Source: Calothrix sp. NIES-4105 | Lineage (GTDB): Bacteria; Cyanobacteriota; Cyanobacteriia; Cyanobacteriales; Nostocaceae | Assembly: GCF_002368415.1 (NCBI RefSeq) | Contig: NZ_AP018290.1 | Span: 4,725,614 to 4,789,613, forward strand | DNA length: 64,000 bases | Reading direction: 5' to 3' | In this document: positions 1-64,000 of the stretch, in pieces | Position numbering within the stretch: position 1 is the stretch's first letter | How the letters are laid out: each line of letters begins with the position of its first letter | The notes under the pieces: generated by a model | Database searches by the model: none | What the model saw: only the letters and a program-made list of their open reading frames with translations | Told to the model about the DNA's origin: nothing | Program-made: the position numbers and the translations under genes

Positions 1-1
1 C

Positions 2-163
2 GTTGATTTTCTGACTAACTCTCAAAATCCTGATTTGCGCGAGCTTGTTGTCTCCGCGACACCTGCCGAAAAAGCCGAGATTTTAAATATAATTGCGAAC
101 TGGGTTGTATCTAGTAAAGATGAACCCCTCGGAAACAAAGTTGAATTAGAATTAGCTTCTTAG
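2..163 (+). CDS. 3' end of an unidentified protein (partial)
   Basis: An open frame enters from the left edge and ends at a TAG stop at 161-163, giving the last 53 residues of a protein. The tail is hydrophilic, predicted mostly helical (…AEKAEILNIIANWVV…), and ends ELELAS. I do not recognise the family from this tail. It converges on the histidine kinase gene, whose stop lies about 50 bp further right. The beginning and any domains lie outside the window. Confidence 0.6.
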   Translation, partial: VDFLTNSQNPDLRELVVSATPAEKAEILNIIANWVVSSKDEPLGNKVELELAS

Positions 164-212
164 TGTTGCATGTTATTGATTGACTTTTTGTGCTGACTAC
201 GAGTTTTCAATA

Positions 213-2087
213 TTAATTTTGATGAATTGGTAATTGAACTGTGAACGTGGCGCCTTTATTTTCACCAACGCTAGCTGCTGCTACGGTTCCTCCATGTAAT
301 TCGACTATTTGGCGAACAATTGCTAGTCCCAAACCTAATCCACCGTATGTACGTGTGATGCTGCTATCTGCTTGACGAAAGCGCTCAAATACATAAGGCA
401 AAAACTCTGGGTTTATGCCTTTACCTGTATCTGTAACGGTGATTTGAGCATAATTAGATGTGGTGGCGCCCAAAGTTATCTGTGATAGTGTGATGCTGAC
501 ATTTCCACCATTTGGTGTAAACTTAATTGCGTTTGTGAGTAAGTTACATAAAACCTGTTGTAATCGATTTATATCCCCCATCACTAAACAGCGAGTTGTT
601 TGTACGAATTGTAAATTTATGGATTTCGCATTTGCCGCAAGTTGCACTGTGTCTATTGCTGCTTGGATAATTGATTCTAAGTTCACTACTACTGCATTGA
701 GGGTAAATTTACCTCGTAATATTCTGGAGACATCAAGTAAATCGTCTATAAGTTGATTTAATAGCTTAGTGTTACGTTCAATGGTTTCTAACGCGCGCTC
801 GTTTTTAGCTTCATCGAGTTTACGTGAACGCAATATTTTAGTCCAACCCAAAATAGGGTTAAGGGGAGTTCGCAGTTCATGGGAAAGTACAGCTAAAAAT
901 TCGTCCTTGATGCGGTTTGCTGACTCTGCTTCGTTACGAGCAATTTGTTCGCGTTCTAATAATTCGTCTTTTTCTTGATTTGATTTTTGTAACTGGATAT
1001 TCGCTTGCTCTAATTGTTGACTAAGTTGAGCTTTGACTTGATATTCTGCCGCGCGCACCCGTTCGACAGCAAGCATTGTTTGCATCGTAGCTTGTTCGGT
1101 AATTGCAGAACCAATTAATAAGCTGACTCCACACTGCACGAATAAACTGAGTTTGTGAACTTGTACGATTTCTAAATTAAACGGTACGAGTGAAGTATCC
1201 GCATTGGGAAAATTTATAATATAAGCCACAACCGTTGCAAATACACAAAAGCTTGCTGTAAGTGTACCACCAATAATTTGAAAGCGAGTTGCAGCCCAAA
1301 TAATTGGGATAAAGTTCAAAAAGGAGTAGTTCTGAGACAACATGCTGGATGTATCAGCTTTTTGTACGGTTGTTATAGCTGTAAATATACAGAGAATTAA
1401 AATAATGATTGCTTCCAACCAATTTGTAATAATAATTTGTAACGCGGCTTGTTTAGAACTAGTACTATTATCAGTCGGCGCCGTTAGTTGTACGGAGGGT
1501 TGGGAAGATTGTTGACTTCTGAACCCAATATAGCCACCCATTGTTAAAAATGGCGTAAACAGTAGCAAAAGTAAAGGTGTGATAGCCATAACTCCAACAG
1601 CATTTCCTAACCACCACCGCAAAATATTTTCACTCAAGGAAAGCCACGGCATTTTACCGACAGTTGAAAGCACCAAACAACCAACCGATGCAGAAGCTCC
1701 ACAACCTAGTATTGGTGCGCTGATAATAAAAGTTACTGCATCTGTTAAGCGTTTAAAATCAAGTTTACTACGCCAAAAATAACGAAATAGCAGTAAAGCT
1801 ACTAAAGGTTCTGTAATATCCGTCAAACTTGCGAGTCTATACCAGCCATCATTACCCCATAGATGTGACATTGAGAAGGAAGCTATCCATGTCAAGATAA
1901 CTCCTATCCAACCAAACCATAAGCTCAGTGCTACTGCAACCCCAGACGGCGGAAACCATAAAGAAATTGCTGGACTAACTCTAAAAATCAATGCAACGTA
2001 ATGTGCTATCACAAGTGCTGCCAACCCTAACACAATTGGCACCCATCTATTTAAATTCATTCGGCTACTCAAGTTCAAATCAGGCAA
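213..2087 (-). CDS. MASE1-domain membrane sensor histidine kinase
   Basis: This is a 624-residue integral-membrane histidine kinase. Residues about 10-330 form a multi-helix hydrophobic MASE1-type sensor region (early motif SLWFPPSGVAVAL). A coiled coil with many Glu/Gln follows at about 335-395. The HisKA domain holds the phospho-acceptor His in LSHELRTPLNPILGW, near residue 400. The HATPase domain has the N box (LLTNAIKFTPNGG), the G1 box (DTGKGI) and the G2 box (GLGLGLAIVRQ). The protein ends right after the ATPase, with no receiver, so it should signal to a separate response regulator. No partner gene is adjacent. MASE1 ligands are largely unknown, so the stimulus cannot be inferred. Confidence 0.93.
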   Translation of the reverse strand: MPDLNLSSRMNLNRWVPIVLGLAALVIAHYVALIFRVSPAISLWFPPSGVAVALSLWFGWIGVILTWIASFSMSHLWGNDGWYRLASLTDITEPLVALLLFRYFWRSKLDFKRLTDAVTFIISAPILGCGASASVGCLVLSTVGKMPWLSLSENILRWWLGNAVGVMAITPLLLLLFTPFLTMGGYIGFRSQQSSQPSVQLTAPTDNSTSSKQAALQIIITNWLEAIIILILCIFTAITTVQKADTSSMLSQNYSFLNFIPIIWAATRFQIIGGTLTASFCVFATVVAYIINFPNADTSLVPFNLEIVQVHKLSLFVQCGVSLLIGSAITEQATMQTMLAVERVRAAEYQVKAQLSQQLEQANIQLQKSNQEKDELLEREQIARNEAESANRIKDEFLAVLSHELRTPLNPILGWTKILRSRKLDEAKNERALETIERNTKLLNQLIDDLLDVSRILRGKFTLNAVVVNLESIIQAAIDTVQLAANAKSINLQFVQTTRCLVMGDINRLQQVLCNLLTNAIKFTPNGGNVSITLSQITLGATTSNYAQITVTDTGKGINPEFLPYVFERFRQADSSITRTYGGLGLGLAIVRQIVELHGGTVAAASVGENKGATFTVQLPIHQN

Positions 2088-2590
2088 TTTATGTCTTTGT
2101 ATAGAGGTAATATTATAGCTGTTTAATTATCACTGGACAAAGCTTAAGAGCGCATCTATCTGATGACGTACAGGCAATTCAAGCTTTTTAAAAAACATTA
2201 TTTTTTTGTCTTTACTAATACAATTTAAATTAATAAATTTTGAGATTTGTACCTGATTTGTAATAAACTATAAATAATATATATAAAAATTATAATTTTT
2301 TTATATAATTGGCTCTATATGAGATTAAATCTAGACTAAGGACGTTTAATATCGAGAATTCTTCAACCTAAAGACGCAATCAATACATAAGTACCAAATT
2401 TAAGTCTTTAGATTATTGTGTGAGATATCTTAAGTAATACATATATCTGCGATACTCATAATTAAATTCAGTCGTAGGATAGGGTATATTTACGATAAAA
2501 AAATATAAATTAGTAGTTAAGAAATACAAATGACCGCGACAAAAAATAAAGTCTATTATTCGATTTCATTTAACCCCAAGGAGACTCATT
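2088..2590. other. AT-rich intergenic region upstream of nblA
   Basis: About 500 bp without a gene separate the divergently read MASE1 kinase and nblA. The stretch around 2170-2320 is very AT-rich with long A and T runs. An AAGGAG ribosome-binding site lies at 2578-2583, just before the nblA start. I searched by eye for a perfect NtcA site (GTA-N8-TAC) and found none; the nearest is GTA-N8-TAT at about 2474-2487. The length suggests a long regulated leader for nblA, but I cannot place a promoter. Confidence 0.5.
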
Positions 2591-2767
2591 ATGGATAATA
2601 CTATGTTTGAACTTAGTTTAGAGCAACAATTCCAAATGCGTATAATGCAAGAATCTGCTCAAGATTTAAGTCGTGACCAAATGATGGATATGTTGATGCA
2701 AACGTCACGGATGCTAATGGTAAAGGACAATATTATTCGGAATTTGGTCAAGAATGGAAGTTTGTAA
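2591..2767 (+). CDS. nblA: NblA phycobilisome degradation adaptor
   Basis: A 58-residue protein with the NblA signature near its N-terminus (FELSLEQQFQMR), followed by the helical segment SRDQMMDMLMQTSRMLMVKDN. NblA binds phycobiliproteins and recruits Clp protease when nitrogen or other nutrients are scarce, so that antenna proteins are degraded. Length (about 60 residues) and a single helical-hairpin layout fit the family. A clear AAGGAG site sits 7 bases before the ATG. The last part (DNIIRNLVKNGSL) differs from the usual tail, which in well-known NblAs has a Tyr-Lys-His-containing helix and a Trp near the end, so phycobiliprotein-binding specificity could differ. It stands alone between a long AT-rich leader and a strong terminator. 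Confidence 0.88.
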   Translation: MDNTMFELSLEQQFQMRIMQESAQDLSRDQMMDMLMQTSRMLMVKDNIIRNLVKNGSL

Positions 2768-2774
2768 GGTTGAC

Positions 2775-2817
2775 GTGGAGAGTTGAGTAAAAGTTTACTT
2801 CTCTCCACTTTTCTTTT
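2775..2817 (+). terminator. Rho-independent terminator of nblA
   Basis: GTGGAGAG at 2775-2782 pairs perfectly with CTCTCCAC at 2801-2808. An inner AGTAAA/TTTACT stem extends the hairpin, and TTTTCTTTTT follows. It starts 7 bp after the nblA stop. Confidence 0.85.
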
Positions 2818-2828
2818 TATAACCTTGC

Positions 2829-4898
2829 TTAAATGACTTCGGGTTTTTGTACGCTTGCTGTTGTTGCAGCGCGCAGAACTGTTTGCTGTTTGGATGGTGG
2901 TTTTCCGGTATGAAGAGCATAGTTAATAGTTAGCAGTCGTAACCATAAACCTGGGTTACTTTCTAACCAAGTTTTATTTTTGGCAAGAAAGTTAGGAAAC
3001 CAACTTCCCAGTAATGCGCCAACTATTGCATGACGAGTAAAGTTAATATAGTTTCCTAGCCAACGGAATAAATCTTTGGCGCCTGCTAATTCCCATATCC
3101 ACGGTAGTAAAGCAGGGTTCTTTCTTGCTGCCCTAAGTGCTAATCCATTAAATGTCAGCCAGTCAAATCTATCTTTGATAAAATTTTCAGCGACTTCTTC
3201 GGATGAATCGGCTAATAACCCAAAGAAGTTATTTAACATTGAGTTGATGCGTTCAGGAGGTAAAAACTTTCCTGTTGGTACCATCATCCCTTTAGAAAAC
3301 ATCCATGTTACCGCAATATTACTTTGAAACGCGCGTATTCTGTTTAAATGTTGTGCGCTTAGTAAATCGTGCTTTAAAGCACAGTCCAGAAGTTTGGTAA
3401 GACGCTCTAAATTGCGAACTAGCGAACCAAAACCTGTAAATACTAATGGTGATTGTAACGACGCTGCATCTCCAATTGCCACTAGTCTATCAAATGCAAC
3501 GGTGCGCGAATTTGAATTAGTGCTGAAATGTCCAGGAATATACCCAAATGTTGGCTTTTTCCACTCTAGCTTTTCAATGTCACAGCGTTTATATTCTGGC
3601 AATATTGTAAAAAAGTCCTCGTACATTTCTAATAGCGAACCAGGATTTTCAGCATTTACTTGGTGGTAGTGAAATAAATAAATCGTTAACTCATCATTTT
3701 CGCCTGGGAATAATTCCCATATCAACTGCCTACCCCGTGATATATCACCGTGACTGTATAGAACATCACCATAATCTGAATCCCATACTCCGGGTGGAAA
3801 TCCGCTGACTACTGCTCCAACTGTTGGGCAAACGCTGTCAAATGCCCGACTTCCATTTAATTGCCAAGCTATTGGTGAAGCTGTGCCCATTGCATCTACC
3901 AATAACCGCGCGCTGACTTGTTTCTCTGTATTATGTGTTAAATTTTTAACTGTTACATTTACTTGAGACTTATCTATATCGGCACGAATAAACTCTGTCT
4001 CATCCCAAATTTGACCACCTGCTGCTTTCAATTTTTCTCCGCACAATTGTAGCCATTTATCTGATTTTAAGGAAACATTTAATACTTTGGGTGTATGTAA
4101 TACAGGCGCCTTTAGTTTTTTGGGATTATTACCATCAAAGAATTTGTTGAACCCATCTTTATACTCACGTGCGATTACTGACTCAATTTCATTTGAAGTC
4201 ACTAAACCCAAGTTTATTAGGTTTTGAATTTCATCTCGCGAAATATTCCATTCCCGGTTCATTCGACCAAAAGGTAAACGTTCGATTAGTAACACTTTAT
4301 ACCCTAGTCTAGCCATTATTGCTGCGTGAATAACGCCGAGGGCGCCGCCAATGTAAATAAGGTCATATTCTGGATTATCCGCTTTTGTATCGTGGGTAAA
4401 TATTACTTGTCTCGGTTGAACAGGGTTTCTTACACCTTCACGCCAGCGTTGCTCCCACCAATACGCACGTTTAAGGTCATATTCACCGTTGGGCATTTCT
4501 TGGAAGTATTTGACGGTTTTCGGGTAATACTCGGACAAAGCTTCAAATATAGTTTGCTTGGATAAATCAATTGCTGGTGGTTCAGGGTATTGGTTGGGGA
4601 AGCGTTTGCGAATAAGAGTTTGGAGACGTTTGAGAATTTTTGCTTCGTGATTGAATGTTTTATCTCCCCAGCGAAAAACTTTTAAATAGGTAGTTCGCTG
4701 CACTGACCACACAAATATCGAAAGTTCCTGAAGTTTGTCCGGAATAGTCTCATCTTGTGCTGTAGAAGCTACTCTCAAACGAATTCCGTCAGGAGTTCTT
4801 GATATAGCGCAAATTTCTACTGTAAATTCCGTTTGCAGCCAGTCTCGAACTGAGGCTGTGTCAGGGGTTGGGATTTCTAAATAAAGCAACTGTTTCAT
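2829..4898 (-). CDS. FAD-dependent lycopene cyclase family protein (CruA/CruP type)
   Basis: A 689-residue flavoprotein. After an N-terminal extension of about 180 residues comes a dinucleotide-binding segment (DLIYIGGALGVIHAAIMARLG, then LLIERLPFG). Next is the motif NREWNISRDEI, typical of the CruA/CruP lycopene cyclases of cyanobacteria and green sulfur bacteria. A further FAD-contacting motif follows near VAIGDAASLQSPL, and FGYIPGHFS resembles the conserved cyclase region. CruA-type enzymes cyclise lycopene in carotenoid synthesis; CruP paralogues have a weaker, possibly protective role. I cannot separate the two by eye, so I give no symbol. It is a single-gene unit, and its stop lies close to the nblA terminator on the opposite strand. 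Confidence 0.8.
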   Translation of the reverse strand: MKQLLYLEIPTPDTASVRDWLQTEFTVEICAISRTPDGIRLRVASTAQDETIPDKLQELSIFVWSVQRTTYLKVFRWGDKTFNHEAKILKRLQTLIRKRFPNQYPEPPAIDLSKQTIFEALSEYYPKTVKYFQEMPNGEYDLKRAYWWEQRWREGVRNPVQPRQVIFTHDTKADNPEYDLIYIGGALGVIHAAIMARLGYKVLLIERLPFGRMNREWNISRDEIQNLINLGLVTSNEIESVIAREYKDGFNKFFDGNNPKKLKAPVLHTPKVLNVSLKSDKWLQLCGEKLKAAGGQIWDETEFIRADIDKSQVNVTVKNLTHNTEKQVSARLLVDAMGTASPIAWQLNGSRAFDSVCPTVGAVVSGFPPGVWDSDYGDVLYSHGDISRGRQLIWELFPGENDELTIYLFHYHQVNAENPGSLLEMYEDFFTILPEYKRCDIEKLEWKKPTFGYIPGHFSTNSNSRTVAFDRLVAIGDAASLQSPLVFTGFGSLVRNLERLTKLLDCALKHDLLSAQHLNRIRAFQSNIAVTWMFSKGMMVPTGKFLPPERINSMLNNFFGLLADSSEEVAENFIKDRFDWLTFNGLALRAARKNPALLPWIWELAGAKDLFRWLGNYINFTRHAIVGALLGSWFPNFLAKNKTWLESNPGLWLRLLTINYALHTGKPPSKQQTVLRAATTASVQKPEVI

Positions 4899-5057
4899 TT
4901 TTTTGGCAATCTCTGAAAAATCTACTCATTAAGACAGATTTAACAAACCTGTAAAGTGCGGTAATATCCGCCCTATCGGTTAGATGAAAATTCAGTAAAG
5001 AAATTTTAAGAGTTTATCAAAAATTATCATCTATTAGTTCGCTCTGTACCTCACGCC

Positions 5058-5288
5058 ATGAATTATCCCATCCCAAACAGTCCAGAACAAATTTTTGACC
5101 TGCGGCAGGCGCCAGTTGATGAAGAATTGGTAGCCGCTGCTATCGCTGGTGTGATCAAAATCGTTCGCGCTCAGGGTCAATCTCTCGAAGAACTAACTGC
5201 ACAAGTGCTAGCTGATGACATGGTTCTTGACAAACAGCAGCGTCGCTGGTTGAGTCAAGTTGTAGCTCAAGCTTGGGACAGTTTGTAG
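5058..5288 (+). CDS. Small conserved-looking hypothetical protein
   Basis: A 76-residue soluble protein. It has an N-terminal extended part (PNSPEQIFDLRQAPVDEE), then helices rich in Ala, Gln and Leu (ELVAAAIAGVIKIVRAQGQSLEELTAQVLADD, shown in part). A C-terminal segment QQRRWLSQVVAQAW follows. Codon use and periodic hydrophobicity look like a genuine cyanobacterial gene, but I do not recognise a characterised family. It is transcribed away from the cyclase gene and converges with hisC. No motif for catalysis, metal binding or membranes is visible. Confidence 0.7.
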   Translation: MNYPIPNSPEQIFDLRQAPVDEELVAAAIAGVIKIVRAQGQSLEELTAQVLADDMVLDKQQRRWLSQVVAQAWDSL

Positions 5289-5437
5289 TATGTCATCAAC
5301 TTACAATCAAGATATAACTCAAAAGCGATAAGTAATTAATTTGTGGATTTGTTATAGCCCTGACATAAAGCCAATCATAATTTATGGTGTGAGAGTTAGA
5401 TTCAGGGTTTTGTCTAATGATTGGCAATTTAATCAGG

Positions 5438-6484
5438 TTATAGCAAGTCGGTCAGTTTGTCGATTAAAGTTTGATTTTGCTCGTCTGTACCTACGGTAAT
5501 GCGTAACTTATCATCAAGACCCGGTTGAAAGAAGTAACGTACTAGGATACCGCGCGATTTAAGTTTCTGGTAAACTGTTTCTGCTTGTTGTAGCGGTTGT
5601 ACCAGTAAGAAGTTAGCTTGCGAGTTCCAAACCTTAAATCCTAACTGTTTGAGACTTAACGCCAATTTGGTACGACTCGATTTTACCTTTTGAGCGCATT
5701 CCTGAATATAAACTTGGTCACGCATTGCAGCGGCGCCGACCATACAGGCGATAGCATCAATGTTATAGCTATCTTTGACTTTGAATAACGCCTCCAATAA
5801 TTTTGGGTTGGCAATACCAAACCCTAATCTTAATCCTGCTAGAGAGTAACCTTTAGATAGAGTTCGCAGCAAGATTATATTTTCAAACTCATTTAGGAGC
5901 GTCAAAGCGGATTCTTCTGCAAAGTCAACATAAGCTTCGTCTATAGCTAAAATTCCTGAAAGACGTCCAGCCAAAGAGCGTAAATCATCAATTGGAACCG
6001 CATGTCCATCAGGGCTATTAGGTGATGCAATTAATGTTACGGCGCCATTCTCAGCAACTAATTCTTCTAAAGGCAATTTAAAATCTTCGCCATAGGGAAT
6101 TTCCACCGCTTCGGCTGGCTGTATTGCCGAGAGAGTACGGTATAAAACATAAGTAGGCATTGGATATACAACTTTACGGGCGCCATCGCAACAAGCACGA
6201 ATAAGCACATTCAGAATTTCATCACTACCATTACCAACAATTATCCACTCGCGCGGAACACCCAGCGCATCACTAACAGCTTGTCGAAACTCGTTTGCAT
6301 AAGGGTCAGGATAACGTCGTAACAATTCGCTATCAACCCGCTGCAAAACAGACATTGCCTTAGAAGAAGGTGGATAAGGATTCTCATTAGTGTTTAATTT
6401 AATAATATTTGTACCTGGTAGTGGTTGTTCACCAGGTACATAAGGCGCCATCGCATCAACATTAGAACGAAAAAAAGAAACCAT
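5438..6484 (-). CDS. hisC: Histidinol-phosphate aminotransferase
   Basis: A 348-residue fold-type I PLP enzyme of normal family length. It converts imidazole-acetol phosphate and glutamate to histidinol phosphate in histidine synthesis. Visible features are NTNENPYPPS near the N-terminus, IIVGNGSDEILN (PLP phosphate binding), ASPNSPDGH and AIDEAYVDF (Asp contacting the pyridine nitrogen). The Schiff-base Lys is in LRTLSKGYSLAGLRLGFG, with a C-terminal Arg region LRITVGTDEQN. It lies 220 bp from cimA on the same strand, but a palindromic repeat between them argues for separate transcripts. HisC-like paralogues can act on aromatic keto acids. Confidence 0.92.
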   Translation of the reverse strand: MVSFFRSNVDAMAPYVPGEQPLPGTNIIKLNTNENPYPPSSKAMSVLQRVDSELLRRYPDPYANEFRQAVSDALGVPREWIIVGNGSDEILNVLIRACCDGARKVVYPMPTYVLYRTLSAIQPAEAVEIPYGEDFKLPLEELVAENGAVTLIASPNSPDGHAVPIDDLRSLAGRLSGILAIDEAYVDFAEESALTLLNEFENIILLRTLSKGYSLAGLRLGFGIANPKLLEALFKVKDSYNIDAIACMVGAAAMRDQVYIQECAQKVKSSRTKLALSLKQLGFKVWNSQANFLLVQPLQQAETVYQKLKSRGILVRYFFQPGLDDKLRITVGTDEQNQTLIDKLTDLL

Positions 6485-6493
6485 AATTATTGT

Positions 6494-6552
6494 GGGGGCG
6501 GGTTAACAAACATCCTAAAACGAAGTGAAACATCTCGTAAACCCGCCCCGTG
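6494..6552. repeat. GGGCGGGTT-type palindromic repeat
   Basis: GGGGGCGGGTTAAC at the left end is complementary to GTAAACCCGCCCC at the right end, with about 35 bp between. This belongs to the dispersed inverted-repeat family also seen at 8357, 23751 and 31455. It lies just upstream of hisC. Confidence 0.75.
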
Positions 6553-6703
6553 CCCAGATATCAGGTTTACAAATATCCCAAATGAAATTAAAAACTACAA
6601 TTAATGAAAATTGACTTTTATATGATTTAATTTGCCACTACAGTAAGGTGGGCATTGCCCACCATACAAATGCACTATAGAAATGCACTATACAATGCAC
6701 AGG

Positions 6704-8314
6704 CTAGAAGCCTATGCTACAGAAGGCAGGCGCCCCAGCATTTAACAACAACCCATATTCCAACCCTTCAACAACAGCTTGATATGACGCATCTAAAATA
6801 TTTGCCGACACACCGACAGTAGTCCAACGCTGTTGTCCGTTACGTGACTCGACGAGCGCGCGTGTTTTGGCATCTGTACCCGCATTTGGGTTAAGAATTC
6901 TAACTTTGTAATCAGAGAGTTCAAATTCGCTGATGCGAGGATAGAAATTTATTAAGGCTTTGCGTAAAGCTGCATCTAATGCCGCGACTGGCCCATTTCC
7001 TTCTGCGGCTTGTAAAATATCTTTACCTTCAACAGCAACTTTAACTGTCGCAAGGGAATTATTTATTTCTTTCCCCCTTACTAAGTCACAATTAACCTGA
7101 AACCCTTTGACTTCAAAAAACTGTTGCCTTGTGCCTAATGCTTCACGCATCAGTAACTCAAAGCTAGCTTCTGCCCCTTCAAACTGATATCCTTCGCTTT
7201 CTAATGCTTTTAATTTTTCCAAAATTTCGCGCGTCGCAGGGTTTTGTTTATCTAGGTCAATACCAAACGTGCGCGCTTTCGCGATCACATTGCTAACTCC
7301 TGCGTGTTCGGAAATCACTATCCGGCGCCGAGAACCAACTTGTTCTGGTTGAATATGCTCGTATGTTAGAGGATTACGTTCTACAGCAGAAACATGTATC
7401 CCACCTTTATGAGCAAATGCCGAACGTCCCACAAAAGCTGCATGTTCGTCAGGTGCTAAATTTACAACTTCACTAACGAAACGACTCGTTTCTGCTAATC
7501 TTGTTAATTGGTTATCTTCTATACATTGATAACCTAATTTAATTTGTAAGTTAGGTATTAAAGAACACAAGTTAGCATTACCGCAGCGCTCTCCATAACC
7601 GTTAATGGTGCCTTGAACCATTGTGGCGCCTGCGATGACTCCAGCGAGGGCGTTGGCAACGGCAGTATCAGAATCGTTGTGTGTATGTATTCCGAGTTGG
7701 ACTGCTCCTAAATGACTGGTAACTTCGGCTACAATTTGGCTGATTTCGTGGGGCAAAGTACCACCGTTAGTGTCGCATAGCACTATCCACTCGGCGCCTG
7801 CGGAAACTGCTGTGGTTAAAGTTTGTAGAGCATAATCAGGATTATTTTTGTAGCCATCGAACCAATGTTCGGCATCGTAAATAACGCAGCGTCCCTGCGC
7901 TCGAAGATACTCGATACTATCGCGAATCATCGCCAGATTTTCTGATAAAGTAGTTTTAATGCCTTCAATAACGTGTAAATCCCAAGATTTGCCGAAAATT
8001 GTTACCCAGCGAGTGCCAGCAGCAAGGATTGCTTGTAACATTGGTTCCGTAGCAGCGGTTGTGTTGGGACGACGAGTTGAGCAAAAAGCTGTAACTTGTG
8101 CGTTTTTGAGCGGTTCCGATTGTAATTGCCAAAAAAATTGCACATCTTTTGGATTCGCTCCAGGCCAACCTCCTTCGATAAATGGAACACCAAGTTCATC
8201 CAACGCACGGGCAATGCGTAATTTGTCTTCTATCGATACCGATAAACCTTCGCGTTGAGTGCCATCTCGGAGCGTGGTGTCGTAAAGCCAGATTTGAGGT
8301 GAGGATTTGGTCAT
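6704..8314 (-). CDS. cimA: Citramalate synthase / LeuA-like
   Basis: A 536-residue member of the alpha-isopropylmalate synthase superfamily. The N-terminal TIM barrel begins LYDTTLRDGTQREGLSVS, with a catalytic Arg-Asp pair. It contains the metal-binding IHTHNDSDTAVANAL and the glycine-rich region NGYGERCGNANL. A LeuA-type dimer/regulatory domain occupies about 390-520. The length and the DGTQREG variant (rather than DGEQ) match the citramalate synthase group, which condenses pyruvate and acetyl-CoA as a route to isoleucine that bypasses threonine. Homocitrate synthase or LeuA activity is possible but less likely. A repeat lies directly upstream of the start. Confidence 0.88.
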   Translation of the reverse strand: MTKSSPQIWLYDTTLRDGTQREGLSVSIEDKLRIARALDELGVPFIEGGWPGANPKDVQFFWQLQSEPLKNAQVTAFCSTRRPNTTAATEPMLQAILAAGTRWVTIFGKSWDLHVIEGIKTTLSENLAMIRDSIEYLRAQGRCVIYDAEHWFDGYKNNPDYALQTLTTAVSAGAEWIVLCDTNGGTLPHEISQIVAEVTSHLGAVQLGIHTHNDSDTAVANALAGVIAGATMVQGTINGYGERCGNANLCSLIPNLQIKLGYQCIEDNQLTRLAETSRFVSEVVNLAPDEHAAFVGRSAFAHKGGIHVSAVERNPLTYEHIQPEQVGSRRRIVISEHAGVSNVIAKARTFGIDLDKQNPATREILEKLKALESEGYQFEGAEASFELLMREALGTRQQFFEVKGFQVNCDLVRGKEINNSLATVKVAVEGKDILQAAEGNGPVAALDAALRKALINFYPRISEFELSDYKVRILNPNAGTDAKTRALVESRNGQQRWTTVGVSANILDASYQAVVEGLEYGLLLNAGAPAFCSIGF

Positions 8315-8356
8315 AACGTTATAAAGGAACAGGAGTCAGGGGAAAAGGAGTCGCGT

Positions 8357-8416
8357 CGGGGCGGGTTTACCTATATCCTGGTAAATAATGGAAAATTAGG
8401 TGAACCCGCCCGTACA
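8357..8416. repeat. GGGCGGGTT-type palindromic repeat
   Basis: CGGGGCGGGTTTACC opens the unit and GGTGAACCCGCCCGTACA closes it; the ends are inverted copies. It lies between the divergent cimA and ferredoxin genes, so it sits in their shared promoter region. Confidence 0.8.
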
Positions 8417-8442
8417 GGAGTTAGGAGAGTCAGGAGAGTGAA

Positions 8443-8787
8443 GTGGGAATGCCAAAGGTATTAGCTCAGGGTAAAACAATTGAGTGCGATATGGGAGCAA
8501 ACTTAAGAAAAGTTTTGCTCTCGAATGGTATTGACCTGTACAATGGCGGTTCTAATGTAATTAACTGTCGTGGAATTGGCAGTTGTGGTACTTGCGCTGT
8601 TGAAATTGAAGGTTTAGTCTCACAAGCGAACTGGCGCGACCAAGCTCGGCGCTCTTTACCTCCTCATTCACCAGAGAGAAATTTACGCAAGAAGTGCCAA
8701 ACCAAAGTTTTAGGTGACGTTAAAGTTACAAAGTATGACGGATTTTGGGGACATGGTTCTCAAATTGTCTGGAGTTCCCTGTTATAG
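8443..8787 (+). CDS. [2Fe-2S] ferredoxin-like protein
   Basis: A 114-residue plant-type ferredoxin fold. Cys42, Cys48 and Cys51 lie in INCRGIGSCGTCAVEIEG, and the fourth ligand is Cys85 in LRKKCQTKV. That gives the C-x5-C-x2-C-x33-C spacing of the family. The C-terminus is longer than in photosynthetic ferredoxin and basic/aromatic (KYDGFWGHG). The redox partner is unknown. The GTG at 8443 has AGGAG six bases upstream and is my preferred start; an ATG at 8449 is an in-frame alternative with a longer spacer. It is followed 53 bp later by a small membrane-anchored protein on the same strand. Confidence 0.85.
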   Translation: MGMPKVLAQGKTIECDMGANLRKVLLSNGIDLYNGGSNVINCRGIGSCGTCAVEIEGLVSQANWRDQARRSLPPHSPERNLRKKCQTKVLGDVKVTKYDGFWGHGSQIVWSSLL

Positions 8788-8840
8788 ATGGGAAGTTATA
8801 AGATGTACAGCTAGCAAATTTAATTAAGGGGAATATTAAT

Positions 8841-9173
8841 ATGGGAAGATGGACACCACTAGTTTTAATGGCAGGCGGTTTAGCGATATTGTTAGGTACT
8901 TTAATTGGTTCTTTGTATCCAATGGGTGGCCCTCAAACTGCTCAGGCGCCTCAAAACGCACCAAACAGAGCATCAAGCGTTTTGCCAGCAAATCTAAATG
9001 TTAACACCACTACAAGTGGTTCAGGCAATCGCGGCGCCGTAGCTCAGAACAACGCAGGTTCAAGCGACAATAATAATACAACTACAAACAACACCAACAT
9101 CGACCAAAACCAGTCTACAACTTCAGGTTCTAATTCAAACTCAGGAAACGCGCCAATTCGAGCTTTGTGGTAA
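8841..9173 (+). CDS. Small single-pass membrane protein with Asn/Thr/Ser-rich tail
   Basis: A 110-residue protein. Residues about 5-27 (PLVLMAGGLAILLGTLIGSL) form one hydrophobic helix. The remaining 80 residues are low-complexity, rich in Asn, Thr, Ser and Gly, and probably disordered. This suggests a membrane-tethered tail on the outer face of the membrane or a lipid-free anchor. AAGGGG lies a few bases before the ATG. It follows the ferredoxin and ends at a strong terminator, so the two may be co-transcribed. I do not recognise a named family. Confidence 0.7.
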   Translation: MGRWTPLVLMAGGLAILLGTLIGSLYPMGGPQTAQAPQNAPNRASSVLPANLNVNTTTSGSGNRGAVAQNNAGSSDNNNTTTNNTNIDQNQSTTSGSNSNSGNAPIRALW

Positions 9174-9207
9174 GGTAAACAAAAGGTAAACATTTATTAA
9201 AACACAG

Positions 9208-9240
9208 GCACAACAGTAGTTATATTGTTGTGCTTTTGTT
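9208..9240 (+). terminator. Rho-independent terminator
   Basis: GCACAACA at 9208-9215 pairs with TGTTGTGC at 9226-9233, followed by TTTTGTTTTA. It closes the ferredoxin/membrane-protein unit. Confidence 0.8.
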
Positions 9241-9399
9241 TTATTGCATTACGTATTGTTGGTTGCTATGTCTGATGGCGCAGAATATGCGCTATGAGTT
9301 AGTTGTTAGGTAGTTGTAAGTCGCTGTCTGGAGTTGTAACATTAAGACCCTTGGCAAATGATTAATAACTAACGACAAATAACTAATGACTTGTGAGCG

Positions 9400-11364
9400 A
9401 TGGTTAGCGATATTTTAATTATTGGTGGCGGTATTATTGCTTTGGCAACCGCCATCGAACTAAAGATACGGGGTTGCAATGTTACTATAGTCAGTCGCGA
9501 TTTTAAAGCTGCTGCAACTCTTGCTGCTGCTGGAATGTTGGCGCCTGATTCTGAGAAGATTTTAAGGGGTGCAATGCGTGATTTGTGTTTACGGTCGCGC
9601 GCTCTTTATCCTGAATGGACAAGTAAACTCGAACAACTAACTGGTGTAAATACAGGATACTGGGCTTGCGGTAGCTTGACACCAGTATATGATGTAGGAA
9701 TAGTAGAACAAGATAATCATTCTTACTGGTTAGATAAAGAAACAATTCACCAGTATCAAGAAGGACTAGGTGAGGAAGTAATTGGTGGTTGGTGGTATCC
9801 AGAAGATGCACAAGTTGATAACCGCGCGCTGAATCGCGCATTATTAACTGCGGCACAATCGCTTGGTGTGGAAATCAAAGAGAATTGTCGGGTTAACGGT
9901 ATTTTAATTTCTGCTGGAGAAATTACAGGTATACAAACTAGTGCTGGTGTAATGAGTGCTGAACATTACATCTTGGCAGCAGGAGCATGGTCAAACGAAT
10001 TATTTCCTTTACCTGTACGTCCGCGCAAAGGGCAAATGTTGAGCCTGCGCGTACCAGATTTCCTTACGGAATTACCCTTAAATAGAATTTTGTATGGTGA
10101 GGAAATATACATTGTACCAAGGCACGATAGGCGAATTATTATTGGCGCTACAAGTGAACAGGTTGGTTTTACACCTTACAATACTCCCACCGGAATTCAA
10201 GCTTTACTGCAAAATGCAATCCGTTTATTTCCTCTGCTAAAAGATTATTCGATAGAAGAAATGTGGTGGGGATATCGACCTGCAACTCCCGACGAGCTAC
10301 CAATTTTAGGTGAAAGTCCTTATAAAAATTTAACTTTTGCTACAGGACATTTCCGTAACGGAATTTTGTTAACACCAATAACCGCATTACTTATTGCTGA
10401 CCAGATTACAAAGCAAGGTAATGACCCTTTAGTGCAAAATTTTCATTACTCTCGCTTCCAAATAAAGGAAAAAATAATAACACCTATGCTTACACACTCC
10501 GCTAATTTTAGTAATGGCAGTATAGTAAAAAATACATCTACCCAATTAACGCTTCCAACCCCCGGTGCAATTTCTGACTCTCGACTTCAAATTGCGGGAA
10601 AATCTTTTACTTCTCGTTTAATGACAGGTACAGGTAAATACCGTTCTATCGAGGAAATGCAGCAAAGTGTTGTGATGAGCGGTTGCCAAATCGTAACTGT
10701 TGCCGTGCGACGAGTTCAAACCAACGCTCCGGGACATGAAGGATTAGCAGAAGCACTTGATTGGAGTAAAATTTGGATGCTACCAAATACTGCTGGTTGT
10801 AAAACCGCTGAAGAAGCAGTTCGTGTAGCAAGGTTAGGACGTGAAATGGCGAAGCTATTAGGACAAGAAGATAATAATTTTGTCAAGTTAGAAGTAATTC
10901 CAGATGCTAAGTATTTACTCCCTGACCCGATAGGCACGTTACAAGCTGCAGAACAGTTAGTTAAAGAAGGATTTGCAGTATTACCTTATATCAACGCCGA
11001 CCCAATACTTGCCCAGCGTTTAGAAGAAGTCGGTTGTGCAACTGTGATGCCATTAGCGGCGCCTATCGGTTCTGGACAAGGAATACAAACAGCCGCTAAT
11101 ATCCAAATTATTATCGAGAATGCTAAAGTGCCTGTTGTCGTAGATGCTGGTATTGGCGCCCCATCCGAAGCAGCAAAAGCAATGGAAATGGGTGCCGACG
11201 CATTATTAATTAATAGTGCTATCGCTTTAGCACAAAACGCTCCAGCTATGGCACAAGCTATGAACCTCGCCGCAACCGCTGGGCGCCTAGCTTATCTAGC
11301 CGGTAGAATGCCAATTAAAGATTACGCTAGCGCTTCTTCACCTCTAACAGGAACAATTAATTAA
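9400..11364 (+). CDS. thiO/thiG: Bifunctional glycine oxidase ThiO / thiazole synthase ThiG
   Basis: A 654-residue fusion of two thiamine-synthesis enzymes. Residues about 1-350 are a FAD-dependent DAO-type oxidase. It starts [18 protein letters not shown] and has the substrate-domain motifs [11 protein letters not shown] and [13 protein letters not shown]. It makes dehydroglycine from glycine. Residues about 395-654 are Thi[27 protein letters not shown], the barrel region [10 protein letters not shown] with the expected Schiff-base Lys, and [26 protein letters not shown] (shown in part). ThiG forms the thiazole phosphate ring. The fusion is typical of filamentous cyanobacteria. I looked for a TPP riboswitch in the leader and saw none. 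A large inverted heptamer repeat follows the stop. Confidence 0.95.
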
Positions 11365-11371
11365 GAGTAGA

Positions 11372-11434
11372 AAGTGCTGAGTGCTGAGTGCTTAGTAGAA
11401 AACACTCAGCACTCAGCACTCATTACTCAGCACT
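11372..11434. repeat. Inverted AGTGCTG heptamer repeats
   Basis: Two to three copies of AGTGCTG are followed by a short loop and then several copies of the complement CAGCACT, ending in a T run. The element can fold into a long hairpin and may also terminate thiO/thiG transcription. The same heptamer recurs at 19589, 26349 and 26590. Confidence 0.8.
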
Positions 11435-11526
11435 ATTTTTTTGTAAAGTTTTGTAAAGAAGGATGAGAGTAATAATGCTTAGTTATGTAACATAAAGTAA
11501 AAGAACTTAAATTAAAGGAACAATTC

Positions 11527-11697
11527 ATGCCTTATACCACAGAAGAAGGCGGTCGTCTTAATAATTTCGCGCGAGAACCGAAAGTATATACCGCAGAACC
11601 TCCAAATGATGGGCAAAAGCGTAATTACATTTTTTTGGGAGTTGCTGGAGCTTTGCTTGTTGGCGGTTTGATTTTTGTGGCGTTTTCTGTGTCTTAA
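11527..11697 (+). CDS. psb34: Psb34-like photosystem II assembly protein
   Basis: A 56-residue protein with an N-terminal arm containing GGRLNNFAREPKVYTAEPP. This is the motif shared by Psb34 and the N-termini of HliA/HliB-type high-light proteins. A single transmembrane helix follows (YIFLGVAGALLVGGLIFVAF). Psb34 binds CP47 assembly intermediates during photosystem II biogenesis and competes with Hlips. The start has AAGGAA six bases upstream. It is monocistronic, with a terminator about 100 bp downstream. There is no chlorophyll-binding ExxNxR motif in the helix, which separates it from true Hlips. The name rests on motif recall, not on an alignment. Confidence 0.72.
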   Translation: MPYTTEEGGRLNNFAREPKVYTAEPPNDGQKRNYIFLGVAGALLVGGLIFVAFSVS

Positions 11698-11795
11698 CCT
11701 TTTAAAATATACGTTCTTAAATATTTCTTCAAATTGTTGATAGTCATATCTACGACTTGAGAGAGTCTCAAGCGAAAAAACTTGCTATCATTTTC

Positions 11796-11828
11796 AGGTT
11801 CACGCCTATAGTGTGAGCCTGCTTTTTT
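11796..11828 (+). terminator. Rho-independent terminator
   Basis: AGGTTCAC at 11796-11803 pairs with GTGAGCCT at 11813-11820 (one wobble pair), followed by GCTTTTTTAT. It likely ends the psb34-like transcript. Confidence 0.75.
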
Positions 11829-12019
11829 ATTTGTTAAAATTACATAAAGTAGCGCGTATAATAAGATACTTATTCTTTATAGGAGTTTTAAAATCATTAT
11901 TTGTCCTGAACAGCAGGGTTTGAAGTTGAAAAACAAAGCAATAGCAAGAGTTATAGGCAATAAAAAGCAAATATCTCAATTGATTAAATGTAAACAGCAA
12001 ATAAGCATGTGACGCCACC

Positions 12020-14209
12020 ATGAGCGTGAATGAAGCTACACACCCTGAGAATTCAGCTTGGAACAAGCAAGTTTATCACCGTCTCAAGCTTGCCCTAAGT
12101 CTTGGCTTGCGGCGCCAAGTCTTTTTGGCGGTGTGTGACGATTTAAATCTACGAAATCAAGTGGCAGCACGGTTGCATTCAACGCTGGCATATCCAGTTG
12201 GGCAGGTTTTGTACCAGCCTGCAAATTCGTTAGAAGCGAGTACTCCAGCGTATCCGCGACTGGTAACGCTGCGGTTGAATTTGAGTGACCCAAATCCAAT
12301 CTCTCAAATTAACCAATGGTTGATAAATTATCCGCCACCAATTGTAGGTGGAACAAAAGATGCTCCAGGTAGACCGCTACCGATACCAGTATTTCAAATA
12401 GTTGGAGTTGAGCAGTTAACGCGACAACCTGTTGCGACGCAGCGGTTATTCCTGCACTATTTACGACTAACTGAACAGCGTACATCAACACAAGAGTCAA
12501 ATCGATTTTTAGAGTCGAGTTTACTTTTGTGGGTACCACGTCCGTGGTTAATGGCGATACAGCAGTCGGCGCCGCAATTTTGGCGGTGTCGGACGGGTGT
12601 GTTTACTTTTGCAGGGGAACCTACACCAACTGTTAAGACTAAAAGTCCTGAGAGGTTTTTAGCTCAGGAAGTAGATTTGGGTAATTTTGAAGAATCAATA
12701 TTAAATGATGTTCTTCCTGGGGGAGTTGGGAGTGAAGATGATAGGGAAGATTTTGATTTTCAAAGACATGAACAACTTGTTAATCGTAGCCATAAAAAGA
12801 AGGAACCGACACCGTTAAAATCGGAACTGCTTGCAGTAAGACTACCCAGTGATGAACCGCTAACTACAGATATTTCTAGTACACCTTCAGTTAGGGCGCC
12901 TGAAAATTTTACGCACATTACCAAGGAGTTAGTCGAGCTTGTTCTGGCAACGCTGGATACTCGAACAGATGCCGAAGCTACGTCACCGCAAGCAATTTTA
13001 GAAGAAATTGAGGAATTACATAGTAAGAAAGCTGCTACCGAAAGTTTAGCTGTTGGATATCAAAAGCTTGGTAATTTATATCGCTTGCGGATTGAGCAGG
13101 GACAGTCTAATTTAGAAAACTTAATGGTAGCAATAATTGCTTATCAAGAGGCAATTACGTATGATGAAGTTTCGCCTCAAGTCCCAGATATTTTGAACGA
13201 CTTAGGGACTTTATATTGGATGTTATACCGTACTCCTCCAAATTCAGAGGAGGGACAGTCATATATCGAGCAGGGAATTGAGTTTTATCAACTAGCATTA
13301 AAATTAATATCACCGCAAACCCATCCTGAAACTTACGCGCGGGTACAAAACAATTTAGGTACCGCATATGGTGACTTAGCGCGCTTTTCTGACCCAGCAG
13401 AAAATTGGCAGCTAGCAGTTGCAGCATACTCGGAAGCACTGCGCTATCGTACTGCTGAAGTCGAACCGCTCAAATTTGCAGCATGTCAAAATAATTTAGG
13501 CACTGCGTTCTGGCATTTGGCACAATACAACCTTCCTGTCGCGCATTTAAAGAAAGCCATTACTGCTTACAATTTAGCGCTGGTGTATTATACTCCTAAT
13601 ACTGAACCCTTAAAATATGGGATGATTCAAAACAATATCGGCACCGCTTATTGGAATCTTGCCCAATATGAACAATCTAGCGAACATTTACGTACTTGCA
13701 TTGGCGCCTATAACGAAGCTTTAAAATTCCGAACTTCTACAAATCAACCTGCTGCTTGTTCTGCGACACAAAATAATCTTGGTACTGCCTACTGGCATTT
13801 AGCAAACCAAGTTCAAACACTTAAAGAAGAACGGCATGATTATTTAGAAAAATGTATTGAGTCTTATCAAGAAGCTTTAAATTTAGCGCATTCGCTGAGT
13901 GGAATGACATTAAGTTTTGATGTTTTTGCTACACATAATAATTTAGGACTAGCACATTATCAACTTGTTACTGATGCTTATTATGAAGGAAATAAAAATG
14001 AACGTTCTCGACATTTAGAAGCTGCATTAGAAAACCATTTGCAGGCACTTAACGGTATGAGCAAACAGCCTGAAACATATCAAACAACACTCACGTATAT
14101 CATTAAAACTATACGCGGATTTCATAATGAGTTAGGTATTCAAGGGCAAAATTTGGCTTTATCTAAAGTTCCTGGTTCGTTGTTACCGGAGATTTTGCCA
14201 AAATTGTAA
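12020..14209 (+). CDS. Tetratricopeptide-repeat protein
   Basis: A 729-residue soluble protein. The first 200 residues form an alpha/beta region of unknown family (LGLRRQVFLAVCDDLNLRNQ…), which looks remotely NTPase-like but shows no clear Walker A. An acidic, charged linker runs from about 200 to 310. The rest is a TPR array at about 340-690, with recurring patterns such as NNLGTAYWHLAQ and AIxAYNEALKFRT spaced about 45-60 residues apart. TPR arrays mediate protein contacts; the partner is unknown. There is no signal peptide. The gene is single and is followed by the convergent XRE regulator. Confidence 0.85.
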   Translation: MSVNEATHPENSAWNKQVYHRLKLALSLGLRRQVFLAVCDDLNLRNQVAARLHSTLAYPVGQVLYQPANSLEASTPAYPRLVTLRLNLSDPNPISQINQWLINYPPPIVGGTKDAPGRPLPIPVFQIVGVEQLTRQPVATQRLFLHYLRLTEQRTSTQESNRFLESSLLLWVPRPWLMAIQQSAPQFWRCRTGVFTFAGEPTPTVKTKSPERFLAQEVDLGNFEESILNDVLPGGVGSEDDREDFDFQRHEQLVNRSHKKKEPTPLKSELLAVRLPSDEPLTTDISSTPSVRAPENFTHITKELVELVLATLDTRTDAEATSPQAILEEIEELHSKKAATESLAVGYQKLGNLYRLRIEQGQSNLENLMVAIIAYQEAITYDEVSPQVPDILNDLGTLYWMLYRTPPNSEEGQSYIEQGIEFYQLALKLISPQTHPETYARVQNNLGTAYGDLARFSDPAENWQLAVAAYSEALRYRTAEVEPLKFAACQNNLGTAFWHLAQYNLPVAHLKKAITAYNLALVYYTPNTEPLKYGMIQNNIGTAYWNLAQYEQSSEHLRTCIGAYNEALKFRTSTNQPAACSATQNNLGTAYWHLANQVQTLKEERHDYLEKCIESYQEALNLAHSLSGMTLSFDVFATHNNLGLAHYQLVTDAYYEGNKNERSRHLEAALENHLQALNGMSKQPETYQTTLTYIIKTIRGFHNELGIQGQNLALSKVPGSLLPEILPKL

Positions 14210-14239
14210 GACGGATTAACCTGTGTATCTATTGTCACA

Positions 14240-14626
14240 CTATGCTGCAATTGTACTTTCCTCACCACCATCCGCATCTTTCTGTTTTGATTTTTGCTCA
14301 GATGCTGGCTTTTTACGCGCGTCACTGGATACACAATGGTAGTCTACATCAAAATCGCGCTGCTCTGTATTGCGAAATTCAACCAAATCATCAAGTTGAA
14401 TCAACATTCGGTAATTGCCACGACTCTCACATATATAATTAATCGCACTTACTATCTGTATCCAACGTTTTTCGTTAATTTGTGGCAAATACTCGGCTTG
14501 GCGCCACCTAGTAACATTACTAACGTCAATTTTTAATACACGCGCAAACTCGGTCGAGCCTATATCACGCTCGTCCATCAATCTCTTCAAATTCCAACGT
14601 ACAGCGCCAACTGCTTTTTTAGCCAT
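14240..14626 (-). CDS. XRE-family helix-turn-helix regulator
   Basis: A 128-residue DNA-binding protein. Residues about 10-70 form a Cro/C1-type HTH (NLKRLMDERDIGSTEFAR, then VSNVTRWRQAEYLPQI). A short second part follows (LIQLDDLVEFRNTEQRD) and then a charged, probably disordered tail rich in Lys, Ser and Glu. The Asn-Val-Thr-Arg-Trp recognition helix is typical. It is divergent from the gene fragment at 14848. The shared region carries a tandem 18-bp repeat that is a plausible operator for this protein. Confidence 0.82.
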   Translation of the reverse strand: MAKKAVGAVRWNLKRLMDERDIGSTEFARVLKIDVSNVTRWRQAEYLPQINEKRWIQIVSAINYICESRGNYRMLIQLDDLVEFRNTEQRDFDVDYHCVSSDARKKPASEQKSKQKDADGGEESTIAA

Positions 14627-14770
14627 TCAAGACCGCGCCTTCCAATACCAAACACCTTTATCCTAAGACATAACTTCAGCAAACAATAAACGTCAATGCT
14701 AAAATTATTAACTTTTGTTACAATTTATTTTCTATATGCATCTATTACACATATAGTAAACAAAGAAAAA

Positions 14771-14806
14771 TGTAGTTGGATACACATATGTAGTTGGATA
14801 CATATA
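14771..14806. promoter_or_regulatory. Tandem 18-bp direct repeat, candidate operator
   Basis: TGTAGTTGGATACACATA is followed directly by TGTAGTTGGATACATATA (one difference). The pair lies between the divergent XRE gene and the gene fragment starting at 14848. The position and the two-turn spacing fit a regulator-binding site. No footprint is implied; this is inference from placement. Confidence 0.5.
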
Positions 14807-14847
14807 TATAGCCAGCTACTGATACTAAATTGAGCTGCCATTCTATC

Positions 14848-15156
14848 ATGATTACAACAACATACGCACCGGCATCATTGGATAAAATTAATACACTAGA
14901 CGGTTCAACATACGCGATACTGGAATTTGCACGCGCGCTCTTTGCTGATAAACAATACTTACCAAGAGCCGATTTCAACAAAATAGTGGAATCATTTGGT
15001 TGGAGTAAGGAGATAGTTCGCAGCTACATCAAATTGGGAAAGAAAAATCTTAACCATACATCATCATATCTACTCATCATGGATAGGTTCGTGTTCAGAG
15101 ATAATTTTATCAATAGCATCCCTGACTTTTTGGCGCCAGTTGGGGATGCTCATTAA
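14848..15156 (+). pseudogene. 5' fragment of a gene split by a TnpB-like insertion
   Basis: The first about 60 residues look like a real protein: LDGSTYAILEFARALFADK, then an HTH-like stretch LPRADFNKIVESFGWSKEIV and RSYIKLGKK. The sequence then changes character around 15035-15060, where it enters the inserted DNA, and it runs to a stop at 15156 antisense to another gene. The sequence starting at 17036 (AFIDVEISKLV…) reads like the direct continuation. The two halves match my memory of a single cyanobacterial protein family with this order, of unknown function. The ATG at 14848 has no obvious ribosome-binding site; an in-frame TTG lies at 14830. Confidence 0.6.
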
Positions 15157-15255
15157 TTTGTCTTTTACTCCAACCTTAAGAAGTATGGTTAATGGTTTCC
15201 GGTCTAGAGGTTCGTTACTGGTAAAACCCAACTTATTATTTTTTTGAAAAGGCAC
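15070..15255 (-). CDS. Small protein divergent to the TnpB-like gene
   Basis: A 61-residue protein starting at a GTG with a strong AGGAGGT site 8 bases upstream. The sequence NKLGFTSNEPLDRKPLTILL, then VKDKLMSIPNWRQKVRDAIDKII, looks like a genuine small folded protein with one extended part and one helix. I recall similar small cyanobacterial proteins but no described function. It is read divergently from the TnpB-like gene, 63 bp apart, both with strong ribosome-binding sites, and it seems to be carried by the same inserted segment. Its tail overlaps antisense to the 3' end of the 14848 fragment. A regulator or accessory of the nuclease is conceivable but unproven. Confidence 0.7.
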   Translation of the reverse strand: MPFQKNNKLGFTSNEPLDRKPLTILLKVGVKDKLMSIPNWRQKVRDAIDKIISEHEPIHDE

Positions 15256-15318
15256 TTGACTGACCTCCTGTGTTGATATATAAACATATACATGGATAAA
15301 ACAGGGAGGTGATACTCA

Positions 15319-16944
15319 TTGCCACAAGCTTACCAAACCTACGTAACTCAGATTCAAAACGGCTATCTGAGGGAACAAAGTGCTATTGACCTGTTAGAGA
15401 AATTATCTCCAGTTGCAGCATTGATGTCAAGAATGGCGTTAGAGGGTTTGCAATCTGGGATGAAGGAACATAAACTTAATACCCAAATTCAGCAGACTTT
15501 TGGTGTAAATAAACGTTACGCATCCGGTGTAATAACTTTCGTGGCAGGGGAATTAAAATCAGCATCAGAGTCTTATAAAAGGCATCTTGATGTAATAGGA
15601 GCTAAAATCAAGTCGATTAATGAAACAATTAATCACCTAAACAAGAGGCTGAACAAGCATCGCGAGTACGTCAAAGCACTTGAGAAATATAACTTAGCCA
15701 TTAAGTATGCTGAAAAAACAAAGACTGGGAAAGCTAAAAAAGTTCCAACTTTAAAAAAGAAACCAGAGTTTGATAATGCTTGTCCAATTAATGGAAAGGG
15801 GGATGGTAAGACCTATTTACAGTTAGCCAAGTTTCAATTACATCAAAAGAAACGGCAGCTAAAAATATATCTAGACCGTACTGCTGCATTAATAAAACAG
15901 GGTTTTCAAGTCAATTTGGGGAACCTGGGTAAAATTTCTTTTGTTGGAAGTACTTCTGAAACTAGCGGGAACAGTATATGCCAATTTGAACCGGGAATCA
16001 TTCCTGTGTTAAAGATTCGTGTACCTTATTTCCTAGAAAAAAGTTTCGGTGAGCATGTTCAATTACCATTGTACAAGTTCAATGATTATGGTTCTGACCA
16101 GATCAAAACTGCTTGGGCATTAAATCGAGCTTTGACCTACGTTTTCTCTAAAAATAAGAAAGGGAAATGGATAGTAGCAATTACTGGATTAGTTGATTTC
16201 TCCTGTAACAGTAATGATAGAAGTAATGGATGTATTGGTTTAGATGTAAATCCTGGTTCAATTGGATGGTGTGCAACAAATCAGCACGGTAATCCAATTG
16301 CATGTTCTAAAGTTAATTTAGATTTACATTCCTGTTCAACAAACCAAACTGAGTCTCGTTTATCTCTTGCAGTCACGGAAATAACACAACGAGCTTTGGT
16401 ATCGAACAAGCCAATTGTGATTGAGAAATTAGACTTTTCTGAGAAAAAGAAACAGTTTGGTAGTCACCGGAAATATAACCGGATGCTATCTGGTTTTGCC
16501 TATTCAAAGTTTTTTGAATTACTCAAGTCTCGATGCTTAAAACTAGGGATTAGAGTCATAGAAGTAAGTTCCCGATACTCAAGCCAAATTGGCATCGTTA
16601 AGTACATGCGTCGTTATGGCATGGGTTCTGACACGGCAGCTGCATTAGTTATCGCACGCCGAGGAATGGGAATTTATTATGAAAAAATGCCAGCGAGATA
16701 CGCTTTTCAGAGTTCAATTCAAGCTGAACCTCGTAAACACGTCTTTGCACACTGGCAGAAGTTCAATAAGCATTACAAGAAGACAGGTTCTCGTAATGCT
16801 TGGTTCGATATACCCAATCTAACAGGTTCTACTGGCGACACCTTGACGAACACCGTTCATACTGTCAAATTGGCAGTTAAAGGGATGAACAAAGCTTCGG
16901 TACAAGGAAGGAAGTTTAAGTCCCGTCAGGAAGTAAAGGTGTGA
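15319..16944 (+). CDS. TnpB-related RuvC-like nuclease (IS200/IS605-type accessory protein)
   Basis: A 541-residue protein. The N-terminal half is helical and Lys-rich, with a coiled coil at about 80-130. The C-terminal half is a split RuvC fold: RuvC-I GLDVNPGSIGW (Asp309), RuvC-II PIVIEKLDFS (Glu369), and RuvC-III YGMGSDTAAALVIARRG (Asp438). Between II and III it has SSRYSSQIGIVKYMRRYG and no Cys pairs, so the usual zinc ribbon is absent. TnpB proteins are RNA-guided endonucleases that help IS200/IS605 elements persist. The start is TTG with GGGAGGTGAT just upstream. All three acidic residues are kept, so it could be active. No TnpA is adjacent. Confidence 0.85.
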   Translation: MPQAYQTYVTQIQNGYLREQSAIDLLEKLSPVAALMSRMALEGLQSGMKEHKLNTQIQQTFGVNKRYASGVITFVAGELKSASESYKRHLDVIGAKIKSINETINHLNKRLNKHREYVKALEKYNLAIKYAEKTKTGKAKKVPTLKKKPEFDNACPINGKGDGKTYLQLAKFQLHQKKRQLKIYLDRTAALIKQGFQVNLGNLGKISFVGSTSETSGNSICQFEPGIIPVLKIRVPYFLEKSFGEHVQLPLYKFNDYGSDQIKTAWALNRALTYVFSKNKKGKWIVAITGLVDFSCNSNDRSNGCIGLDVNPGSIGWCATNQHGNPIACSKVNLDLHSCSTNQTESRLSLAVTEITQRALVSNKPIVIEKLDFSEKKKQFGSHRKYNRMLSGFAYSKFFELLKSRCLKLGIRVIEVSSRYSSQIGIVKYMRRYGMGSDTAAALVIARRGMGIYYEKMPARYAFQSSIQAEPRKHVFAHWQKFNKHYKKTGSRNAWFDIPNLTGSTGDTLTNTVHTVKLAVKGMNKASVQGRKFKSRQEVKV

Positions 16945-17035
16945 ATCCTTTGGGGTAGGAAAAGTTGACCGCTACTTTTCTGGGTTGCTGTATTTATGCC
17001 TTGTGGATAGGTATGAGTAGCTTTTTCTGAGCGGA

Positions 17036-18055
17036 ATGGCATTTATCGATGTAGAAATAAGCAAGCTGGTAATGATTGAGCCACACACATTATTCAAAAT
17101 CACATCAAGCAAAAGGTTTGCTAGCGTAGTGTTTGGCATCAAAAACGCGGTTGGTCATATTACCCAACAATTCGTCCAAAATCTTATTGATGGCTTAAAG
17201 GCGTCACGGGCAAGCAAACCCGACAAACCAACAATTTGGCGTGGTGAAAAGGATACAAGTCGTACATGTGTCATTCCTCCGATTAAGGAAGATGACCAGT
17301 ACACAGGTACGTCAATTCAACGTGCTATGGATGATGAAAAAATCACAGCACAAAGATTTGTTCGAGAAGCGGCTGCATTTCGGGAAGCTATTAAATGTGG
17401 TGCCTTTAAGTTGGTAGGTGAATTGCCAGCACACCTCAAAGCAATATTAGGTTTAGAGTACTCGGCGCCAACACCAAGTAATGATGAGAGTGAGGCACAA
17501 GCAACAACAGTAGTAGAAGAAACGGCGCCTGATGTTGAACTAGTACAAACAGTGGTCGAGAAAACAGCACAAGAAGAATTAGTACAAATAGCAGAGTATG
17601 TGCAAGCTTATCCACTCAACTACTGCATTGTTAACGAAGTTTGTCCGGAAAACAAAATCAAAAGCGAACAACCATCAACTATTCCCGCAGCAGAATCATA
17701 TAGCGCGGAAGAAATTGCAGCACTGCTACGCGACTGCAATACTTGGTTAGAAATCACAGCAATTACTTCAAAGCTAGATCAGCCCACACGCATGGCATCT
17801 TGGTCAATGCTCAGTAAAGAAGAACAAAACCGCATTTACAAAATAAAATCAATTGCTACCGAAGCAAAAAATCAAAATATCACCACTGATGAACCTGCAT
17901 CAATCAAAGTCGGTGACATAGTAGTTTGGGACAACTGCTATCCTCACCTCAATAGTTGGCAGCCTTTCAAAGTGCAGCGAATCGAAGTTAATGGGTTTGT
18001 CAAACTCGAAAACGTCATCAATCTAATACCAATTGAAGAATTGAAATTAGCATGA
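17036..18055 (+). CDS. 3' part of the interrupted gene; unknown function with C-terminal SH3-like segment
   Basis: A 339-residue open frame. It opens mid-sequence as AFIDVEISKLVMIEPHTLFK, which fits a continuation of the fragment at 14848 rather than a true N-terminus; the ATG at 17036 has no ribosome-binding site. The middle has KPTIWRGEKDTSRTCVIPPI and a conserved-looking TSIQRAMDDEKITAQRFVREA. A Glu/Val/Thr-rich linker covers about 155-195. The C-terminus (IKVGDIVVWDNCYPHLNSWQ, then VQRIEVNGFVKLENV) looks like a small beta-barrel (SH3/KOW-like). Function unknown. If translated now it would lack its HTH-like start. Confidence 0.6.
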   Translation: MAFIDVEISKLVMIEPHTLFKITSSKRFASVVFGIKNAVGHITQQFVQNLIDGLKASRASKPDKPTIWRGEKDTSRTCVIPPIKEDDQYTGTSIQRAMDDEKITAQRFVREAAAFREAIKCGAFKLVGELPAHLKAILGLEYSAPTPSNDESEAQATTVVEETAPDVELVQTVVEKTAQEELVQIAEYVQAYPLNYCIVNEVCPENKIKSEQPSTIPAAESYSAEEIAALLRDCNTWLEITAITSKLDQPTRMASWSMLSKEEQNRIYKIKSIATEAKNQNITTDEPASIKVGDIVVWDNCYPHLNSWQPFKVQRIEVNGFVKLENVINLIPIEELKLA

Positions 18056-18181
18056 CCGTGCATAACAATTACAACAGGTCATTTTTCACACACGGTTTCA
18101 GTTTGGTGTGGGCGCCTTCAGAGCGATCACGTATTCGCATGACCTGTCAATTTCATTAAAATAATATTAATATCTTCGCCC

Positions 18182-18532
18182 TTATTCTCTTGCTTCTCGA
18201 ATTGATAAATCGCCAAGGGATATTTCTTTTCTCAACTCCTTGAATTGCGTTTTTCTTTTATCTAATCCCTGTTTATTTACTTGTTTTAAAGCATTATTTG
18301 TATTAACATCCTTACCCGTCTTTTGAATATGCTCTTTAATCTGCTGCAACATTAAAGCTGACTTTTGATAAATGATTTCATCTGTGGAAAGGCTTGACTT
18401 TGTATCTGTTTCAATAACTTGCTGTAAAATAGCTTTTACTTCTGCTTGTAATGAACGACCATGTTGCTGTGCGCGAGCTTGCAAGCGCTCAATGATTCCT
18501 GAATCTAAATCTTCGACAACAAAGTTAACCAT
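18182..18532 (-). CDS. FitA-like ribbon-helix-helix antitoxin (orphan)
   Basis: A 116-residue protein. Its first 45 residues match the FitA/StbC-type ribbon-helix-helix pattern: a beta strand MVNFVVEDL, then IIERLQARAQQHGRSLQAEV and KAILQQVIE. Such proteins normally bind their own promoter and neutralise a PIN-domain (VapC) toxin encoded just downstream. Here the downstream side (below 18182) leads directly to the end of the 17036 gene, with no toxin. The C-terminal half is charged and longer than the usual toxin-binding tail of about 80-residue antitoxins. It is either a stand-alone regulator or a relic. Confidence 0.75.
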   Translation of the reverse strand: MVNFVVEDLDSGIIERLQARAQQHGRSLQAEVKAILQQVIETDTKSSLSTDEIIYQKSALMLQQIKEHIQKTGKDVNTNNALKQVNKQGLDKRKTQFKELRKEISLGDLSIREARE

Positions 18533-18632
18533 TTTTTTATTTAGTGTTATTTAAATAGAATATAGCAAATAATTAATAATGTTACTGTAATTAGAGTAAA
18601 TTAGATATAACTCAAGTATACTAAACAATTTC

Positions 18633-19610
18633 ATGCAGAATAAAACTAAAATCATTTTAGATACAGATCCAGGTGGCGATGATATTTTTGCGTTGCTGTG
18701 GCTTTTAAGTTTGGTTAACCAGGGTTTTGTTGAATTGGTAGCTGTTACGACGGCAGAAGGAAATGTTAATGCTAACGTTACGTTTGCTTGTGCTAGTAAA
18801 GTACTTAATTTTACTGGGTTTGCAGAAGTTGAGTTAGGTAGAGGAGTTGTTGAAGCGACTGATATGGAGGATGCTGCGTATATTCACGGCACCGATGGTA
18901 TGGGAGGGTTGTCAGAAAATTTGCCTGATGTCAAGCACGACTATAGCAACGCGCGTTACTCTGATGATTTGATAATAGACAAGCTAAATGCCTACCCTGG
19001 AGAAATTACTTTGTTAGCTGTTGCCCCATTAACGAACCTTGCTGCTGCTGAAATTAAATCTCCCGGCATTTTGAAAAAAGCCAAGGAAATTATCGTTATG
19101 GGTGGCGCCTTTGAAGTACCAGGAAACGTCACCTCCAAAGCTGAATTTAATATCGCTTTTAACGTTGATGCTGCACAACTCGTTTTTAAGAGTCGTAATG
19201 ATACTGTTGTATTGTCGTTAGATGTTACTAACGAGTTAATTTTTACACCAGAAATGGCGCAAGAAGTTTATTTGTCTAACTCAGATAACCCTGTAGCTAA
19301 ATTTATCGTGCAGTTATGTGATTTTCTGACTTACACTTCCCTAACCTACCGTCAAACAGAAGGTAAAAAGGGCTTTTTAGTTCATGATGCTGCGACTGTT
19401 GCTTATTTATTTTATCCAGAGACTCTTTTATTACAACGCGCGCAAGTTGATGTTGAGACACAAGGTCAATTTACTAAAGGTCAAACAATTATAGATAATC
19501 GACATGTAACAAAAGCGAATGTTAATGCTTGGGTAGCTTTACAGGTAGATGCTGTAAATTTATTGGCAAGTTTGGTAGAGGATTTGAAAGTGCTGAGTGC
19601 TGAGTGCTGA
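18633..19610 (+). CDS. Nucleoside hydrolase (inosine-uridine preferring family)
   Basis: A 325-residue protein of the IUNH family, which cleaves the N-glycosidic bond of ribonucleosides in salvage. The calcium-binding motif is at the N-terminus (ILDTDPGGDDIFALLWLL). Other family segments are HGTDGMGGL, LLAVAPLTNLAAAE, IVMGGAFEVPGNVTSKAEFN, and the late Asp in FLVHDAATVAYLF. Length is normal. Its last residues VLSAEC and its TGA stop are encoded by the AGTGCTG tandem repeat, so the native C-terminus has been replaced. It is monocistronic. Substrate preference cannot be read from the sequence. Confidence 0.92.
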   Translation: MQNKTKIILDTDPGGDDIFALLWLLSLVNQGFVELVAVTTAEGNVNANVTFACASKVLNFTGFAEVELGRGVVEATDMEDAAYIHGTDGMGGLSENLPDVKHDYSNARYSDDLIIDKLNAYPGEITLLAVAPLTNLAAAEIKSPGILKKAKEIIVMGGAFEVPGNVTSKAEFNIAFNVDAAQLVFKSRNDTVVLSLDVTNELIFTPEMAQEVYLSNSDNPVAKFIVQLCDFLTYTSLTYRQTEGKKGFLVHDAATVAYLFYPETLLLQRAQVDVETQGQFTKGQTIIDNRHVTKANVNAWVALQVDAVNLLASLVEDLKVLSAEC

Positions 19611-19620
19611 GTGCTGAGTA
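19589..19620. repeat. AGTGCTG heptamer x4
   Basis: Four perfect tandem copies of AGTGCTG plus AGTA. It overlaps the end of the nucleoside hydrolase gene and supplies its stop codon. Confidence 0.95.
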
Positions 19621-19667
19621 ATAATTCCTAACTCTTAACTCCTAACTCCTAACTATTAACTATTAAA

Positions 19668-20540
19668 TCATTCAGCATCTGGAGATGAGGTCATTGCAGC
19701 AAAAAGCGAAGAGTAATCAGCTTGAGCAAATGACATTCGGATTGCTGTATCAAGAATTGTGCGGACACCATCGATGCCATTGATATTTAAACCCGCGTTT
19801 TTGGCTTCGTCGATAAATAAATCTGTATCTTTTAATAGATGTTTAGTAGGGAAGCTAGGATTGTCATAATTATTTTCTAGCATTCGTTGTAATTTATTGT
19901 CAAAGATTGGTGCGTATAAAGCACTCTCGCGCAAAATTTGCATGAATACATTTACATCTATATCTTGACGCTGTACAAACTTTAATGAAAGTGCAAATGC
20001 TGCTGTTAATGAACTAATTAGCTGGTTAAATGCTAGTTGTAAACCTGCTGCAGTTCCAACTTGTCCTACATATACAGGTTTTGAACCAAAGTGTTTTAGT
20101 AATTCTAAATGACGTTGATACTGTTCGCGATAGGCACCAACCATAACGATTAGTTTACCTTGATTCGCTTCGGTAGTGCTGCCCAAAACAGGCGCCTCGA
20201 TATATTCTCCTCCTGCAGCTACAACAGTATCACGAATTTCTTTACTTTCTGACGGGGTAATAGTTCCCATTTGAATAACAGTGCGTCCAGCTAACATCCG
20301 AAAAGAAGTATCCGACAGTAAAACGCTGTAAATAGCTGGAGCATTAGTTAACATCAATATTACACAATCTGCCGCACGAATAGCATGACGTGGGTGTTCT
20401 GCAATTTCTGCACCCCTCTCTTTGAGTGGCGCCAATTTCTCTCTTGTACGGTTATAAGCTATCAATTCTATATTAGCCTCTAATAACCGCTGTGCCATTG
20501 GCAACCCCATTAATCCTGTTCCCAGAAATGCCACCTTCAT
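19668..20540 (-). CDS. NAD(P)-dependent 3-hydroxyisobutyrate dehydrogenase family oxidoreductase
   Basis: A beta-hydroxyacid dehydrogenase of 290 residues from the ATG at 20540; an upstream in-frame ATG at 20552 would add four. The Rossmann motif VAFLGTGLMGLPMAQRLLEA opens the protein, and AYNRT suggests NADP preference because of the Arg. The substrate-binding region is EAPVLGSTTEANQGKL, and the catalytic Lys region is AAGLQLAFNQLISSL. In that region the usual Lys (…K-L-x-N-N…) position appears as QLAFNQ, so the catalytic Lys is not evident. Related enzymes act on tartronate semialdehyde, glyoxylate or succinic semialdehyde. It is convergent with the nucleoside hydrolase. Confidence 0.85.
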   Translation of the reverse strand: MKVAFLGTGLMGLPMAQRLLEANIELIAYNRTREKLAPLKERGAEIAEHPRHAIRAADCVILMLTNAPAIYSVLLSDTSFRMLAGRTVIQMGTITPSESKEIRDTVVAAGGEYIEAPVLGSTTEANQGKLIVMVGAYREQYQRHLELLKHFGSKPVYVGQVGTAAGLQLAFNQLISSLTAAFALSLKFVQRQDIDVNVFMQILRESALYAPIFDNKLQRMLENNYDNPSFPTKHLLKDTDLFIDEAKNAGLNINGIDGVRTILDTAIRMSFAQADYSSLFAAMTSSPDAE

Positions 20541-20705
20541 ACTGTATCCCAATACTTGTTCTTTATATTCTCTATCCTAATTGTTAATTCTTTATGTTTG
20601 AATGTACAATCGCTACGAACAATAACTTATTAATTAATAAATTATTTCAAAAGTTAGTTAATAACATTATTTTTAATTTTAATTGTTAGTATTTAACTTT
20701 TAATC

Positions 20706-20780
20706 ACCCCAACCCCCCTTCCACGCGGGGGGCTAAGAGCAGGTTCTTGTTCCCCCCTTCCACGCGGGGGGCTAGGGGGG
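20706..20780. repeat. CCCCCTTCCACGCGGGGGG direct/inverted repeat
   Basis: Two direct copies of CCCCCTTCCACGCGGGGGGCTA separated by about 25 bp, each internally palindromic at the ends (CCCCC…GGGGG). An inverted relative is at 36929-36960. It lies in the spacer downstream of the small membrane-protein gene and upstream of the dehydrogenase gene. Confidence 0.85.
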
Positions 20781-20865
20781 ATTTCCAAAGATTATGATCT
20801 TATTAAATAAAAGGCACCTATTTAATTAAAAGGGCGGGCAAGGATGCCCACCCCACAAGATTTTA

Positions 20866-20961
20866 TTAGCCGCCTGCTGCAAATGTTGCCATAATCAACA
20901 CTGAGAGTAATATTCCTGGGGTCAGTAGTCCAACTAACATTAATAAATCGTGAGTACTCAT
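20866..20961 (-). CDS. 31-residue single-helix membrane protein
   Basis: A short open frame begins MSTHDLLMLVGLLTPG, continues as one hydrophobic helix (ILLSVLIMATFAA) and ends GG. Size and layout resemble the small subunits of photosynthetic complexes, but I cannot match it to PsbX, Psb30, PetN, PetM, PsaI or PsaM. A purine-rich AAAGGTA stretch lies about 10 bases before the ATG. A hairpin-forming dispersed repeat (GGGCAAGGATGCCC) follows the stop. It is too small for routine gene calling. Confidence 0.55.
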   Translation of the reverse strand: MSTHDLLMLVGLLTPGILLSVLIMATFAAGG

Positions 20962-21198
20962 TGTTTTTTACCTTTTTATTGTTACTTTTAGTTTCTTTTT
21001 CGACTCTAAACCTTGAAATGCCAATTCGGCTAGTTTTGCAACAAAATTAACAATGTTTTTATTTTTACTCTTGCTTGGGCGCCTATACTCAACCCAACCT
21101 ACTGGTCTATGTCATTAATTTTGGTAGGTTCATAGTAGCGCGGAGAGCGCACGAAAATATAGAGGGCTAAACCCCAACTACGTACCTAACTACATATG

Positions 21199-22368
21199 TT
21201 AAATGGGTATGGTCAGACCTTTGAGGGGTTGCACTGCTTGGGTGGATGTAAGTTTTTTACTTTGAATCAAAACTCCAAAGTCTCCTAGTCCCATTGGATC
21301 AAGTAGTTGGTGTAATGAGTCACGGCGCCGCAGTATGTCTGATACTGAAAGATTAGAATCAGAAAGGGCTGCAATTCTTTCTCCTAAACCTAATGCCATT
21401 AAAAACAAACTTTGCTTTGTAAATCCTACTTTAACTAAGCCGCACGTTTCACCCCATCGTTCTAAAGCGGTAAAATCAACATGTGTTGTGATATCCTGCT
21501 TGCCTACATATATATATGGGTTAGAGTGGCGCCGATGTTGGTAATAGCATTGCAGTGTACCCTGACTTCTACGAGGATTATAATAGCGATACGCTGGGTA
21601 GCCATAGTCAATAGTGATTATATAGCCAAGTTGTAATTTGTCGCTGACTTGAGTTAGCCAATCTTGTGCAGCTAAGTTAATTTCACTTCGGTATCCTGTA
21701 GGGTAGCTACTAATGTCAATTTCGATTAAATCAAAATATTGAAGAAGCTTTGGCGTTGAAGGTTCATCAATAATTTCTACAAATCTATCTTGGTCGCCAG
21801 ATTGTACTGAAGAGGATATTCCAACATAAACCTCTTTTAATTGCCCTGCTTCTACGACAAACTGATGTACTGGCAAAGCATCTACCAATTCATTTGAAAA
21901 AATACATCCAACTACCGAATTATTTTCTATTTCTTCTAAGTTACACCAGTATACTGGGTAATTTCGCAATTTTTGCTGTTGTACTTGTTTTAATAAAGGT
22001 GATTTTTCAACTATGGTATATTTCAAAACAGTAAATAAATCTGTATGATGTTGCTGAAGGTAATTTAAAATATCAACAGCTAAATAACCTTGTCCGGCGC
22101 CTATTTCCACGAGTGTAAATGGTGCAGGTTTTCCGAGAATATCCCACATCTGGACAAATTGTATTGCTAACATCTCGCCAAAGTCGGCGCCGAGATGAAC
22201 CGAGGTAAAAAAATCTCCTTCTTTACCTATACTTGCTGCCTCTGTCGAATAATAACCATGACTAGGATGATATAAGACTGTATCCATATATTGAGCAAAA
22301 GTAATTTGCTGCTTGACTTTAGAACCAATACAGCGAATAATTTCATTAATAAACGTAATAGAATCCAT
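21199..22368 (-). CDS. MidA/NDUFAF7-family SAM-dependent methyltransferase
   Basis: A 389-residue protein of the COG1565 group. The SAM-binding motif is FTLVEIGAGQGYLAVDIL, after the family N-terminus ITFAQYMDTVLYHPSHGYYS. Then come CIFSNELVDALPVHQF and IITIDYGYPAYRYYNPRRSQGTL (shown in part), which are characteristic. The mitochondrial relative NDUFAF7 methylates an Arg of the complex I 49-kDa subunit (NDUFS2), whose cyanobacterial counterpart is NdhH. ndhH is encoded about 1.5 kb away, which is suggestive but may be chance. It is transcribed alone. Confidence 0.88.
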   Translation of the reverse strand: MDSITFINEIIRCIGSKVKQQITFAQYMDTVLYHPSHGYYSTEAASIGKEGDFFTSVHLGADFGEMLAIQFVQMWDILGKPAPFTLVEIGAGQGYLAVDILNYLQQHHTDLFTVLKYTIVEKSPLLKQVQQQKLRNYPVYWCNLEEIENNSVVGCIFSNELVDALPVHQFVVEAGQLKEVYVGISSSVQSGDQDRFVEIIDEPSTPKLLQYFDLIEIDISSYPTGYRSEINLAAQDWLTQVSDKLQLGYIITIDYGYPAYRYYNPRRSQGTLQCYYQHRRHSNPYIYVGKQDITTHVDFTALERWGETCGLVKVGFTKQSLFLMALGLGERIAALSDSNLSVSDILRRRDSLHQLLDPMGLGDFGVLIQSKKLTSTQAVQPLKGLTIPI

Positions 22369-22561
22369 TGAAATGTATAGGGGTTGTTGACTAATTTAAA
22401 TATTAGGATTGATTATTTCAATTAATGATATATGCCAGAAGTCAGTTGGCATGGTGATTATAAAATATGTAAAGTTTTGTAAGGGTACGTGAAGATTTTT
22501 ACTTTTCTTTACCTTTACCTTTTTTAGCACAGTTAGTGAATTTATTTGCATCGACTTATTT

Positions 22562-23749
22562 ATGCGCCCAATCCTACCAGGTTCCAAAATTCTGGTTGTT
22601 GATGACAATGCTGATATACGTGATTACTTACAGCGTATTCTTTCTCAACGGTGGCGCGTTGAGGTAGCAAATAATGGCGAGCAAGCAGTGAGGTGTATAA
22701 TTAACAATCCGCCAGACCTTGTTGTTACAGATATGAATATGGCGGGAAGCGATGGTTTAGCGTTGCTTCGTGAGATTCGCGCAAATCGACATGCCATACC
22801 TATATTAATGTTAACATCACTCTTCGACGAAGAAACTGCTGTCAATGGTTTGTTTGAAGGCGCCAATGATTTTATTGTGGAACCATTTGGGGCGCGCGAA
22901 TTAATGACGCGCGTTGTAGCGCAGCTTGAGGTTAACCGGATTCAGGAATATAACCGACAAGCGATTTTAGCTTCTGAAGAGCGGTATTGTCAATTGTATG
23001 ATACTTTACAACACAAATCAGAGCAACTCGCTTTTGCACAGCGTGCTGCGGGCATAGGGCTGTGGAGCTATGATTTAAAAACACATACAGGTTTTGTTAC
23101 TTCGGAGTGGCGCCATCTGATGGGGTATAAAGAAGAAGACGAATCGTGGAGTTTTGCAAAGTTTCTTGAATGTGTACATCCCGATGACCGAAAACTGATT
23201 AAAGCGGCGCACTGGAGAGCAATCAATAGTGAATCAGGTTTGGATATTGAGTTTCGTATTAATCACACCGAAAAAGGGGAGCAATGGATTCTCGCGCGCG
23301 CTCAATATATTCCACAGAGCGATTCAAATGCGGCTCGTTTACTTGGTTACACTATAAATATTACTGAGCGTAAGCAATTTGAGGAAGGGCTACGTCTAAG
23401 CCAAGAACGTTATAACTGTTTGAAAATGGTAACTGCTGCAATTGTCTGGACTGCGGCGCCGGACGGTCGCATTATAGAGGACGTGCCGATGTGGGAAGCT
23501 TTTACGGGGCAGACTCCTGCTGAGTATAAAGGATATGGCTGGTTGAATGCGCTGCACCCAGATGACCGCGACCCAACTTTAAGTCTTTGGATAGATGCGC
23601 TTGAAATAAAACACCCTATGGAAGCTTTGTTTAGACTTCGCCTCCGCGATGGCACATACCAAGAAATGCTATCAGTTGGGCTACCTGTTTTTGATTTGAA
23701 TGGAAATGTATGGGAGTGGGTAGGTACTGTAACAGAAGTTAGGGGTTAG
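22562..23749 (+). CDS. Response regulator with two PAS domains and no visible output
   Basis: A 395-residue protein. Residues about 8-125 are a receiver domain (ILVVDDNADIRDYLQRIL, phospho-acceptor Asp in VVTDMNMAGSDG, Thr in MLTSLF). The normally invariant Lys before Pro-Phe is Glu here (IVEPFGARE), which should alter phosphorylation-dependent switching. Two PAS_3-type domains follow at about 160-275 and 285-395 (WSYDLKTHTGFVTSEWRHLM; AAPDGRIIEDVPMWEAFTGQ). It ends after the second PAS, without kinase, GGDEF or DNA-binding domain. Related proteins usually continue into HisKA/HATPase, so this may be a truncated form or a phospho-sink/adaptor. Two copies of a palindromic repeat start 2 bp after the stop. 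Confidence 0.85.
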   Translation: MRPILPGSKILVVDDNADIRDYLQRILSQRWRVEVANNGEQAVRCIINNPPDLVVTDMNMAGSDGLALLREIRANRHAIPILMLTSLFDEETAVNGLFEGANDFIVEPFGARELMTRVVAQLEVNRIQEYNRQAILASEERYCQLYDTLQHKSEQLAFAQRAAGIGLWSYDLKTHTGFVTSEWRHLMGYKEEDESWSFAKFLECVHPDDRKLIKAAHWRAINSESGLDIEFRINHTEKGEQWILARAQYIPQSDSNAARLLGYTINITERKQFEEGLRLSQERYNCLKMVTAAIVWTAAPDGRIIEDVPMWEAFTGQTPAEYKGYGWLNALHPDDRDPTLSLWIDALEIKHPMEALFRLRLRDGTYQEMLSVGLPVFDLNGNVWEWVGTVTEVRG

Positions 23750-23750
23750 T

Positions 23751-23875
23751 CGGGGCGGGTTCACTTAAATTTTCCATAACTAATTAGGATGTAGGTAAAC
23801 CCGCCCGTACAGTCGGGGCGGGTTCACTTAAATTTTCCATAACTAATTAGGATGTAGGTAAACCCGCCCGTACAG
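23751..23875. repeat. Two tandem copies of the GGGCGGGTT palindromic repeat
   Basis: Two identical about 62-bp units, starting at 23751 and 23814, each opening CGGGGCGGGTTCAC and closing GGTAAACCCGCCCGTACA. They sit between the PAS response regulator and ndhH (convergent), where such hairpins could stop both transcripts. Confidence 0.9.
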
Positions 23876-23917
23876 AAGTTGTAGGGTGGCTTAAGCCACC
23901 TTACGAGGCTTAGTTAT

Positions 23918-25102
23918 TTATCGGTCTACTGACCCCATGATGATGTCGATGCTACCGAGAATTACGACGATATCAGCTACTTTGACACCGCGTAATAATT
24001 CGGGCAGGATTTGGAGATTGTTGTAGTCTGCTGGGCGAATTTTGAAGCGCCAAGGGAATACGTTATCATCGCCAACCATATAAATTCCTAGTTCACCTTT
24101 ACCGCTTTCGACGCGCGCATAAGCTTCACCTTTAGGAATTTTGAATGAGGGAGAGACTTTTTTGGCGACAAACTGGTAATCAAAACCGTTCCACTCAGAT
24201 TTTGCTCCTTCCATCATTCTCTTGGCTTCGAGGTTTTCAAATGGTCCACCTGGAAGTCCTTTTAATGCTTGGCGAAGAATTTTAACTGATTCGCGCATTT
24301 CTCGCATCCGCACTACATAGCGTGCCATGCAGTCACCTGCGGTTTCCCAATGTACTTCCCAGTCAAAATCGTCGTAACATTCGTAATGGTCAACTTTACG
24401 TAAGTCCCATTTTACGCCAGAAGCACGCAGCATTGGTCCAGAAAGTCCCCAATTTATCGCTTCGTCACGGGTAATGGTGCCAATTCCTTCAATACGGCGC
24501 CGGAAAATTGGGTTATTTGTCACCAATTTTTCATACTCGTCTATTTTCGGTACGATGTAATCGCAAAATTCAAAGCACTTGTCAACCCAACCGTAGGGTA
24601 AGTCAGCGGCAACACCACCAACACGCCAGTAGTTATTGTTAACCATCCGATAACCTGTAGCCGCTTCCCACAAGTCATATATCAATTCGCGTTCGCGGAA
24701 CTGGTAGAAGAAGGGAGTTTGGGCGCCAACGTCAGCGAGGAATGGACCGAACCATAGTAAGTGGTTAGCGATGCGGTTCAATTCGAGCATGATCACGCGA
24801 ATATACTGCGCGCGCTTGGGTACAGTTATACCAGCAATTTTCTCTGGTGCGTTTACAGTTACAGCTTCGTTAAACATACCAGCTGCATAGTCCCAACGAC
24901 TTACGTAAGGGACGTACATAATAGTAGTGCGGTTTTCTGCGATTTTTTCCATTCCTCGGTGTAGGTAACCTATCACCGGTTCGCAGTCGATACAGTCTTC
25001 ACCGTCTAGGGTAACAATTAACCGCATAACCCCGTGCATTGAGGGGTGGTGCGGTCCCATGTTCAACACCATCGGTTCGGTTCTGGTTTCAATTCTTGCC
25101 AT
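23918..25102 (-). CDS. ndhH: NAD(P)H-quinone oxidoreductase subunit H
   Basis: A 394-residue protein, the exact usual length of NdhH (49-kDa subunit) of the thylakoid NDH-1 complex. NDH-1 takes electrons from ferredoxin to plastoquinone in cyclic flow, respiration and CO2 uptake. Diagnostic segments are [16 protein letters not shown] at the N-terminus, [32 protein letters not shown], and the C-terminal [16 protein letters not shown] with the Asp/Arg close to the quinone channel. No other ndh gene is adjacent, as is usual for ndhH in cyanobacteria. A MidA-type methyltransferase lies nearby. Confidence 0.97.
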
Positions 25103-25454
25103 AAATTTTAGCGTTCTCCAGTTTGTAAAAATTTAAATTGAACCGCGCGCGATAGCTTTGGGGATGCGTAAGAACGTTTAGTTTTGTTGCACATATATAA
25201 TTATATTGATATTGAGATTGGCATAACGAGCGGCGGCGGATTTTTTTAAGGAATGTTGCCACTCCACGTCAAAATCGACCAATATACACGCACAAACCAA
25301 ATTTACCAATTTTACTGCTATATATTATTGAAGTTAATATCTTAATCCTCAATCACAAGCATAAGAAAAAAGTTCTCCTTGTGTTCAGGCATACAAGTTG
25401 CTTTTAATCAATAGTAATTTGATACATATTGTTCCTATGGTATAGAGTACCACC
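25103..25454. other. Divergent intergenic region between ndhH and rsmH
   Basis: About 350 bp shared by two divergently transcribed genes, so both promoters should be here. I see AT-rich stretches and a GC-rich GCGGCGGCGG run near 25230. There is no repeat of the main families and no RNA gene. Confidence 0.4.
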
Positions 25455-26363
25455 ATGAACCCCGACTCTTTAAAATCGCTTTCTCCCGAAGAACTAATAT
25501 TTTCGCACACCCCTGTCTTACCCCAAGAAGTAATCTCAGGTTTGGCAGTACGCGCGGGTGGTCACTATTTAGATGCTACAGTTGGTGGTGGTGGTCATAC
25601 TCGTTTGATTTTAGAAACGGCGCCTGATGTTAAGGTGACAGCACTTGACCAAGATGAAGATGCTTTGGCTGCGGCACAGAAAGAGCTAGCCCAGTTTGGA
25701 GATAGGGTAAAATTTATTCATACCAATTTTGCTGCTTTTAACTACCCACCTGATAGTTATGATGGTATTTTGGCTGACTTGGGTGTAAGCTCGCATCATC
25801 TTGATACACCCGAACGCGGTTTTAGTTTCCGTAAAGAAGCTAATTTAGATATGCGGATGAACCAAAAACAATCTTTAACTGCTGCGGATGTTATCAACCA
25901 TTGGAGCGAAGCTGATTTAGTTGATATTTTCTTTAAGTATGGTGAGGAACGATTATCACGACGTATTGTTAGACGCATTGTAGAAAAACGTCCGTTTAAA
26001 ACAACTACACAATTAGCTGACACTATAGCATCTGCCGTTCCAGCAAAATACCGTCACGGCAGAATTCATCCTGCTACGCGCGTCTTTCAAGCATTACGTA
26101 TCGCAGTCAACGACGAATTGAAAGTTCTCGAAACCTTTTTAGCAAAGGCTCCATTAGCATTGGCACCTAATGGTAGACTCGTAATAATTAGCTTTCACAG
26201 TTTAGAAGACCGCTTAGTTAAACATTCTTTACGCGATTCACCAATATTACAAGTTGTAACGAAGAAGCCTATTATTGCTACCGAAGAAGAAATCATCCAA
26301 AATTCCCGTTCTCGTTCCGCTAAGTTAAGAATCGCTCAAAAAGTAATGAGTGCTGAGTGCTGA
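25455..26363 (+). CDS. rsmH: 16S rRNA (cytosine-1402-N4)-methyltransferase
   Basis: A 302-residue RsmH/MraW protein that methylates N4 of C1402 in the 16S rRNA P site. Signature segments are [13 protein letters not shown], the SAM motif [33 protein letters not shown], the helical insertion ending [14 protein letters not shown], and [15 protein letters not shown]. The C-terminus normally ends soon after RSAKLRIA. Here it continues KVMSAEC, where MSAEC and the stop come from tandem AGTGCTG copies. It stands alone rather than in a division (mra) cluster, as is usual in cyanobacteria. Confidence 0.96.
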
Positions 26364-26380
26364 GTGCTGAGTGCTGAGTA
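26349..26380. repeat. AGTGCTG heptamer x4
   Basis: Four perfect tandem copies plus AGTA, the same length and phase as at 19589. It provides the last codons and stop of rsmH. Confidence 0.95.
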
Positions 26381-26457
26381 ATGAGGTTAAGGTTAAGGTT
26401 AAGTAATAAGCAATAAGTAATGGGTGCGCTCTATACTGCCCACGGGTAAAAACTGAA

Positions 26458-26565
26458 CTTTTGTCATGCTGAACGAAGCGAAGCGCAGTGTAAAGCGAAG
26501 CTTTTCCCAAAGGGTTGCATCTTAGAGATTCTTCGCTTCTAGAAGAATGACAGTTCCTAACCGTT
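26458..26565. repeat. GTCATGCTGAACGAAGCG-type dispersed repeat
   Basis: A sequence beginning TTGTCATGCTGAACGAAGCG and ending AGATTCTTCGCTTCTAGAAG then AATGACAG. It resembles the GTCATTCTGAGCGAAGCGAAGAATCT intergenic repeat found in many bacteria, in an imperfect inverted arrangement. Confidence 0.6.
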
Positions 26566-26580
26566 TTTAGTATAAGCACT

Positions 26581-26680
26581 TTTCTACTTCCTACTCAGCA
26601 CTCAGCACTCAGCACTTTCCACTCCCTACTCAGCACTTTCCACTCCCTACTCAGCACGAGCGCACGAGCGCACTTTCCAC
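26581..26680. repeat. CAGCACT heptamers plus CACGAGCG octamers
   Basis: Copies of CTCAGCA in the orientation opposite to 26349, broken by TTTCCACTCCCTA, then two tandem CACGAGCG units at about 26656-26672. The block overlaps the 3' end of the histidine kinase gene read on the minus strand. The octamer reappears in four copies near 52825. Confidence 0.85.
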
Positions 26681-27985
26681 TCCTCTTGGTAATTCGACGC
26701 GAAAAGTTGAACCTTCTCCAAGCTCACTTTCGACGCTGATAGTTCCACCTATCAACTTGAGTAGTTTGTCAACTATTGCAAGTCCTAAACCTGTACCTCC
26801 ATGTGTACGGCAGTATGTTTGATTTACTTGTCGAAATTCCTGAAATATACACTTGATGTCACTTTCGGCAATACCTATACCTGTGTCTCGCACAACTATA
26901 GCGATGCGACAGAAAGGCATTTCATATGCTTCAAGTGTTACACTACCTTTATCGGTAAACTTGATTGCGTTATCGAGAAGGTTAACTAGAATTTGACGAA
27001 TGCGCTCGCTATCACCAATTATTGTTGGATTTTGTAACTTAATGTCTACGACTAAAGGTAATTGTTTGCGTGAAGCAAGGTGTTGCAGTTCTTGAGTAAC
27101 ACTTTGAATGAGTTCAGCTAAGTTGAATTGTTGAGAGTTTAAACTTAACTTACCTGATTCTAAGGCTGTAAAATCAAGAATATCTTCGATTAATGCCAAT
27201 AAATGCTTGGCATTGTTGTAAATTCGCTCCACCATGTTCTTTAACTGCGGCGCCAAAAGCTTTACGGGTTGGCGTAGAAGCAGTTGAGCAAATCCCAATA
27301 TTATATGCATGGGGGTACGCAGTTCATGGGACATCATCGCCATAAACTGTGACTTTAATCGTACTGTTTCTTGTAACTGTAAATTTTCTGATTTGATTGC
27401 TTGCGCTTCTTCTGCTTGCTTACGCGCGGTGATATCGCGTATCAACCAATAAAAATGAATTTCATCATTAAGGTTTTTTACAGTGTTTACACTGATTGTG
27501 GCAGGAAATGTTTGACCGTCTTTTTTACAGAAAACAACTTCCCAATCTTTTAGTGTTTGTTCGTGAGGCAGTCTCAGTAGCTGATAGTGAAATGCATTCT
27601 GCTGATCTTGAGGTAAAAAATCAAGTAACGATTTATTAGCCCAGGCATTATATGATTGAATCCGTAATTGAAATAAATTTGCAGCAGCACGATTTGCATC
27701 TACGATATTGCCATCGCGATCAGTGATTAAATAAGCATCAGGTGCGAAATCGAACGAATTACGATAGCGTTGACGTTCAAGTTCTGCACTCCGGTAACAG
27801 TCTGCTAATTGTTCTTTCTGTAAAAGTAACTCATTGTGTGTAACTTGCAGTTCCTCTAACGCATCGTGGAGTTGGTTAAAAGCTTGCACCAACAAACCAG
27901 GTTGTCGCGAAGAGGCAGCAAGACTTTGGTTTAGTGTCTCCGTTCGTCGCTGTACTGCATTAATTTGTCGAGCAAATCTGTCCAT
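26651..27985 (-). CDS. PAS-domain histidine kinase
   Basis: A 444-residue soluble kinase. An N-terminal coiled coil covers about 1-85 (NQLHDALEELQVTHNELLLQ). A PAS domain covers about 90-200 (FDFAPDAYLITDRDGNIVDA, then WLIRDITARKQAEE). HisKA has its His in MMSHELRTPMHIILGFAQ. HATPase motifs are LLDNAIKFTD, DTGIGI and GTGLGLAIVDKL. There is no receiver or membrane segment. It is paralogous to the next gene upstream (28141-29463) and the last of the CheB-CheR-kinase series. Its final residues GVESALVRSC are encoded by the repeat block, so the native end has been altered. It probably works with the neighbouring CheR/CheB-type proteins. Confidence 0.93.
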   Translation of the reverse strand: MDRFARQINAVQRRTETLNQSLAASSRQPGLLVQAFNQLHDALEELQVTHNELLLQKEQLADCYRSAELERQRYRNSFDFAPDAYLITDRDGNIVDANRAAANLFQLRIQSYNAWANKSLLDFLPQDQQNAFHYQLLRLPHEQTLKDWEVVFCKKDGQTFPATISVNTVKNLNDEIHFYWLIRDITARKQAEEAQAIKSENLQLQETVRLKSQFMAMMSHELRTPMHIILGFAQLLLRQPVKLLAPQLKNMVERIYNNAKHLLALIEDILDFTALESGKLSLNSQQFNLAELIQSVTQELQHLASRKQLPLVVDIKLQNPTIIGDSERIRQILVNLLDNAIKFTDKGSVTLEAYEMPFCRIAIVVRDTGIGIAESDIKCIFQEFRQVNQTYCRTHGGTGLGLAIVDKLLKLIGGTISVESELGEGSTFRVELPRGVESALVRSC

Positions 27986-28140
27986 AACTCACATACCGCT
28001 ATTTCCCCTTCATTTAATAGCGTAATTGGTCAACCCAATAATTTGACTCTATCTATAGTCAAACTCTAGTTAAAACTTAAGGGTAGATAATGGCAACAGA
28101 TGTAACGCATGTAACGAATGAGTTATTTTTTAGATAGTAA

Positions 28141-29463
28141 TCATCCTTGGTTGGTGACTACCTTGGGTATCTCAACGCAAAAAGTAGAACCTTCACCAAC
28201 TGTACTAGTGACAGAAATTGTTCCCTGCATCAAACGTACTAAATGGTCTATGATTGCTAGTCCTAATCCTGTGCCGTTATATTTACGTATGGTTGTTTGG
28301 TTGATTTGTCGAAACGCTTGAAAAATATATTTTAAATCTTCTTCTGATATTCCAATTCCAGTATCACAAACGCAAATTGACAATTTATCTTGGAGCAGTT
28401 CTTTAACGTCAATATTTATGCTACCTGTGTCTGTAAATTTAATTGCGTTGTCAAGCAGGTTAACTATAATTTGCTTAACGCGAATGCTATCGTTAATAAC
28501 TATATTATTATCTATTTCGATATTTAGGTTAAGTTTTAAATTCTTTTTTTCAGCTATTGGACGCAATTCGTTTACGGTAGATGTAACTAGTTCTATCAAA
28601 TTAAATTTCTGTAATTGTAACTTTAATCGATTCGACTCTAACTTGGAAAGGTCGAGCATATCCTCAATTAAAGTCAACAACTGTTTACCATTATTAATAA
28701 TTTTTTCTAACATCATCGGGGAACTCGATGAAGACCACTGCTGAACTTGACGTTGGAGTAAGTTAGCAAAACCTAATATAGCGTGTAGAGGGGTACGCAA
28801 TTCATGAGACATTATTGCTATAAATTGCGATTTTAACTTGGCAGCTTCTTCGAGTTGTAAATTTTGTACTTGTACCGCGCGCAATTGTTCTTCTGTTTGC
28901 TTACGTTCTGTAATATCTCGTAACATCCAACGCCAACCTTGAATTTGACCTTTATTGTCTGTTATAGTAGTCCTACTAATAGAAACGTAGGTTATATGAC
29001 TATGGCGTGGCTGTATGCGAGTTTCCCACTCACTCACTCGCCTAGGTTGATGCTGCCGCAATAGTAAAGAACGAAACGCGCGTCGTTCTGATTCTGGAAT
29101 AAAATTAACTAAAAACTTGCCGGTAATGAAATGCTTGGGGATATTAAGCATTTCAGCCGCAGCATTGTTTGCCGCTTGAATTTTTCCTTCAATGTCAGTA
29201 ACTATATATCCATCTGGCGCCAAGTCAAAAAGTTCTTGGTAACGCTGTCGTTCTTGAGCTAACGAATAATGTGCCTCTGCTAAAATATGATTTTGCTCGC
29301 GTAATTCTTCTTCTGCGACCTGCAACTCTTCTAAAGCTATATGAAGTTCCTCAAGTGCTTTGATTAACAAATCTTGTTCCTGCAAAGGCGATTCATTAAT
29401 GTGTTGATTGAGCGCTTGTGTATTTTTATATACTTTCTCTATTTTTTGATTAAAATCATGCAT
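28141..29463 (-). CDS. PAS-domain histidine kinase, paralogue
   Basis: A soluble kinase of 440 residues from the ATG at 29463; an ATG at 29490 would add nine. I prefer 29463 because it aligns with the start of the paralogue at 27985 (MHDFNQKIEKV against MDRFARQINAV). Coiled coil 1-90 (ALEELHIALEELQVAEEELR), then PAS (LFDLAPDGYIVTDIEGKIQA; RDITERKQTEEQL). HisKA His lies in IMSHELRTPLHAILGFANL. HATPase motifs are LLDNAIKFTD, DTGIGIS and GTGLGLAIIDHL. The Asp-Gly-Tyr PAS variant is shared with the paralogue, indicating tandem duplication. Stimulus unknown. Confidence 0.93.
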   Translation of the reverse strand: MHDFNQKIEKVYKNTQALNQHINESPLQEQDLLIKALEELHIALEELQVAEEELREQNHILAEAHYSLAQERQRYQELFDLAPDGYIVTDIEGKIQAANNAAAEMLNIPKHFITGKFLVNFIPESERRAFRSLLLRQHQPRRVSEWETRIQPRHSHITYVSISRTTITDNKGQIQGWRWMLRDITERKQTEEQLRAVQVQNLQLEEAAKLKSQFIAIMSHELRTPLHAILGFANLLQRQVQQWSSSSSPMMLEKIINNGKQLLTLIEDMLDLSKLESNRLKLQLQKFNLIELVTSTVNELRPIAEKKNLKLNLNIEIDNNIVINDSIRVKQIIVNLLDNAIKFTDTGSINIDVKELLQDKLSICVCDTGIGISEEDLKYIFQAFRQINQTTIRKYNGTGLGLAIIDHLVRLMQGTISVTSTVGEGSTFCVEIPKVVTNQG

Positions 29464-29562
29464 ATTTGTTACCTGAATCACCCCCAACATCTATAAACTT
29501 ATAAATAGTAGTGATTTAATATATCTATCTGTAGAGGAAGTTATGTAATGATTGTACGAATA

Positions 29563-31425
29563 TTAATCATCTAATTTTTCGCGCTCTTCCATCAGTAGGA
29601 TTACTCCTTGGATATCTGTCGCTGTACGTAGAAGGGGAGTACAAATGATTTGGCATTGTATTGCCCGACCCCGACGATTTCTAGCATCTAGTAAAATTTC
29701 GTAATAATCAGATTGCTTAGTAAAAATATCGCGTAATGGTATCTTGAGCGGTTCGAGTGGTAAACCAATATCTAAGCTCATAAAGTGTTGTAACAGAACT
29801 TCATCGTTACGCAGTCCCCACAAATCCTCTGCTTTACGGTTCCAAATCAGAATATGATAATTGGGGCTAAGAACAACTACACCCGCGCGTAAACTGGTAA
29901 GTATCGATTCTAGAAAACCGTTAACGCGGTTGAGTTCTTCACTGCGCTGACGCAATTCTTCATTAATTGACTGCAATTCTTCGTTAGTAGATTGCAGTTC
30001 TTCGTTCATGGTTTCGAGTTCTTCATTCGTTGACTGTAATTCCTCGTTGGTAGTTTCGAGTTCCTCGACAGTTGATTGAAGTTCTTCGTTGGTAGTTTCT
30101 AATTCTTCATTTGTAGATTGGAGTTCTTCGTAAGCTGTTTCGAGTTCTTGATTCGCGTGTACTAATTCGTTTTGTAGCTGTTTAAAACTGGTAACGTCAA
30201 TAAATACAATTTTGATACCTAGTAATTTATCAGTATTTTCATCTAATAAAGGTATGATTTGTATGTCAAAAAATCGTATTTCCCTTTCCGAGGTAGGGTA
30301 TTCGATATCTTTTAAAGTTACACTGCGAAGGTTAGAGCGAACTTGATCAATACGTGAACGCAGTTCAACAGGACGGTAAGAAATTTCTAAATCTTGTAGA
30401 GGTCGTCCTAAGTCGCGAAGATTGAGATTAAATAAATTTCTCGCTTCTTTGTTGGCAAGTAGTACAGAATTATTTGAGTCAACTACTATTTGGGCAACCG
30501 GGTCAATTTCAAAAGTCGCTTCATAAATATGAATTTGGTCAACCATTTCTGGAGCGGTTTGGAGGTTTTGAAGATGAGACATGCTTAATAGAATATCCCT
30601 TAAGTTAGCGTTTGGAGTTTTAGTAAATACCCGGCGCCGTAAATCTACGGCTGTAAATGAGTGAGTGCGAGTAAATAACATTTCAGCCTTACCTAAGAAA
30701 AGAAACCCTCCTTCATTAAGAGCAAAGTGAAAGCGGTCGAGAATCCGAGATTGGGTTTCGGTATTAAAATACATCAAAGTATTTCGGCAAATCAGCAAAT
30801 CAATTCGAGATATTGGTGCATCTTGCACTAAGTCATGGCGCCCAAAAATAACACAATGACGCAGTTCTTTTTTAACAACATAGTGCCCGTTTACATTTTC
30901 AAAATATTTCTCAAGTAACCTAGGAGGAACATCTTGTACATCTTTAGTAGTATATGTAGCATGACGGGAATGATTGAGAGCTTCAGTATCGACATCTGTA
31001 GCAAAGATTTTGACGCGCTTTGAATATTCCTCCATCCCAAGAGCTTCTGCCAGTAACATCGCCACAGTATAAGTTTCTTCTCCCGAAGCACAACCTGCAC
31101 TCCAGACACGGATAAGTTTTGTTCTCTGCTTGCTCTTAATAATAGTAGGAATAATTTCGGATGCGATATATTCCCAAGCCTGCGGCTCTCGAAAAAAAGT
31201 AGTTACATTAATTAAAATCGTATTGAATAAATCTATAAACTCGTTTGGGTGAACTTCCAAATAATCAAGATAATCTATGTAATTATCTACACCTATTGTC
31301 TGCATCCGCCTACATATACGACGGGTTAAACTTGTACGTTTGTAACCACTAAAATCAAAACCACGGGTATGTCGAATGTAATCTAGTAGAGCTTCCAAAT
31401 CTGGATTTTGTTCGGTAGAAGTCAT
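29563..31425 (-). CDS. CheR-type methyltransferase with PAS domains and long coiled coil
   Basis: A 620-residue protein. The first 270 residues are CheR: an N-terminal helical domain (HTRGFDFSGYKRTSLTRRIC), the SAM motif VWSAGCASGEETYTVAMLL, and LLICRNTLMYFNTETQSRIL. Next comes a PAS domain at about 300-400. A coiled coil of about 90 residues follows, built from the repeating 11-13-mers ELETTNEELQST and NEELQSINEEL. A C-terminal PAS domain covers about 500-610. CheR methylates glutamates of chemoreceptors. The CheR-PAS-coiled-coil form is widespread in sensory proteins without an obvious receptor. Its partner CheB proteins are upstream and kinases downstream on the same strand. Confidence 0.93.
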   Translation of the reverse strand: MTSTEQNPDLEALLDYIRHTRGFDFSGYKRTSLTRRICRRMQTIGVDNYIDYLDYLEVHPNEFIDLFNTILINVTTFFREPQAWEYIASEIIPTIIKSKQRTKLIRVWSAGCASGEETYTVAMLLAEALGMEEYSKRVKIFATDVDTEALNHSRHATYTTKDVQDVPPRLLEKYFENVNGHYVVKKELRHCVIFGRHDLVQDAPISRIDLLICRNTLMYFNTETQSRILDRFHFALNEGGFLFLGKAEMLFTRTHSFTAVDLRRRVFTKTPNANLRDILLSMSHLQNLQTAPEMVDQIHIYEATFEIDPVAQIVVDSNNSVLLANKEARNLFNLNLRDLGRPLQDLEISYRPVELRSRIDQVRSNLRSVTLKDIEYPTSEREIRFFDIQIIPLLDENTDKLLGIKIVFIDVTSFKQLQNELVHANQELETAYEELQSTNEELETTNEELQSTVEELETTNEELQSTNEELETMNEELQSTNEELQSINEELRQRSEELNRVNGFLESILTSLRAGVVVLSPNYHILIWNRKAEDLWGLRNDEVLLQHFMSLDIGLPLEPLKIPLRDIFTKQSDYYEILLDARNRRGRAIQCQIICTPLLRTATDIQGVILLMEEREKLDD

Positions 31426-31454
31426 AATTTATACTAATTAGTTAGGAGGGGCGT

Positions 31455-31904
31455 CGGGGCGGGTTCACCTAGATTTTTCGTTATTTAGTAGAATTTAGGT
31501 AAACCCGCCCGTACATGAGCAGCGTCGGGGCGGGTTCACCGACATTTTTCGTTATTTAGGTAAACCCACTTATGAATTAGGAGGGGCGGAGCAGCGTCGG
31601 GGCGGGTTCACCTAGATTTTTCGTTATTTAGTAGAATTTAGGTAAACCCACTTATGAATTAGGAGGGGCGGAGCAGCGTCGGGGCGGGTTCACCGACATT
31701 TTTCGTTATTTAGTAGAATTTAGGTAAACCCACTTATGAATTAGGAGGGGCGAAGGAGCATCGGGGCGGGTTCACCTAGATTTTTCGTTATTTAGTAGAA
31801 TTTAGGTAAACCCACTTATGAATTAGGAGGGGCGAAGGAGCGTCGGGGCGGGTTCACCTAGATTTTTCGTTATTTAGTAGAATTTAGGTAAACCCGCCCG
31901 TACA
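31455..31904. repeat. Tandem array of six GGGCGGGTT units (up to 82-bp period)
   Basis: Units start at 31455, 31526, 31598, 31680, 31762 and 31844, so the period is 71, 72, 82, 82 and 82 bp. Each opens CGGGGCGGGTTCACC, contains TTTTTCGTTATTTAG and closes AGGTAAACCC. The first and last units keep the full palindromic end CCCGCCCGTACA. The middle ones have CACTTATGAATTAGGAGG instead, as if the spacer had been copied along. It lies between the short cheB gene and cheR, all on the minus strand. Confidence 0.95.
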
Positions 31905-31966
31905 GGAATTATTTTGTATTAATTATCAAGGAAAATTGAACATAATTAATAAAAGAAGAGTAAAAA

Positions 31967-32536
31967 TCATTCAGCAGTTAATTCTAATAAAATGGGAGCA
32001 ATTTCTGATAAAGGCAGTATAAAATCAACACATCCAGTTTGAATTGCATTAGATGGCATACTAAAGAATTCCGAAGTTACGTGGTCTTGAGCAATAACTT
32101 TACCACCCGCGCGTTTTACTGCTACTACTCCATCTGTGCCATCACCATCCATACCAGTTAAAACTACAGCAATAACTCGTTCTTGGAAACAAGCTGCTGC
32201 GGATTCAAATAACATATCGGCTGCAGGACGGACACGACAGACTTTCTCAGTATTTAATAAAGACAGCGTACCATCGCTATTAACAACTAAGTGCAGGTTA
32301 GGAGGTGCTATATATACTACCCCAGTGGTTAGTAATTCTGACTCTTGAGCTTGTTTAACTGACAAAGGTGTGTGTTGATTTAGGATTTCGGCAAGGCAAC
32401 TAGGGTAATTTGGGTTAAGGTGTTGCACTATTGCTATAGGTGGAGCAAAGTTTTCGGGTAAGTTTGATAAAATTTCGTTTATAGCTCGGATTCCACCAGC
32501 AGATGCAGCTAGCACCACCAAGTAGCGGCTACTCAT
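31967..32536 (-). CDS. CheB-type methylesterase, stand-alone catalytic domain
   Basis: A 189-residue CheB catalytic domain with the expected triad: Ser in LAASAGGIRAI, His in IAIVQHLNPN, and Asp in VVLTGMDGDGTDG. It has no receiver domain, so it is not regulated by phosphorylation in cis. CheB removes methyl groups from receptor glutamates. It overlaps the upstream, larger CheB gene by 8 bp, so the two are translationally coupled. The intergenic array separates it from cheR. Having two methylesterases and one methyltransferase suggests different targets or a regulatory pair. Confidence 0.92.
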   Translation of the reverse strand: MSSRYLVVLAASAGGIRAINEILSNLPENFAPPIAIVQHLNPNYPSCLAEILNQHTPLSVKQAQESELLTTGVVYIAPPNLHLVVNSDGTLSLLNTEKVCRVRPAADMLFESAAACFQERVIAVVLTGMDGDGTDGVVAVKRAGGKVIAQDHVTSEFFSMPSNAIQTGCVDFILPLSEIAPILLELTAE

Positions 32537-33587
32537 TATTTACAGCTTCTTGAGTTACGAATAATTGAGGTTCTGAATTTAGATTATCTTCTTCGGTGCC
32601 AGCATGTTGAATAATTACATTGCGAATGATTTCAGCGCGTCCTTCGGCATCTTTAGCTTCTTGCTCTAAACGTTGTGCAGATAAATTTTGGTTGCGCTCG
32701 CGCATTCTTTTAGCCATACGGTCAGCAAGCGATGCTTTTTCCTCAAGAGCGCGAATTGCAATCCATAAAGCATCTTCTAATGATTCAGATTGCTTGAAGA
32801 GCAAACTTTCTGGCGAGTAAGCATGTCCAGTGCGACAGCGAAACCTAAATATACCGTCTTCTTGTAGTTCCCAAAGACCACCCCCACAATCAGGACAAAC
32901 ATACTCGGAAGGCTTGCCAGGTTTATTTTTTGAGTGAAGCCTTTCTGCACTCAGTTGTGCTATATCAGATTCGTATTCCATGAGTTCAGGAACTTGCTTG
33001 TTATTTTTTTTTACAACTGGTGTATTTACTAAATTTACTAGTTTAGATGGAATCTCCGATAGTGGTAAAACACAATCAATATCGCTAACGTTTTCAATCG
33101 CACTACGTGGCATTCCATTAAACATTGCATCCGAAGGGTCTTGGACAACTGCCAAACCACCTCTAATTTTCACTGCCGCTAACCCAGCAGTACCATCATC
33201 AAGTACACCCGTTAAAACTACACCTATTACTCTTCCATCATAAAAGCGAGCTGCGGTGCGAAACGTTGGGTCAATAGCTGGGCGATGGTTATTTTCTTTT
33301 GGTCCACGAGCCAAATTAACGTATCCAGATTTTATGAGTAAGTGATAACCCGGTGGCGCCACATAAATTTGCCCCGGTTTTAGGACTTCTCCATCTTTAG
33401 CATGATGCGCTGGCAGACGTTTAGCTCGGTTAAGAATAGTAGGTAAAACACTTTTACCTTCAGAAGGTACGTGAAGAATTATAATTATACTAGCATTCAG
33501 GTCAGATGGTAAATTGCTTACTAAAAAAGTCAGTGCCTCAACTCCTCCTGCTGATGCTCCGACAACGATAATATCGTGATTGGGCAT
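32529..33587 (-). CDS. CheB methylesterase with C-terminal zinc-binding tail
   Basis: A 352-residue protein. Residues 1-185 are a CheB domain (Ser in VVGASAGGVEAL, His in IIILHVPSEG, Asp in VVLTGVLDDGTAG). After a linker, residues about 225-265 form a zinc-ribbon-like segment with CPDCGGGLWEL and FRCRTGHAYSPESL (two Cys, then Cys and His). A helical tail follows (EDALWIAIRALEEKASLADR). This CheB-plus-tail layout is known in many bacteria, but the tail has no agreed function. There is no receiver domain. It is the first gene of the signalling block and overlaps the next CheB by 8 bp. Confidence 0.92.
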   Translation of the reverse strand: MPNHDIIVVGASAGGVEALTFLVSNLPSDLNASIIIILHVPSEGKSVLPTILNRAKRLPAHHAKDGEVLKPGQIYVAPPGYHLLIKSGYVNLARGPKENNHRPAIDPTFRTAARFYDGRVIGVVLTGVLDDGTAGLAAVKIRGGLAVVQDPSDAMFNGMPRSAIENVSDIDCVLPLSEIPSKLVNLVNTPVVKKNNKQVPELMEYESDIAQLSAERLHSKNKPGKPSEYVCPDCGGGLWELQEDGIFRFRCRTGHAYSPESLLFKQSESLEDALWIAIRALEEKASLADRMAKRMRERNQNLSAQRLEQEAKDAEGRAEIIRNVIIQHAGTEEDNLNSEPQLFVTQEAVNNE

Positions 33588-33733
33588 TATATTTTTTCTC
33601 CTTTATAACAGCATCGTTTACATTTAACGACACTGCCTAAACAAAGTTAGCAGAATACAAGTAATTCAATCACCTAGCTGTAAGAAGATATATTTATTAT
33701 AAGTCATCTACCATAAGTTATAATTTGTAAATA

Positions 33734-34597
33734 TTACAGGACTTTGTAAACCAAAAATCCATTTATTGCGTCCATTAATACTTCTGGTTCATCCGCGCGG
33801 ATTAAATGGCTACTGTTTTCAAAGATTCTTAAGTCAGCGTTTTTTATGCCTCTGGCAATTTCTTCAGAGAATTCAGGCGCGCATATCCAATCATGGCGCC
33901 CACCTATTACTAATGTCGGTGCAGTAATTTTATACAGTTGGTCACGTACATCATATGTTCTCAAAAATCCACCAAAAGCTTCATTAATAGCATCTATTGA
34001 GAGTATTTTGTGATCCCAGACTTTCACGGATGTATTCGGGTCGTGTTTGAGTGAATACATCGGCGCCAAAATTTTAAAGTAGTCGCGCAGTTGTTCTTCA
34101 TTCTCAAAATTACCATCCCAAAGTCGCTGGGCAATAAGATTTTGTTCTTCAGTTCCGCGTTCTCTTAAAATTTGCTTTGCCCGTTCTAAAAATTCATAAC
34201 TCGCAGTGCTGACAATGATAATCAAATGTGAGACGTTTTGAGGATAACGGACAGCATATGATAGCCCGACCATGCCACCGTAGGAAGTCCCGATAACAAC
34301 GATTTTGTCAAGTCCTAAATATTGACGCAGTGCTTCCATATCTTCGACATTATTATCGAGAGTGTAGGTTTCCTTGGCGCCGCGTTTAGACCGTCCTTGT
34401 CCACGATGGTCAAAATATACTAATTGTAAGGAGCGTGTTAAAGCTGAGAAAGTCGGTTTGTAACCAGTATGGTCGGCGCCGGGACCACCGTGTATTAAAA
34501 AAGCGGTAGGTTTTGTGTAAGTGCGGTTGTTTTCAACTACTACACTGCACCCCTCAACATCAAAGAATATTTCTGTATCGCGAATTTTGGCAAACAT
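33734..34597 (-). CDS. Alpha/beta hydrolase (proline-iminopeptidase-like)
   Basis: A 287-residue alpha/beta hydrolase. The oxyanion region is LIHGGPGADHTGYKP, as in prolyl aminopeptidases, followed by YFDHRGQGRSKRG. The nucleophile Ser is in VIGTSYGGMVGLSYA. The acid is Asp in VIGGRHDWICAPEFSE and the base is His in NSSHLIRADEP. No signal peptide. Substrates of this group range from N-terminal proline peptides to small esters or lactones, so the name is only by motif. It stands alone between the CheB block and the small unknown gene. Confidence 0.88.
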   Translation of the reverse strand: MFAKIRDTEIFFDVEGCSVVVENNRTYTKPTAFLIHGGPGADHTGYKPTFSALTRSLQLVYFDHRGQGRSKRGAKETYTLDNNVEDMEALRQYLGLDKIVVIGTSYGGMVGLSYAVRYPQNVSHLIIIVSTASYEFLERAKQILRERGTEEQNLIAQRLWDGNFENEEQLRDYFKILAPMYSLKHDPNTSVKVWDHKILSIDAINEAFGGFLRTYDVRDQLYKITAPTLVIGGRHDWICAPEFSEEIARGIKNADLRIFENSSHLIRADEPEVLMDAINGFLVYKVL

Positions 34598-34690
34598 TAT
34601 TTTAGATATTAGATAGTAGGGTGGGCACTGCCCACCTTACTACTGTATTAAATTAGATTGTGCTTTGTGAAGAATTATTAGATTAACTGA

Positions 34691-34903
34691 TTATGAAGCT
34701 GTGTTATTTATTAGTTGCCGAACACGTGCGATAATTTCAGGAGTTAATTCTGACTCTGGCTCAACTATCTCACGTTCAGCTAAAACTATCTCAATTTCTT
34801 CTTTTGAAGCTTTCCTCGACCGCTGTAGAAACTTATCGAAGGATTGCTTTTGCTCTTGTCTTTCTTCTATAGATGTTGCCTGAATCGAATAATTTGATGT
34901 CAT
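34691..34903 (-). CDS. Small hypothetical protein, helical and acidic
   Basis: A 70-residue protein from the ATG at 34903; a longer open frame to 34966 adds residues of unlikely composition encoded partly by a dispersed repeat. It is highly charged (SIEERQEQKQSFDKFLQRSR, then KEEIEIVLAEREIVEPESEL) and ends TPEIIARVRQLINNTAS. Size and charge resemble small antitoxin-like or regulatory proteins, but no DNA-binding motif is evident and no toxin is next to it. Function unknown. No clear ribosome-binding site. Confidence 0.5.
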   Translation of the reverse strand: MTSNYSIQATSIEERQEQKQSFDKFLQRSRKASKEEIEIVLAEREIVEPESELTPEIIARVRQLINNTAS

Positions 34904-34978
34904 AACGGCACAAAGTAAGGAAGTTGTAGACCATATTATCATGGACGGGCAGGATGCCCGTTCCACAAGAGGTTTAGA

Positions 34979-36850
34979 TTAAGATGCTTTTTGTTGTCTA
35001 ATTCGGTCGGCGCTACCTGTAGGAATTGATGCAATGAGTTTTTGCGTGTATTCTTCTTTGGGTTCGCGGTAAATGTCTTCGGCTCTGCCTTCTTCGACGA
35101 TTTGACCACGGTTCATGACTAAAATTCTATCACTCATGAATTTTACCACGCTTAAATCGTGGGAGATAAATATATAAGTCAAGCCGAATTCTTCTTGCAG
35201 TTCTTTGAGCAAGTTTAATACTTGTGCTTGGACTGATACATCGAGCGCGGACACTGACTCATCGCAAATAATAAATTTAGGATTTAATGCTAAAGCGCGC
35301 GCGATACAAACCCGTTGCCGTTGTCCTCCTGAAAATTGGTGCGGGTAACGGTTCATTGCGTCTGCACTTAAGCCAACTCGTTCAAGAAGATATGCCGCGC
35401 GCTCACGCTGTTCTTTTTTGGTTTTGCCAATACTATGAATTACCAAAGGCTCTATTATTGCTTCTCCGACTTTCATGCGTGGGTCGAGGGCACTAAATGG
35501 ATTTTGGAATACTATCTGCATCTGGCGCCGCAATTTTTGTAATTCTTGACCTTTGAGTGGTGTAATATCACGGTTTTCAAAGATAATTTGCCCGCTTGTC
35601 GGTTCGATAAGTCTTAATAAAGTTCGAGCTAGTGTGCTTTTACCGCATCCTGACTCACCTACAAGTCCCAAGGTTTCGCCGCGTTTGATATCGAAAGATA
35701 CATCATTTACTGCCCAGAAGTAGCGTTTTGTCGCGCCAAACACACCTTTAACAGGAAAACCGACTTTGAGATTTTTGATTTGTACGAGTGCTGGTTCTTT
35801 TTCGAGGTTTTCTAGGCGCCGGGTAATTTCTTCGATACTAATTTGGATTGGTTCACCAGGTTCTTTACCTTGAATAATAATATCTCCCGTTGGCATTTCT
35901 TCAACGCTCATATAGTCGGAAACGGTAAGAAGTTTCACAGGACGACTATTAAGTGTTGGGCGACACGCTACTAGTCCTTTAGTATATGGATGTTCGGGAT
36001 GATGAAAAATTTGATCGGAGGCGCCGTATTCAACGACTTTACCTTTATACATTACAGCGACTTTATCAGCGATTTCCGAGATTAAACCCAAATCGTGAGT
36101 AATAAATATTAACGCCATATCGCGCGTTTTTTGCAACTCGTGCAGCAAATCAATAATCGTTGCCTGTACAGTTACATCAAGCGCTGTAGTTGGTTCATCG
36201 GCAATTAGTAATAACGGGTTGCAAGAAATAGCCATTGCTATCATTACCCGTTGGAGTTGTCCCCCCGAAAGTTGATGGGGGTATCGTTGAAGTATTGAAT
36301 CTTTGTGCTGGTTAACTAAGTCGGAAATTTTTTGAGGTTCGACGGATGTACCAGCTTGCTTTGCTGTATCTAAATACTGTTCACGCAACTGCTCATCGCT
36401 AGGAAGAAGCTTAACTTCTTGCAACCCAGCGATAGCTTTTTGTTTTGCTTCGCCTGCAGAAATATTTTGGTGACGTAAAATAGCTTCAGTAAGTTGATAG
36501 CCAATTGTAAATACAGGGTTAAGCGAACTCATCGGTTCTTGGAAAATCATCGCGATATCTCCACCCCGGTAAAGCTGCATTTGCTTTGGAGGTAGTTCTA
36601 CCAAATTGACGGGTGGGGTATTTGGTTGGGGGGAAAACAATATTTCGCCATTTGTTACCCGTCCCGGAGACTGTAACAAACCCATTACTGCAAACGAAGT
36701 CACAGATTTACCGCTTCCTGACTCTCCGACAATTCCGAGAGTTTCGCCACGTTTCAGGTCAAATGATATACCATCAACAGCTTTGACGCTTTTACCATCT
36801 CCTGGGAATTCTACACGTAAGTTGCGAACCGATAGTATAGTATCACTCAT
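34979..36850 (-). CDS. Peptide-type ABC transporter ATP-binding protein with two ATPase domains
   Basis: A 623-residue fusion of two Opp/Dpp-type ATPase domains. Domain 1 (about 5-280) has [35 protein letters not shown] and [13 protein letters not shown]. Domain 2 (about 345-610) has [35 protein letters not shown] and [14 protein letters not shown] linker with a central substrate-family motif ([15 protein letters not shown]) follows domain 1. It would energise import of oligopeptides, glutathione or related solutes. No permease or binding protein is adjacent, so partners are encoded elsewhere. Both Walker and signature motifs are intact. Confidence 0.93.
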
Positions 36851-36928
36851 ATAATGTATGAATATTAATGAAAAATTATTTGGATTTTAACACTACATTT
36901 AGCGATTGTATGTTAGATGATGGTGATC

Positions 36929-36960
36929 CCCCCTAACCCCCCCGCGTGGAAGGGGGGAAA
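36929..36960. repeat. Inverted copy of the CCCCCTTCCACGCGGGGG repeat
   Basis: ATCCCCCCTAACCCCCCCGC followed by GTGGAAGGGGGG is the complement-orientation relative of the repeats at 20706-20780. It lies in the divergent spacer between the ABC gene and the deaminase-like gene. Confidence 0.8.
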
Positions 36961-37177
36961 TAAGAGCGAAAGTTATAATTACGCTTTGAGTGGCTGAAAT
37001 TTATGTTTTTGTTTACAAAACTTTATATTTAAATTCTAGCATTGCTTCTTCGAGGTGCGAATTTAGATTAGAAACGATTTTTGACATTAGGGTGCGAAAG
37101 CAAAAATGTGAGTGTCGTCATGGAAATATGGAAACAGGCGCCTTCAGATCACAAAAGTTAATTGTTTGAATGTCGTA

Positions 37178-37693
37178 ATGACACTTAACACCACTTACTA
37201 TCCTGCTTACATAGACCTACCTGAAGAATTGGTCGAAATTAAAGCTACACTTAAAGCAATAGCTCAACAAGTTAGGTTACAGTATATTCGGCGGGGTAAA
37301 CCAACCAATGGAAATGTTGCTGTTTCAAAGCTTGTTCTTTCAAGTGACAAAAGTTATGAGCCAAAAGCTACGAGCAAGGCAGAACCATTAAATATACCTG
37401 GTAAAGAAGGGGGACCAAAAAAATATTATGAACCGCATTATGATACTGTGAGCGAGCCACCCTATCCAAACGAAGCTCATGCAGAATATAAAATATTCAA
37501 TGCACTTACTCAAGCACTTGAAGAAGATGGGTTGACAGAAAATGTTGAGGGAACACTATACCTTTATAGTGAAAGAGATATGTGTTCAGGTTGCGTAATT
37601 TCCTGCGAACAAGATTTTAAAGGCAAGTTTCCCAAAATTAACATAATTGTCTTCTCTGATATTCCTCATGAAAAAAGTAAATTACCTTTATAA
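37178..37693 (+). CDS. Deaminase-fold protein, polymorphic-toxin-like
   Basis: A 171-residue protein from the ATG at 37178; an in-frame GTG at 37112 would add 22 residues. The C-terminal half carries a zinc-dependent deaminase signature: His-Ala-Glu in NEAHAEYKIFNALTQAL, then two Cys in YSERDMCSGCVISCEQDF, followed by a strand INIIVFSD. This pattern resembles the BURPS668_1122-type deaminase domains found at the ends of bacterial polymorphic toxins, which can deaminate nucleic acid bases. The N-terminal 90 residues are helical then disordered, with no secretion or RHS/PAAR module. The genes just downstream are candidate partners. It could also be a domesticated enzyme. Confidence 0.65.
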   Translation: MTLNTTYYPAYIDLPEELVEIKATLKAIAQQVRLQYIRRGKPTNGNVAVSKLVLSSDKSYEPKATSKAEPLNIPGKEGGPKKYYEPHYDTVSEPPYPNEAHAEYKIFNALTQALEEDGLTENVEGTLYLYSERDMCSGCVISCEQDFKGKFPKINIIVFSDIPHEKSKLPL

Positions 37694-37789
37694 TTACAAA
37701 GAGCAATAATCAAAGAAATATTAAGGCAAAAGCCTGAAGGGAAACGGATTGAAAAAATATCAAATCATGATTAGGAGTAAGAAATAAAA

Positions 37790-38419
37790 ATGAGCGTTGG
37801 CTACTATACAGAATTAAAATTGCCTCAAAATCTAGAGCTTCCCAATAATTTACTTAACAAAATTAGGGAAGTTTGGGGTAGAAAATATCTTGATTTGTAT
37901 GAGAATGGGGGAAAGTGGAATGTTGAACAAGCATTTGAAGAGGTTTTGCAAACTTTTGGAAGCAAGAATGATAAAATTGTACATCAGCGATATGTATATA
38001 TGGCAATGGGAATAACGCTTGCAGCCCAAGCAACCTTAAAACACTACTTTCCTGATGATTCTAGACCAGATATAGTTTTAGCAAAAGTAAATAATTGGAT
38101 AGAAAACGGTGTTGAAGTACCCGATTATTTTGCAGATACTTTATTTCCAGATATTTTACAAGGGGGAATGTATCAAGCAGCAGACGAAGCTTATAATATT
38201 TTTTATGCGTTACTAAAAAGTTTAAATAAAGAATCTGCTTATGAAGAGCTTATAGATATTTTGTATGAAGCGATAACAGGCGATGCAATTTCTCCTTTCG
38301 CAGCAGCCAAGAGAGATTTATTCAATTGGTGGATAATCGATGTTGTTCCCAGAGCATATTGTATGATGCTTCCATCTAGTTTATATCAACGAACGTCAGT
38401 ATTTCCAAGCTTAAGTTAG
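37790..38419 (+). CDS. Unknown protein downstream of deaminase, candidate immunity partner
   Basis: A 209-residue mostly helical, acidic protein (LPNNLLNKIREVWGRKYLDL; EQAFEEVLQTFGSKNDK; DEAYNIFYALLKSLNKES). It has no signal peptide, membrane segment or catalytic motif that I can name. It starts 97 bp after the deaminase-like gene on the same strand, with AGGAG about 13 bases upstream. Order, size and acidity are what is usual for immunity proteins of polymorphic toxins, but that is inference from position. The last 20 residues (SSLYQRTSVFPSLS) look less regular. Confidence 0.5.
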   Translation: MSVGYYTELKLPQNLELPNNLLNKIREVWGRKYLDLYENGGKWNVEQAFEEVLQTFGSKNDKIVHQRYVYMAMGITLAAQATLKHYFPDDSRPDIVLAKVNNWIENGVEVPDYFADTLFPDILQGGMYQAADEAYNIFYALLKSLNKESAYEELIDILYEAITGDAISPFAAAKRDLFNWWIIDVVPRAYCMMLPSSLYQRTSVFPSLS

Positions 38420-38528
38420 TATCCAGATGCTTCCAAAATTCTTTAGTCCGATAGTCGGCGCCACTATCAGGATAATTAAGTGGTCTATTTTAACGAATGT
38501 ATAATTATATGTACAGGAGTGTAAATTT

Positions 38529-39092
38529 ATGGCTTGGGAAGAGTTTGAGCGAAATGCAGTTAAGGGAATAACGGGGGATCAACCCATCGATGAATTAGCC
38601 ATTGCGTTGGCAGAAATTGCAAAGGACTATGAAGACAGATTTTCTAGTAAACCCACTATCATCGAAATAATGTGGGCTATGGAAAATTTATTAGGAAGCA
38701 ACCCAAGCCGTTATGTGTCTGATCCGGAGGGTTTAAAATACGGTGACATAATTGTAAAGCGGGATTATCAAGCAGAGCGCAATGATATAGACCCAACTCA
38801 GTACGAAGCTTCTGCTGGTAACGATCCACCGGGTTATATCTTTGTGTCGCGACGTGGTTCACGCCAAAAGAATCTACCTTTAATAGATGTCATAAAAATT
38901 ACAACTCTTGACTTACGGGAGCGAAATTTGGTTTGCGAGTATGAGATTCTTACTCCAGACATCTCCGATCAAATGGCTCAAACACTAATTTTGAGTGTCG
39001 TATTAGGTGATTTTTATGATTACTACTTCCACTCCGAAGCCGACAACATTGATTTTATAAGAAAAATGTCGAAAACCCTTGAAAAAGTATAA
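38529..39092 (+). CDS. Unknown soluble protein in the toxin-like cluster
   Basis: A 187-residue acidic protein beginning MAWEEFERNAVKGITGDQP, with a helical first third (LAIALAEIAKDYEDRF) and a strand-rich middle (PPGYIFVSRRGSRQKNLPLI). The sequence PGYIFVSRRG is faintly like PGSIFVTQGG in the 42709 gene, which may be chance. GGAG lies about 11 bases before the ATG. No family recognised. It is the third gene of a same-strand series after the deaminase-like protein, so a second immunity-type role is possible but not shown. The GC content is lower than that of neighbouring core genes. Confidence 0.5.
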   Translation: MAWEEFERNAVKGITGDQPIDELAIALAEIAKDYEDRFSSKPTIIEIMWAMENLLGSNPSRYVSDPEGLKYGDIIVKRDYQAERNDIDPTQYEASAGNDPPGYIFVSRRGSRQKNLPLIDVIKITTLDLRERNLVCEYEILTPDISDQMAQTLILSVVLGDFYDYYFHSEADNIDFIRKMSKTLEKV

Positions 39093-39181
39093 ACAATGGC
39101 TATGCTGTACAACATTTTTATAACAAATATTTTGTACAACGCTTAAAAAATGTTTACTCCTGAGTAGGAAGATAGCAAAAA

Positions 39182-39303
39182 ATGAGTGACTTACGGATTG
39201 TACTCAAAGAATCTGTATCCAATGATGATATTAACCGCTTGGCTTGGCAATAAAAGTGGGAATTATACGATATTAGTCCTCGCACCGAAAAGGCGCCTCT
39301 AAC
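39182..39303 (+). pseudogene. Decayed 5' fragment of the HEAT-repeat gene
   Basis: The sequence starts ATGAGTGACTTACGGATTGT and encodes SDLRIVLKESVSNDDINRLAWQ before a TAA at 39251. It is a clear relative of the intact gene at 43680 (SDLRIVLKESVKNDDISRLAWQ). Homology continues past the stop to TEKAPL and then switches at CTCTAAC (39297-39303) directly into the kinase leader. Even the preceding bases (TTTACTCCTGAGTAGGAAGA) match the end of the gene upstream of the intact copy. It is therefore a truncated duplicate with a deletion. Confidence 0.85.
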
Positions 39304-41130
39304 AGATTATTAAGTAGAATTGCGTGTTCAAGAAATTTCTGCAACAATAATATCCAGTGTCGCGCGTCAAAAACCGATGGTTTGGGCATCCAGACAGCAG
39401 CTACAAGGCGGAAAGTACGTAATCGAGCAGGTGCTTGGGCGAGGTGGGTTTGGTATCACCTACAAAGCACGTCATACTATGCTTAACGCTTTCGTGGTAA
39501 TAAAAACCCCAAATGACGACTTGAGGAATGACCCAGAATATCCTAAATTTATCAAACGGTTTCGAGAAGAAGGACAGCGACTAGAAAAACTTTCCGAAAA
39601 CCAGCATCCAAATATTGTCCGCGTTAGGGATTTATTTCACGAGGGTGGTACTTATTGTTTGGTAATGGATTTTGTACAAGGAGATAGTTTATTTAACCTG
39701 GTACAAAAAAGAGGAGCATTACCAACACAAGAAGCAGTTAAATATATCAGTCAAATTGGTGATGCATTGAAAATAGTACACCAAGCCGGATTAGTACATC
39801 GAGATGCCCATCCTGGTAATATCATGGTGCAGCAAGATGGCAAAGCAGTATTAATCGACTTTGGTATTGCAGGTGAAACTGTACCAATAACCCCTAGTAC
39901 CCAGTTTTTTGCAAATCCAGCGTTTGCGCCTTACGAACAAATGCGGGGAGATAGACAACCATTTGTCGATGTTTACTCGCTAGCTGCTTCTCTTTACTAC
40001 GCGGTTACAAATCAACTTCCTGAAACTTCAATAAACCGCAAGCTTTATAGTATGGCATTAGTTTCACCGCAGCAACATATTTCCAGTATTAGCGACAAAT
40101 TAAACCAAGCAATTGTTAAAGGGATGGAACTGGAACCAGAAAACCGTCCCCAAACGATGCAGGAATGGTTAGAAATGCTAACGGTAGCGGTAACAACTTG
40201 GACAAGTGGATATCAGCTACAAAATGGGAAATACACGATAGAAAAAGTTATTGCTCAAGGCGGTTTTGGAATTACTTATTTAGCTAGAAATGAAAATCAA
40301 CAACCTATTGTGATCAAGACTTTGAATGAAATAGTGCAAAAACGACCAGATTTTGCCAAACTTGAACAAGATTTTCTCAACGAAGCCTTAAAGTTAGCAA
40401 AATGTAACCATCCTCATGTTGTCAAAGTCCGCGAAGTATTCCAAGAAGGGATTTGGTGCATGGTAATGGAATATATTGAAGGCGAAAATTTTGTAGATAG
40501 AGTTGTAAATCGGGGTGTGTTATCCGAAGCTGAAGCGGTGGGATATATTAGGCAAATTGGGGAAGCATTAACGGTAGTTCACAATAATGGATTGTTGCAT
40601 CGGGATGTAAAACCAGCGAATATTATTGTGCGTACTAATAAGCGAGAAGCTGTATTAATTGACTTTGGGATTGCACGAGAATTCGTCCCCAGTATAACAC
40701 AGTTGCATACCCCATATCTTTCCCATTGTTTTGCACCAATTGAGCAATATCAACGTGTGGCAAAACGCGGTGCATATACAGATGTTTATGCTTTAGCAGC
40801 AACGCTATATTTTTTATTAACAAATAAGCTACCGTATCCAGCGATAAATAGAGCTAGCGGGATGGTACTGGAGGAACCTATAAGTATAAATCCGAGTATT
40901 AGTGATCGGGTTAATAAGGCAATACTTAAAGGGATGGAGTTGGAACCAGAAAACCGTCCTCAGACAATGCAGCAATGGCTGCATTTACTAACAGTTCCCG
41001 TTTCTTCACCACAAACACCAAAACAAAAAACACCAAAGCCAGATGATTTGAGTTCTGACAAAAACGTAGATTACAGCAAACTACGAGATTTACTTAGAGA
41101 TGGTAAGTGGAAAGAAGCTGATGAAGAAAC
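39297..41130 (+). repeat. Long direct repeat, copy 1 (apparently identical to 44393-46226)
   Basis: From CTCTAAC onward the DNA matches the second copy at a constant offset of 5096 bp. I saw only one difference in the leader (GTTCAAG against GTTTAAG) and none through the two kinase domains. Substitutions begin at about 41131 and become frequent in the GUN4 and membrane regions. Confidence 0.9.
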
Positions 41131-41746
41131 TCTTGCGGTTATGCTAAAAGCATCTGCTAGAAAAAATCAAGGTTGGTTGAATATTGAATCTATCAAAAAG
41201 TTTCCTGGTACAGACCTTCGCACTATTGACCAACTATGGGTAAAATATAGTCAGGGTAATTTTGGTTTTAGTGTTCAAAAACGTATTTGGGAAAGCGTTG
41301 GTGGTCAACTCAATGCTGAACATAAAATTGCGCTTAAGTTTGCCAAAACAGTTGGCTGGTATCTAGATAAGAGTTGGATAGATGAGGATAAACTACAATT
41401 TACAATTGATAACGCTAATAAAGGGCATTTACCCTCAGTTTATAAAGCTGGACTATATAACATTTACCGCAACTGGTATAATTTCTTTGCTCTGTTATGG
41501 GGTCTATCAACCTTGTTACTTTTAATGTTCATTTTATTGATATTAGTTTGGAATGGATTAAGTTTGTTCTTTAGAATTCCTTTTTTCCCTTTTAATAATC
41601 TTAATTCTGCTTGGCAAAACTTTTTTCTTGCGCTAATAATTTTTTGTTTTTTTGTAGGTATGTATGCGAGTATGCCACTATATTACTTGGAATGGAGAAC
41701 AACAATGAAGGGATATACTGCTCTCTTCGCCCGTTCAGAATTGTAA
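39377..41746 (+). CDS. Tandem serine/threonine kinase with GUN4 domain and membrane tail, copy 1
   Basis: A 789-residue protein. Kinase 1 (about 10-265): glycine loop LGRGGFGITYKA, Lys in FVVIKTP, catalytic loop LVHRDAHPGNIM (His where Lys is usual), and LIDFGIAGE. Kinase 2 (about 280-535): VIAQGGFGITYLA, Lys in IVIKTLN, the canonical LLHRDVKPANII and LIDFGIARE. Then a GUN4-type domain at about 565-705 (YSKLRDLLRDGKWKEADEET; TIDQLWVKYSQGNFGFSVQK). Two hydrophobic helices close the protein. GUN4 binds tetrapyrroles in chlorophyll synthesis and signalling. An in-frame TTG at 39320 extends this copy, but the second copy has a stop there, so the shared ATG (39377/44473) is the likely start. Confidence 0.88.
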   Translation: MVWASRQQLQGGKYVIEQVLGRGGFGITYKARHTMLNAFVVIKTPNDDLRNDPEYPKFIKRFREEGQRLEKLSENQHPNIVRVRDLFHEGGTYCLVMDFVQGDSLFNLVQKRGALPTQEAVKYISQIGDALKIVHQAGLVHRDAHPGNIMVQQDGKAVLIDFGIAGETVPITPSTQFFANPAFAPYEQMRGDRQPFVDVYSLAASLYYAVTNQLPETSINRKLYSMALVSPQQHISSISDKLNQAIVKGMELEPENRPQTMQEWLEMLTVAVTTWTSGYQLQNGKYTIEKVIAQGGFGITYLARNENQQPIVIKTLNEIVQKRPDFAKLEQDFLNEALKLAKCNHPHVVKVREVFQEGIWCMVMEYIEGENFVDRVVNRGVLSEAEAVGYIRQIGEALTVVHNNGLLHRDVKPANIIVRTNKREAVLIDFGIAREFVPSITQLHTPYLSHCFAPIEQYQRVAKRGAYTDVYALAATLYFLLTNKLPYPAINRASGMVLEEPISINPSISDRVNKAILKGMELEPENRPQTMQQWLHLLTVPVSSPQTPKQKTPKPDDLSSDKNVDYSKLRDLLRDGKWKEADEETLAVMLKASARKNQGWLNIESIKKFPGTDLRTIDQLWVKYSQGNFGFSVQKRIWESVGGQLNAEHKIALKFAKTVGWYLDKSWIDEDKLQFTIDNANKGHLPSVYKAGLYNIYRNWYNFFALLWGLSTLLLLMFILLILVWNGLSLFFRIPFFPFNNLNSAWQNFFLALIIFCFFVGMYASMPLYYLEWRTTMKGYTALFARSEL

Positions 41747-41914
41747 GCTTTGTTTATAACGACTATATTTTATGTCAAGTAGAATCGCAATTGCTTGTAG
41801 TAACCCAACATTAAGTAATTTGTCTATAATATTTGGTTCCGTTAACGCTGCAACGCCACTTGCTACAACTTTGGTCACATAAGCAACGTAGTGGCTTCCC
41901 AAGCTACACAATTT

Positions 41915-42082
41915 ATTCAAGTTTTTTCAATAGCATTTAAATCAATTGGTTTAAACTGCTTAACAACGCAGTCTGGATGTTGCGGAAGTTGAATGTCCGC
42001 GCGCTAGGTACATAACACCAAACCCACCATTGCCAAGCAGTCAAGTAATTTGATACCGTCCAGCTAGCGTTTGACCTATCAT
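41915..42082 (-). pseudogene. Remnant of another serine/threonine kinase gene
   Basis: Reading the minus strand from ATG at 42082 gives MIGQTLAGRYQIT, a stop, then LLGNGGFGVMYLA, which is a kinase glycine loop. After a frameshift the sequence continues QLPQHPDCVVKQFKPIDLNA, the expected strand with the ATP-binding Lys. The fragment has at least one stop and one frameshift and then fades out. It is a third kinase, distinct from the tandem kinases. Confidence 0.75.
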
Positions 42083-42233
42083 TCAAGTTACCGTATCTCC
42101 CAATAGAGCGTTTAAAAGTTAGTTTATGAGCGAATGAGTGTGAGTAATCGAGATTCCTAAGATTTTACAGCATATAAAAAATTTAAGCCAGTATATTATC
42201 AAACGCGCGCGTCTCTATGATGAATACAGATGC

Positions 42234-42328
42234 AGCAAAATACAGCTTAATGAGTTTGGGAGAAATTTATATTTTAAGTATTATGTCGATAATTATACAA
42301 GCGGCACGGTTTTATTTACAGGCGTGCG
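42234..42328. repeat. Dispersed duplicate of kinase downstream and upstream flanks
   Basis: Positions 42234-42299 match 46836-46901 with one difference seen (AGCAAAATACAGCTTAATGA start). Positions about 42296-42328 resemble 44285-44317 (CAAGCGGCAC…TTTATTTACAGGCG). Pieces of the flanks of one kinase copy therefore reappear near the other, showing repeated rearrangement. Confidence 0.75.
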
Positions 42329-42444
42329 ATAAAGGGAAAGCCTTCGGCTAACGGATGTTTACGCGCGAAACAATTGCTTAAATTTTAGGCGCCAGTACTA
42401 CTGGGAAAGCGCGCTCCAAGTAGTACCGTTGATAATTAAGTTTA

Positions 42445-42628
42445 GGCGCAGGCTCTCGTTGGCGACGAGCCAATGTACTAGCAACCTTCAACCCACGTAA
42501 TTCGAGAAACTATCAACAAATTACCAGTAGATTGAGCCGTTAAGGATTGAATCCAAGTGGTTCCTGTTTCTGGAACATACCGTTTAAGTAAAGCACAAAA
42601 TCCAAAAAGTATACTGTTACCACTCACC
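42445..42628 (-). pseudogene. Remnant of a PIN-domain (VapC-type) toxin gene
   Basis: The minus strand encodes ALLKRYVPETGTTWIQSLTA followed by QSTGNLLIVSRITWVE, the familiar N-terminal part of cyanobacterial PIN toxins (normally …SALVKRYVPETGT…). The start has lost the first acidic residues, and the frame breaks soon after TWVE into stops, with a degraded continuation resembling ARRQRE. It is not functional. The rest of the 41.75-42.7 kb spacer shows no further gene. Confidence 0.65.
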
Positions 42629-42708
42629 TCGATCCTCAAAGCTAGTTGAAGCCTGATATAAATTAAAAACGCGACTAATTTTATGATAGGAGTTAAGAAA
42701 AATAATTA

Positions 42709-43665
42709 ATGGTAGTTGGTCGAATGGAAGAAAGTGCGATTAGAGAATCTGTGAATGCACGGGAAGAGCAACCCAATCGACAACTGCGGCAAGCTGCACA
42801 ATCACTTCGTAGTGAAGGCTTACAAGACCTTTACAAGCGAAAACTTGAAGCAAGTGAAGATGAACAAGAAAAATTTGAAACACCACAACAGCAGCGACAA
42901 AAAAGACAACAAGCTGGTACGTTAGATGAACCCATCATTATTCCTAATCAAGAAGGTCATTTTGCTGCACAAATAGATGTAGCCTCAGCAGAGCGTCTGC
43001 CTTGGACTAATGAGTATTTTGCCTTTGGAGAATATTCTTCAGATGATAAACCAGTCAGAGAGGTACAAACCGGAAGTAAGCTTCCAGGTAGTATTTTCGT
43101 GACCCAAGGAGGTAAATATCAAGAGTTAATGTCAGAATTGAGACAGTTGGAAGAAGACACAGGTTTCACTCCGACTGATGTTGTGCAAGCAATGGAGATG
43201 CTTATTCAAACAGGGCGCGTTCCGAAAGCTTTTGCAAAATATCCACAGTACAAAGAGAAAGTGAAAGCTATTACCAGGCTAATGTTCGATGTTGAACCAG
43301 GACGAGGATTACCCGCAACAGTTACAATTCCAATAAACTTTGACTTAATGAAGCAAGGAGCAATTACCCCAGAAGAAGCATTTGTCACCCTCAACCTGAT
43401 GTCACCCAAAAAAATAGCCAAAGTCGCACATGAAGCAGATCTCTATTTGGGGTTTGTAAGAGTTGGAGAATACCAACAAAAAGCAACCAACCAGCAAGTG
43501 CAACAGTTCCTAAGTAATGAAAGAGAATGGTTAGTTCGTTATTTATTATCTAAGAGCCAAGGAGATAATCCATTACTTAAAACTGAAGCCGACTTGCAAC
43601 GCGCGCTCGATAGCTTACCAGATATACTTGTAACAGATGCGAAAAAATTCTTTACTCCTAAGTAG
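42709..43665 (+). CDS. Unknown charged protein upstream of the HEAT-repeat gene
   Basis: A 318-residue soluble protein. Residues 1-75 are very rich in Glu, Gln, Arg and Lys (REEQPNRQLRQAAQSLRSEG; FETPQQQRQKRQQAG) and probably disordered or coiled coil. The rest is mixed (PIIIPNQEGHFAAQIDVASA; SKLPGSIFVTQGGKYQELM; GRGLPATVTIPINFDLMKQG). I do not recognise a family. It ends 14 bp before the HEAT-repeat gene on the same strand, so the two are likely co-transcribed. A trace of its final codons and spacer remains before the decayed HEAT copy at 39182. A toxin, effector or structural role in this cluster is possible but unsupported. Confidence 0.65.
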   Translation: MVVGRMEESAIRESVNAREEQPNRQLRQAAQSLRSEGLQDLYKRKLEASEDEQEKFETPQQQRQKRQQAGTLDEPIIIPNQEGHFAAQIDVASAERLPWTNEYFAFGEYSSDDKPVREVQTGSKLPGSIFVTQGGKYQELMSELRQLEEDTGFTPTDVVQAMEMLIQTGRVPKAFAKYPQYKEKVKAITRLMFDVEPGRGLPATVTIPINFDLMKQGAITPEEAFVTLNLMSPKKIAKVAHEADLYLGFVRVGEYQQKATNQQVQQFLSNEREWLVRYLLSKSQGDNPLLKTEADLQRALDSLPDILVTDAKKFFTPK

Positions 43666-43679
43666 AAGGATAGCGAAAA

Positions 43680-44264
43680 ATGAGTGACTTACGAATTGTA
43701 CTCAAAGAGTCTGTTAAGAATGATGATATCAGCCGCTTGGCTTGGCAACAAAACTGGGAACTAGATGATATTAGTCCTCGTACCGAAAAAACGCCTCTAA
43801 CCAAAATTTGGACAACTCCAGATGAACAAACAGGCATTCACTACATTGAAGATTTTTACATTAATGCACGGTACATACTGATTCGAGGAAAAAATCAAGA
43901 GGAAATAGCTGAAAAAATTCGTGCATCTTTAGCAACGTATAGTATATATGAGCTACAAGAGAAATTAGAAAAAGTAACAGAGAAAAAAGAATGTATTGGT
44001 GTCATTCTTCGTCTATCTGCTGCAAGTACTCAAGATTATGAACCAAAAATTTTTCATGACTTGAAAACTATGATGTATGATAGCGATGCAGATGTTAGAA
44101 AAGCAGCAATTTTTTCTACTACTTATTTAGGTTGGCAAGAATTTCGAGAACCTCTAGAAGAATTAAAAAATAATGACCCTGATGCAAGTGTACAAAAATT
44201 TGCAGCGGTTAATCTAGCAAGTCTGGCTAAGAACTATTGGCATAAACAAACCAAGACTGATTAA
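43680..44264 (+). CDS. HEAT-repeat-containing protein
   Basis: A 194-residue protein. The first 95 residues include an alpha/beta part (IWTTPDEQTGIHYIEDFYIN) of unknown type. Residues about 95-185 form two to three HEAT-like helical repeats (ECIGVILRLSAASTQDYEPK; DSDADVRKAAIFSTTYLGWQ; DPDASVQKFAAVNLASLAKN). HEAT repeats make protein contacts; in similar clusters such small proteins can serve as immunity or scaffold factors. It follows the 42709 gene by 14 bp and precedes the second kinase. A decayed twin lies before the first kinase, so the pair HEAT-kinase was duplicated as a unit. Confidence 0.75.
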   Translation: MSDLRIVLKESVKNDDISRLAWQQNWELDDISPRTEKTPLTKIWTTPDEQTGIHYIEDFYINARYILIRGKNQEEIAEKIRASLATYSIYELQEKLEKVTEKKECIGVILRLSAASTQDYEPKIFHDLKTMMYDSDADVRKAAIFSTTYLGWQEFREPLEELKNNDPDASVQKFAAVNLASLAKNYWHKQTKTD

Positions 44265-44392
44265 TTGTATAATAGAGAGTCTATATACAAGCGGCACCGT
44301 TTATTTACAGGCGCCTGTTAATACCCGCTTGTGCTTTTGCCCATAAGTGCGAGTAAGTTAGTCAAGCAGCTATTAGTAAAGTTTGTATTAAA

Positions 44393-46226
44393 CTCTAACA
44401 GATTATTAAGTAGAATTGCGTGTTTAAGAAATTTCTGCAACAATAATATCCAGTGTCGCGCGTCAAAAACCGATGGTTTGGGCATCCAGACAGCAGCTAC
44501 AAGGCGGAAAGTACGTAATCGAGCAGGTGCTTGGGCGAGGTGGGTTTGGTATCACCTACAAAGCACGTCATACTATGCTTAACGCTTTCGTGGTAATAAA
44601 AACCCCAAATGACGACTTGAGGAATGACCCAGAATATCCTAAATTTATCAAACGGTTTCGAGAAGAAGGACAGCGACTAGAAAAACTTTCCGAAAACCAG
44701 CATCCAAATATTGTCCGCGTTAGGGATTTATTTCACGAGGGTGGTACTTATTGTTTGGTAATGGATTTTGTACAAGGAGATAGTTTATTTAACCTGGTAC
44801 AAAAAAGAGGAGCATTACCAACACAAGAAGCAGTTAAATATATCAGTCAAATTGGTGATGCATTGAAAATAGTACACCAAGCCGGATTAGTACATCGAGA
44901 TGCCCATCCTGGTAATATCATGGTGCAGCAAGATGGCAAAGCAGTATTAATCGACTTTGGTATTGCAGGTGAAACTGTACCAATAACCCCTAGTACCCAG
45001 TTTTTTGCAAATCCAGCGTTTGCGCCTTACGAACAAATGCGGGGAGATAGACAACCATTTGTCGATGTTTACTCGCTAGCTGCTTCTCTTTACTACGCGG
45101 TTACAAATCAACTTCCTGAAACTTCAATAAACCGCAAGCTTTATAGTATGGCATTAGTTTCACCGCAGCAACATATTTCCAGTATTAGCGACAAATTAAA
45201 CCAAGCAATTGTTAAAGGGATGGAACTGGAACCAGAAAACCGTCCCCAAACGATGCAGGAATGGTTAGAAATGCTAACGGTAGCGGTAACAACTTGGACA
45301 AGTGGATATCAGCTACAAAATGGGAAATACACGATAGAAAAAGTTATTGCTCAAGGCGGTTTTGGAATTACTTATTTAGCTAGAAATGAAAATCAACAAC
45401 CTATTGTGATCAAGACTTTGAATGAAATAGTGCAAAAACGACCAGATTTTGCCAAACTTGAACAAGATTTTCTCAACGAAGCCTTAAAGTTAGCAAAATG
45501 TAACCATCCTCATGTTGTCAAAGTCCGCGAAGTATTCCAAGAAGGGATTTGGTGCATGGTAATGGAATATATTGAAGGCGAAAATTTTGTAGATAGAGTT
45601 GTAAATCGGGGTGTGTTATCCGAAGCTGAAGCGGTGGGATATATTAGGCAAATTGGGGAAGCATTAACGGTAGTTCACAATAATGGATTGTTGCATCGGG
45701 ATGTAAAACCAGCGAATATTATTGTGCGTACTAATAAGCGAGAAGCTGTATTAATTGACTTTGGGATTGCACGAGAATTCGTCCCCAGTATAACACAGTT
45801 GCATACCCCATATCTTTCCCATTGTTTTGCACCAATTGAGCAATATCAACGTGTGGCAAAACGCGGTGCATATACAGATGTTTATGCTTTAGCAGCAACG
45901 CTATATTTTTTATTAACAAATAAGCTACCGTATCCAGCGATAAATAGAGCTAGCGGGATGGTACTGGAGGAACCTATAAGTATAAATCCGAGTATTAGTG
46001 ATCGGGTTAATAAGGCAATACTTAAAGGGATGGAGTTGGAACCAGAAAACCGTCCTCAGACAATGCAGCAATGGCTGCATTTACTAACAGTTCCCGTTTC
46101 TTCACCACAAACACCAAAACAAAAAACACCAAAGCCAGATGATTTGAGTTCTGACAAAAACGTAGATTACAGCAAACTACGAGATTTACTTAGAGATGGT
46201 AAGTGGAAAGAAGCTGATGAAGAAAC
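44393..46226 (+). repeat. Long direct repeat, copy 2
   Basis: Second copy of the 39297-41130 sequence, offset 5096 bp. It covers the kinase leader, both kinase domains and the linker, up to the start of the GUN4 region. Confidence 0.9.
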
Positions 46227-46818
46227 TCTTGTGGTTATGCTTGAAGCATCTGGTAGAAAAAATCAAGGTTGGTTGGATATTGAATCTATCAAAAAGTTTC
46301 CTGGTACAGACCTTCACACTATTGACCAACTATGGGTTAAATATAGTCAGGGTAAATTTGGTTTTAGTGTTCAAAAAAGTATTTGGGAAAGCGTTGGTGG
46401 CAAACTCAATGTTAAACATGAAATTGCGCTTAACTTTGGCATTATAGTTGGCTGGTATATAGATAAATGGATAGGTAAAGATGAGCTACGATTTACAATT
46501 GATTATGCTAATAAAGGGCATCTACCCTCAGTTTATAATGCTGGACTATTTGGAATATATTATAATAGTTACGTAATATGGTCTAGTTTTTTTTCGCTGT
46601 TATTTGTACTAGAAATCCCATTAATTATTTTACTTGGACTTCTCAGTTATAGTATCTCCTTTCCTGCCTGGTTTCACCACCCTTGGATTATCAGAGGATT
46701 TGGCCTTTTGTTTCTTACATCATGTTGTTCTCCCGTTATTTGTCTGAGACTAATAAGCTTGGGATGGAGAACAACAATGAAAGCATATGCTGCTCTCTTC
46801 GCCCGTCGGGAGTTGTAA
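44473..46818 (+). CDS. Tandem serine/threonine kinase with GUN4 domain and membrane tail, copy 2
   Basis: A 781-residue protein identical to copy 1 through both kinase domains and the Pro/Thr linker. It then diverges in the GUN4 domain (LVVMLEASGRKNQGWLDIES; TIDQLWVKYSQGKFGFSVQK) and more strongly in the hydrophobic tail (FFSLLFVLEIPLIILLGLLS). The tail still ends with the shared WRTTMKAYAALFARREL. In its leader the in-frame TTG context reads GTT TAA, fixing the ATG at 44473. The combination suggests a membrane-bound kinase that might sense tetrapyrroles through GUN4. The first kinase domain again has HRDAHPGN. The identical 5' part with a divergent 3' part indicates gene conversion. Confidence 0.88.
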   Translation: MVWASRQQLQGGKYVIEQVLGRGGFGITYKARHTMLNAFVVIKTPNDDLRNDPEYPKFIKRFREEGQRLEKLSENQHPNIVRVRDLFHEGGTYCLVMDFVQGDSLFNLVQKRGALPTQEAVKYISQIGDALKIVHQAGLVHRDAHPGNIMVQQDGKAVLIDFGIAGETVPITPSTQFFANPAFAPYEQMRGDRQPFVDVYSLAASLYYAVTNQLPETSINRKLYSMALVSPQQHISSISDKLNQAIVKGMELEPENRPQTMQEWLEMLTVAVTTWTSGYQLQNGKYTIEKVIAQGGFGITYLARNENQQPIVIKTLNEIVQKRPDFAKLEQDFLNEALKLAKCNHPHVVKVREVFQEGIWCMVMEYIEGENFVDRVVNRGVLSEAEAVGYIRQIGEALTVVHNNGLLHRDVKPANIIVRTNKREAVLIDFGIAREFVPSITQLHTPYLSHCFAPIEQYQRVAKRGAYTDVYALAATLYFLLTNKLPYPAINRASGMVLEEPISINPSISDRVNKAILKGMELEPENRPQTMQQWLHLLTVPVSSPQTPKQKTPKPDDLSSDKNVDYSKLRDLLRDGKWKEADEETLVVMLEASGRKNQGWLDIESIKKFPGTDLHTIDQLWVKYSQGKFGFSVQKSIWESVGGKLNVKHEIALNFGIIVGWYIDKWIGKDELRFTIDYANKGHLPSVYNAGLFGIYYNSYVIWSSFFSLLFVLEIPLIILLGLLSYSISFPAWFHHPWIIRGFGLLFLTSCCSPVICLRLISLGWRTTMKAYAALFARREL

Positions 46819-46835
46819 GCTTTGTTTATACCGAT

Positions 46836-46901
46836 AGCAAAATACAGCTTAATCAGTTTGGGAGAAATTTATATTTTAAGTATTATGTCGATAATTATAC
46901 A
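46836..46901. repeat. 66-bp duplicate of 42234-42299
   Basis: Begins AGCAAAATACAGCTTAATCA and ends GATAATTATACA, with one difference seen from the other copy. It lies just after the second kinase gene. Confidence 0.85.
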
Positions 46902-47150
46902 TTAACAAACCTTTTTATCCTATATTTTCAAAACACAATACTTATCCAGAGGGAAAGCAATATTAACGGTAATATTAACGACTTTCCTTGAATGCTTGGA
47001 TAATGGGATTGCGTAGCGGGGGAGGGGTGTACTCCATCTGGATGCAAAGCGCTGTATATCTTTCACTTGTAAGGATAAACCACTTTACTTATCAATACTA
47101 CATCTAATTAAGCTAGACTAGTTGCATTGTCGAGGGCAAGCAAAATTTCT

Positions 47151-47311
47151 ATGTCTCGTTGGTTTAATACCGCAGGTCCTTGTAAAGCCGACATTCATTA
47201 TATGCTTCCGCCCACTGTTCGGTTGCCCAATTTGGAACGCTTGATTGCCCAGCAAAACTACTTTGTAATTCACGCACCTCAGCAAACGGGTAAAACCACT
47301 GCGATGTTGTC
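47151..47311 (+). pseudogene. 5' part of an AAA-ATPase/nuclease gene, interrupted
   Basis: From ATG at 47151 the frame encodes SRWFNTAGPCKADIHYMLPP, then LERLIAQQNYFVIHAPQQ and TGKTTAMLS, a complete Walker A (APQQTGKT). The frame is lost 7 residues later. The natural continuation, LRLAKQLTESGRYTAVMVSV, is found at 49577. The break falls directly after Walker A. This family pairs an ATPase with a C-terminal PD-(D/E)XK-type nuclease-like domain. Confidence 0.85.
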
Positions 47312-47621
47312 CCATCTAATTAGATAACGCTTTTTTGGAGTAATTCGGAGCCAATAGTTATAAATAGAAGTTAATTTAAAGGGCACCGGGTACGTCATGC
47401 ATCGCGCAGTCTAGAGTGAGGAAAGCGTTTGGTACCGTTCGGTTTAAAATTGGCAGTTTGAATACTATTAATCTGTGTATCTTATTTGACATAAACAAAT
47501 CAGTAGAAAGCGTCAGTATTGTAAGTGGAAATTTCAATCGTTTTTAACGTATAAAGTTTTTTAAAAATTACTAAACTTTAGTAATTTGTAGTAATATATC
47601 ATTAACTATAAACATAAAAAT

Positions 47622-49124
47622 ATGGCAAGTAAGAAGTCAAGCATAACAAATGAATATACTGTAACTAGGGTAGTCTATTCCGTCGGCACTATTAATCCTG
47701 AATTAATTAAACTAGCTTCTGTATTAGGAGAACTTCGTTCTGAACTGTGGAACAAATACGGTTCTCTCAAAGCTTGGGGAATAAATAAAAATGAAATTAT
47801 CAAAAATATTAGAAACAGTGAAAATTTACGTAGTATCTATGGTGCTGAACGTTTTAACCTCTCCTCTGAAATGTGGGAGAGAACAGTTCAGGCAGTACTT
47901 GACGATATTCACGCTGTTCAAGAGGCAGCTAAAGTACAAATTATTCGTAAAATATACGAATATTTTAAACCGGAACGCACACTAGTTCAAAAAGGTAAGA
48001 AGCTAGTTTGGCAAGATATACCAGAAACATCTTTCCGGCAAGAATTAATCACAGCAATTAATTCTCGCTATTTGGTATGGTATCAGTACCCAATTCTTTG
48101 TCGTTGGGTAAGACAGTTTTATAAACGTGGGCACACTTGGGTTAATAACCAAATTGTAATTAATGCAACTGCTTCTTCAATGAAAGGTAAAATTACCAAA
48201 GATGGCAGAAGTGTTACAACTTACAAGATACCAACTTTTATGGATGGTAAAAAATGTCAGTGGGTAGAAATTAAAATTCATACTGGGAGAACTTGTCCGA
48301 AAGCTGGTAGACTTCGCCTCATTTTTAACGGCGAAAAATTTGAGTTACACTACCCACATACAACGAAAATAAATATTACGAAACAATCGGGTATAATTGG
48401 ACTTGATAAAGGCTTTACGGAAGGTTTTTATGGTAGTAATGGACGAGCTTATGTCGAGTCTTTAGGTGAAGTGATTAAAGCTGCTTCAAACAAAAGAACA
48501 AAGAAAAATAAAAAGCGCTCCGTAATATTTGCGATTTCTCAAAAAGTAGATGCTAAAAAATCATCTCAAATTTTATCAAATAACTTGGGACGCAAAAAAG
48601 CATCGAGAAAAGATAGTATTAAGCGCTTACATATTAAGCAGCTTATCCGAACCGATGTCAATCAAATATTTAATAATTTTGGAGAGGTTGTTGCAGAGGA
48701 CTTAAGCAAACATATCAAAAGTAAGAAAAAAGCAAAAGCCATTAATCGAAAGTTAAATGAATGGTCAAAGGGAGAATTACAAAAATCATTAGATGAAATA
48801 TCAGTTAGAAAGGGTGCAAAAGTTACACTTGTAAATCCGGCATATACTTCACAGGTTGACTCAAGCAACGGAACATTACTAGGAAAACGTGTTGGAGACC
48901 AATTTATTACTTACCAAGGTGTGATATTTCAGTCGGATATTAATGCAGCAATAAATATTAAAAACCGCGCCTTAGATTCAGAGATAACGCGGTTTATGAA
49001 AAAAGAACAGATCCATAGAATTTTACTTAATCGTACTACACAATTTCTTGATAAATTAGGCTACACGCTTGAAGCTGCTCTCTACATGGGGTGGTTAGAT
49101 AAAAAGCATAAACATCTACGATAA
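47622..49124 (+). CDS. TnpB-like RuvC nuclease lacking the zinc ribbon
   Basis: A 500-residue Lys-rich protein. The N-terminal 250 residues hold the helical and beta recognition part (GAERFNLSSEMWERTVQAVL; TGRTCPKAGRLRLIFNGEKF). RuvC motifs are SGIIGLDKGFTEGFYG (Asp262), FGEVVAEDLS (Glu359) and FQSDINAAINIK (Asp439). Between the last two it has VNPAYTSQVDSSNGTLLGKR and YQGVIF, without the four Cys of the usual TnpB zinc ribbon. This is a known TnpB variant group. All three acidic residues are present, so nuclease activity is plausible. It is a different lineage from the 15319 gene. The guide RNA would be expected downstream. Confidence 0.87.
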   Translation: MASKKSSITNEYTVTRVVYSVGTINPELIKLASVLGELRSELWNKYGSLKAWGINKNEIIKNIRNSENLRSIYGAERFNLSSEMWERTVQAVLDDIHAVQEAAKVQIIRKIYEYFKPERTLVQKGKKLVWQDIPETSFRQELITAINSRYLVWYQYPILCRWVRQFYKRGHTWVNNQIVINATASSMKGKITKDGRSVTTYKIPTFMDGKKCQWVEIKIHTGRTCPKAGRLRLIFNGEKFELHYPHTTKINITKQSGIIGLDKGFTEGFYGSNGRAYVESLGEVIKAASNKRTKKNKKRSVIFAISQKVDAKKSSQILSNNLGRKKASRKDSIKRLHIKQLIRTDVNQIFNNFGEVVAEDLSKHIKSKKKAKAINRKLNEWSKGELQKSLDEISVRKGAKVTLVNPAYTSQVDSSNGTLLGKRVGDQFITYQGVIFQSDINAAINIKNRALDSEITRFMKKEQIHRILLNRTTQFLDKLGYTLEAALYMGWLDKKHKHLR

Positions 49125-49390
49125 AACTTTGATCGAGATTGCTTGTATGTAGATTTATATACTGTGTCTCCTTTTGCCATTTTCTCAGATAATTATGGAA
49201 GGGAAAACTTGAAATTTCATAACTAGTTGAAGACGTTATTAAAAGATATCTTTGTGTTATAATATTATGTATAGAGTTAAATTTGCACCATATAGGTTGA
49301 TTGTTAGAAAAGCGTTACTGGGAAAACGTGTTTAAAGTCAATTCTTCACCCATGTGGGAATGGTACAAAATACTGATTAGAGTGCGATAT

Positions 49391-49463
49391 GGCTATAAAC
49401 TCCACGGCGTACGAGTTAGGGTCTAGATACAGTGATCTCGCGAGATTTAAAACAAGTATAGCC
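49391..49463 (+). ncRNA. Candidate structured RNA at the right end of the TnpB element
   Basis: GGCTATA at 49391-49397 pairs with TATAGCC at 49457-49463, enclosing the perfect palindrome ATCTCGCGAGAT at 49435-49446. TnpB guide (omega) RNAs come from the 3' end of tnpB and the element's right end, so position fits. This is structure and placement only; the boundaries are guesses. Confidence 0.35.
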
Positions 49464-49576
49464 ATTCAATTGTTTTAAATACTGCTGTCAATCAGACTGC
49501 AAATAAAAAAGACAAACAAAGTATATGCGTGGCTTTTCCAACTTGTTTGGATTACTCCGAAATACTACGTTATGTC

Positions 49577-50974
49577 ATTACGCCTTGCAAAACAACTTAC
49601 AGAAAGTGGACGCTACACGGCAGTTATGGTATCTGTGGAAGTCGGGGCGCCGTTTAATCATGACCCAGGCGCCGCAGAGGATGCGATTCTTTCGTCTTGG
49701 CGTGCGCGTGCCCAAATGCGTTTACCCAAAGAATTACACCCCCCTGATTGGAATGAAGCCAAGCCAGGGCGAAGAATTCAAGCGGCTTTGCAAGCTTGGT
49801 CACAAGATTCACCTCGTCCCTTAGTACTTTTTATTGATGAAATTGATGCTCTTCAGGACGAAGCTTTAATTTCAATTTTGCGACAGTTACGGGATGGTTA
49901 TCCCGACCGACCCAACAACTTTCCCCAGTCTGTTGGATTAATTGGCTTAAGGGATGTGCGAGATTACAAAGTTGCAAGCGGTGGTAGTGAGCGACTAAAT
50001 ACATCCAGCCCCTTTAATATCAAAGTCCGCTCCCTAACGTTGAGAAATTTTAATGAAACCGAAGTAGCTCAATTGTATCATCAACATACTTTAGACACAG
50101 GACAGGTGTTTACTGATGAAGCAGTTCAAACAGCATTTGAGTTAACCCAAGGACAACCTTGGTTGGTGAATGCCCTTGCAAAAGAAATCGTAGAAGAAAT
50201 TGTTACCGATTATAGTGTGACAATTACAGAAGAACATATTCGCAGAAGTAAAGAAGTATTGATTGCACGGCAGGATACGCATATCGATAGTTTGGCGGAA
50301 CGTCTGCGAGAACCGAGAGTAAAGGCAATTATTGAACCTATACTAGCGGGACAAGCTTTAGGTGATACGCCTTCAGATGACCGTCAATATCTAATTGACC
50401 TAGGGTTGTTACGACGTGACCCAGCGGGAGGACTGGTAATTGCTAATCCAATTTATCGCGAAGTTATCCCTCGTGTTTTGGCGCAGGGAACTCAAGACAG
50501 TTTACCTCACATTAGTCCCAGTTGGTTAACAAACAGTGGAGAGCTAAATACTGATGCGTTGTTGGAGGCGTTTTTGGTATTCTGGCGCCAACACGGGGAA
50601 CCATTACTAGGTAGCGCAGTTTACCACGAAATTGCACCACCTCCGCGTACTGATGGCATTTCTACATCGGGTAGTTAATGGTGGTGGAACTCTCGAACGA
50701 GAATACGCCATTGGAAGTGACCGCATGGACTTATGTTTAAAATATGGAAATATCACATTAGGAATCGAATTAAAAGTTTGGCGTGATAAGAAGGGTGACC
50801 CACAATCCGAGGGACTTGAACAACTAGACTCACCTCCGCGCGCGCATAGGAGTAAATTCCGGTTGGTTGTTTATTTTCGACCGACGCGCGAAGGCGCCAT
50901 CAATTGAAAAACGCTTATCAACCCAAATTACAACTACGAAAAATAAACGTTCCATCACCGTTATACGTGCGTAG
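49577..50974 (+). pseudogene. 3' part of the AAA-ATPase/nuclease gene, with frameshifts
   Basis: The frame resumes with LRLAKQLTESGRYTAVMVSV and contains Walker B (PLVLFIDEIDAL), a sensor region (VGLIGLRDVRDYK) and a winged-helix-like part. A frameshift near 50635 moves the reading to LRVLMAFLHRVVNGGGTLER, then GSDRMDLCLKYGNITLGIEL and KVWRDKKG, a PD-(D/E)XK-type pattern (D…E-L-K). A second shift at about 50835-50890 leads to KAPSIEKRLSTQITTTKNKR and a stop at 50974. With the upstream insertion the gene is dead. Confidence 0.85.
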
Positions 50975-51382
50975 GGGTAAACAATTTTTTTACCTGTTTT
51001 TTATTTCAAGCATTTAATACCTTACTGGGTAGTATTAATTTGTTTGATTGATTTACAAAAAATTGTAATGTTCAGTTTCAGGCGGATAGTTAATTTTTGC
51101 ATAAGTATTAGATGCACAGGAGTATATATAGTTGAAGGCTTTATGGGGTGTTAACTATAAAAGGCGCCGTAAACCGTAATAGTTTGATTGTAGTTTAAGT
51201 GAAGGAATGTAACTCAAATTTTGCTCAAGTTTAATGTTGGGTTCCGCACTCGCTGACACCCAACCTACGACTGGGTCCTAATTTACCGTATTAACTCTGT
51301 TGCTAATGATACATAGTAGAGAAGACAATATTGTAATAAGTTTAATTTTCAACACAAAGAGAAAACTATACTTTTAATTAAT
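50975..51382. other. Intergenic spacer with one hairpin repeat
   Basis: About 400 bp. The only structure noticed is GTTGGGTTCCGCACTCGCTGACACCCAAC at about 51236-51264 (GTTGGGT/ACCCAAC stem), a common type of cyanobacterial intergenic hairpin. No gene recognised. Confidence 0.5.
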
Positions 51383-52582
51383 ATGCCAGATAAAAAAGAA
51401 AGCGGATGTGGATGTGCGAGTATTCCATTCTCGGTTATTCTATTATTTTTAGGTGGTTGTTACTGGTGGTTTATACATCTAGGTAATTTTAATAAGATGG
51501 TTAATTATGTAACTAGCTTTTTGCCAATTAGCCAACAAGCGAGTACTCCTATTATAAAGGAGGCGCCAAGCACGTATGAACCTATCGCGAAACCGGAGCA
51601 GACGCAAGTTATACCAACTAATATACCAACAACCAAACCACAAGTTACCCCAACTAGTACACCAAGAACGCTACCACGAGTACCATTACCTCAAACTGCT
51701 TGGGATAAAAAAGTAATTAGAGGAATTTATTTAAGTCGATATCAAGTTACTAATAATGCTGACGAACAAACTATTCGCGAACGAGTTCGTTATTATCGCG
51801 CGCAAGGTATTAATACAATAATTCATGGAGTGTGGGGTAATGGCTGCACGATGTATAATAGTGAAGTTATGCAGCAAATCCTTGGATTTAAAAGTTGTCC
51901 TAATCAGTTTCAAGATAAATGGTTAGATTGGATGATTGATGAGGCGCATAAACAAGGGATGCAGGTTCATGCTTATTTTGAAAAGGGTATTAAATTAGAT
52001 AAGAATAGCCCTATCTTTGATATGGCAGTTTCTAAAAAGTGGCTTGTGTCTGGGGTTGATAGAACTTATGCTGGAATAGAACATTATGTTTTAGATGTAG
52101 AGGTTCCAGAGGTTGCTAATTTATTTAAGAAAATTTCAGTAGAATTTGTACAAAAGTATCCAACTATTGATGCTGTTCAATGGGATGATTATTTAGGTTA
52201 TCATGCCGAATTACCTGGTAAAGTTGACCGCACTGCCTCTTTGACTAAATTTGTGCAGCAAATGATAGGTGATATGAAAAAAGCTAATCCGAAAGTTAGT
52301 TTTGATATTTGTCATCATAACCCTTATTGGGCTAAACGTTATTTTGCGGCTGATTGGCTTTCTTGGAAAGTTGATAGAGTTTTTATTCAAGCTTATAATG
52401 ATGCTAATTTTAAACAAGAGTTAGATTATGCTGAGAATTATGCTGGTGTTGCAATTACTGATTATCAGTTGAATCGGTTAAAGGAATTGGTTGATAATAA
52501 TAAAATTAAGAGTATTTTGGTTTTTCCGTTTTCTGGAAAACCAGAGGAGACTGCTGTTAAGGTTAAAGGGTTTGTAAAATAA
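51383..52582 (+). CDS. Membrane-anchored GHL10-type glycoside-hydrolase-like protein
   Basis: A 399-residue protein. After a short Cys-containing start, residues about 14-33 form one membrane helix (IPFSVILLFLGGCYWWFI). A Pro/Thr-rich linker spans about 50-105. The catalytic-type TIM barrel covers 108-399: VIRGIYLSRYQVTNNADEQT, then WLDWMIDEAHKQGMQVHAYF, YVLDVEVPEVANLFKKISVE and IDAVQWDDYLGYHAELPG. This matches the DUF187/GHL10 group. The Asp pair in QWDDYLGY is a likely active-site element. It would work outside the cytoplasmic membrane, probably on a cell-wall or sheath polysaccharide. Substrate unknown. Single gene. Confidence 0.8.
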   Translation: MPDKKESGCGCASIPFSVILLFLGGCYWWFIHLGNFNKMVNYVTSFLPISQQASTPIIKEAPSTYEPIAKPEQTQVIPTNIPTTKPQVTPTSTPRTLPRVPLPQTAWDKKVIRGIYLSRYQVTNNADEQTIRERVRYYRAQGINTIIHGVWGNGCTMYNSEVMQQILGFKSCPNQFQDKWLDWMIDEAHKQGMQVHAYFEKGIKLDKNSPIFDMAVSKKWLVSGVDRTYAGIEHYVLDVEVPEVANLFKKISVEFVQKYPTIDAVQWDDYLGYHAELPGKVDRTASLTKFVQQMIGDMKKANPKVSFDICHHNPYWAKRYFAADWLSWKVDRVFIQAYNDANFKQELDYAENYAGVAITDYQLNRLKELVDNNKIKSILVFPFSGKPEETAVKVKGFVK

Positions 52583-52639
52583 TTAGTGTTTTATGTCATA
52601 GTTTTTGAGGTTGTGAAACATCTGTCCCCAGATGTAATA

Positions 52640-52860
52640 TACTGCAATTATTTTTACCACAGAGATACAGAGACACAGAGGGGGGAGAAATTGGCGCCTA
52701 CCTTCCAGATTTAATGCCTTATAGTTATTTCTTTGTGTCCTTTGTGTGCTTTGTGGTTCTTTCCTTTTATCTACAGTGTATTACTAATGGTTAAGACGGG
52801 CGGGGACGCCCGTTCCACAAGAACACGAGCGCACGAGCGCACGAGCGCACGAGCGCACTT
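52640..52860. repeat. Mixed intergenic repeats (ACAGAGATACAGAG, GGGCGGGGACGCCC, CACGAGCG x4)
   Basis: ACCACAGAGATACAGAGACA at about 52657 and TTTGTGTCCTTTGTGTGCTT near 52732 are inverted-type partners of a family repeated at 54870-55200. GACGGGCGGGGACGCCCGTTCCACAAGAA at 52796-52824 is a hairpin repeat. Four CACGAGCG-type octamers follow at about 52824-52858. They lie downstream of both flanking convergent genes. Confidence 0.85.
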
Positions 52861-52865
52861 TCTAC

Positions 52866-53456
52866 TCAGACTTTTACTTCCTCAGCAAAACTAGCCCACC
52901 GCGCGAAGTGGAACGCACCTGCGATGGAACCCCATGCGTGTTCGTCGGTTTCAAAGTCTCTTCCTCGGTCTAGACTGAAAAACTCTTTTTCACTAATTTC
53001 AAATTCGTTGTCGAGATAAGTTTTTTTGCCGTCACGTTCAACAATACAACCTTTGCCTGGTTCGACTCGACCTTTAAAACTTGTACCTGTCCACTCAACT
53101 ATCATGTTGCAACCGGGCATTTTTACTAGTTCGTCTGCTGTTAGTGCTTGTAGACGTTCGGGTTCGCGCGAGGCGCCATAATATTTTTGCTCGTTCTTAA
53201 GGGTATAATGTTCAATCTGAATATGGTTATCGGATGGTATCAACTTCATTACCCGCATTCGGTAAGGTTGATTTAGCGCAAAATGATAAGCTTGTTCGAG
53301 AAATAGTGTTACCCCAGATAAAAGTTCTTGGGGCAAAGGACGGATGCAAACGCGGATGTGAGCAAAAAAGGGTGGGTTTTCGTAAGCTTGTTCTTGGTTG
53401 CTGAAGTCCGCTGCCATCAAGCGCGCTAAAGATGCAACATCTGTAGAATTAGTCAT
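52866..53456 (-). CDS. cpcT: Phycocyanobilin lyase CpcT/CpeT family
   Basis: A 196-residue protein, the usual length for the CpcT/CpeT (T-type) lyases, which attach phycocyanobilin to Cys-153 of beta-phycocyanin (CpcT) or help bilin attachment to phycoerythrin (CpeT). Family segments include ADFSNQEQAYENPPFFAHIR, LFLEQAYHFALNQPYRMRVM, MPGCNMIVEWTGTSFKGRVE and GKGCIVERDGKKTYLDNEFE, with RDFETDEHAWGSIAGAFHF (shown in part). I choose CpcT because these motifs and the length match the phycocyanin enzyme; CpeT cannot be excluded. It is monocistronic and not beside cpc genes, as is common for this lyase. Confidence 0.85.
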   Translation of the reverse strand: MTNSTDVASLARLMAADFSNQEQAYENPPFFAHIRVCIRPLPQELLSGVTLFLEQAYHFALNQPYRMRVMKLIPSDNHIQIEHYTLKNEQKYYGASREPERLQALTADELVKMPGCNMIVEWTGTSFKGRVEPGKGCIVERDGKKTYLDNEFEISEKEFFSLDRGRDFETDEHAWGSIAGAFHFARWASFAEEVKV

Positions 53457-53606
53457 TATATCAGTTTTGGATAATCTAGTCAGGTCAAAATTGATTCATA
53501 TCGACTATTTTTATTGTAAAGCTTGTAGCAACTTCTATCACAGGAGAATTTTTGGTTTAATAGCGTCACTCACTATATATATAGTTAAAAATAAGGAAAA
53601 GTAATT

Positions 53607-54824
53607 ATGATTCGTCGTTTAAGCATTATTACTGCGCTAACTTTATCTTTAATATCAACTTCTTCTGTACTTGCACAAACTAAAAAACCGCAGTCCCCAG
53701 ACAAGTTTGCTCCAAACCCTTTGGAAATAAAAGTTTCTGACCCGTTATTACCCGCGCGCAAACTAGACGTGCAACCTTTAACTCCTACTGAACTACAGCA
53801 GCTAGAAGTTGCACTCGATAATCTTAACCAAGAAGCTACTACTAAATTTCAAGCAGGTAATAAGGAAGAAGCTTTTGATACTTGGAACCGTGAGTTACGT
53901 TTACGCCGATATTTCGGAAATTTAGCTGAAGTACAAGCACTATCCAGAGTTGGTGAGATTGCTTGGCGAGATAACGACCGTCAACAAGTGCAATATATTA
54001 CACAACGGTTGCAATCGATTCAAAAACCGAAAAAATTACAACCTGTTAGCGACTTAGAAGTACTACGCGCGCTAGGGCAAGCTTACCAAAATATACGGGC
54101 GCCTAAACTAGCACTTGAAGTTTACTACCAAGTGTTAGCACAAGTGCAACAACAGCAAAATACTGTAGCAGAAGTAGAAACTTTAACTACAATAGGGTCG
54201 ATCCATATGAGTTGGTTTGATTATCCTCAAGCAGCAGTAACTTACGAGCAATTATTAAGTTTAGCTTCAAAAAGAGGTGAGCGAGAGAACGAAGTTGCAT
54301 ACCTCAAACAGCTAGCATATATATATGAGCAAGCGAGATTACCGCAGCAGTCGGTTAAGATTCGCAGTCAGTTAGCGGAAATTTACACAAGAGAAAATAT
54401 TAGAGATGAAATTCCTGCATTGAGAATGTCTATTGCTGCTGACTATGAAGCTTTGGCAAAACAAGACCCTAGTCAATTAGAGAATGCATTTCAAAATTAC
54501 CAACAAGCTTACACCATCGCTTGGGAGCAAGAGCAATTTGTACGCGCGGGTGAAGCACTACAAAAGTTAGTAGCATTGTACCGTTCGCAAGGGCAAATTG
54601 ACGAAGCACTGCAAACAAGCCAAATTTTACTCCAAAGTGAAGAACTTGCTGGTAATTTCTATGGGATGATGACTACTTACGACCAAATTGGACAAATGTA
54701 CTTGCAGCGTAAGCAATATCCTCAAGCGCGGAATGCGTTTCAAGAAGGACTTAAAATTGCCCAGCAGTTACGGTACGAAGATAGTTACTTTTCAGAGCAA
54801 ATTCAAAAAATTCCCACGAATTAA
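53607..54824 (+). CDS. Secreted TPR-repeat protein
   Basis: A 405-residue protein with a classical signal peptide (RRLSIITALTLSLISTSSVL, cleavage likely after VLA-Q). The rest is helical with TPR-type units from about 75 to 395 (AGNKEEAFDTWNRELRLRRY; QAYQNIRAPKLALEVYYQVL; RKQYPQARNAFQEGLKIAQQ). It should act in the periplasm or at the thylakoid lumen as a scaffold. No catalytic domain. Partner unknown. AAGGAAAAG lies shortly before the ATG. It is divergent from cpcT and alone in its unit. Confidence 0.85.
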   Translation: MIRRLSIITALTLSLISTSSVLAQTKKPQSPDKFAPNPLEIKVSDPLLPARKLDVQPLTPTELQQLEVALDNLNQEATTKFQAGNKEEAFDTWNRELRLRRYFGNLAEVQALSRVGEIAWRDNDRQQVQYITQRLQSIQKPKKLQPVSDLEVLRALGQAYQNIRAPKLALEVYYQVLAQVQQQQNTVAEVETLTTIGSIHMSWFDYPQAAVTYEQLLSLASKRGERENEVAYLKQLAYIYEQARLPQQSVKIRSQLAEIYTRENIRDEIPALRMSIAADYEALAKQDPSQLENAFQNYQQAYTIAWEQEQFVRAGEALQKLVALYRSQGQIDEALQTSQILLQSEELAGNFYGMMTTYDQIGQMYLQRKQYPQARNAFQEGLKIAQQLRYEDSYFSEQIQKIPTN

Positions 54825-55318
54825 AAACGTCGTAGCATAGGCGTCCCGCCTGTGCAGTCAAGTAATTATCTTTACCACAGAGACGCAGAGTACGCAGAGA
54901 GGAAAGATTAACCACAAAGACACAAAGGACACAAAGGAAGAATAGTTAACGATATAAAGCAATAGTGTTTATGTTATCAGTTTTGGGAAGTTTTAGCATA
55001 AGTGTCTCGCCTGTGCAGCAACATATTTTTACCACAGGACACGTAGAGATGCGATTAATCGCGTCTCTACATGGAGAGAACAGAGTAAGAGAGTTGGCGC
55101 CGCTCCTGCTAAAATTAATAGCATAGACCAATAGATGTTCTCTCTTCCTACTTCTTCCTCTTCCTTCGTGTCCTTTGTGTCTTTGTGGTTCATTCTTCTT
55201 TGCTCTATGTTTTCCACGTCTATATGGTAAATAAAACTACATCACTACAAATTTGGGGCTTTGTGCCACAACACACTAAAATTAATGAAATAAACCAATA
55301 GACATGAAGGCGCCAACG
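54825..55318. other. Repeat-rich intergenic region
   Basis: About 490 bp of dispersed repeats and no gene. GTAGCATAGGCGTCCCGCCT then GTGCAG (54835), and a related TTAGCATAAGTGTCTCGCCT (54995). ACCACAGAGACGCAGAG/ACCACAAAGACACAAAG tracts (54870-54935) and their complements (55160-55195). A near-perfect palindrome at 55043-55070 (GTAGAGATGCGATTAATCGC then GTCTCTAC). These are hairpin-forming and may terminate flanking transcripts. Confidence 0.8.
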
Positions 55319-56554
55319 TTATGTGTTAATTATTTCATAAAGTTTGTCTTCAAATTTTTGCATACAAGCAGACCAGTCAAATTTAAGTACAGACTCGCGC
55401 GCTTGTTGTTTCATTTGCGCTTTTAATTCTGGGTTAGAGAGAATAGTAATTACTTTGTTGGCAAAGTCTACGGGGTCATTCGCTTCTGCAAGAAAACCAT
55501 TGACTCCTGGGGATACTTGTTCGGATGTTGAGGGAGCTTTTGCTAGAACAATGGGTGTCCCCGATGCTAGTGCTTCGTTGTTTGAGGTACAGAAGTTTTC
55601 GGTTGTTGATGGGTTGACGAATATATCCGCGCGCGCGTACCATCCTAGTAATTCGGCGCCGTATGACTCACCCCAAATTGTAATACCTTCGTAGTTTTGT
55701 GCTAAGGTGCGAACTTCTTCGTCTAATGGGCCACTACCAATTATTACTAAGTGGACATCGGGAATTTTTGCTGCTATGTATGGAAATGCTTCAATAAGTT
55801 GGGTAACGTTCTTTTCTGCGGTAATTCTACCAACGAATAATAATGTCGGTCGTTTGTCGTCGGGTATTGGGTCGTGAGCAATATTCGCGGGTTGGAATTT
55901 TTGACAGTCAACACCTTGATAAGGTAAATATTCGCTGCGCTGTGATTTAAACTCTTGGTAGCGAGCTAACTGTTCGCGCGAAGGAAAAAGATTATAATCG
56001 TAAACTTCGCTAAACTTCTTGATGGTTATTGGTAGAATAGGACGCACTAAGTTAAAGAATTTATCACCCAAGTAATATTTGATATAAGCGACGATATCAG
56101 TATGAAACAGTGAGACTGTTGGTGTACCCGTTAACTTACCATATTCGGCGCCGATAGGACGACCGTAGCCTTGAAGATATAACGAATAAAACCCGCGTAA
56201 CTGTGCAGCTTCTTCAATTACTACAATATCGGGTTTGAATTGTTTTAATAATTCCGTATCACTCCAATACCGATGATTTAATGGTTGAGGAAGTGATTTA
56301 TAGAATATTAACGGTTGAGTTGGAAAAGCGTAATGTGAAAAGTTTGGGAAAGATTTAACTTCCTCAAGTCCCGGCATTGAGCGTTTAGATAATTTTTGGG
56401 GATATTTATCATTACACTCTGGGTGTATCAGAAAAACGCTGTGCCCTTGTTTGAGTAACCAATGAACTCGATGGTGTACCCCAATTGAAACTCCTGATAA
56501 AAAAGGAGCATACAAACTTGTAATTATTGCAATTCTAAGTGGTTGCTTGCTCAT
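55319..56554 (-). CDS. Group 1 glycosyltransferase (GT4 type)
   Basis: A GT-B glycosyltransferase of 411 residues from the ATG at 56554; an upstream in-frame ATG at 56572 would add six. The N-terminal domain begins LRIAIITSLYAPFLSGVSIG and contains GVHHRVHWLLKQGHSVFLIH. The C-terminal GT4 domain (about 195-380) has PTLLFVGRITAEKNVTQLIE, VHLVIIGSGPLDEEVR and the E-x7-E-type segment NPSTTENFCTSNNEALASGT, where the second Glu binds the donor. No membrane helices. The donor and acceptor are unknown; relatives make glycolipids or exopolysaccharides. It stands alone and is divergent from the SDR-GMC pair. Confidence 0.88.
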   Translation of the reverse strand: MSKQPLRIAIITSLYAPFLSGVSIGVHHRVHWLLKQGHSVFLIHPECNDKYPQKLSKRSMPGLEEVKSFPNFSHYAFPTQPLIFYKSLPQPLNHRYWSDTELLKQFKPDIVVIEEAAQLRGFYSLYLQGYGRPIGAEYGKLTGTPTVSLFHTDIVAYIKYYLGDKFFNLVRPILPITIKKFSEVYDYNLFPSREQLARYQEFKSQRSEYLPYQGVDCQKFQPANIAHDPIPDDKRPTLLFVGRITAEKNVTQLIEAFPYIAAKIPDVHLVIIGSGPLDEEVRTLAQNYEGITIWGESYGAELLGWYARADIFVNPSTTENFCTSNNEALASGTPIVLAKAPSTSEQVSPGVNGFLAEANDPVDFANKVITILSNPELKAQMKQQARESVLKFDWSACMQKFEDKLYEIINT

Positions 56555-56572
56555 AGTTTTAATGTTATTCAT

Positions 56573-56879
56573 ATATCAACAAAATTTCCGTGTATAAATA
56601 TGACGTAAGGTGGGCACCCACCATAAACATCCTAATAGTAAGGTGGGCATTGCCCACCCTACAGTTATCCTAATAGTTAATTAAAACGATAATTGAATTA
56701 TTAGCAACCAAATTTATATTTGACTAAACTTATATAGTTACTGATTAACTTTTAATATCCTAATTTAATTTTATTCACATTAGAAAGTATATAAAACAAC
56801 AGAAATAATATTTGTATAAGTTAAATTAGCTATTAAATTCTAGTTCTCATTACTTTTCGCTTTAGTAAAACTAATATTT
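56573..56879. other. Divergent promoter region with GTGGGCATTGCCCACC hairpins
   Basis: AAGGTGGGCACCCACC near 56605 and AAGGTGGGCATTGCCCACCC near 56639 are copies of a hairpin repeat also found at about 6648 and 34618. The remaining 200 bp are AT-rich and should hold promoters for the glycosyltransferase and the SDR gene. Nothing else seen. Confidence 0.6.
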
Positions 56880-57701
56880 ATGACACACATAGCTGGAAAA
56901 AATGTATTACTGACAGGCGCCTCTGGAGGTATCGGTGAATATATCGCGCGAGCGTTAGCTAAACAAAAAGCTAACGTTATATGTGTAGCGCGTTCGCAAG
57001 CTGCACTAGAAAAATTAGTTACAGAAATTGAACAAGCTGGTGGAAAAGCAATTAGTATTCCTTTTGATATCAGTAAAGTCGAAGAATTACCTAGTTTAGT
57101 AGAGCAAGTTACTCAAACTATTGGTTCGGTCGATATTGTAATTAACAATGCTGCTATCGAAAAGTACCGTCCATTTCAGGATTATTCACTAGATGATATT
57201 CGTTCGACTTTAACTACTAACTTAATATCTGGTATGGAGTTAACTCGGTTGTTGCTCCCAGATATGATAGGCAAGGGTAGCGGTCATGTTGTAAATATTG
57301 CTTCTGGTTCGGGTAAAAAAGGGGCGCCATATAACAGTGTATACTCAGCGAGTAAAGCTGGGTTGATTATGTGGACGGATGCTTTACGTCAAGAACTAGC
57401 GAGTAGCAATGTTGGAGTAACGGTAGTTTGTCCTGGGTATACGCAAGCAGGAATGTTTTTGGCATTTGGTTTATCTGCACCAAAAATGGCGCGCGTTTCT
57501 CAACCATCGGATGTTGCTAATGCAATATTACGAGCAATTGAGAAAAATCATGGTGAAGTCATGCTCGATGGGTTTTTAACTAAGTTGCTTTTCTCTTATA
57601 TCCAGCTTGTTCCTGATTTTGGTGACAGACTTTATAGATGGATTGGTTTAACTAAGCTTAATCAAACACGTGCTTTTAACCAAATGAGTGGGGGTAAGTA
57701 G
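56880..57701 (+). CDS. Short-chain dehydrogenase/reductase
   Basis: A 273-residue classical SDR. Cofactor motif VLLTGASGGIGEYIARALAK. The residue pattern ICVARSQ after strand 2 suggests NADP(H). Structural motif NNAAIEKY, catalytic Ser in VNIASGSGKKG, and the Tyr-x3-Lys pair in YNSVYSASKAGLIMW. A C-terminal extension resembles dehydrogenases acting on lipophilic substrates. The stop is 7 bp before the ATG of the GMC oxidoreductase, so the two form an operon. They may act in sequence on an alcohol/ketone of a lipid or steroid-like compound. Substrate unknown. Confidence 0.9.
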   Translation: MTHIAGKNVLLTGASGGIGEYIARALAKQKANVICVARSQAALEKLVTEIEQAGGKAISIPFDISKVEELPSLVEQVTQTIGSVDIVINNAAIEKYRPFQDYSLDDIRSTLTTNLISGMELTRLLLPDMIGKGSGHVVNIASGSGKKGAPYNSVYSASKAGLIMWTDALRQELASSNVGVTVVCPGYTQAGMFLAFGLSAPKMARVSQPSDVANAILRAIEKNHGEVMLDGFLTKLLFSYIQLVPDFGDRLYRWIGLTKLNQTRAFNQMSGGK

Positions 57702-57708
57702 GCATTAC

Positions 57709-59241
57709 ATGAATGATAATCATTATGACGTGATTATTGTTGGCACTGGCGCCGGTGGAGCTACTTTGGCTTATCAACTGGCGCCAAGCGGCAAGAAGAT
57801 TTTGGTACTCGAACGCGGTAATTTTTTACCGAGAGAAAAAGCTAATTGGAATCCACAACATGTTTTACAAGGAGCATACCGTAATGCTGAGGCTTGGTAT
57901 GACAAACAGGGTAAGTCTATAAATACTAATGTACATTATTATGTAGGTGGAAATACAAAATTTTACGGTGGCGCCTTATTTAGATTCCGTGAAAGAGATT
58001 TTGAACAAGTTACACATTCTGATGGTGTTTCTCCAGAATGGATTTTAAAATATCGTGATTTTGCACCTTACTATACGCAAGCTGAAAAACTCTATGAAGT
58101 GCATGGGCAGCGAGGTTTAGACCCGACTGAACCAGAACAAGAAGCTTACCCGTTTCCCGCTATTACTCATGAACCTCATATTCAAGCTATCTATGAAGGT
58201 TTGAAAGATAAGAATTTTCATCCTTTTTATCTACCGTTATCGATTAAGCTTAATCAAACTAATGCTTTATTAAGTGCTTGTATCCGTTGTGATACGTGCG
58301 ATGGTTTTCCCTGTTTTCTCAATGCTAAAGCTGACGCGGATATTAACTGTATGCGTCCGGCTGTTACATCTTCTAATGTAACTTTAATGACTCAGGCAAA
58401 AGTTACATGTTTACATACGAGTGCATCAGGGAAAGAAGTTACTGGTGTTGAAGTTGAAGTCGCAGGACAGCAGCAGATATATAAAGCGAATATAGTCGTT
58501 CTTGCAATGGGCGCCGTTAATAGTGCGATTTTGCTGTTAAAATCTGCCTCAGACCAACACCCAAACGGGTTAGCGAATAGCTCAGGTTTGGTTGGACGGA
58601 ATTACATGGCACATAAATTTGGAGTCGTTTTAGCTTTATCAACGCTTGCGAATCCGACTGTTTTTCAAAAAACAATGGGATTCAATGATTTTTATTGGGG
58701 TGAGCAAGATTTTCCTTATCCAATGGGTAGTGTACAATCGCTAGGTAATATTCATTCCGAGAGAATTTTAGCTTCGGTTCCAGCTTTTACACCTCGGTGG
58801 ATTGGCGAAACAATTGCTAATCACTGCGTTCCTTGGTTATTAATTACGGAGGATTTACCGAATTTAAATAATCGCGTTTCTCTTAAACAGGAAAAAATTC
58901 ATTTAGATTATACTCCTAATAATGAAAAAGCTTTTAACCGTCTGATTAAACGCTGGATTGCTGCTTTAAAATCTATTGATAGCTATAAATCAAAACAAAT
59001 ATCTATATACCATGCTGAAAAAATGTCAATAAAAGAGGTTGCACATCAATGTGGTACATGTAAGTTTGGAGAAGACCCTCAAACCTCAGTACTCGATATT
59101 AATTGCCGCGCGCATGATGTTGATAATCTTTATGTTGTGGATAGCAGCTTTTTTCCATCAAGTACTGCCATAAATCCATCCTTAACTATTATGGCAAATG
59201 CTCTGCGTGTAGGTGAGCATTTACTTACTAGATTAAAATAA
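57709..59241 (+). CDS. GMC-family FAD oxidoreductase
   Basis: A 510-residue flavoprotein from the ATG at 57709; a GTG at 57688 would overlap the SDR gene. FAD-binding motif YDVIIVGTGAGGATLAYQLA, then LVLERGNFLPREK. GMC pattern YYVGGNTKFYGGALFRFRER. A Cys-rich segment SACIRCDTCDGFPCFLNAKA is typical of the subgroup related to cholesterol oxidase and choline-dehydrogenase-like proteins. The C-terminal His/Asn catalytic region is VAHQCGTCKFGEDP and VVDSSFFPSSTAINPSLTIM (shown in part). It oxidises an alcohol, probably handing over electrons to an unknown acceptor. Co-transcribed with the SDR. Confidence 0.9.
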   Translation: MNDNHYDVIIVGTGAGGATLAYQLAPSGKKILVLERGNFLPREKANWNPQHVLQGAYRNAEAWYDKQGKSINTNVHYYVGGNTKFYGGALFRFRERDFEQVTHSDGVSPEWILKYRDFAPYYTQAEKLYEVHGQRGLDPTEPEQEAYPFPAITHEPHIQAIYEGLKDKNFHPFYLPLSIKLNQTNALLSACIRCDTCDGFPCFLNAKADADINCMRPAVTSSNVTLMTQAKVTCLHTSASGKEVTGVEVEVAGQQQIYKANIVVLAMGAVNSAILLLKSASDQHPNGLANSSGLVGRNYMAHKFGVVLALSTLANPTVFQKTMGFNDFYWGEQDFPYPMGSVQSLGNIHSERILASVPAFTPRWIGETIANHCVPWLLITEDLPNLNNRVSLKQEKIHLDYTPNNEKAFNRLIKRWIAALKSIDSYKSKQISIYHAEKMSIKEVAHQCGTCKFGEDPQTSVLDINCRAHDVDNLYVVDSSFFPSSTAINPSLTIMANALRVGEHLLTRLK

Positions 59242-59354
59242 AGTTTTTAACGCACCGAATAATGCTAAAATTAATAACTTTGGTACTCGCGATAGGGTAA
59301 GCAGCGTACAAGCGCCACCCAACAGCGACAAGCCAAGGTTATATCTTGATTATT

Positions 59355-60659
59355 ATGTCTTTTTCTACACTTGGCTTGTCGAACGAAATTATCCGCGCTG
59401 TTACTGAACAGGGATATACAAAACCCACCCCAATTCAAATGCAGGCAATCCCCGCTGTACTTTTGGGCAAGGATTTATTAGCAGGCGCCCAAACTGGTAC
59501 TGGAAAAACCGCGAGCTTTGCCCTACCACTGCTGCATCGGTTGTCCGAAAGTAGCCATAATGACCATAGTGAAGGATGCGTACCAATTCGAGCCTTGATT
59601 TTGACTCCAACGCGCGAACTCGCTGCACAAGTACAGGAAAGCGTATATCAATATGGTAAGTACTCGAATTTGAAATCAATGGCAATGTTCGGTGGTGTAG
59701 GCATTGGGCCGCAAAAACGACGCTTGAGAAATGGTGTAGATATTGTCGTTGCAACACCTGGGCGCCTTTTAGACCATGTGCAACAGGGTACAATCAACCT
59801 GTCAAACATTGAGTATTTAGTGTTAGATGAAGCAGATCGAATGTTAGACATGGGTTTTATTCGTGACATACGTCGTATCCTGAAGCTTCTACCCAAACAG
59901 CGACAGAACTTACTATTCTTTGCCACATTCTCTGATGAAATAAAAGCACTCGCCGCTGGGTTACTCAATCATCCGACAATGATTGAAGTCGCACGTCGTA
60001 ACGTTACCGCTGACACAGTAACGCAGAAAGTATACCAAGTTGACGGTAATAAGAAGCGCCAATTACTAGCTCATTTGATTAAGCAAGACAAATGGTATCA
60101 AGTACTAGTGTTTACTCGCACTAAGCATGGTGCCGACCGTTTGGTTGAACAGTTGGGAGAAGACCGCATTCAAGCGCTAGCAATTCACGGAAATAAGAGT
60201 CAGTCAGCCCGTACCTTCGCCTTAACAAAGTTCAAAAGTGGTACTTTACAAGTACTAGTAGCAACAGACATAGCCGCGCGGGGTCTTGATATCAGCGAAT
60301 TACCCTATGTAGTTAACTTCGATTTGCCCAACGTACCATCAGATTATGTTCATCGTATCGGTCGTACAGGTCGTGCTGGTGCAAAAGGTGAAGCTATATC
60401 GCTGGTATGTGCTGAAGAATCTAAGCTATTAGCAGATATTGAAACACTAATCGCGACTAAGTTGCCTAGGGAAACAATTATAGGTTTTAGTTCTAACTCA
60501 CAAACCAAACCTGAACAAATTCCAGATAAACGTAAGCAACTCAAGCAAGGTAGTCAACGAACAACTTCAGCAGGCGCCAAATCATCACTAAAATCATCTA
60601 AGAAATCGTCAACGCAAACCAAAGGTACCAAGAAACCAGGTACGCGCACTTCCCGTTAA
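59355..60659 (+). CDS. DEAD-box RNA helicase (RhlE-like)
   Basis: A 434-residue helicase from the ATG at 59355; an in-frame TTG lies at 59346. The Q motif is in [20 protein letters not shown], then KPTPIQMQ. Motif [13 protein letters not shown], Ia PTRELAAQV, Ib [22 protein letters not shown]. Motif III is normally Ser-Ala-Thr but reads FATFSDEI here. Motifs IV-VI are [23 protein letters not shown] and [10 protein letters not shown]. The basic Ser/Thr/Lys-rich tail from about 375 is probably an RNA-binding extension. Cyanobacterial relatives (CrhR group) unwind and anneal RNA in cold or redox stress. Monocistronic. Confidence 0.93.
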
Positions 60660-60707
60660 ATACGAGGCGCCGTGACAAGATAAGCGAAAATAGAATTACC
60701 GCATCTT

Positions 60708-60737
60708 GTAGAGACAAGGATTAAATCGCGTCTCTAC
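60708..60737. repeat. GTAGAGAC…GTCTCTAC hairpin repeat
   Basis: GTAGAGAC at 60708-60715 pairs with GTCTCTAC at 60730-60737. It is a relative of the palindrome at 55043-55070. It lies about 50 bp after the DEAD-box gene and could end its transcript. Confidence 0.8.
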
Positions 60738-60834
60738 GTTTGGCGCCGCGTCAGGTATGATAAATACACTCAATTCAACACTTTCACCTTTTGACTTTTC
60801 CTACTCTTAATTTTACGAATGATAATGTTATAGT

Positions 60835-61182
60835 TTATGCGCTATCTATTGGGTCAACACGCCCAATACCAATTTCTAAAAGTTTTTGCTTTACCATTTC
60901 TGCCTCTAACCCGCAGTAATAATATTGTTTACGGCGTAGGTCAGCAATGTAATAACCAAGCTTACCACTACCTATACGAAATAACTCGACCAAAATTTGC
61001 TGCTTGTTAATTCCATACAGTAATTCAAAATCATTAATATCTACTTTGAGATGAGTCGAAAATGGCTTCATTGCTTTAAATAGCCATCCCGAAGGCTTGC
61101 GTTCAATTATGCGAATGTAATCAGGGAGAACTAGTGTCGTATCGTTTATATCTGTCATAGCTATAATAAAATATAGGTTCAA
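60835..61182 (-). CDS. Hypothetical protein, second gene of a two-gene unit
   Basis: A 115-residue protein; the ATG at 61158 (MTDINDTTLVLPDYIRII…) is a likelier start than 61182. It has mixed alpha/beta content (RIIERKPSGWLFKAMKPFST; VDINDFELLYGINKQQILVE; GKLGYYIADLRRKQYYYCGL) and no membrane helix. Family not recognised. It follows the 61221-61460 gene on the same strand by 38-62 bp, so the two are likely expressed together. Function unknown. Confidence 0.6.
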   Translation of the reverse strand: MNLYFIIAMTDINDTTLVLPDYIRIIERKPSGWLFKAMKPFSTHLKVDINDFELLYGINKQQILVELFRIGSGKLGYYIADLRRKQYYYCGLEAEMVKQKLLEIGIGRVDPIDSA

Positions 61183-61220
61183 GAAAACCTCAAGTGTGTA
61201 AGAGTTGAGGAACTGTATAT

Positions 61221-61460
61221 TTAATTACGAATCACGACTCCTATGAGTCTTCGGAGCTTTCGTCGTTGGGAGTTGAGGGTTCGTTTGTTAACTATAAAGG
61301 GGAGTTTATCTACAACTTCTCCTTCATCTCCTTTGATGTCAGCTTTGAAATACCCAATTTTCTCACTATCTTCATCGCCAGGTGCGAACGCTGGCTCGAA
61401 AACTTCGAGTTCGTTGGGTTTGACATCTTTACGGTGCCCATTGTTGCCCTTAGAAGTCAA
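61221..61460 (-). CDS. Hypothetical small protein with TTG start
   Basis: A 79-residue highly charged protein (DVKPNELEVFEPAFAPGDED; KIGYFKADIKGDEGEVVDKL) ending in a basic segment (KRTLNSQRRKLRRLIGVVIRN, shown in part). The start is TTG at 61460 with a near-perfect AAGGAGGTAA site 6-8 bases upstream, which is why I prefer it to the overlapping plus-strand frame at 61243. Acidic body with basic tail suggests binding to protein or nucleic acid, but no family is recognised. It leads a two-gene unit with the 60835 gene. Confidence 0.6.
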   Translation of the reverse strand: MTSKGNNGHRKDVKPNELEVFEPAFAPGDEDSEKIGYFKADIKGDEGEVVDKLPFIVNKRTLNSQRRKLRRLIGVVIRN

Positions 61461-61571
61461 TTTATATTACCTCCTTTGTATTCAAGATTTGATGTGAGGA
61501 TTTTTTTCCTCACATATAATATTATCGCTTAAGATTTTGACTGGTAGGCGCCATTTTTAAGCACGCTATAC

Positions 61572-62047
61572 TTATATTACGGTGTTGAGAGCAAACCAAC
61601 GTCTAATTAACTCAACTTGAAAACGATAACCATTACTCACTTCTTCTATCAATTCTCGTTGTAACAATAAATTTATTGTACTTTCAACTACATTTGGTTG
61701 AGCGAATAGCGTACTTTTACTAAGTATTGCTCCTTCTCCTTGTGATGCAATTAACTGCAAGATATTTTGTCCTGCTGCATCTACTTGGTTATTTTGAATA
61801 TCCGCAAAGAAAAAACTACCGCTACTCAAAGCGGATGGTATTGATGCTTCCACATCGCGCATCGTTGCCAGTCGTCGTATAGAGGGGTCTTGTTCATTTT
61901 TGTAAGCAATTAATTCTGCACAGAGTAATTGCACTAAAAATGGATGACCATAAGTAAGATGTAATACATATTCAACTGCATCAGGTTCATAACGCAAGGT
62001 AAAATCTGCAACTGGATGTTCAATTAGTTGGCGAGCTTCTTCTTTCT
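61572..62047 (-). pseudogene. 3' fragment of an AAA-type ATPase gene
   Basis: The minus strand encodes EEARQLIEHPVADFTLRYEP, LTYGHPFLVQLLCAEL and a winged-helix part ILQLIASQGEGAILSKSTLF, the C-terminal half of a STAND-like AAA ATPase (the region after the nucleotide-binding core). Upstream, the frame hits a stop within two codons of EEA, and the sequence changes at about 62048 into a different gene. The P-loop half is missing, so it is a truncated remnant. It is not the same family member as the broken gene at 47151-50974. Confidence 0.75.
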
Positions 62048-62049
62048 CT

Positions 62050-62610
62050 CAAAAAACTGGGGTAGAAATCCATTCTCGGCAGGGAATGAATAGCTATTTA
62101 AAAGCAATTATGGAAGAATTTGAGGAATTTAAAAATATTTCTCTTAAAGGTTCCCGAAGTGCGAGTAAAAGGGAAGCTCTCACATCTCACGAGCTAGAGT
62201 ATTTAGTTGATGGGTTAAAAGCTACTTTTAGTATTGAAAATTATTTAGGAGGAGTTTATTACTTAACCCCAGATGAAATATTTCATAACGGAGATACATA
62301 TATAATACAAGAATCTAAAAACACTTCCACAGATTCACTACCAAAACTTTCCGATATCCAAGATGGATTATTTAAGTTAATATTATTTTCCAATCTCGAT
62401 TCTTTAAACCTTGATGGGCAAGCAGTATCATTTATACCCAAGTTAAAATTAACAGGTAAAAACGTTATTGGCACCATTACATTCCCGGATACCTCAGTAG
62501 AGCTAGAATCATTTTTAGCAGCTAATTCAAAAACATTCAAGAAAAGCCAAAAAGAAATAATTAAGAAATTGGCTATAGAAGCAGAACACAATCAAAAACT
62601 TAAAATTTAA
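62050..62610 (+). pseudogene. N-terminally truncated restriction-endonuclease-like gene
   Basis: From ATG at 62086 the frame gives 174 residues. The codons before it (QKTGVEIHSRQG, from about 62050) already read like the same protein, so the true start was lost at the junction with the AAA fragment. A PD-(D/E)XK pattern is visible: Pro62-Asp63 in YYLTPDEIFHNGD and Glu76-Ser-Lys78 in YIIQESKNTS. The neighbour 99 bp downstream is a D12-class adenine methyltransferase, the usual partner of a type II restriction enzyme. The fragment keeps the catalytic core but lacks an unknown N-terminal length, so activity is doubtful. Confidence 0.65.
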
Positions 62611-62708
62611 ATTACCAGTAATATTACTTTAAATATATAATCACTGCTATATTGTATGATTGTACAATCAAATTTATATTTAAACGTCAGTCTACGAACG
62701 CATAAATT

Positions 62709-63608
62709 ATGTCAAAAAGTATGATAAAAAGTCCATTACGTTACCCAGGAGGTAAATCAAAAGCCATTGACCAAATAACCGAATATATACCAGATAGTTT
62801 TTCCGAGTACAGAGAACCCTTTGTAGGAGGCGGTTCTGTATTTATATACCTAAAACAAAAGTTACCTCACCTCAAAATTTGGATTAATGATTTAAATCGC
62901 GAACTTTTCCTGTTTTGGAAATTGTCTCAATCTCACCTACCGCAACTTATAGAAGAAATACGTCGCATTAAAGATAAATATACAATTGGCAAACAACTAT
63001 TTGAAGAATTAACCAAAGTAGACACTAACAAATTATCTAATTTTGACAGAGCAGTACGCTTTTTTGTCCTTAATAGAATTACCTTCTCTGGCACCGTCGA
63101 ATCTGGGGGATTCTCCGAGCAAGCTTTCCACAAACGGTTTACTTATTCATCCATAGACCGCTTAGAAAAATTAGAAAACATTTTAACAGCAGATGTAAAA
63201 ATTACTAACCTAGATTACAGCGAACTATTACAAGCAGAGGGTCAAGATATATTTATATTCTTAGACCCACCTTATTTTACAGCGACTAAATCCAAACTTT
63301 ATGGTAAATCTGGAGATTTACATATCTCATTTGAGCATCAAAGGTTTGCAACACTCGTACAAAACTGCCCCCAACGCTGGCTAATAACCTACGATGACTC
63401 ACCCTGTATCAGAGAAAACTTTAAATCTTCTTACCTGAACGAATGGGAATTGCAATATGGAATGAATAACTATAAACAAAATGGCGCCGCCAAAGGTAAA
63501 GAGTTATTCATCACCAATTATGAAATTAAACATAATTCTAACAGTAATGTAAATAGTCACGAAAACCAACAAGCTCCATTACAGCTAGGTTTAGAACTCT
63601 TATTTTAA
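62709..63608 (+). CDS. D12-class N6-adenine DNA methyltransferase
   Basis: A 299-residue Dam-family enzyme. The N-terminal SAM motif is SPLRYPGGKSKAIDQITEYI, followed by YREPFVGGGSVFIYLKQ. The catalytic motif IV is Asp-Pro-Pro-Tyr at 186-189 (FIFLDPPYFTATKSKLYGKS). The recognition region lies between (FFVLNRITFSGTVESGGFSE). Length is normal and no break is seen, so it should be active. Its specificity is not readable by eye. With the upstream endonuclease truncated it may now be an orphan methyltransferase left from a restriction-modification system. Confidence 0.9.
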   Translation: MSKSMIKSPLRYPGGKSKAIDQITEYIPDSFSEYREPFVGGGSVFIYLKQKLPHLKIWINDLNRELFLFWKLSQSHLPQLIEEIRRIKDKYTIGKQLFEELTKVDTNKLSNFDRAVRFFVLNRITFSGTVESGGFSEQAFHKRFTYSSIDRLEKLENILTADVKITNLDYSELLQAEGQDIFIFLDPPYFTATKSKLYGKSGDLHISFEHQRFATLVQNCPQRWLITYDDSPCIRENFKSSYLNEWELQYGMNNYKQNGAAKGKELFITNYEIKHNSNSNVNSHENQQAPLQLGLELLF

Positions 63609-63639
63609 CCACTAAAAAGTCGCTTTATTGTGGGGTGGG

Positions 63640-63725
63640 CTTTCTCTTGCCCCGCCCATTTGAAAGGAACGGGCAAGGATGCCCATTCCACAAGACCATT
63701 CCACAAGCCCATTCCACAAGACGGA
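63640..63725. repeat. GGGCAAGGATGCCCATTCCACAAG dispersed repeat with tandem tail
   Basis: ACGGGCAAGGATGCCCATTC at about 63669 forms a small hairpin (GGGCA/TGCCC). It is followed by three tandem copies of CCATTCCACAAG. Relatives lie at about 20832, 34943 and 52796. Confidence 0.85.
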
Positions 63726-63781
63726 GAATTTAATTTTTGGAAGTCCCTTAGTCTAAACTTCAGTTAAAATGAATCAACTAT

Positions 63782-63802
63782 CCGTTACATCCGTTACATC
63801 CG
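63782..63802. repeat. CCGTTACAT tandem repeat
   Basis: Two full copies of CCGTTACAT and a partial third, just before the stop of the DUF2141 gene on the opposite strand. Confidence 0.7.
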
Positions 63803-63811
63803 TTGCCAAAA

Positions 63812-64000
63812 TTAATCCAGCGAATACTTCATCTTGATATTGATGGTTGTATTTTTGTCGAGTGTAAAGCTAGCATCTTTAAATTTTGGTATACCACTTG
63901 TGACTGATACAGTAGGGTTACGAGAAATACCAAAACCTTCTTTAGGGATACCCAAGAAATCAGTATGAAGTTTTGCGTCTCCATTTTCATCGTCGATTAC
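63812..64000 (-). CDS. DUF2141-type protein, 3' part (partial)
   Basis: The minus strand from the right edge encodes 62 residues: VIDDENGDAKLHTDFLGIPK, then EGFGISRNPTVSVTSGIPKF and KDASFTLDKNTTINIKMKYS, ending LD. The pattern (DENGDxKLDTNFxGIPxEGFGFS in the family) matches the secreted DUF2141 proteins, which form a single beta-sandwich domain. Function is unknown, and a signal peptide would be expected in the missing part. The N-terminus lies outside the window. Confidence 0.75.
   Translation of the reverse strand, partial: VIDDENGDAKLHTDFLGIPKEGFGISRNPTVSVTSGIPKFKDASFTLDKNTTINIKMKYSLD

What the first reader, a model, noticed from the sequence alone, without database searches (positions are those of the whole stretch)
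15040..17030. TnpB-like gene plus divergent 61-residue protein as one insertion unit
The 541-residue RuvC protein lacks the zinc ribbon yet keeps Asp309, Glu369 and Asp438. It has no TnpA neighbour. Facing away from it, 63 bp apart, is a 61-residue gene whose GTG has a strong AGGAGGT site; the TnpB-like TTG start also has a strong GGGAGGTGAT site. The pair sits between the two halves of another gene, so both moved in together. A TnpB element with a dedicated small partner, both on non-ATG starts with strong ribosome sites, could be an undescribed module: a regulator, inhibitor or guide-RNA cofactor.
Basis: partly seen in the sequence, partly recalled or inferred. Interest (0 to 1): 0.72.

Follow-up and report, generated by a model that had tools for sequence, protein, structure and literature searches.

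The report
Small companion gene of cyanobacterial TnpBs
A 61-residue protein gene that faces away from an RNA-guided DNA-cutting gene (TnpB) in this cyanobacterium turns out to accompany many unrelated TnpB types in the same fixed layout, with a shared palindrome in the promoter between them, so it is most likely a portable off-switch for these DNA cutters.

Summary
Two relatives lack the insert, so 15039-17034 is one insertion into a host gene, with an IS607-like GG junction and no target duplication. It holds only the 61-aa gene (-), a 63-bp gap and the 541-aa TnpB (+), and ends in a conserved, covarying guide-RNA-like structure. Of 127 distinct small-gene loci, 107 have a divergent TnpB-like gene (79 intact); the three other placements gave 0, 1 and 0. 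Partners form six TnpB groups; 68 of 79 intact pairs have start codons 40-70 bp apart. A GTTAGTATACTAAC-like palindrome about 20 bp from the small start codon covers a tnpB -10-like box; its core recurs in all six groups. No TnpA was found beside the small gene where tested, although ends look IS607-type or IS200/IS605-type. Best explanation: a transposon-borne autorepressor of tnpB, working like CvkR/Arc_1 of Cas12k transposons but without detectable relation to Arc_1. DNA binding and a ribbon-helix-helix fold are inferred, not shown. I found no description in the papers searched.

The parts
15039..17034 (.). Whole inserted element (1,996 bp); crossover within the shared GGAA (GG core 15037-15038 / 17033-17034), no target duplication
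   Evidence: Places without the insert, L191 and L192; the five related copies shown with their right flank (L051-L055) stop being alike after the same GAGCGG
15070..15255 (-). 61-aa companion protein gene (proposed repressor)
   Evidence: family alignment A1; coding constraint
15272..15285 (.). Palindrome GTTGATATATAAAC, proposed operator, 19 bp from the small start codon
   Evidence: 10 of 14 matches to the family palindrome at the family's usual offset
15256..15284 (+). Possible tnpB promoter: TTGACT, 17 bp, TATAAA; the second hexamer lies in the palindrome
   Evidence: Read by eye; the consensus scanner reported no site here. In the family the -10-like TATACT is among the most conserved parts of the gap
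15319..16944 (+). TnpB-like RuvC nuclease, 541 aa, IS607-type lineage, no zinc ribbon
16905..17034 (+). Conserved right end, predicted guide-RNA (omega/reRNA) scaffold: covarying stems, and a loop that can pair with the terminal GCGG
17035..17054 (+). Predicted guide (first host bases after the right end); occurs once in the genome at up to 3 mismatches
   Evidence: Position inferred
14848..15038 (+). 5' part of the interrupted host gene
   Evidence: start codon read by eye
17035..18055 (+). 3' part of the interrupted host gene (family repeated in this genome)

Best explanation
A TnpA-less, IS607-type mobile element made of an RNA-guided nuclease gene (tnpB, with its guide RNA encoded at the right end) and a divergent gene for a small DNA-binding autorepressor. 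The small protein binds, probably as a dimer, the palindrome in the gap. The palindrome covers the tnpB -10 box and, being symmetric, can also block the small gene's own promoter, so tnpB is held at a low level. Shown: one insertion unit, recurrence with six TnpB groups, fixed geometry, the shared palindrome, conserved RNA structure at the right end, and no TnpA nearby where tested. Inferred: DNA binding, repression (rather than activation), dimerisation, nuclease activity and guide use.
For: Unit: places without the insert, and four copies of one element of about 1,452 bp holding only small gene + tnpB in Nostocales cyanobacterium HT-58-2, 99.5-100% identical. Association: divergent TnpB in 107 of 127 distinct loci (79 intact, 28 degraded or cut, 19 without a hit, 1 at a contig end); other placements 0, 1, 0. 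Geometry: 68 of 79 intact pairs have starts 40-70 bp apart, range 31-165 (over-long ORFs were reset to the first start codon at least 30 bp away). Operator: the best palindrome match lies at offset 19-20 in 83 of 108 gaps; at least 12 of 14 matches in 34 of 108 against about 0.1 in shuffles. The core appears in all six TnpB groups. TnpBs without the small gene reach 10 of 14 in 4 of 36 and 12 of 14 in 0 of 36, over a longer search (150 bp), against 69 and 27 of 107. Six TnpB groups not joined by strong BLAST matches share one small family: this suits a DNA site better than a protein-protein contact. Analogy: CvkR and Arc_1/Arc_2, small DNA-binding proteins in reverse orientation upstream of cas12k (PMC9938897, section 7 and passages).
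Against: No significant profile match to ribbon-helix-helix proteins (hhalign probability 2.5-4.3%) and no significant Pfam or PDB match. The AlphaFold monomer shows only two helices after a confident extended stretch. The window's own palindrome is a weak copy (10 of 14). Part of the motif's conservation may be the -10 box itself, and the consensus was chosen by eye from the same data. Some weaker family members sit beside non-TnpB genes. Most TnpBs in these genomes seem to lack the partner: by the coordinates shown, small genes lie beside 6 of 74, 10 of 45 and 2 of 53 guided_TnpB matches in G050, G111 and G000 (both lists are cut, so these are lower bounds).
Confidence: 0.74

Rival explanations
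1. The small protein binds the TnpB protein or RNP and inhibits it, like an antitoxin or anti-CRISPR.
For: Constant linkage to a nuclease gene.
Against: Partners fall into six groups not joined by strong BLAST matches, while the small family and the palindrome stay alike; one inhibitor surface for all is unlikely.
Confidence: 0.08
2. The small protein is a transcriptional activator of tnpB, or switches between the two promoters.
For: The same palindrome and divergent layout.
Against: The palindrome covers the -10-like box rather than lying upstream of the -35, which suits repression.
Confidence: 0.07
3. The small protein is a transposition helper that took TnpA's place, binding the element or recruiting a TnpA from elsewhere.
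For: Where tested no TnpA was near it; in L052 and L053 a serine TnpA occupies that position.
Against: The conserved palindrome is between the genes, not at an end; the same family serves elements with IS607-type and, by eye, IS200/IS605-type ends, which move by different chemistry.
Confidence: 0.06
4. A guide-RNA cofactor, or no function (passenger).
For: A structured right-end RNA is predicted.
Against: Sequence constraint, fixed spacing and a conserved palindrome are unexpected for a passenger; six TnpB groups make a shared RNA cofactor unlikely (their RNA ends were not compared).
Confidence: 0.05

Closest known systems
CvkR (MerR-type) repressor of type V-K CAST, Cas12k
   Different: MerR family, 139-185 aa, Tn7-like CAST; the A1 family does not match ORFs around the 30 Cas12k loci fetched (best E 2.6).
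Arc_1 / Arc_2 small proteins of type V-K CAST
   Same: 53-72 aa, reverse orientation upstream of cas12k, predicted DNA-binding (PMC9938897, section 7).
   Different: No significant profile match to the Arc_1-like proteins found here (hhalign probability 3-4%); Arc_2 was not compared; the partner here is TnpB, not Cas12k.
IS607-family elements (TnpA + TnpB + reRNA)
   Same: TnpB lineage, GG junction without target duplication, structured RNA predicted up to the right end.
   Different: No TnpA; a companion gene in its place; the left end shows no similarity above shuffles to the region upstream of tnpA in L052 and L053.
TnpB-only (IS1341-type) elements of IS200/IS605
   Same: Most partners (group A) are classical TnpBs; the multi-copy element examined has hairpin ends.
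   Different: Carry the divergent small gene, annotated 'hypothetical protein' in the two named examples.

Membership tests
IS607-family element | Insertion at a GG core without target duplication (GG core recalled, not from a call) | tested here: met
   L191 and L192 lack the insert; shared GGAA
IS607-family element | Encodes a serine-recombinase TnpA | tested here: not met
   None in the element or the flanks held; kin L052 and L053 have it
IS607-family element | TnpB with RuvC Asp-Glu-Asp | tested here: met
IS607-family element | Guide RNA encoded up to the right end | tested here: inconclusive
   98.5% of cells paired, 8 of 30 pairs with changes on both sides, 0 of 500 shuffles as high on these measures (on 'further pair types' 489 of 500 were as high); no expression data; no Rfam match above a cut-off
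Ribbon-helix-helix (Arc/CopG) repressors | Significant profile match to the superfamily | tested here: not met
Ribbon-helix-helix (Arc/CopG) repressors | Strand-helix-helix, dimeric | tested here: inconclusive
   Two helices after an extended stretch of high pLDDT, monomer only
Ribbon-helix-helix (Arc/CopG) repressors | Binds a palindromic operator | not testable with these tools
   A palindrome is present; binding is not shown
CvkR/Arc regulators of CAST | Homologous to CvkR or Arc_1 | tested here: not met
   (Arc_2 not tested)
CvkR/Arc regulators of CAST | Divergent, next to the start of an RNA-guided effector gene | tested here: met
Type II toxin-antitoxin pair | Small protein neutralises the partner protein | not testable with these tools
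   Needs expression; the layout is divergent, not an operon

The most novel reading that the evidence does not exclude
The small gene with its palindrome is a portable control cassette that has passed repeatedly between unrelated RNA-guided nucleases and across two transposition systems, joining TnpB elements that have lost their own transposase. Copies sharing the palindrome in one genome would cross-regulate each other, and TnpB would fire only on entering a cell that lacks the repressor (zygotic induction).
Probability: 0.25. Interest if true: 0.82.

Novelty: new variant of a known kind. Interest (0 to 1): 0.63.

Why it matters
How TnpB-only elements keep a self-encoded DNA cutter in check, and why they persist without a transposase, is open (my view of the field). 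A companion gene shared by many TnpB types gives a direct handle: one small gene and one palindrome to test. It also suggests that the 'divergent small repressor next to an RNA-guided effector' design of Cas12k transposons is not peculiar to CAST but is found, with a different protein family, in TnpB elements, the kind of element from which such effectors are thought to derive (recalled).

Tried and rejected
Rejected: 'dedicated partner of one TnpB type'. Rejected: CRISPR/CAST membership (no match to ORFs around the 30 Cas12k loci fetched). Led nowhere: Pfam, NCBIfam and PHROGs for the small protein; PDB by sequence and by fold (only non-significant matches); Rfam on the element (only sub-threshold matches); the first genome-contig scan with the single protein (134 stretches, none confirmed), replaced by a scan with the alignment; consensus promoter scan; search for a shared left end with IS607 kin (scores within shuffles); phage records (no match to one family member, L024).

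Rows dropped and limits. Of 188 small-gene loci (80 + 108) two had no recoverable ORF; the rest were merged to 127 distinct loci by context, and transposed near-identical copies stay as separate loci. One search did not list all its matches; I examined 108 loci from it. The 108 gaps are an overlapping but different set that includes a few weak relatives (L097, L101). The weaker paralogs (L095-L101, L187, L188) are not in the 127. One search grouped 93 divergent neighbours: 88 fell into the six groups, 5 were single and not TnpB-like (two of them beside the weak relatives L187 and L188). The group consensus left out rows with fewer than 8 of 14 matches (101 of 107 kept), and 8 is what shuffles often reach. 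The TnpB query set was made from these neighbours and, so TnpB identity rests: all 10 representatives match guided_TnpB, 7 of 10 above its cut-off; groups D and E match only below cut-offs. The 'other placement' counts were artefacts of an over-extended ORF (L031) and were replaced. One search used 47 of the 50 small-gene matches that one search counts for those six genomes (three were not listed) and 87 of 89 Y1 matches (two left out lie within 150 bp of ones used). Searches scored only some candidates per genome (7, 16 and 4), so their misses are weak evidence. Of 11 places, nine gave right ends; L326 and L327 matched only in part and were left out.

Full report
What is there. The window lies in a 12.0-Mb cyanobacterial genome. 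Two ORFs face away from each other: 61 aa at 15070-15255 (-) and 541 aa at 15319-16944 (+), 63 bp apart. The larger is TnpB-like: TIGR01766 41.7 bits (cut-off 32), guided_TnpB 44.8 bits (cut-off 100, not reached). Asp309 and Glu369 are kept in 41 of 41 aligned rows and Asp438 in 31 of 41 (three rows are second readings of one gene); paired CxxC motifs are absent from all 41, so the lost zinc ribbon belongs to the subfamily.

One insertion. In relatives G115 and G138 the same place is without the insert (L191, L192); L191's host frame is open, L192's has a stop and a small insertion of its own. The joins share only GGAA, and there is no target duplication, which is the IS607 pattern (no terminal inverted repeats or target duplications: abstract start of PMC6188088 seen in the listing; the GG core is recalled). 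The element is thus 15039-17034. Kin L052 and L053 (71% and 68% identical TnpB) have a serine-recombinase TnpA directly before tnpB (Pfam for L052); the window copy has the small gene there instead.

Right end. In one search the five related copies with their right flank (L051-L055) stop being alike after GAGCGG, where the window's junction is. Nine right ends from seven genomes, all reaching GAGCGG, were aligned. They share a fold with covariation: of 269 cells 98.5% pair, 8 of 30 pairs have changes on both sides, none of 500 shuffles reached these values (though 489 of 500 had as many pair types), and sliding the partners drops pairing to 45-57%. The loop of the main stem can pair with the terminal GCGG; only one of those four pairs varies, so this helix is merely consistent. 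This is what a TnpB guide RNA would look like, with the guide starting at 17035; that guide occurs once in the genome. No expression was tested.

The companion is general. A family search of 192 genomes found the small protein in 56. A pattern scan of a collection with one genome for each of 84,980 species kept 80 of 83 loci, all with cyanobacterial titles. One family member used as query (L024) matched two cyanobacterial plasmid records and no phage record. Of 127 distinct loci, 107 have a divergent TnpB-like gene (79 intact, 28 degraded or cut), 19 show none and 1 is at a contig end; TnpB in the three other placements was seen 0, 1 and 0 times. Start-to-start distance is 40-70 bp in 68 of 79 intact pairs. 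Partners fall into six groups of 60, 30, 6, 6, 3 and 2 loci; ten representatives all match guided_TnpB, seven above its cut-off. In group A (41 intact) the Asp, Glu and Asp that I take for catalytic are conserved at 100%, 100% and 95%, and 40 of 41 have two or more CxxC. Named examples: Nostoc sp. ATCC 53789 plasmid pNsp_c, TnpB WP_114083308.1 and WP_114083307.1 'hypothetical protein'; Calothrix brevissima NIES-22, BAY66659.1 and BAY66658.1.

Palindrome. In 83 of 108 gaps the best match to GTTAGTATACTAAC lies at the same offset (19-20) from the small start codon; 34 of 108 reach 12 of 14 against about 0.1 in shuffles. All six groups show its core. TnpBs without the partner rarely have it (4 of 36 reach 10 of 14, none 12, in a longer stretch) against 69 and 27 of 107. 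The consensus was picked from the data and overlaps a -10-like box, so part of the signal is promoter; the symmetry on both sides is what points to an operator.

No TnpA. A serine TnpA was found in 0 of 127 small-gene loci (flanks mostly 1.5-2.5 kb, shorter at contig ends) and in 11 of 47 TnpB loci. For 47 small genes in six genomes the nearest Y1 TnpA is 3.7 kb away or further, and 9 have none on the contig. Four copies of one element in Nostocales cyanobacterium HT-58-2 hold only the pair, with hairpin ends as in IS200/IS605 (end type judged by eye). So the same companion seems to serve elements of two transposition types. A tree of 103 small proteins needs 19 changes of TnpB group (least possible 5, shuffled mean 41.0), so it follows the TnpB groups only loosely; 42 of 95 inner branches are unresolved.

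Mechanism. A DNA-binding autorepressor explains why one small family and one palindrome go with nucleases that share little sequence. Fold: AlphaFold gives two helices (30-35, 40-55) after an extended stretch with mean pLDDT 89 for residues 21-30; a ribbon-helix-helix dimer would fit, but no profile or fold search supports it.

Known systems. In type V-K CAST, CvkR or small Arc-like proteins of 53-72 aa lie in reverse orientation upstream of cas12k (PMC9938897: start of abstract in the listing, passages and section 7 read). In the 30 Cas12k loci fetched (best-scoring ones) I saw, judging by sequence against that description, 17 MerR-like and 9 Arc_1-like neighbours and 4 with neither; the A1 family does not match there (best E 2.6). 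So this works like those regulators but is not shown to be one of them. IS607 TnpBs as reRNA-guided nucleases: PMC11061315 (passages). TnpB genes far outnumbering tnpA in haloarchaea: PMC3119063 (passages). Literature searches that showed no description of this companion: (titles and abstract starts in the listings, which are cut); subscription papers and most preprints are not held.

Against. The partner is a minority trait: by the coordinates shown it lies beside 6 of 74, 10 of 45 and 2 of 53 guided_TnpB matches in G050, G111 and G000 (lower bounds, since lists are cut, and the window's own TnpB is not among the rows shown). It was not found beside the window TnpB's full-length kin L051-L054. 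Weaker family members sit beside other genes, so the wider family is not TnpB-specific. The window's palindrome is a weak copy, and its left end matches no kin tested above shuffles.

Noticed in passing
window 47691-48968 (+): A second TnpB-like gene lies in the window (G000:C1:4773304-4774581, 102.7 bits to guided_TnpB) with an equal-scoring match at G000:C1:5247217.
   Followed up: no
L057:1118-1336 and L058:1089-1319: Two other TnpBs (L057 with a serine TnpA upstream) have a different small ORF (MGKKVSQKLWQKANKD...) divergent 59-69 bp upstream: perhaps a second, unrelated companion family.
   Followed up: no
L185:1601-1888 (own genome C1:3060600): A 95-aa ORF divergent 222 bp from a TnpB looks CopG-like at its start by eye (no Pfam support), and its end resembles the companion's core (DKLKAVPNWQEQVRGLIEELI).
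   Followed up: partly
L095-L101, L187, L188: Weaker relatives of the companion beside non-TnpB genes; L096 and L101 face MFTRSELExKT... proteins. A wider family of small proteins seems to exist.
   Followed up: partly
L321 and L325 (G018:C1:10490255 and 4655072): Right ends of the window-type element at places where one search showed no TnpB (it scored only 7 of 35 candidates in G018): possible solo ends or degraded copies.
   Followed up: no
window 14848-15038 and 17035-18055: The interrupted host gene belongs to a family with no Pfam match for the two pieces searched, 12 matches in this genome, and matches in 24 of 60 genomes searched, own included.
   Followed up: partly
window 18182-18532 (-): FitA-like ribbon-helix-helix antitoxin (PF22513, E 2e-10) shortly after the host gene; its toxin partner was not looked for.
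   Followed up: no
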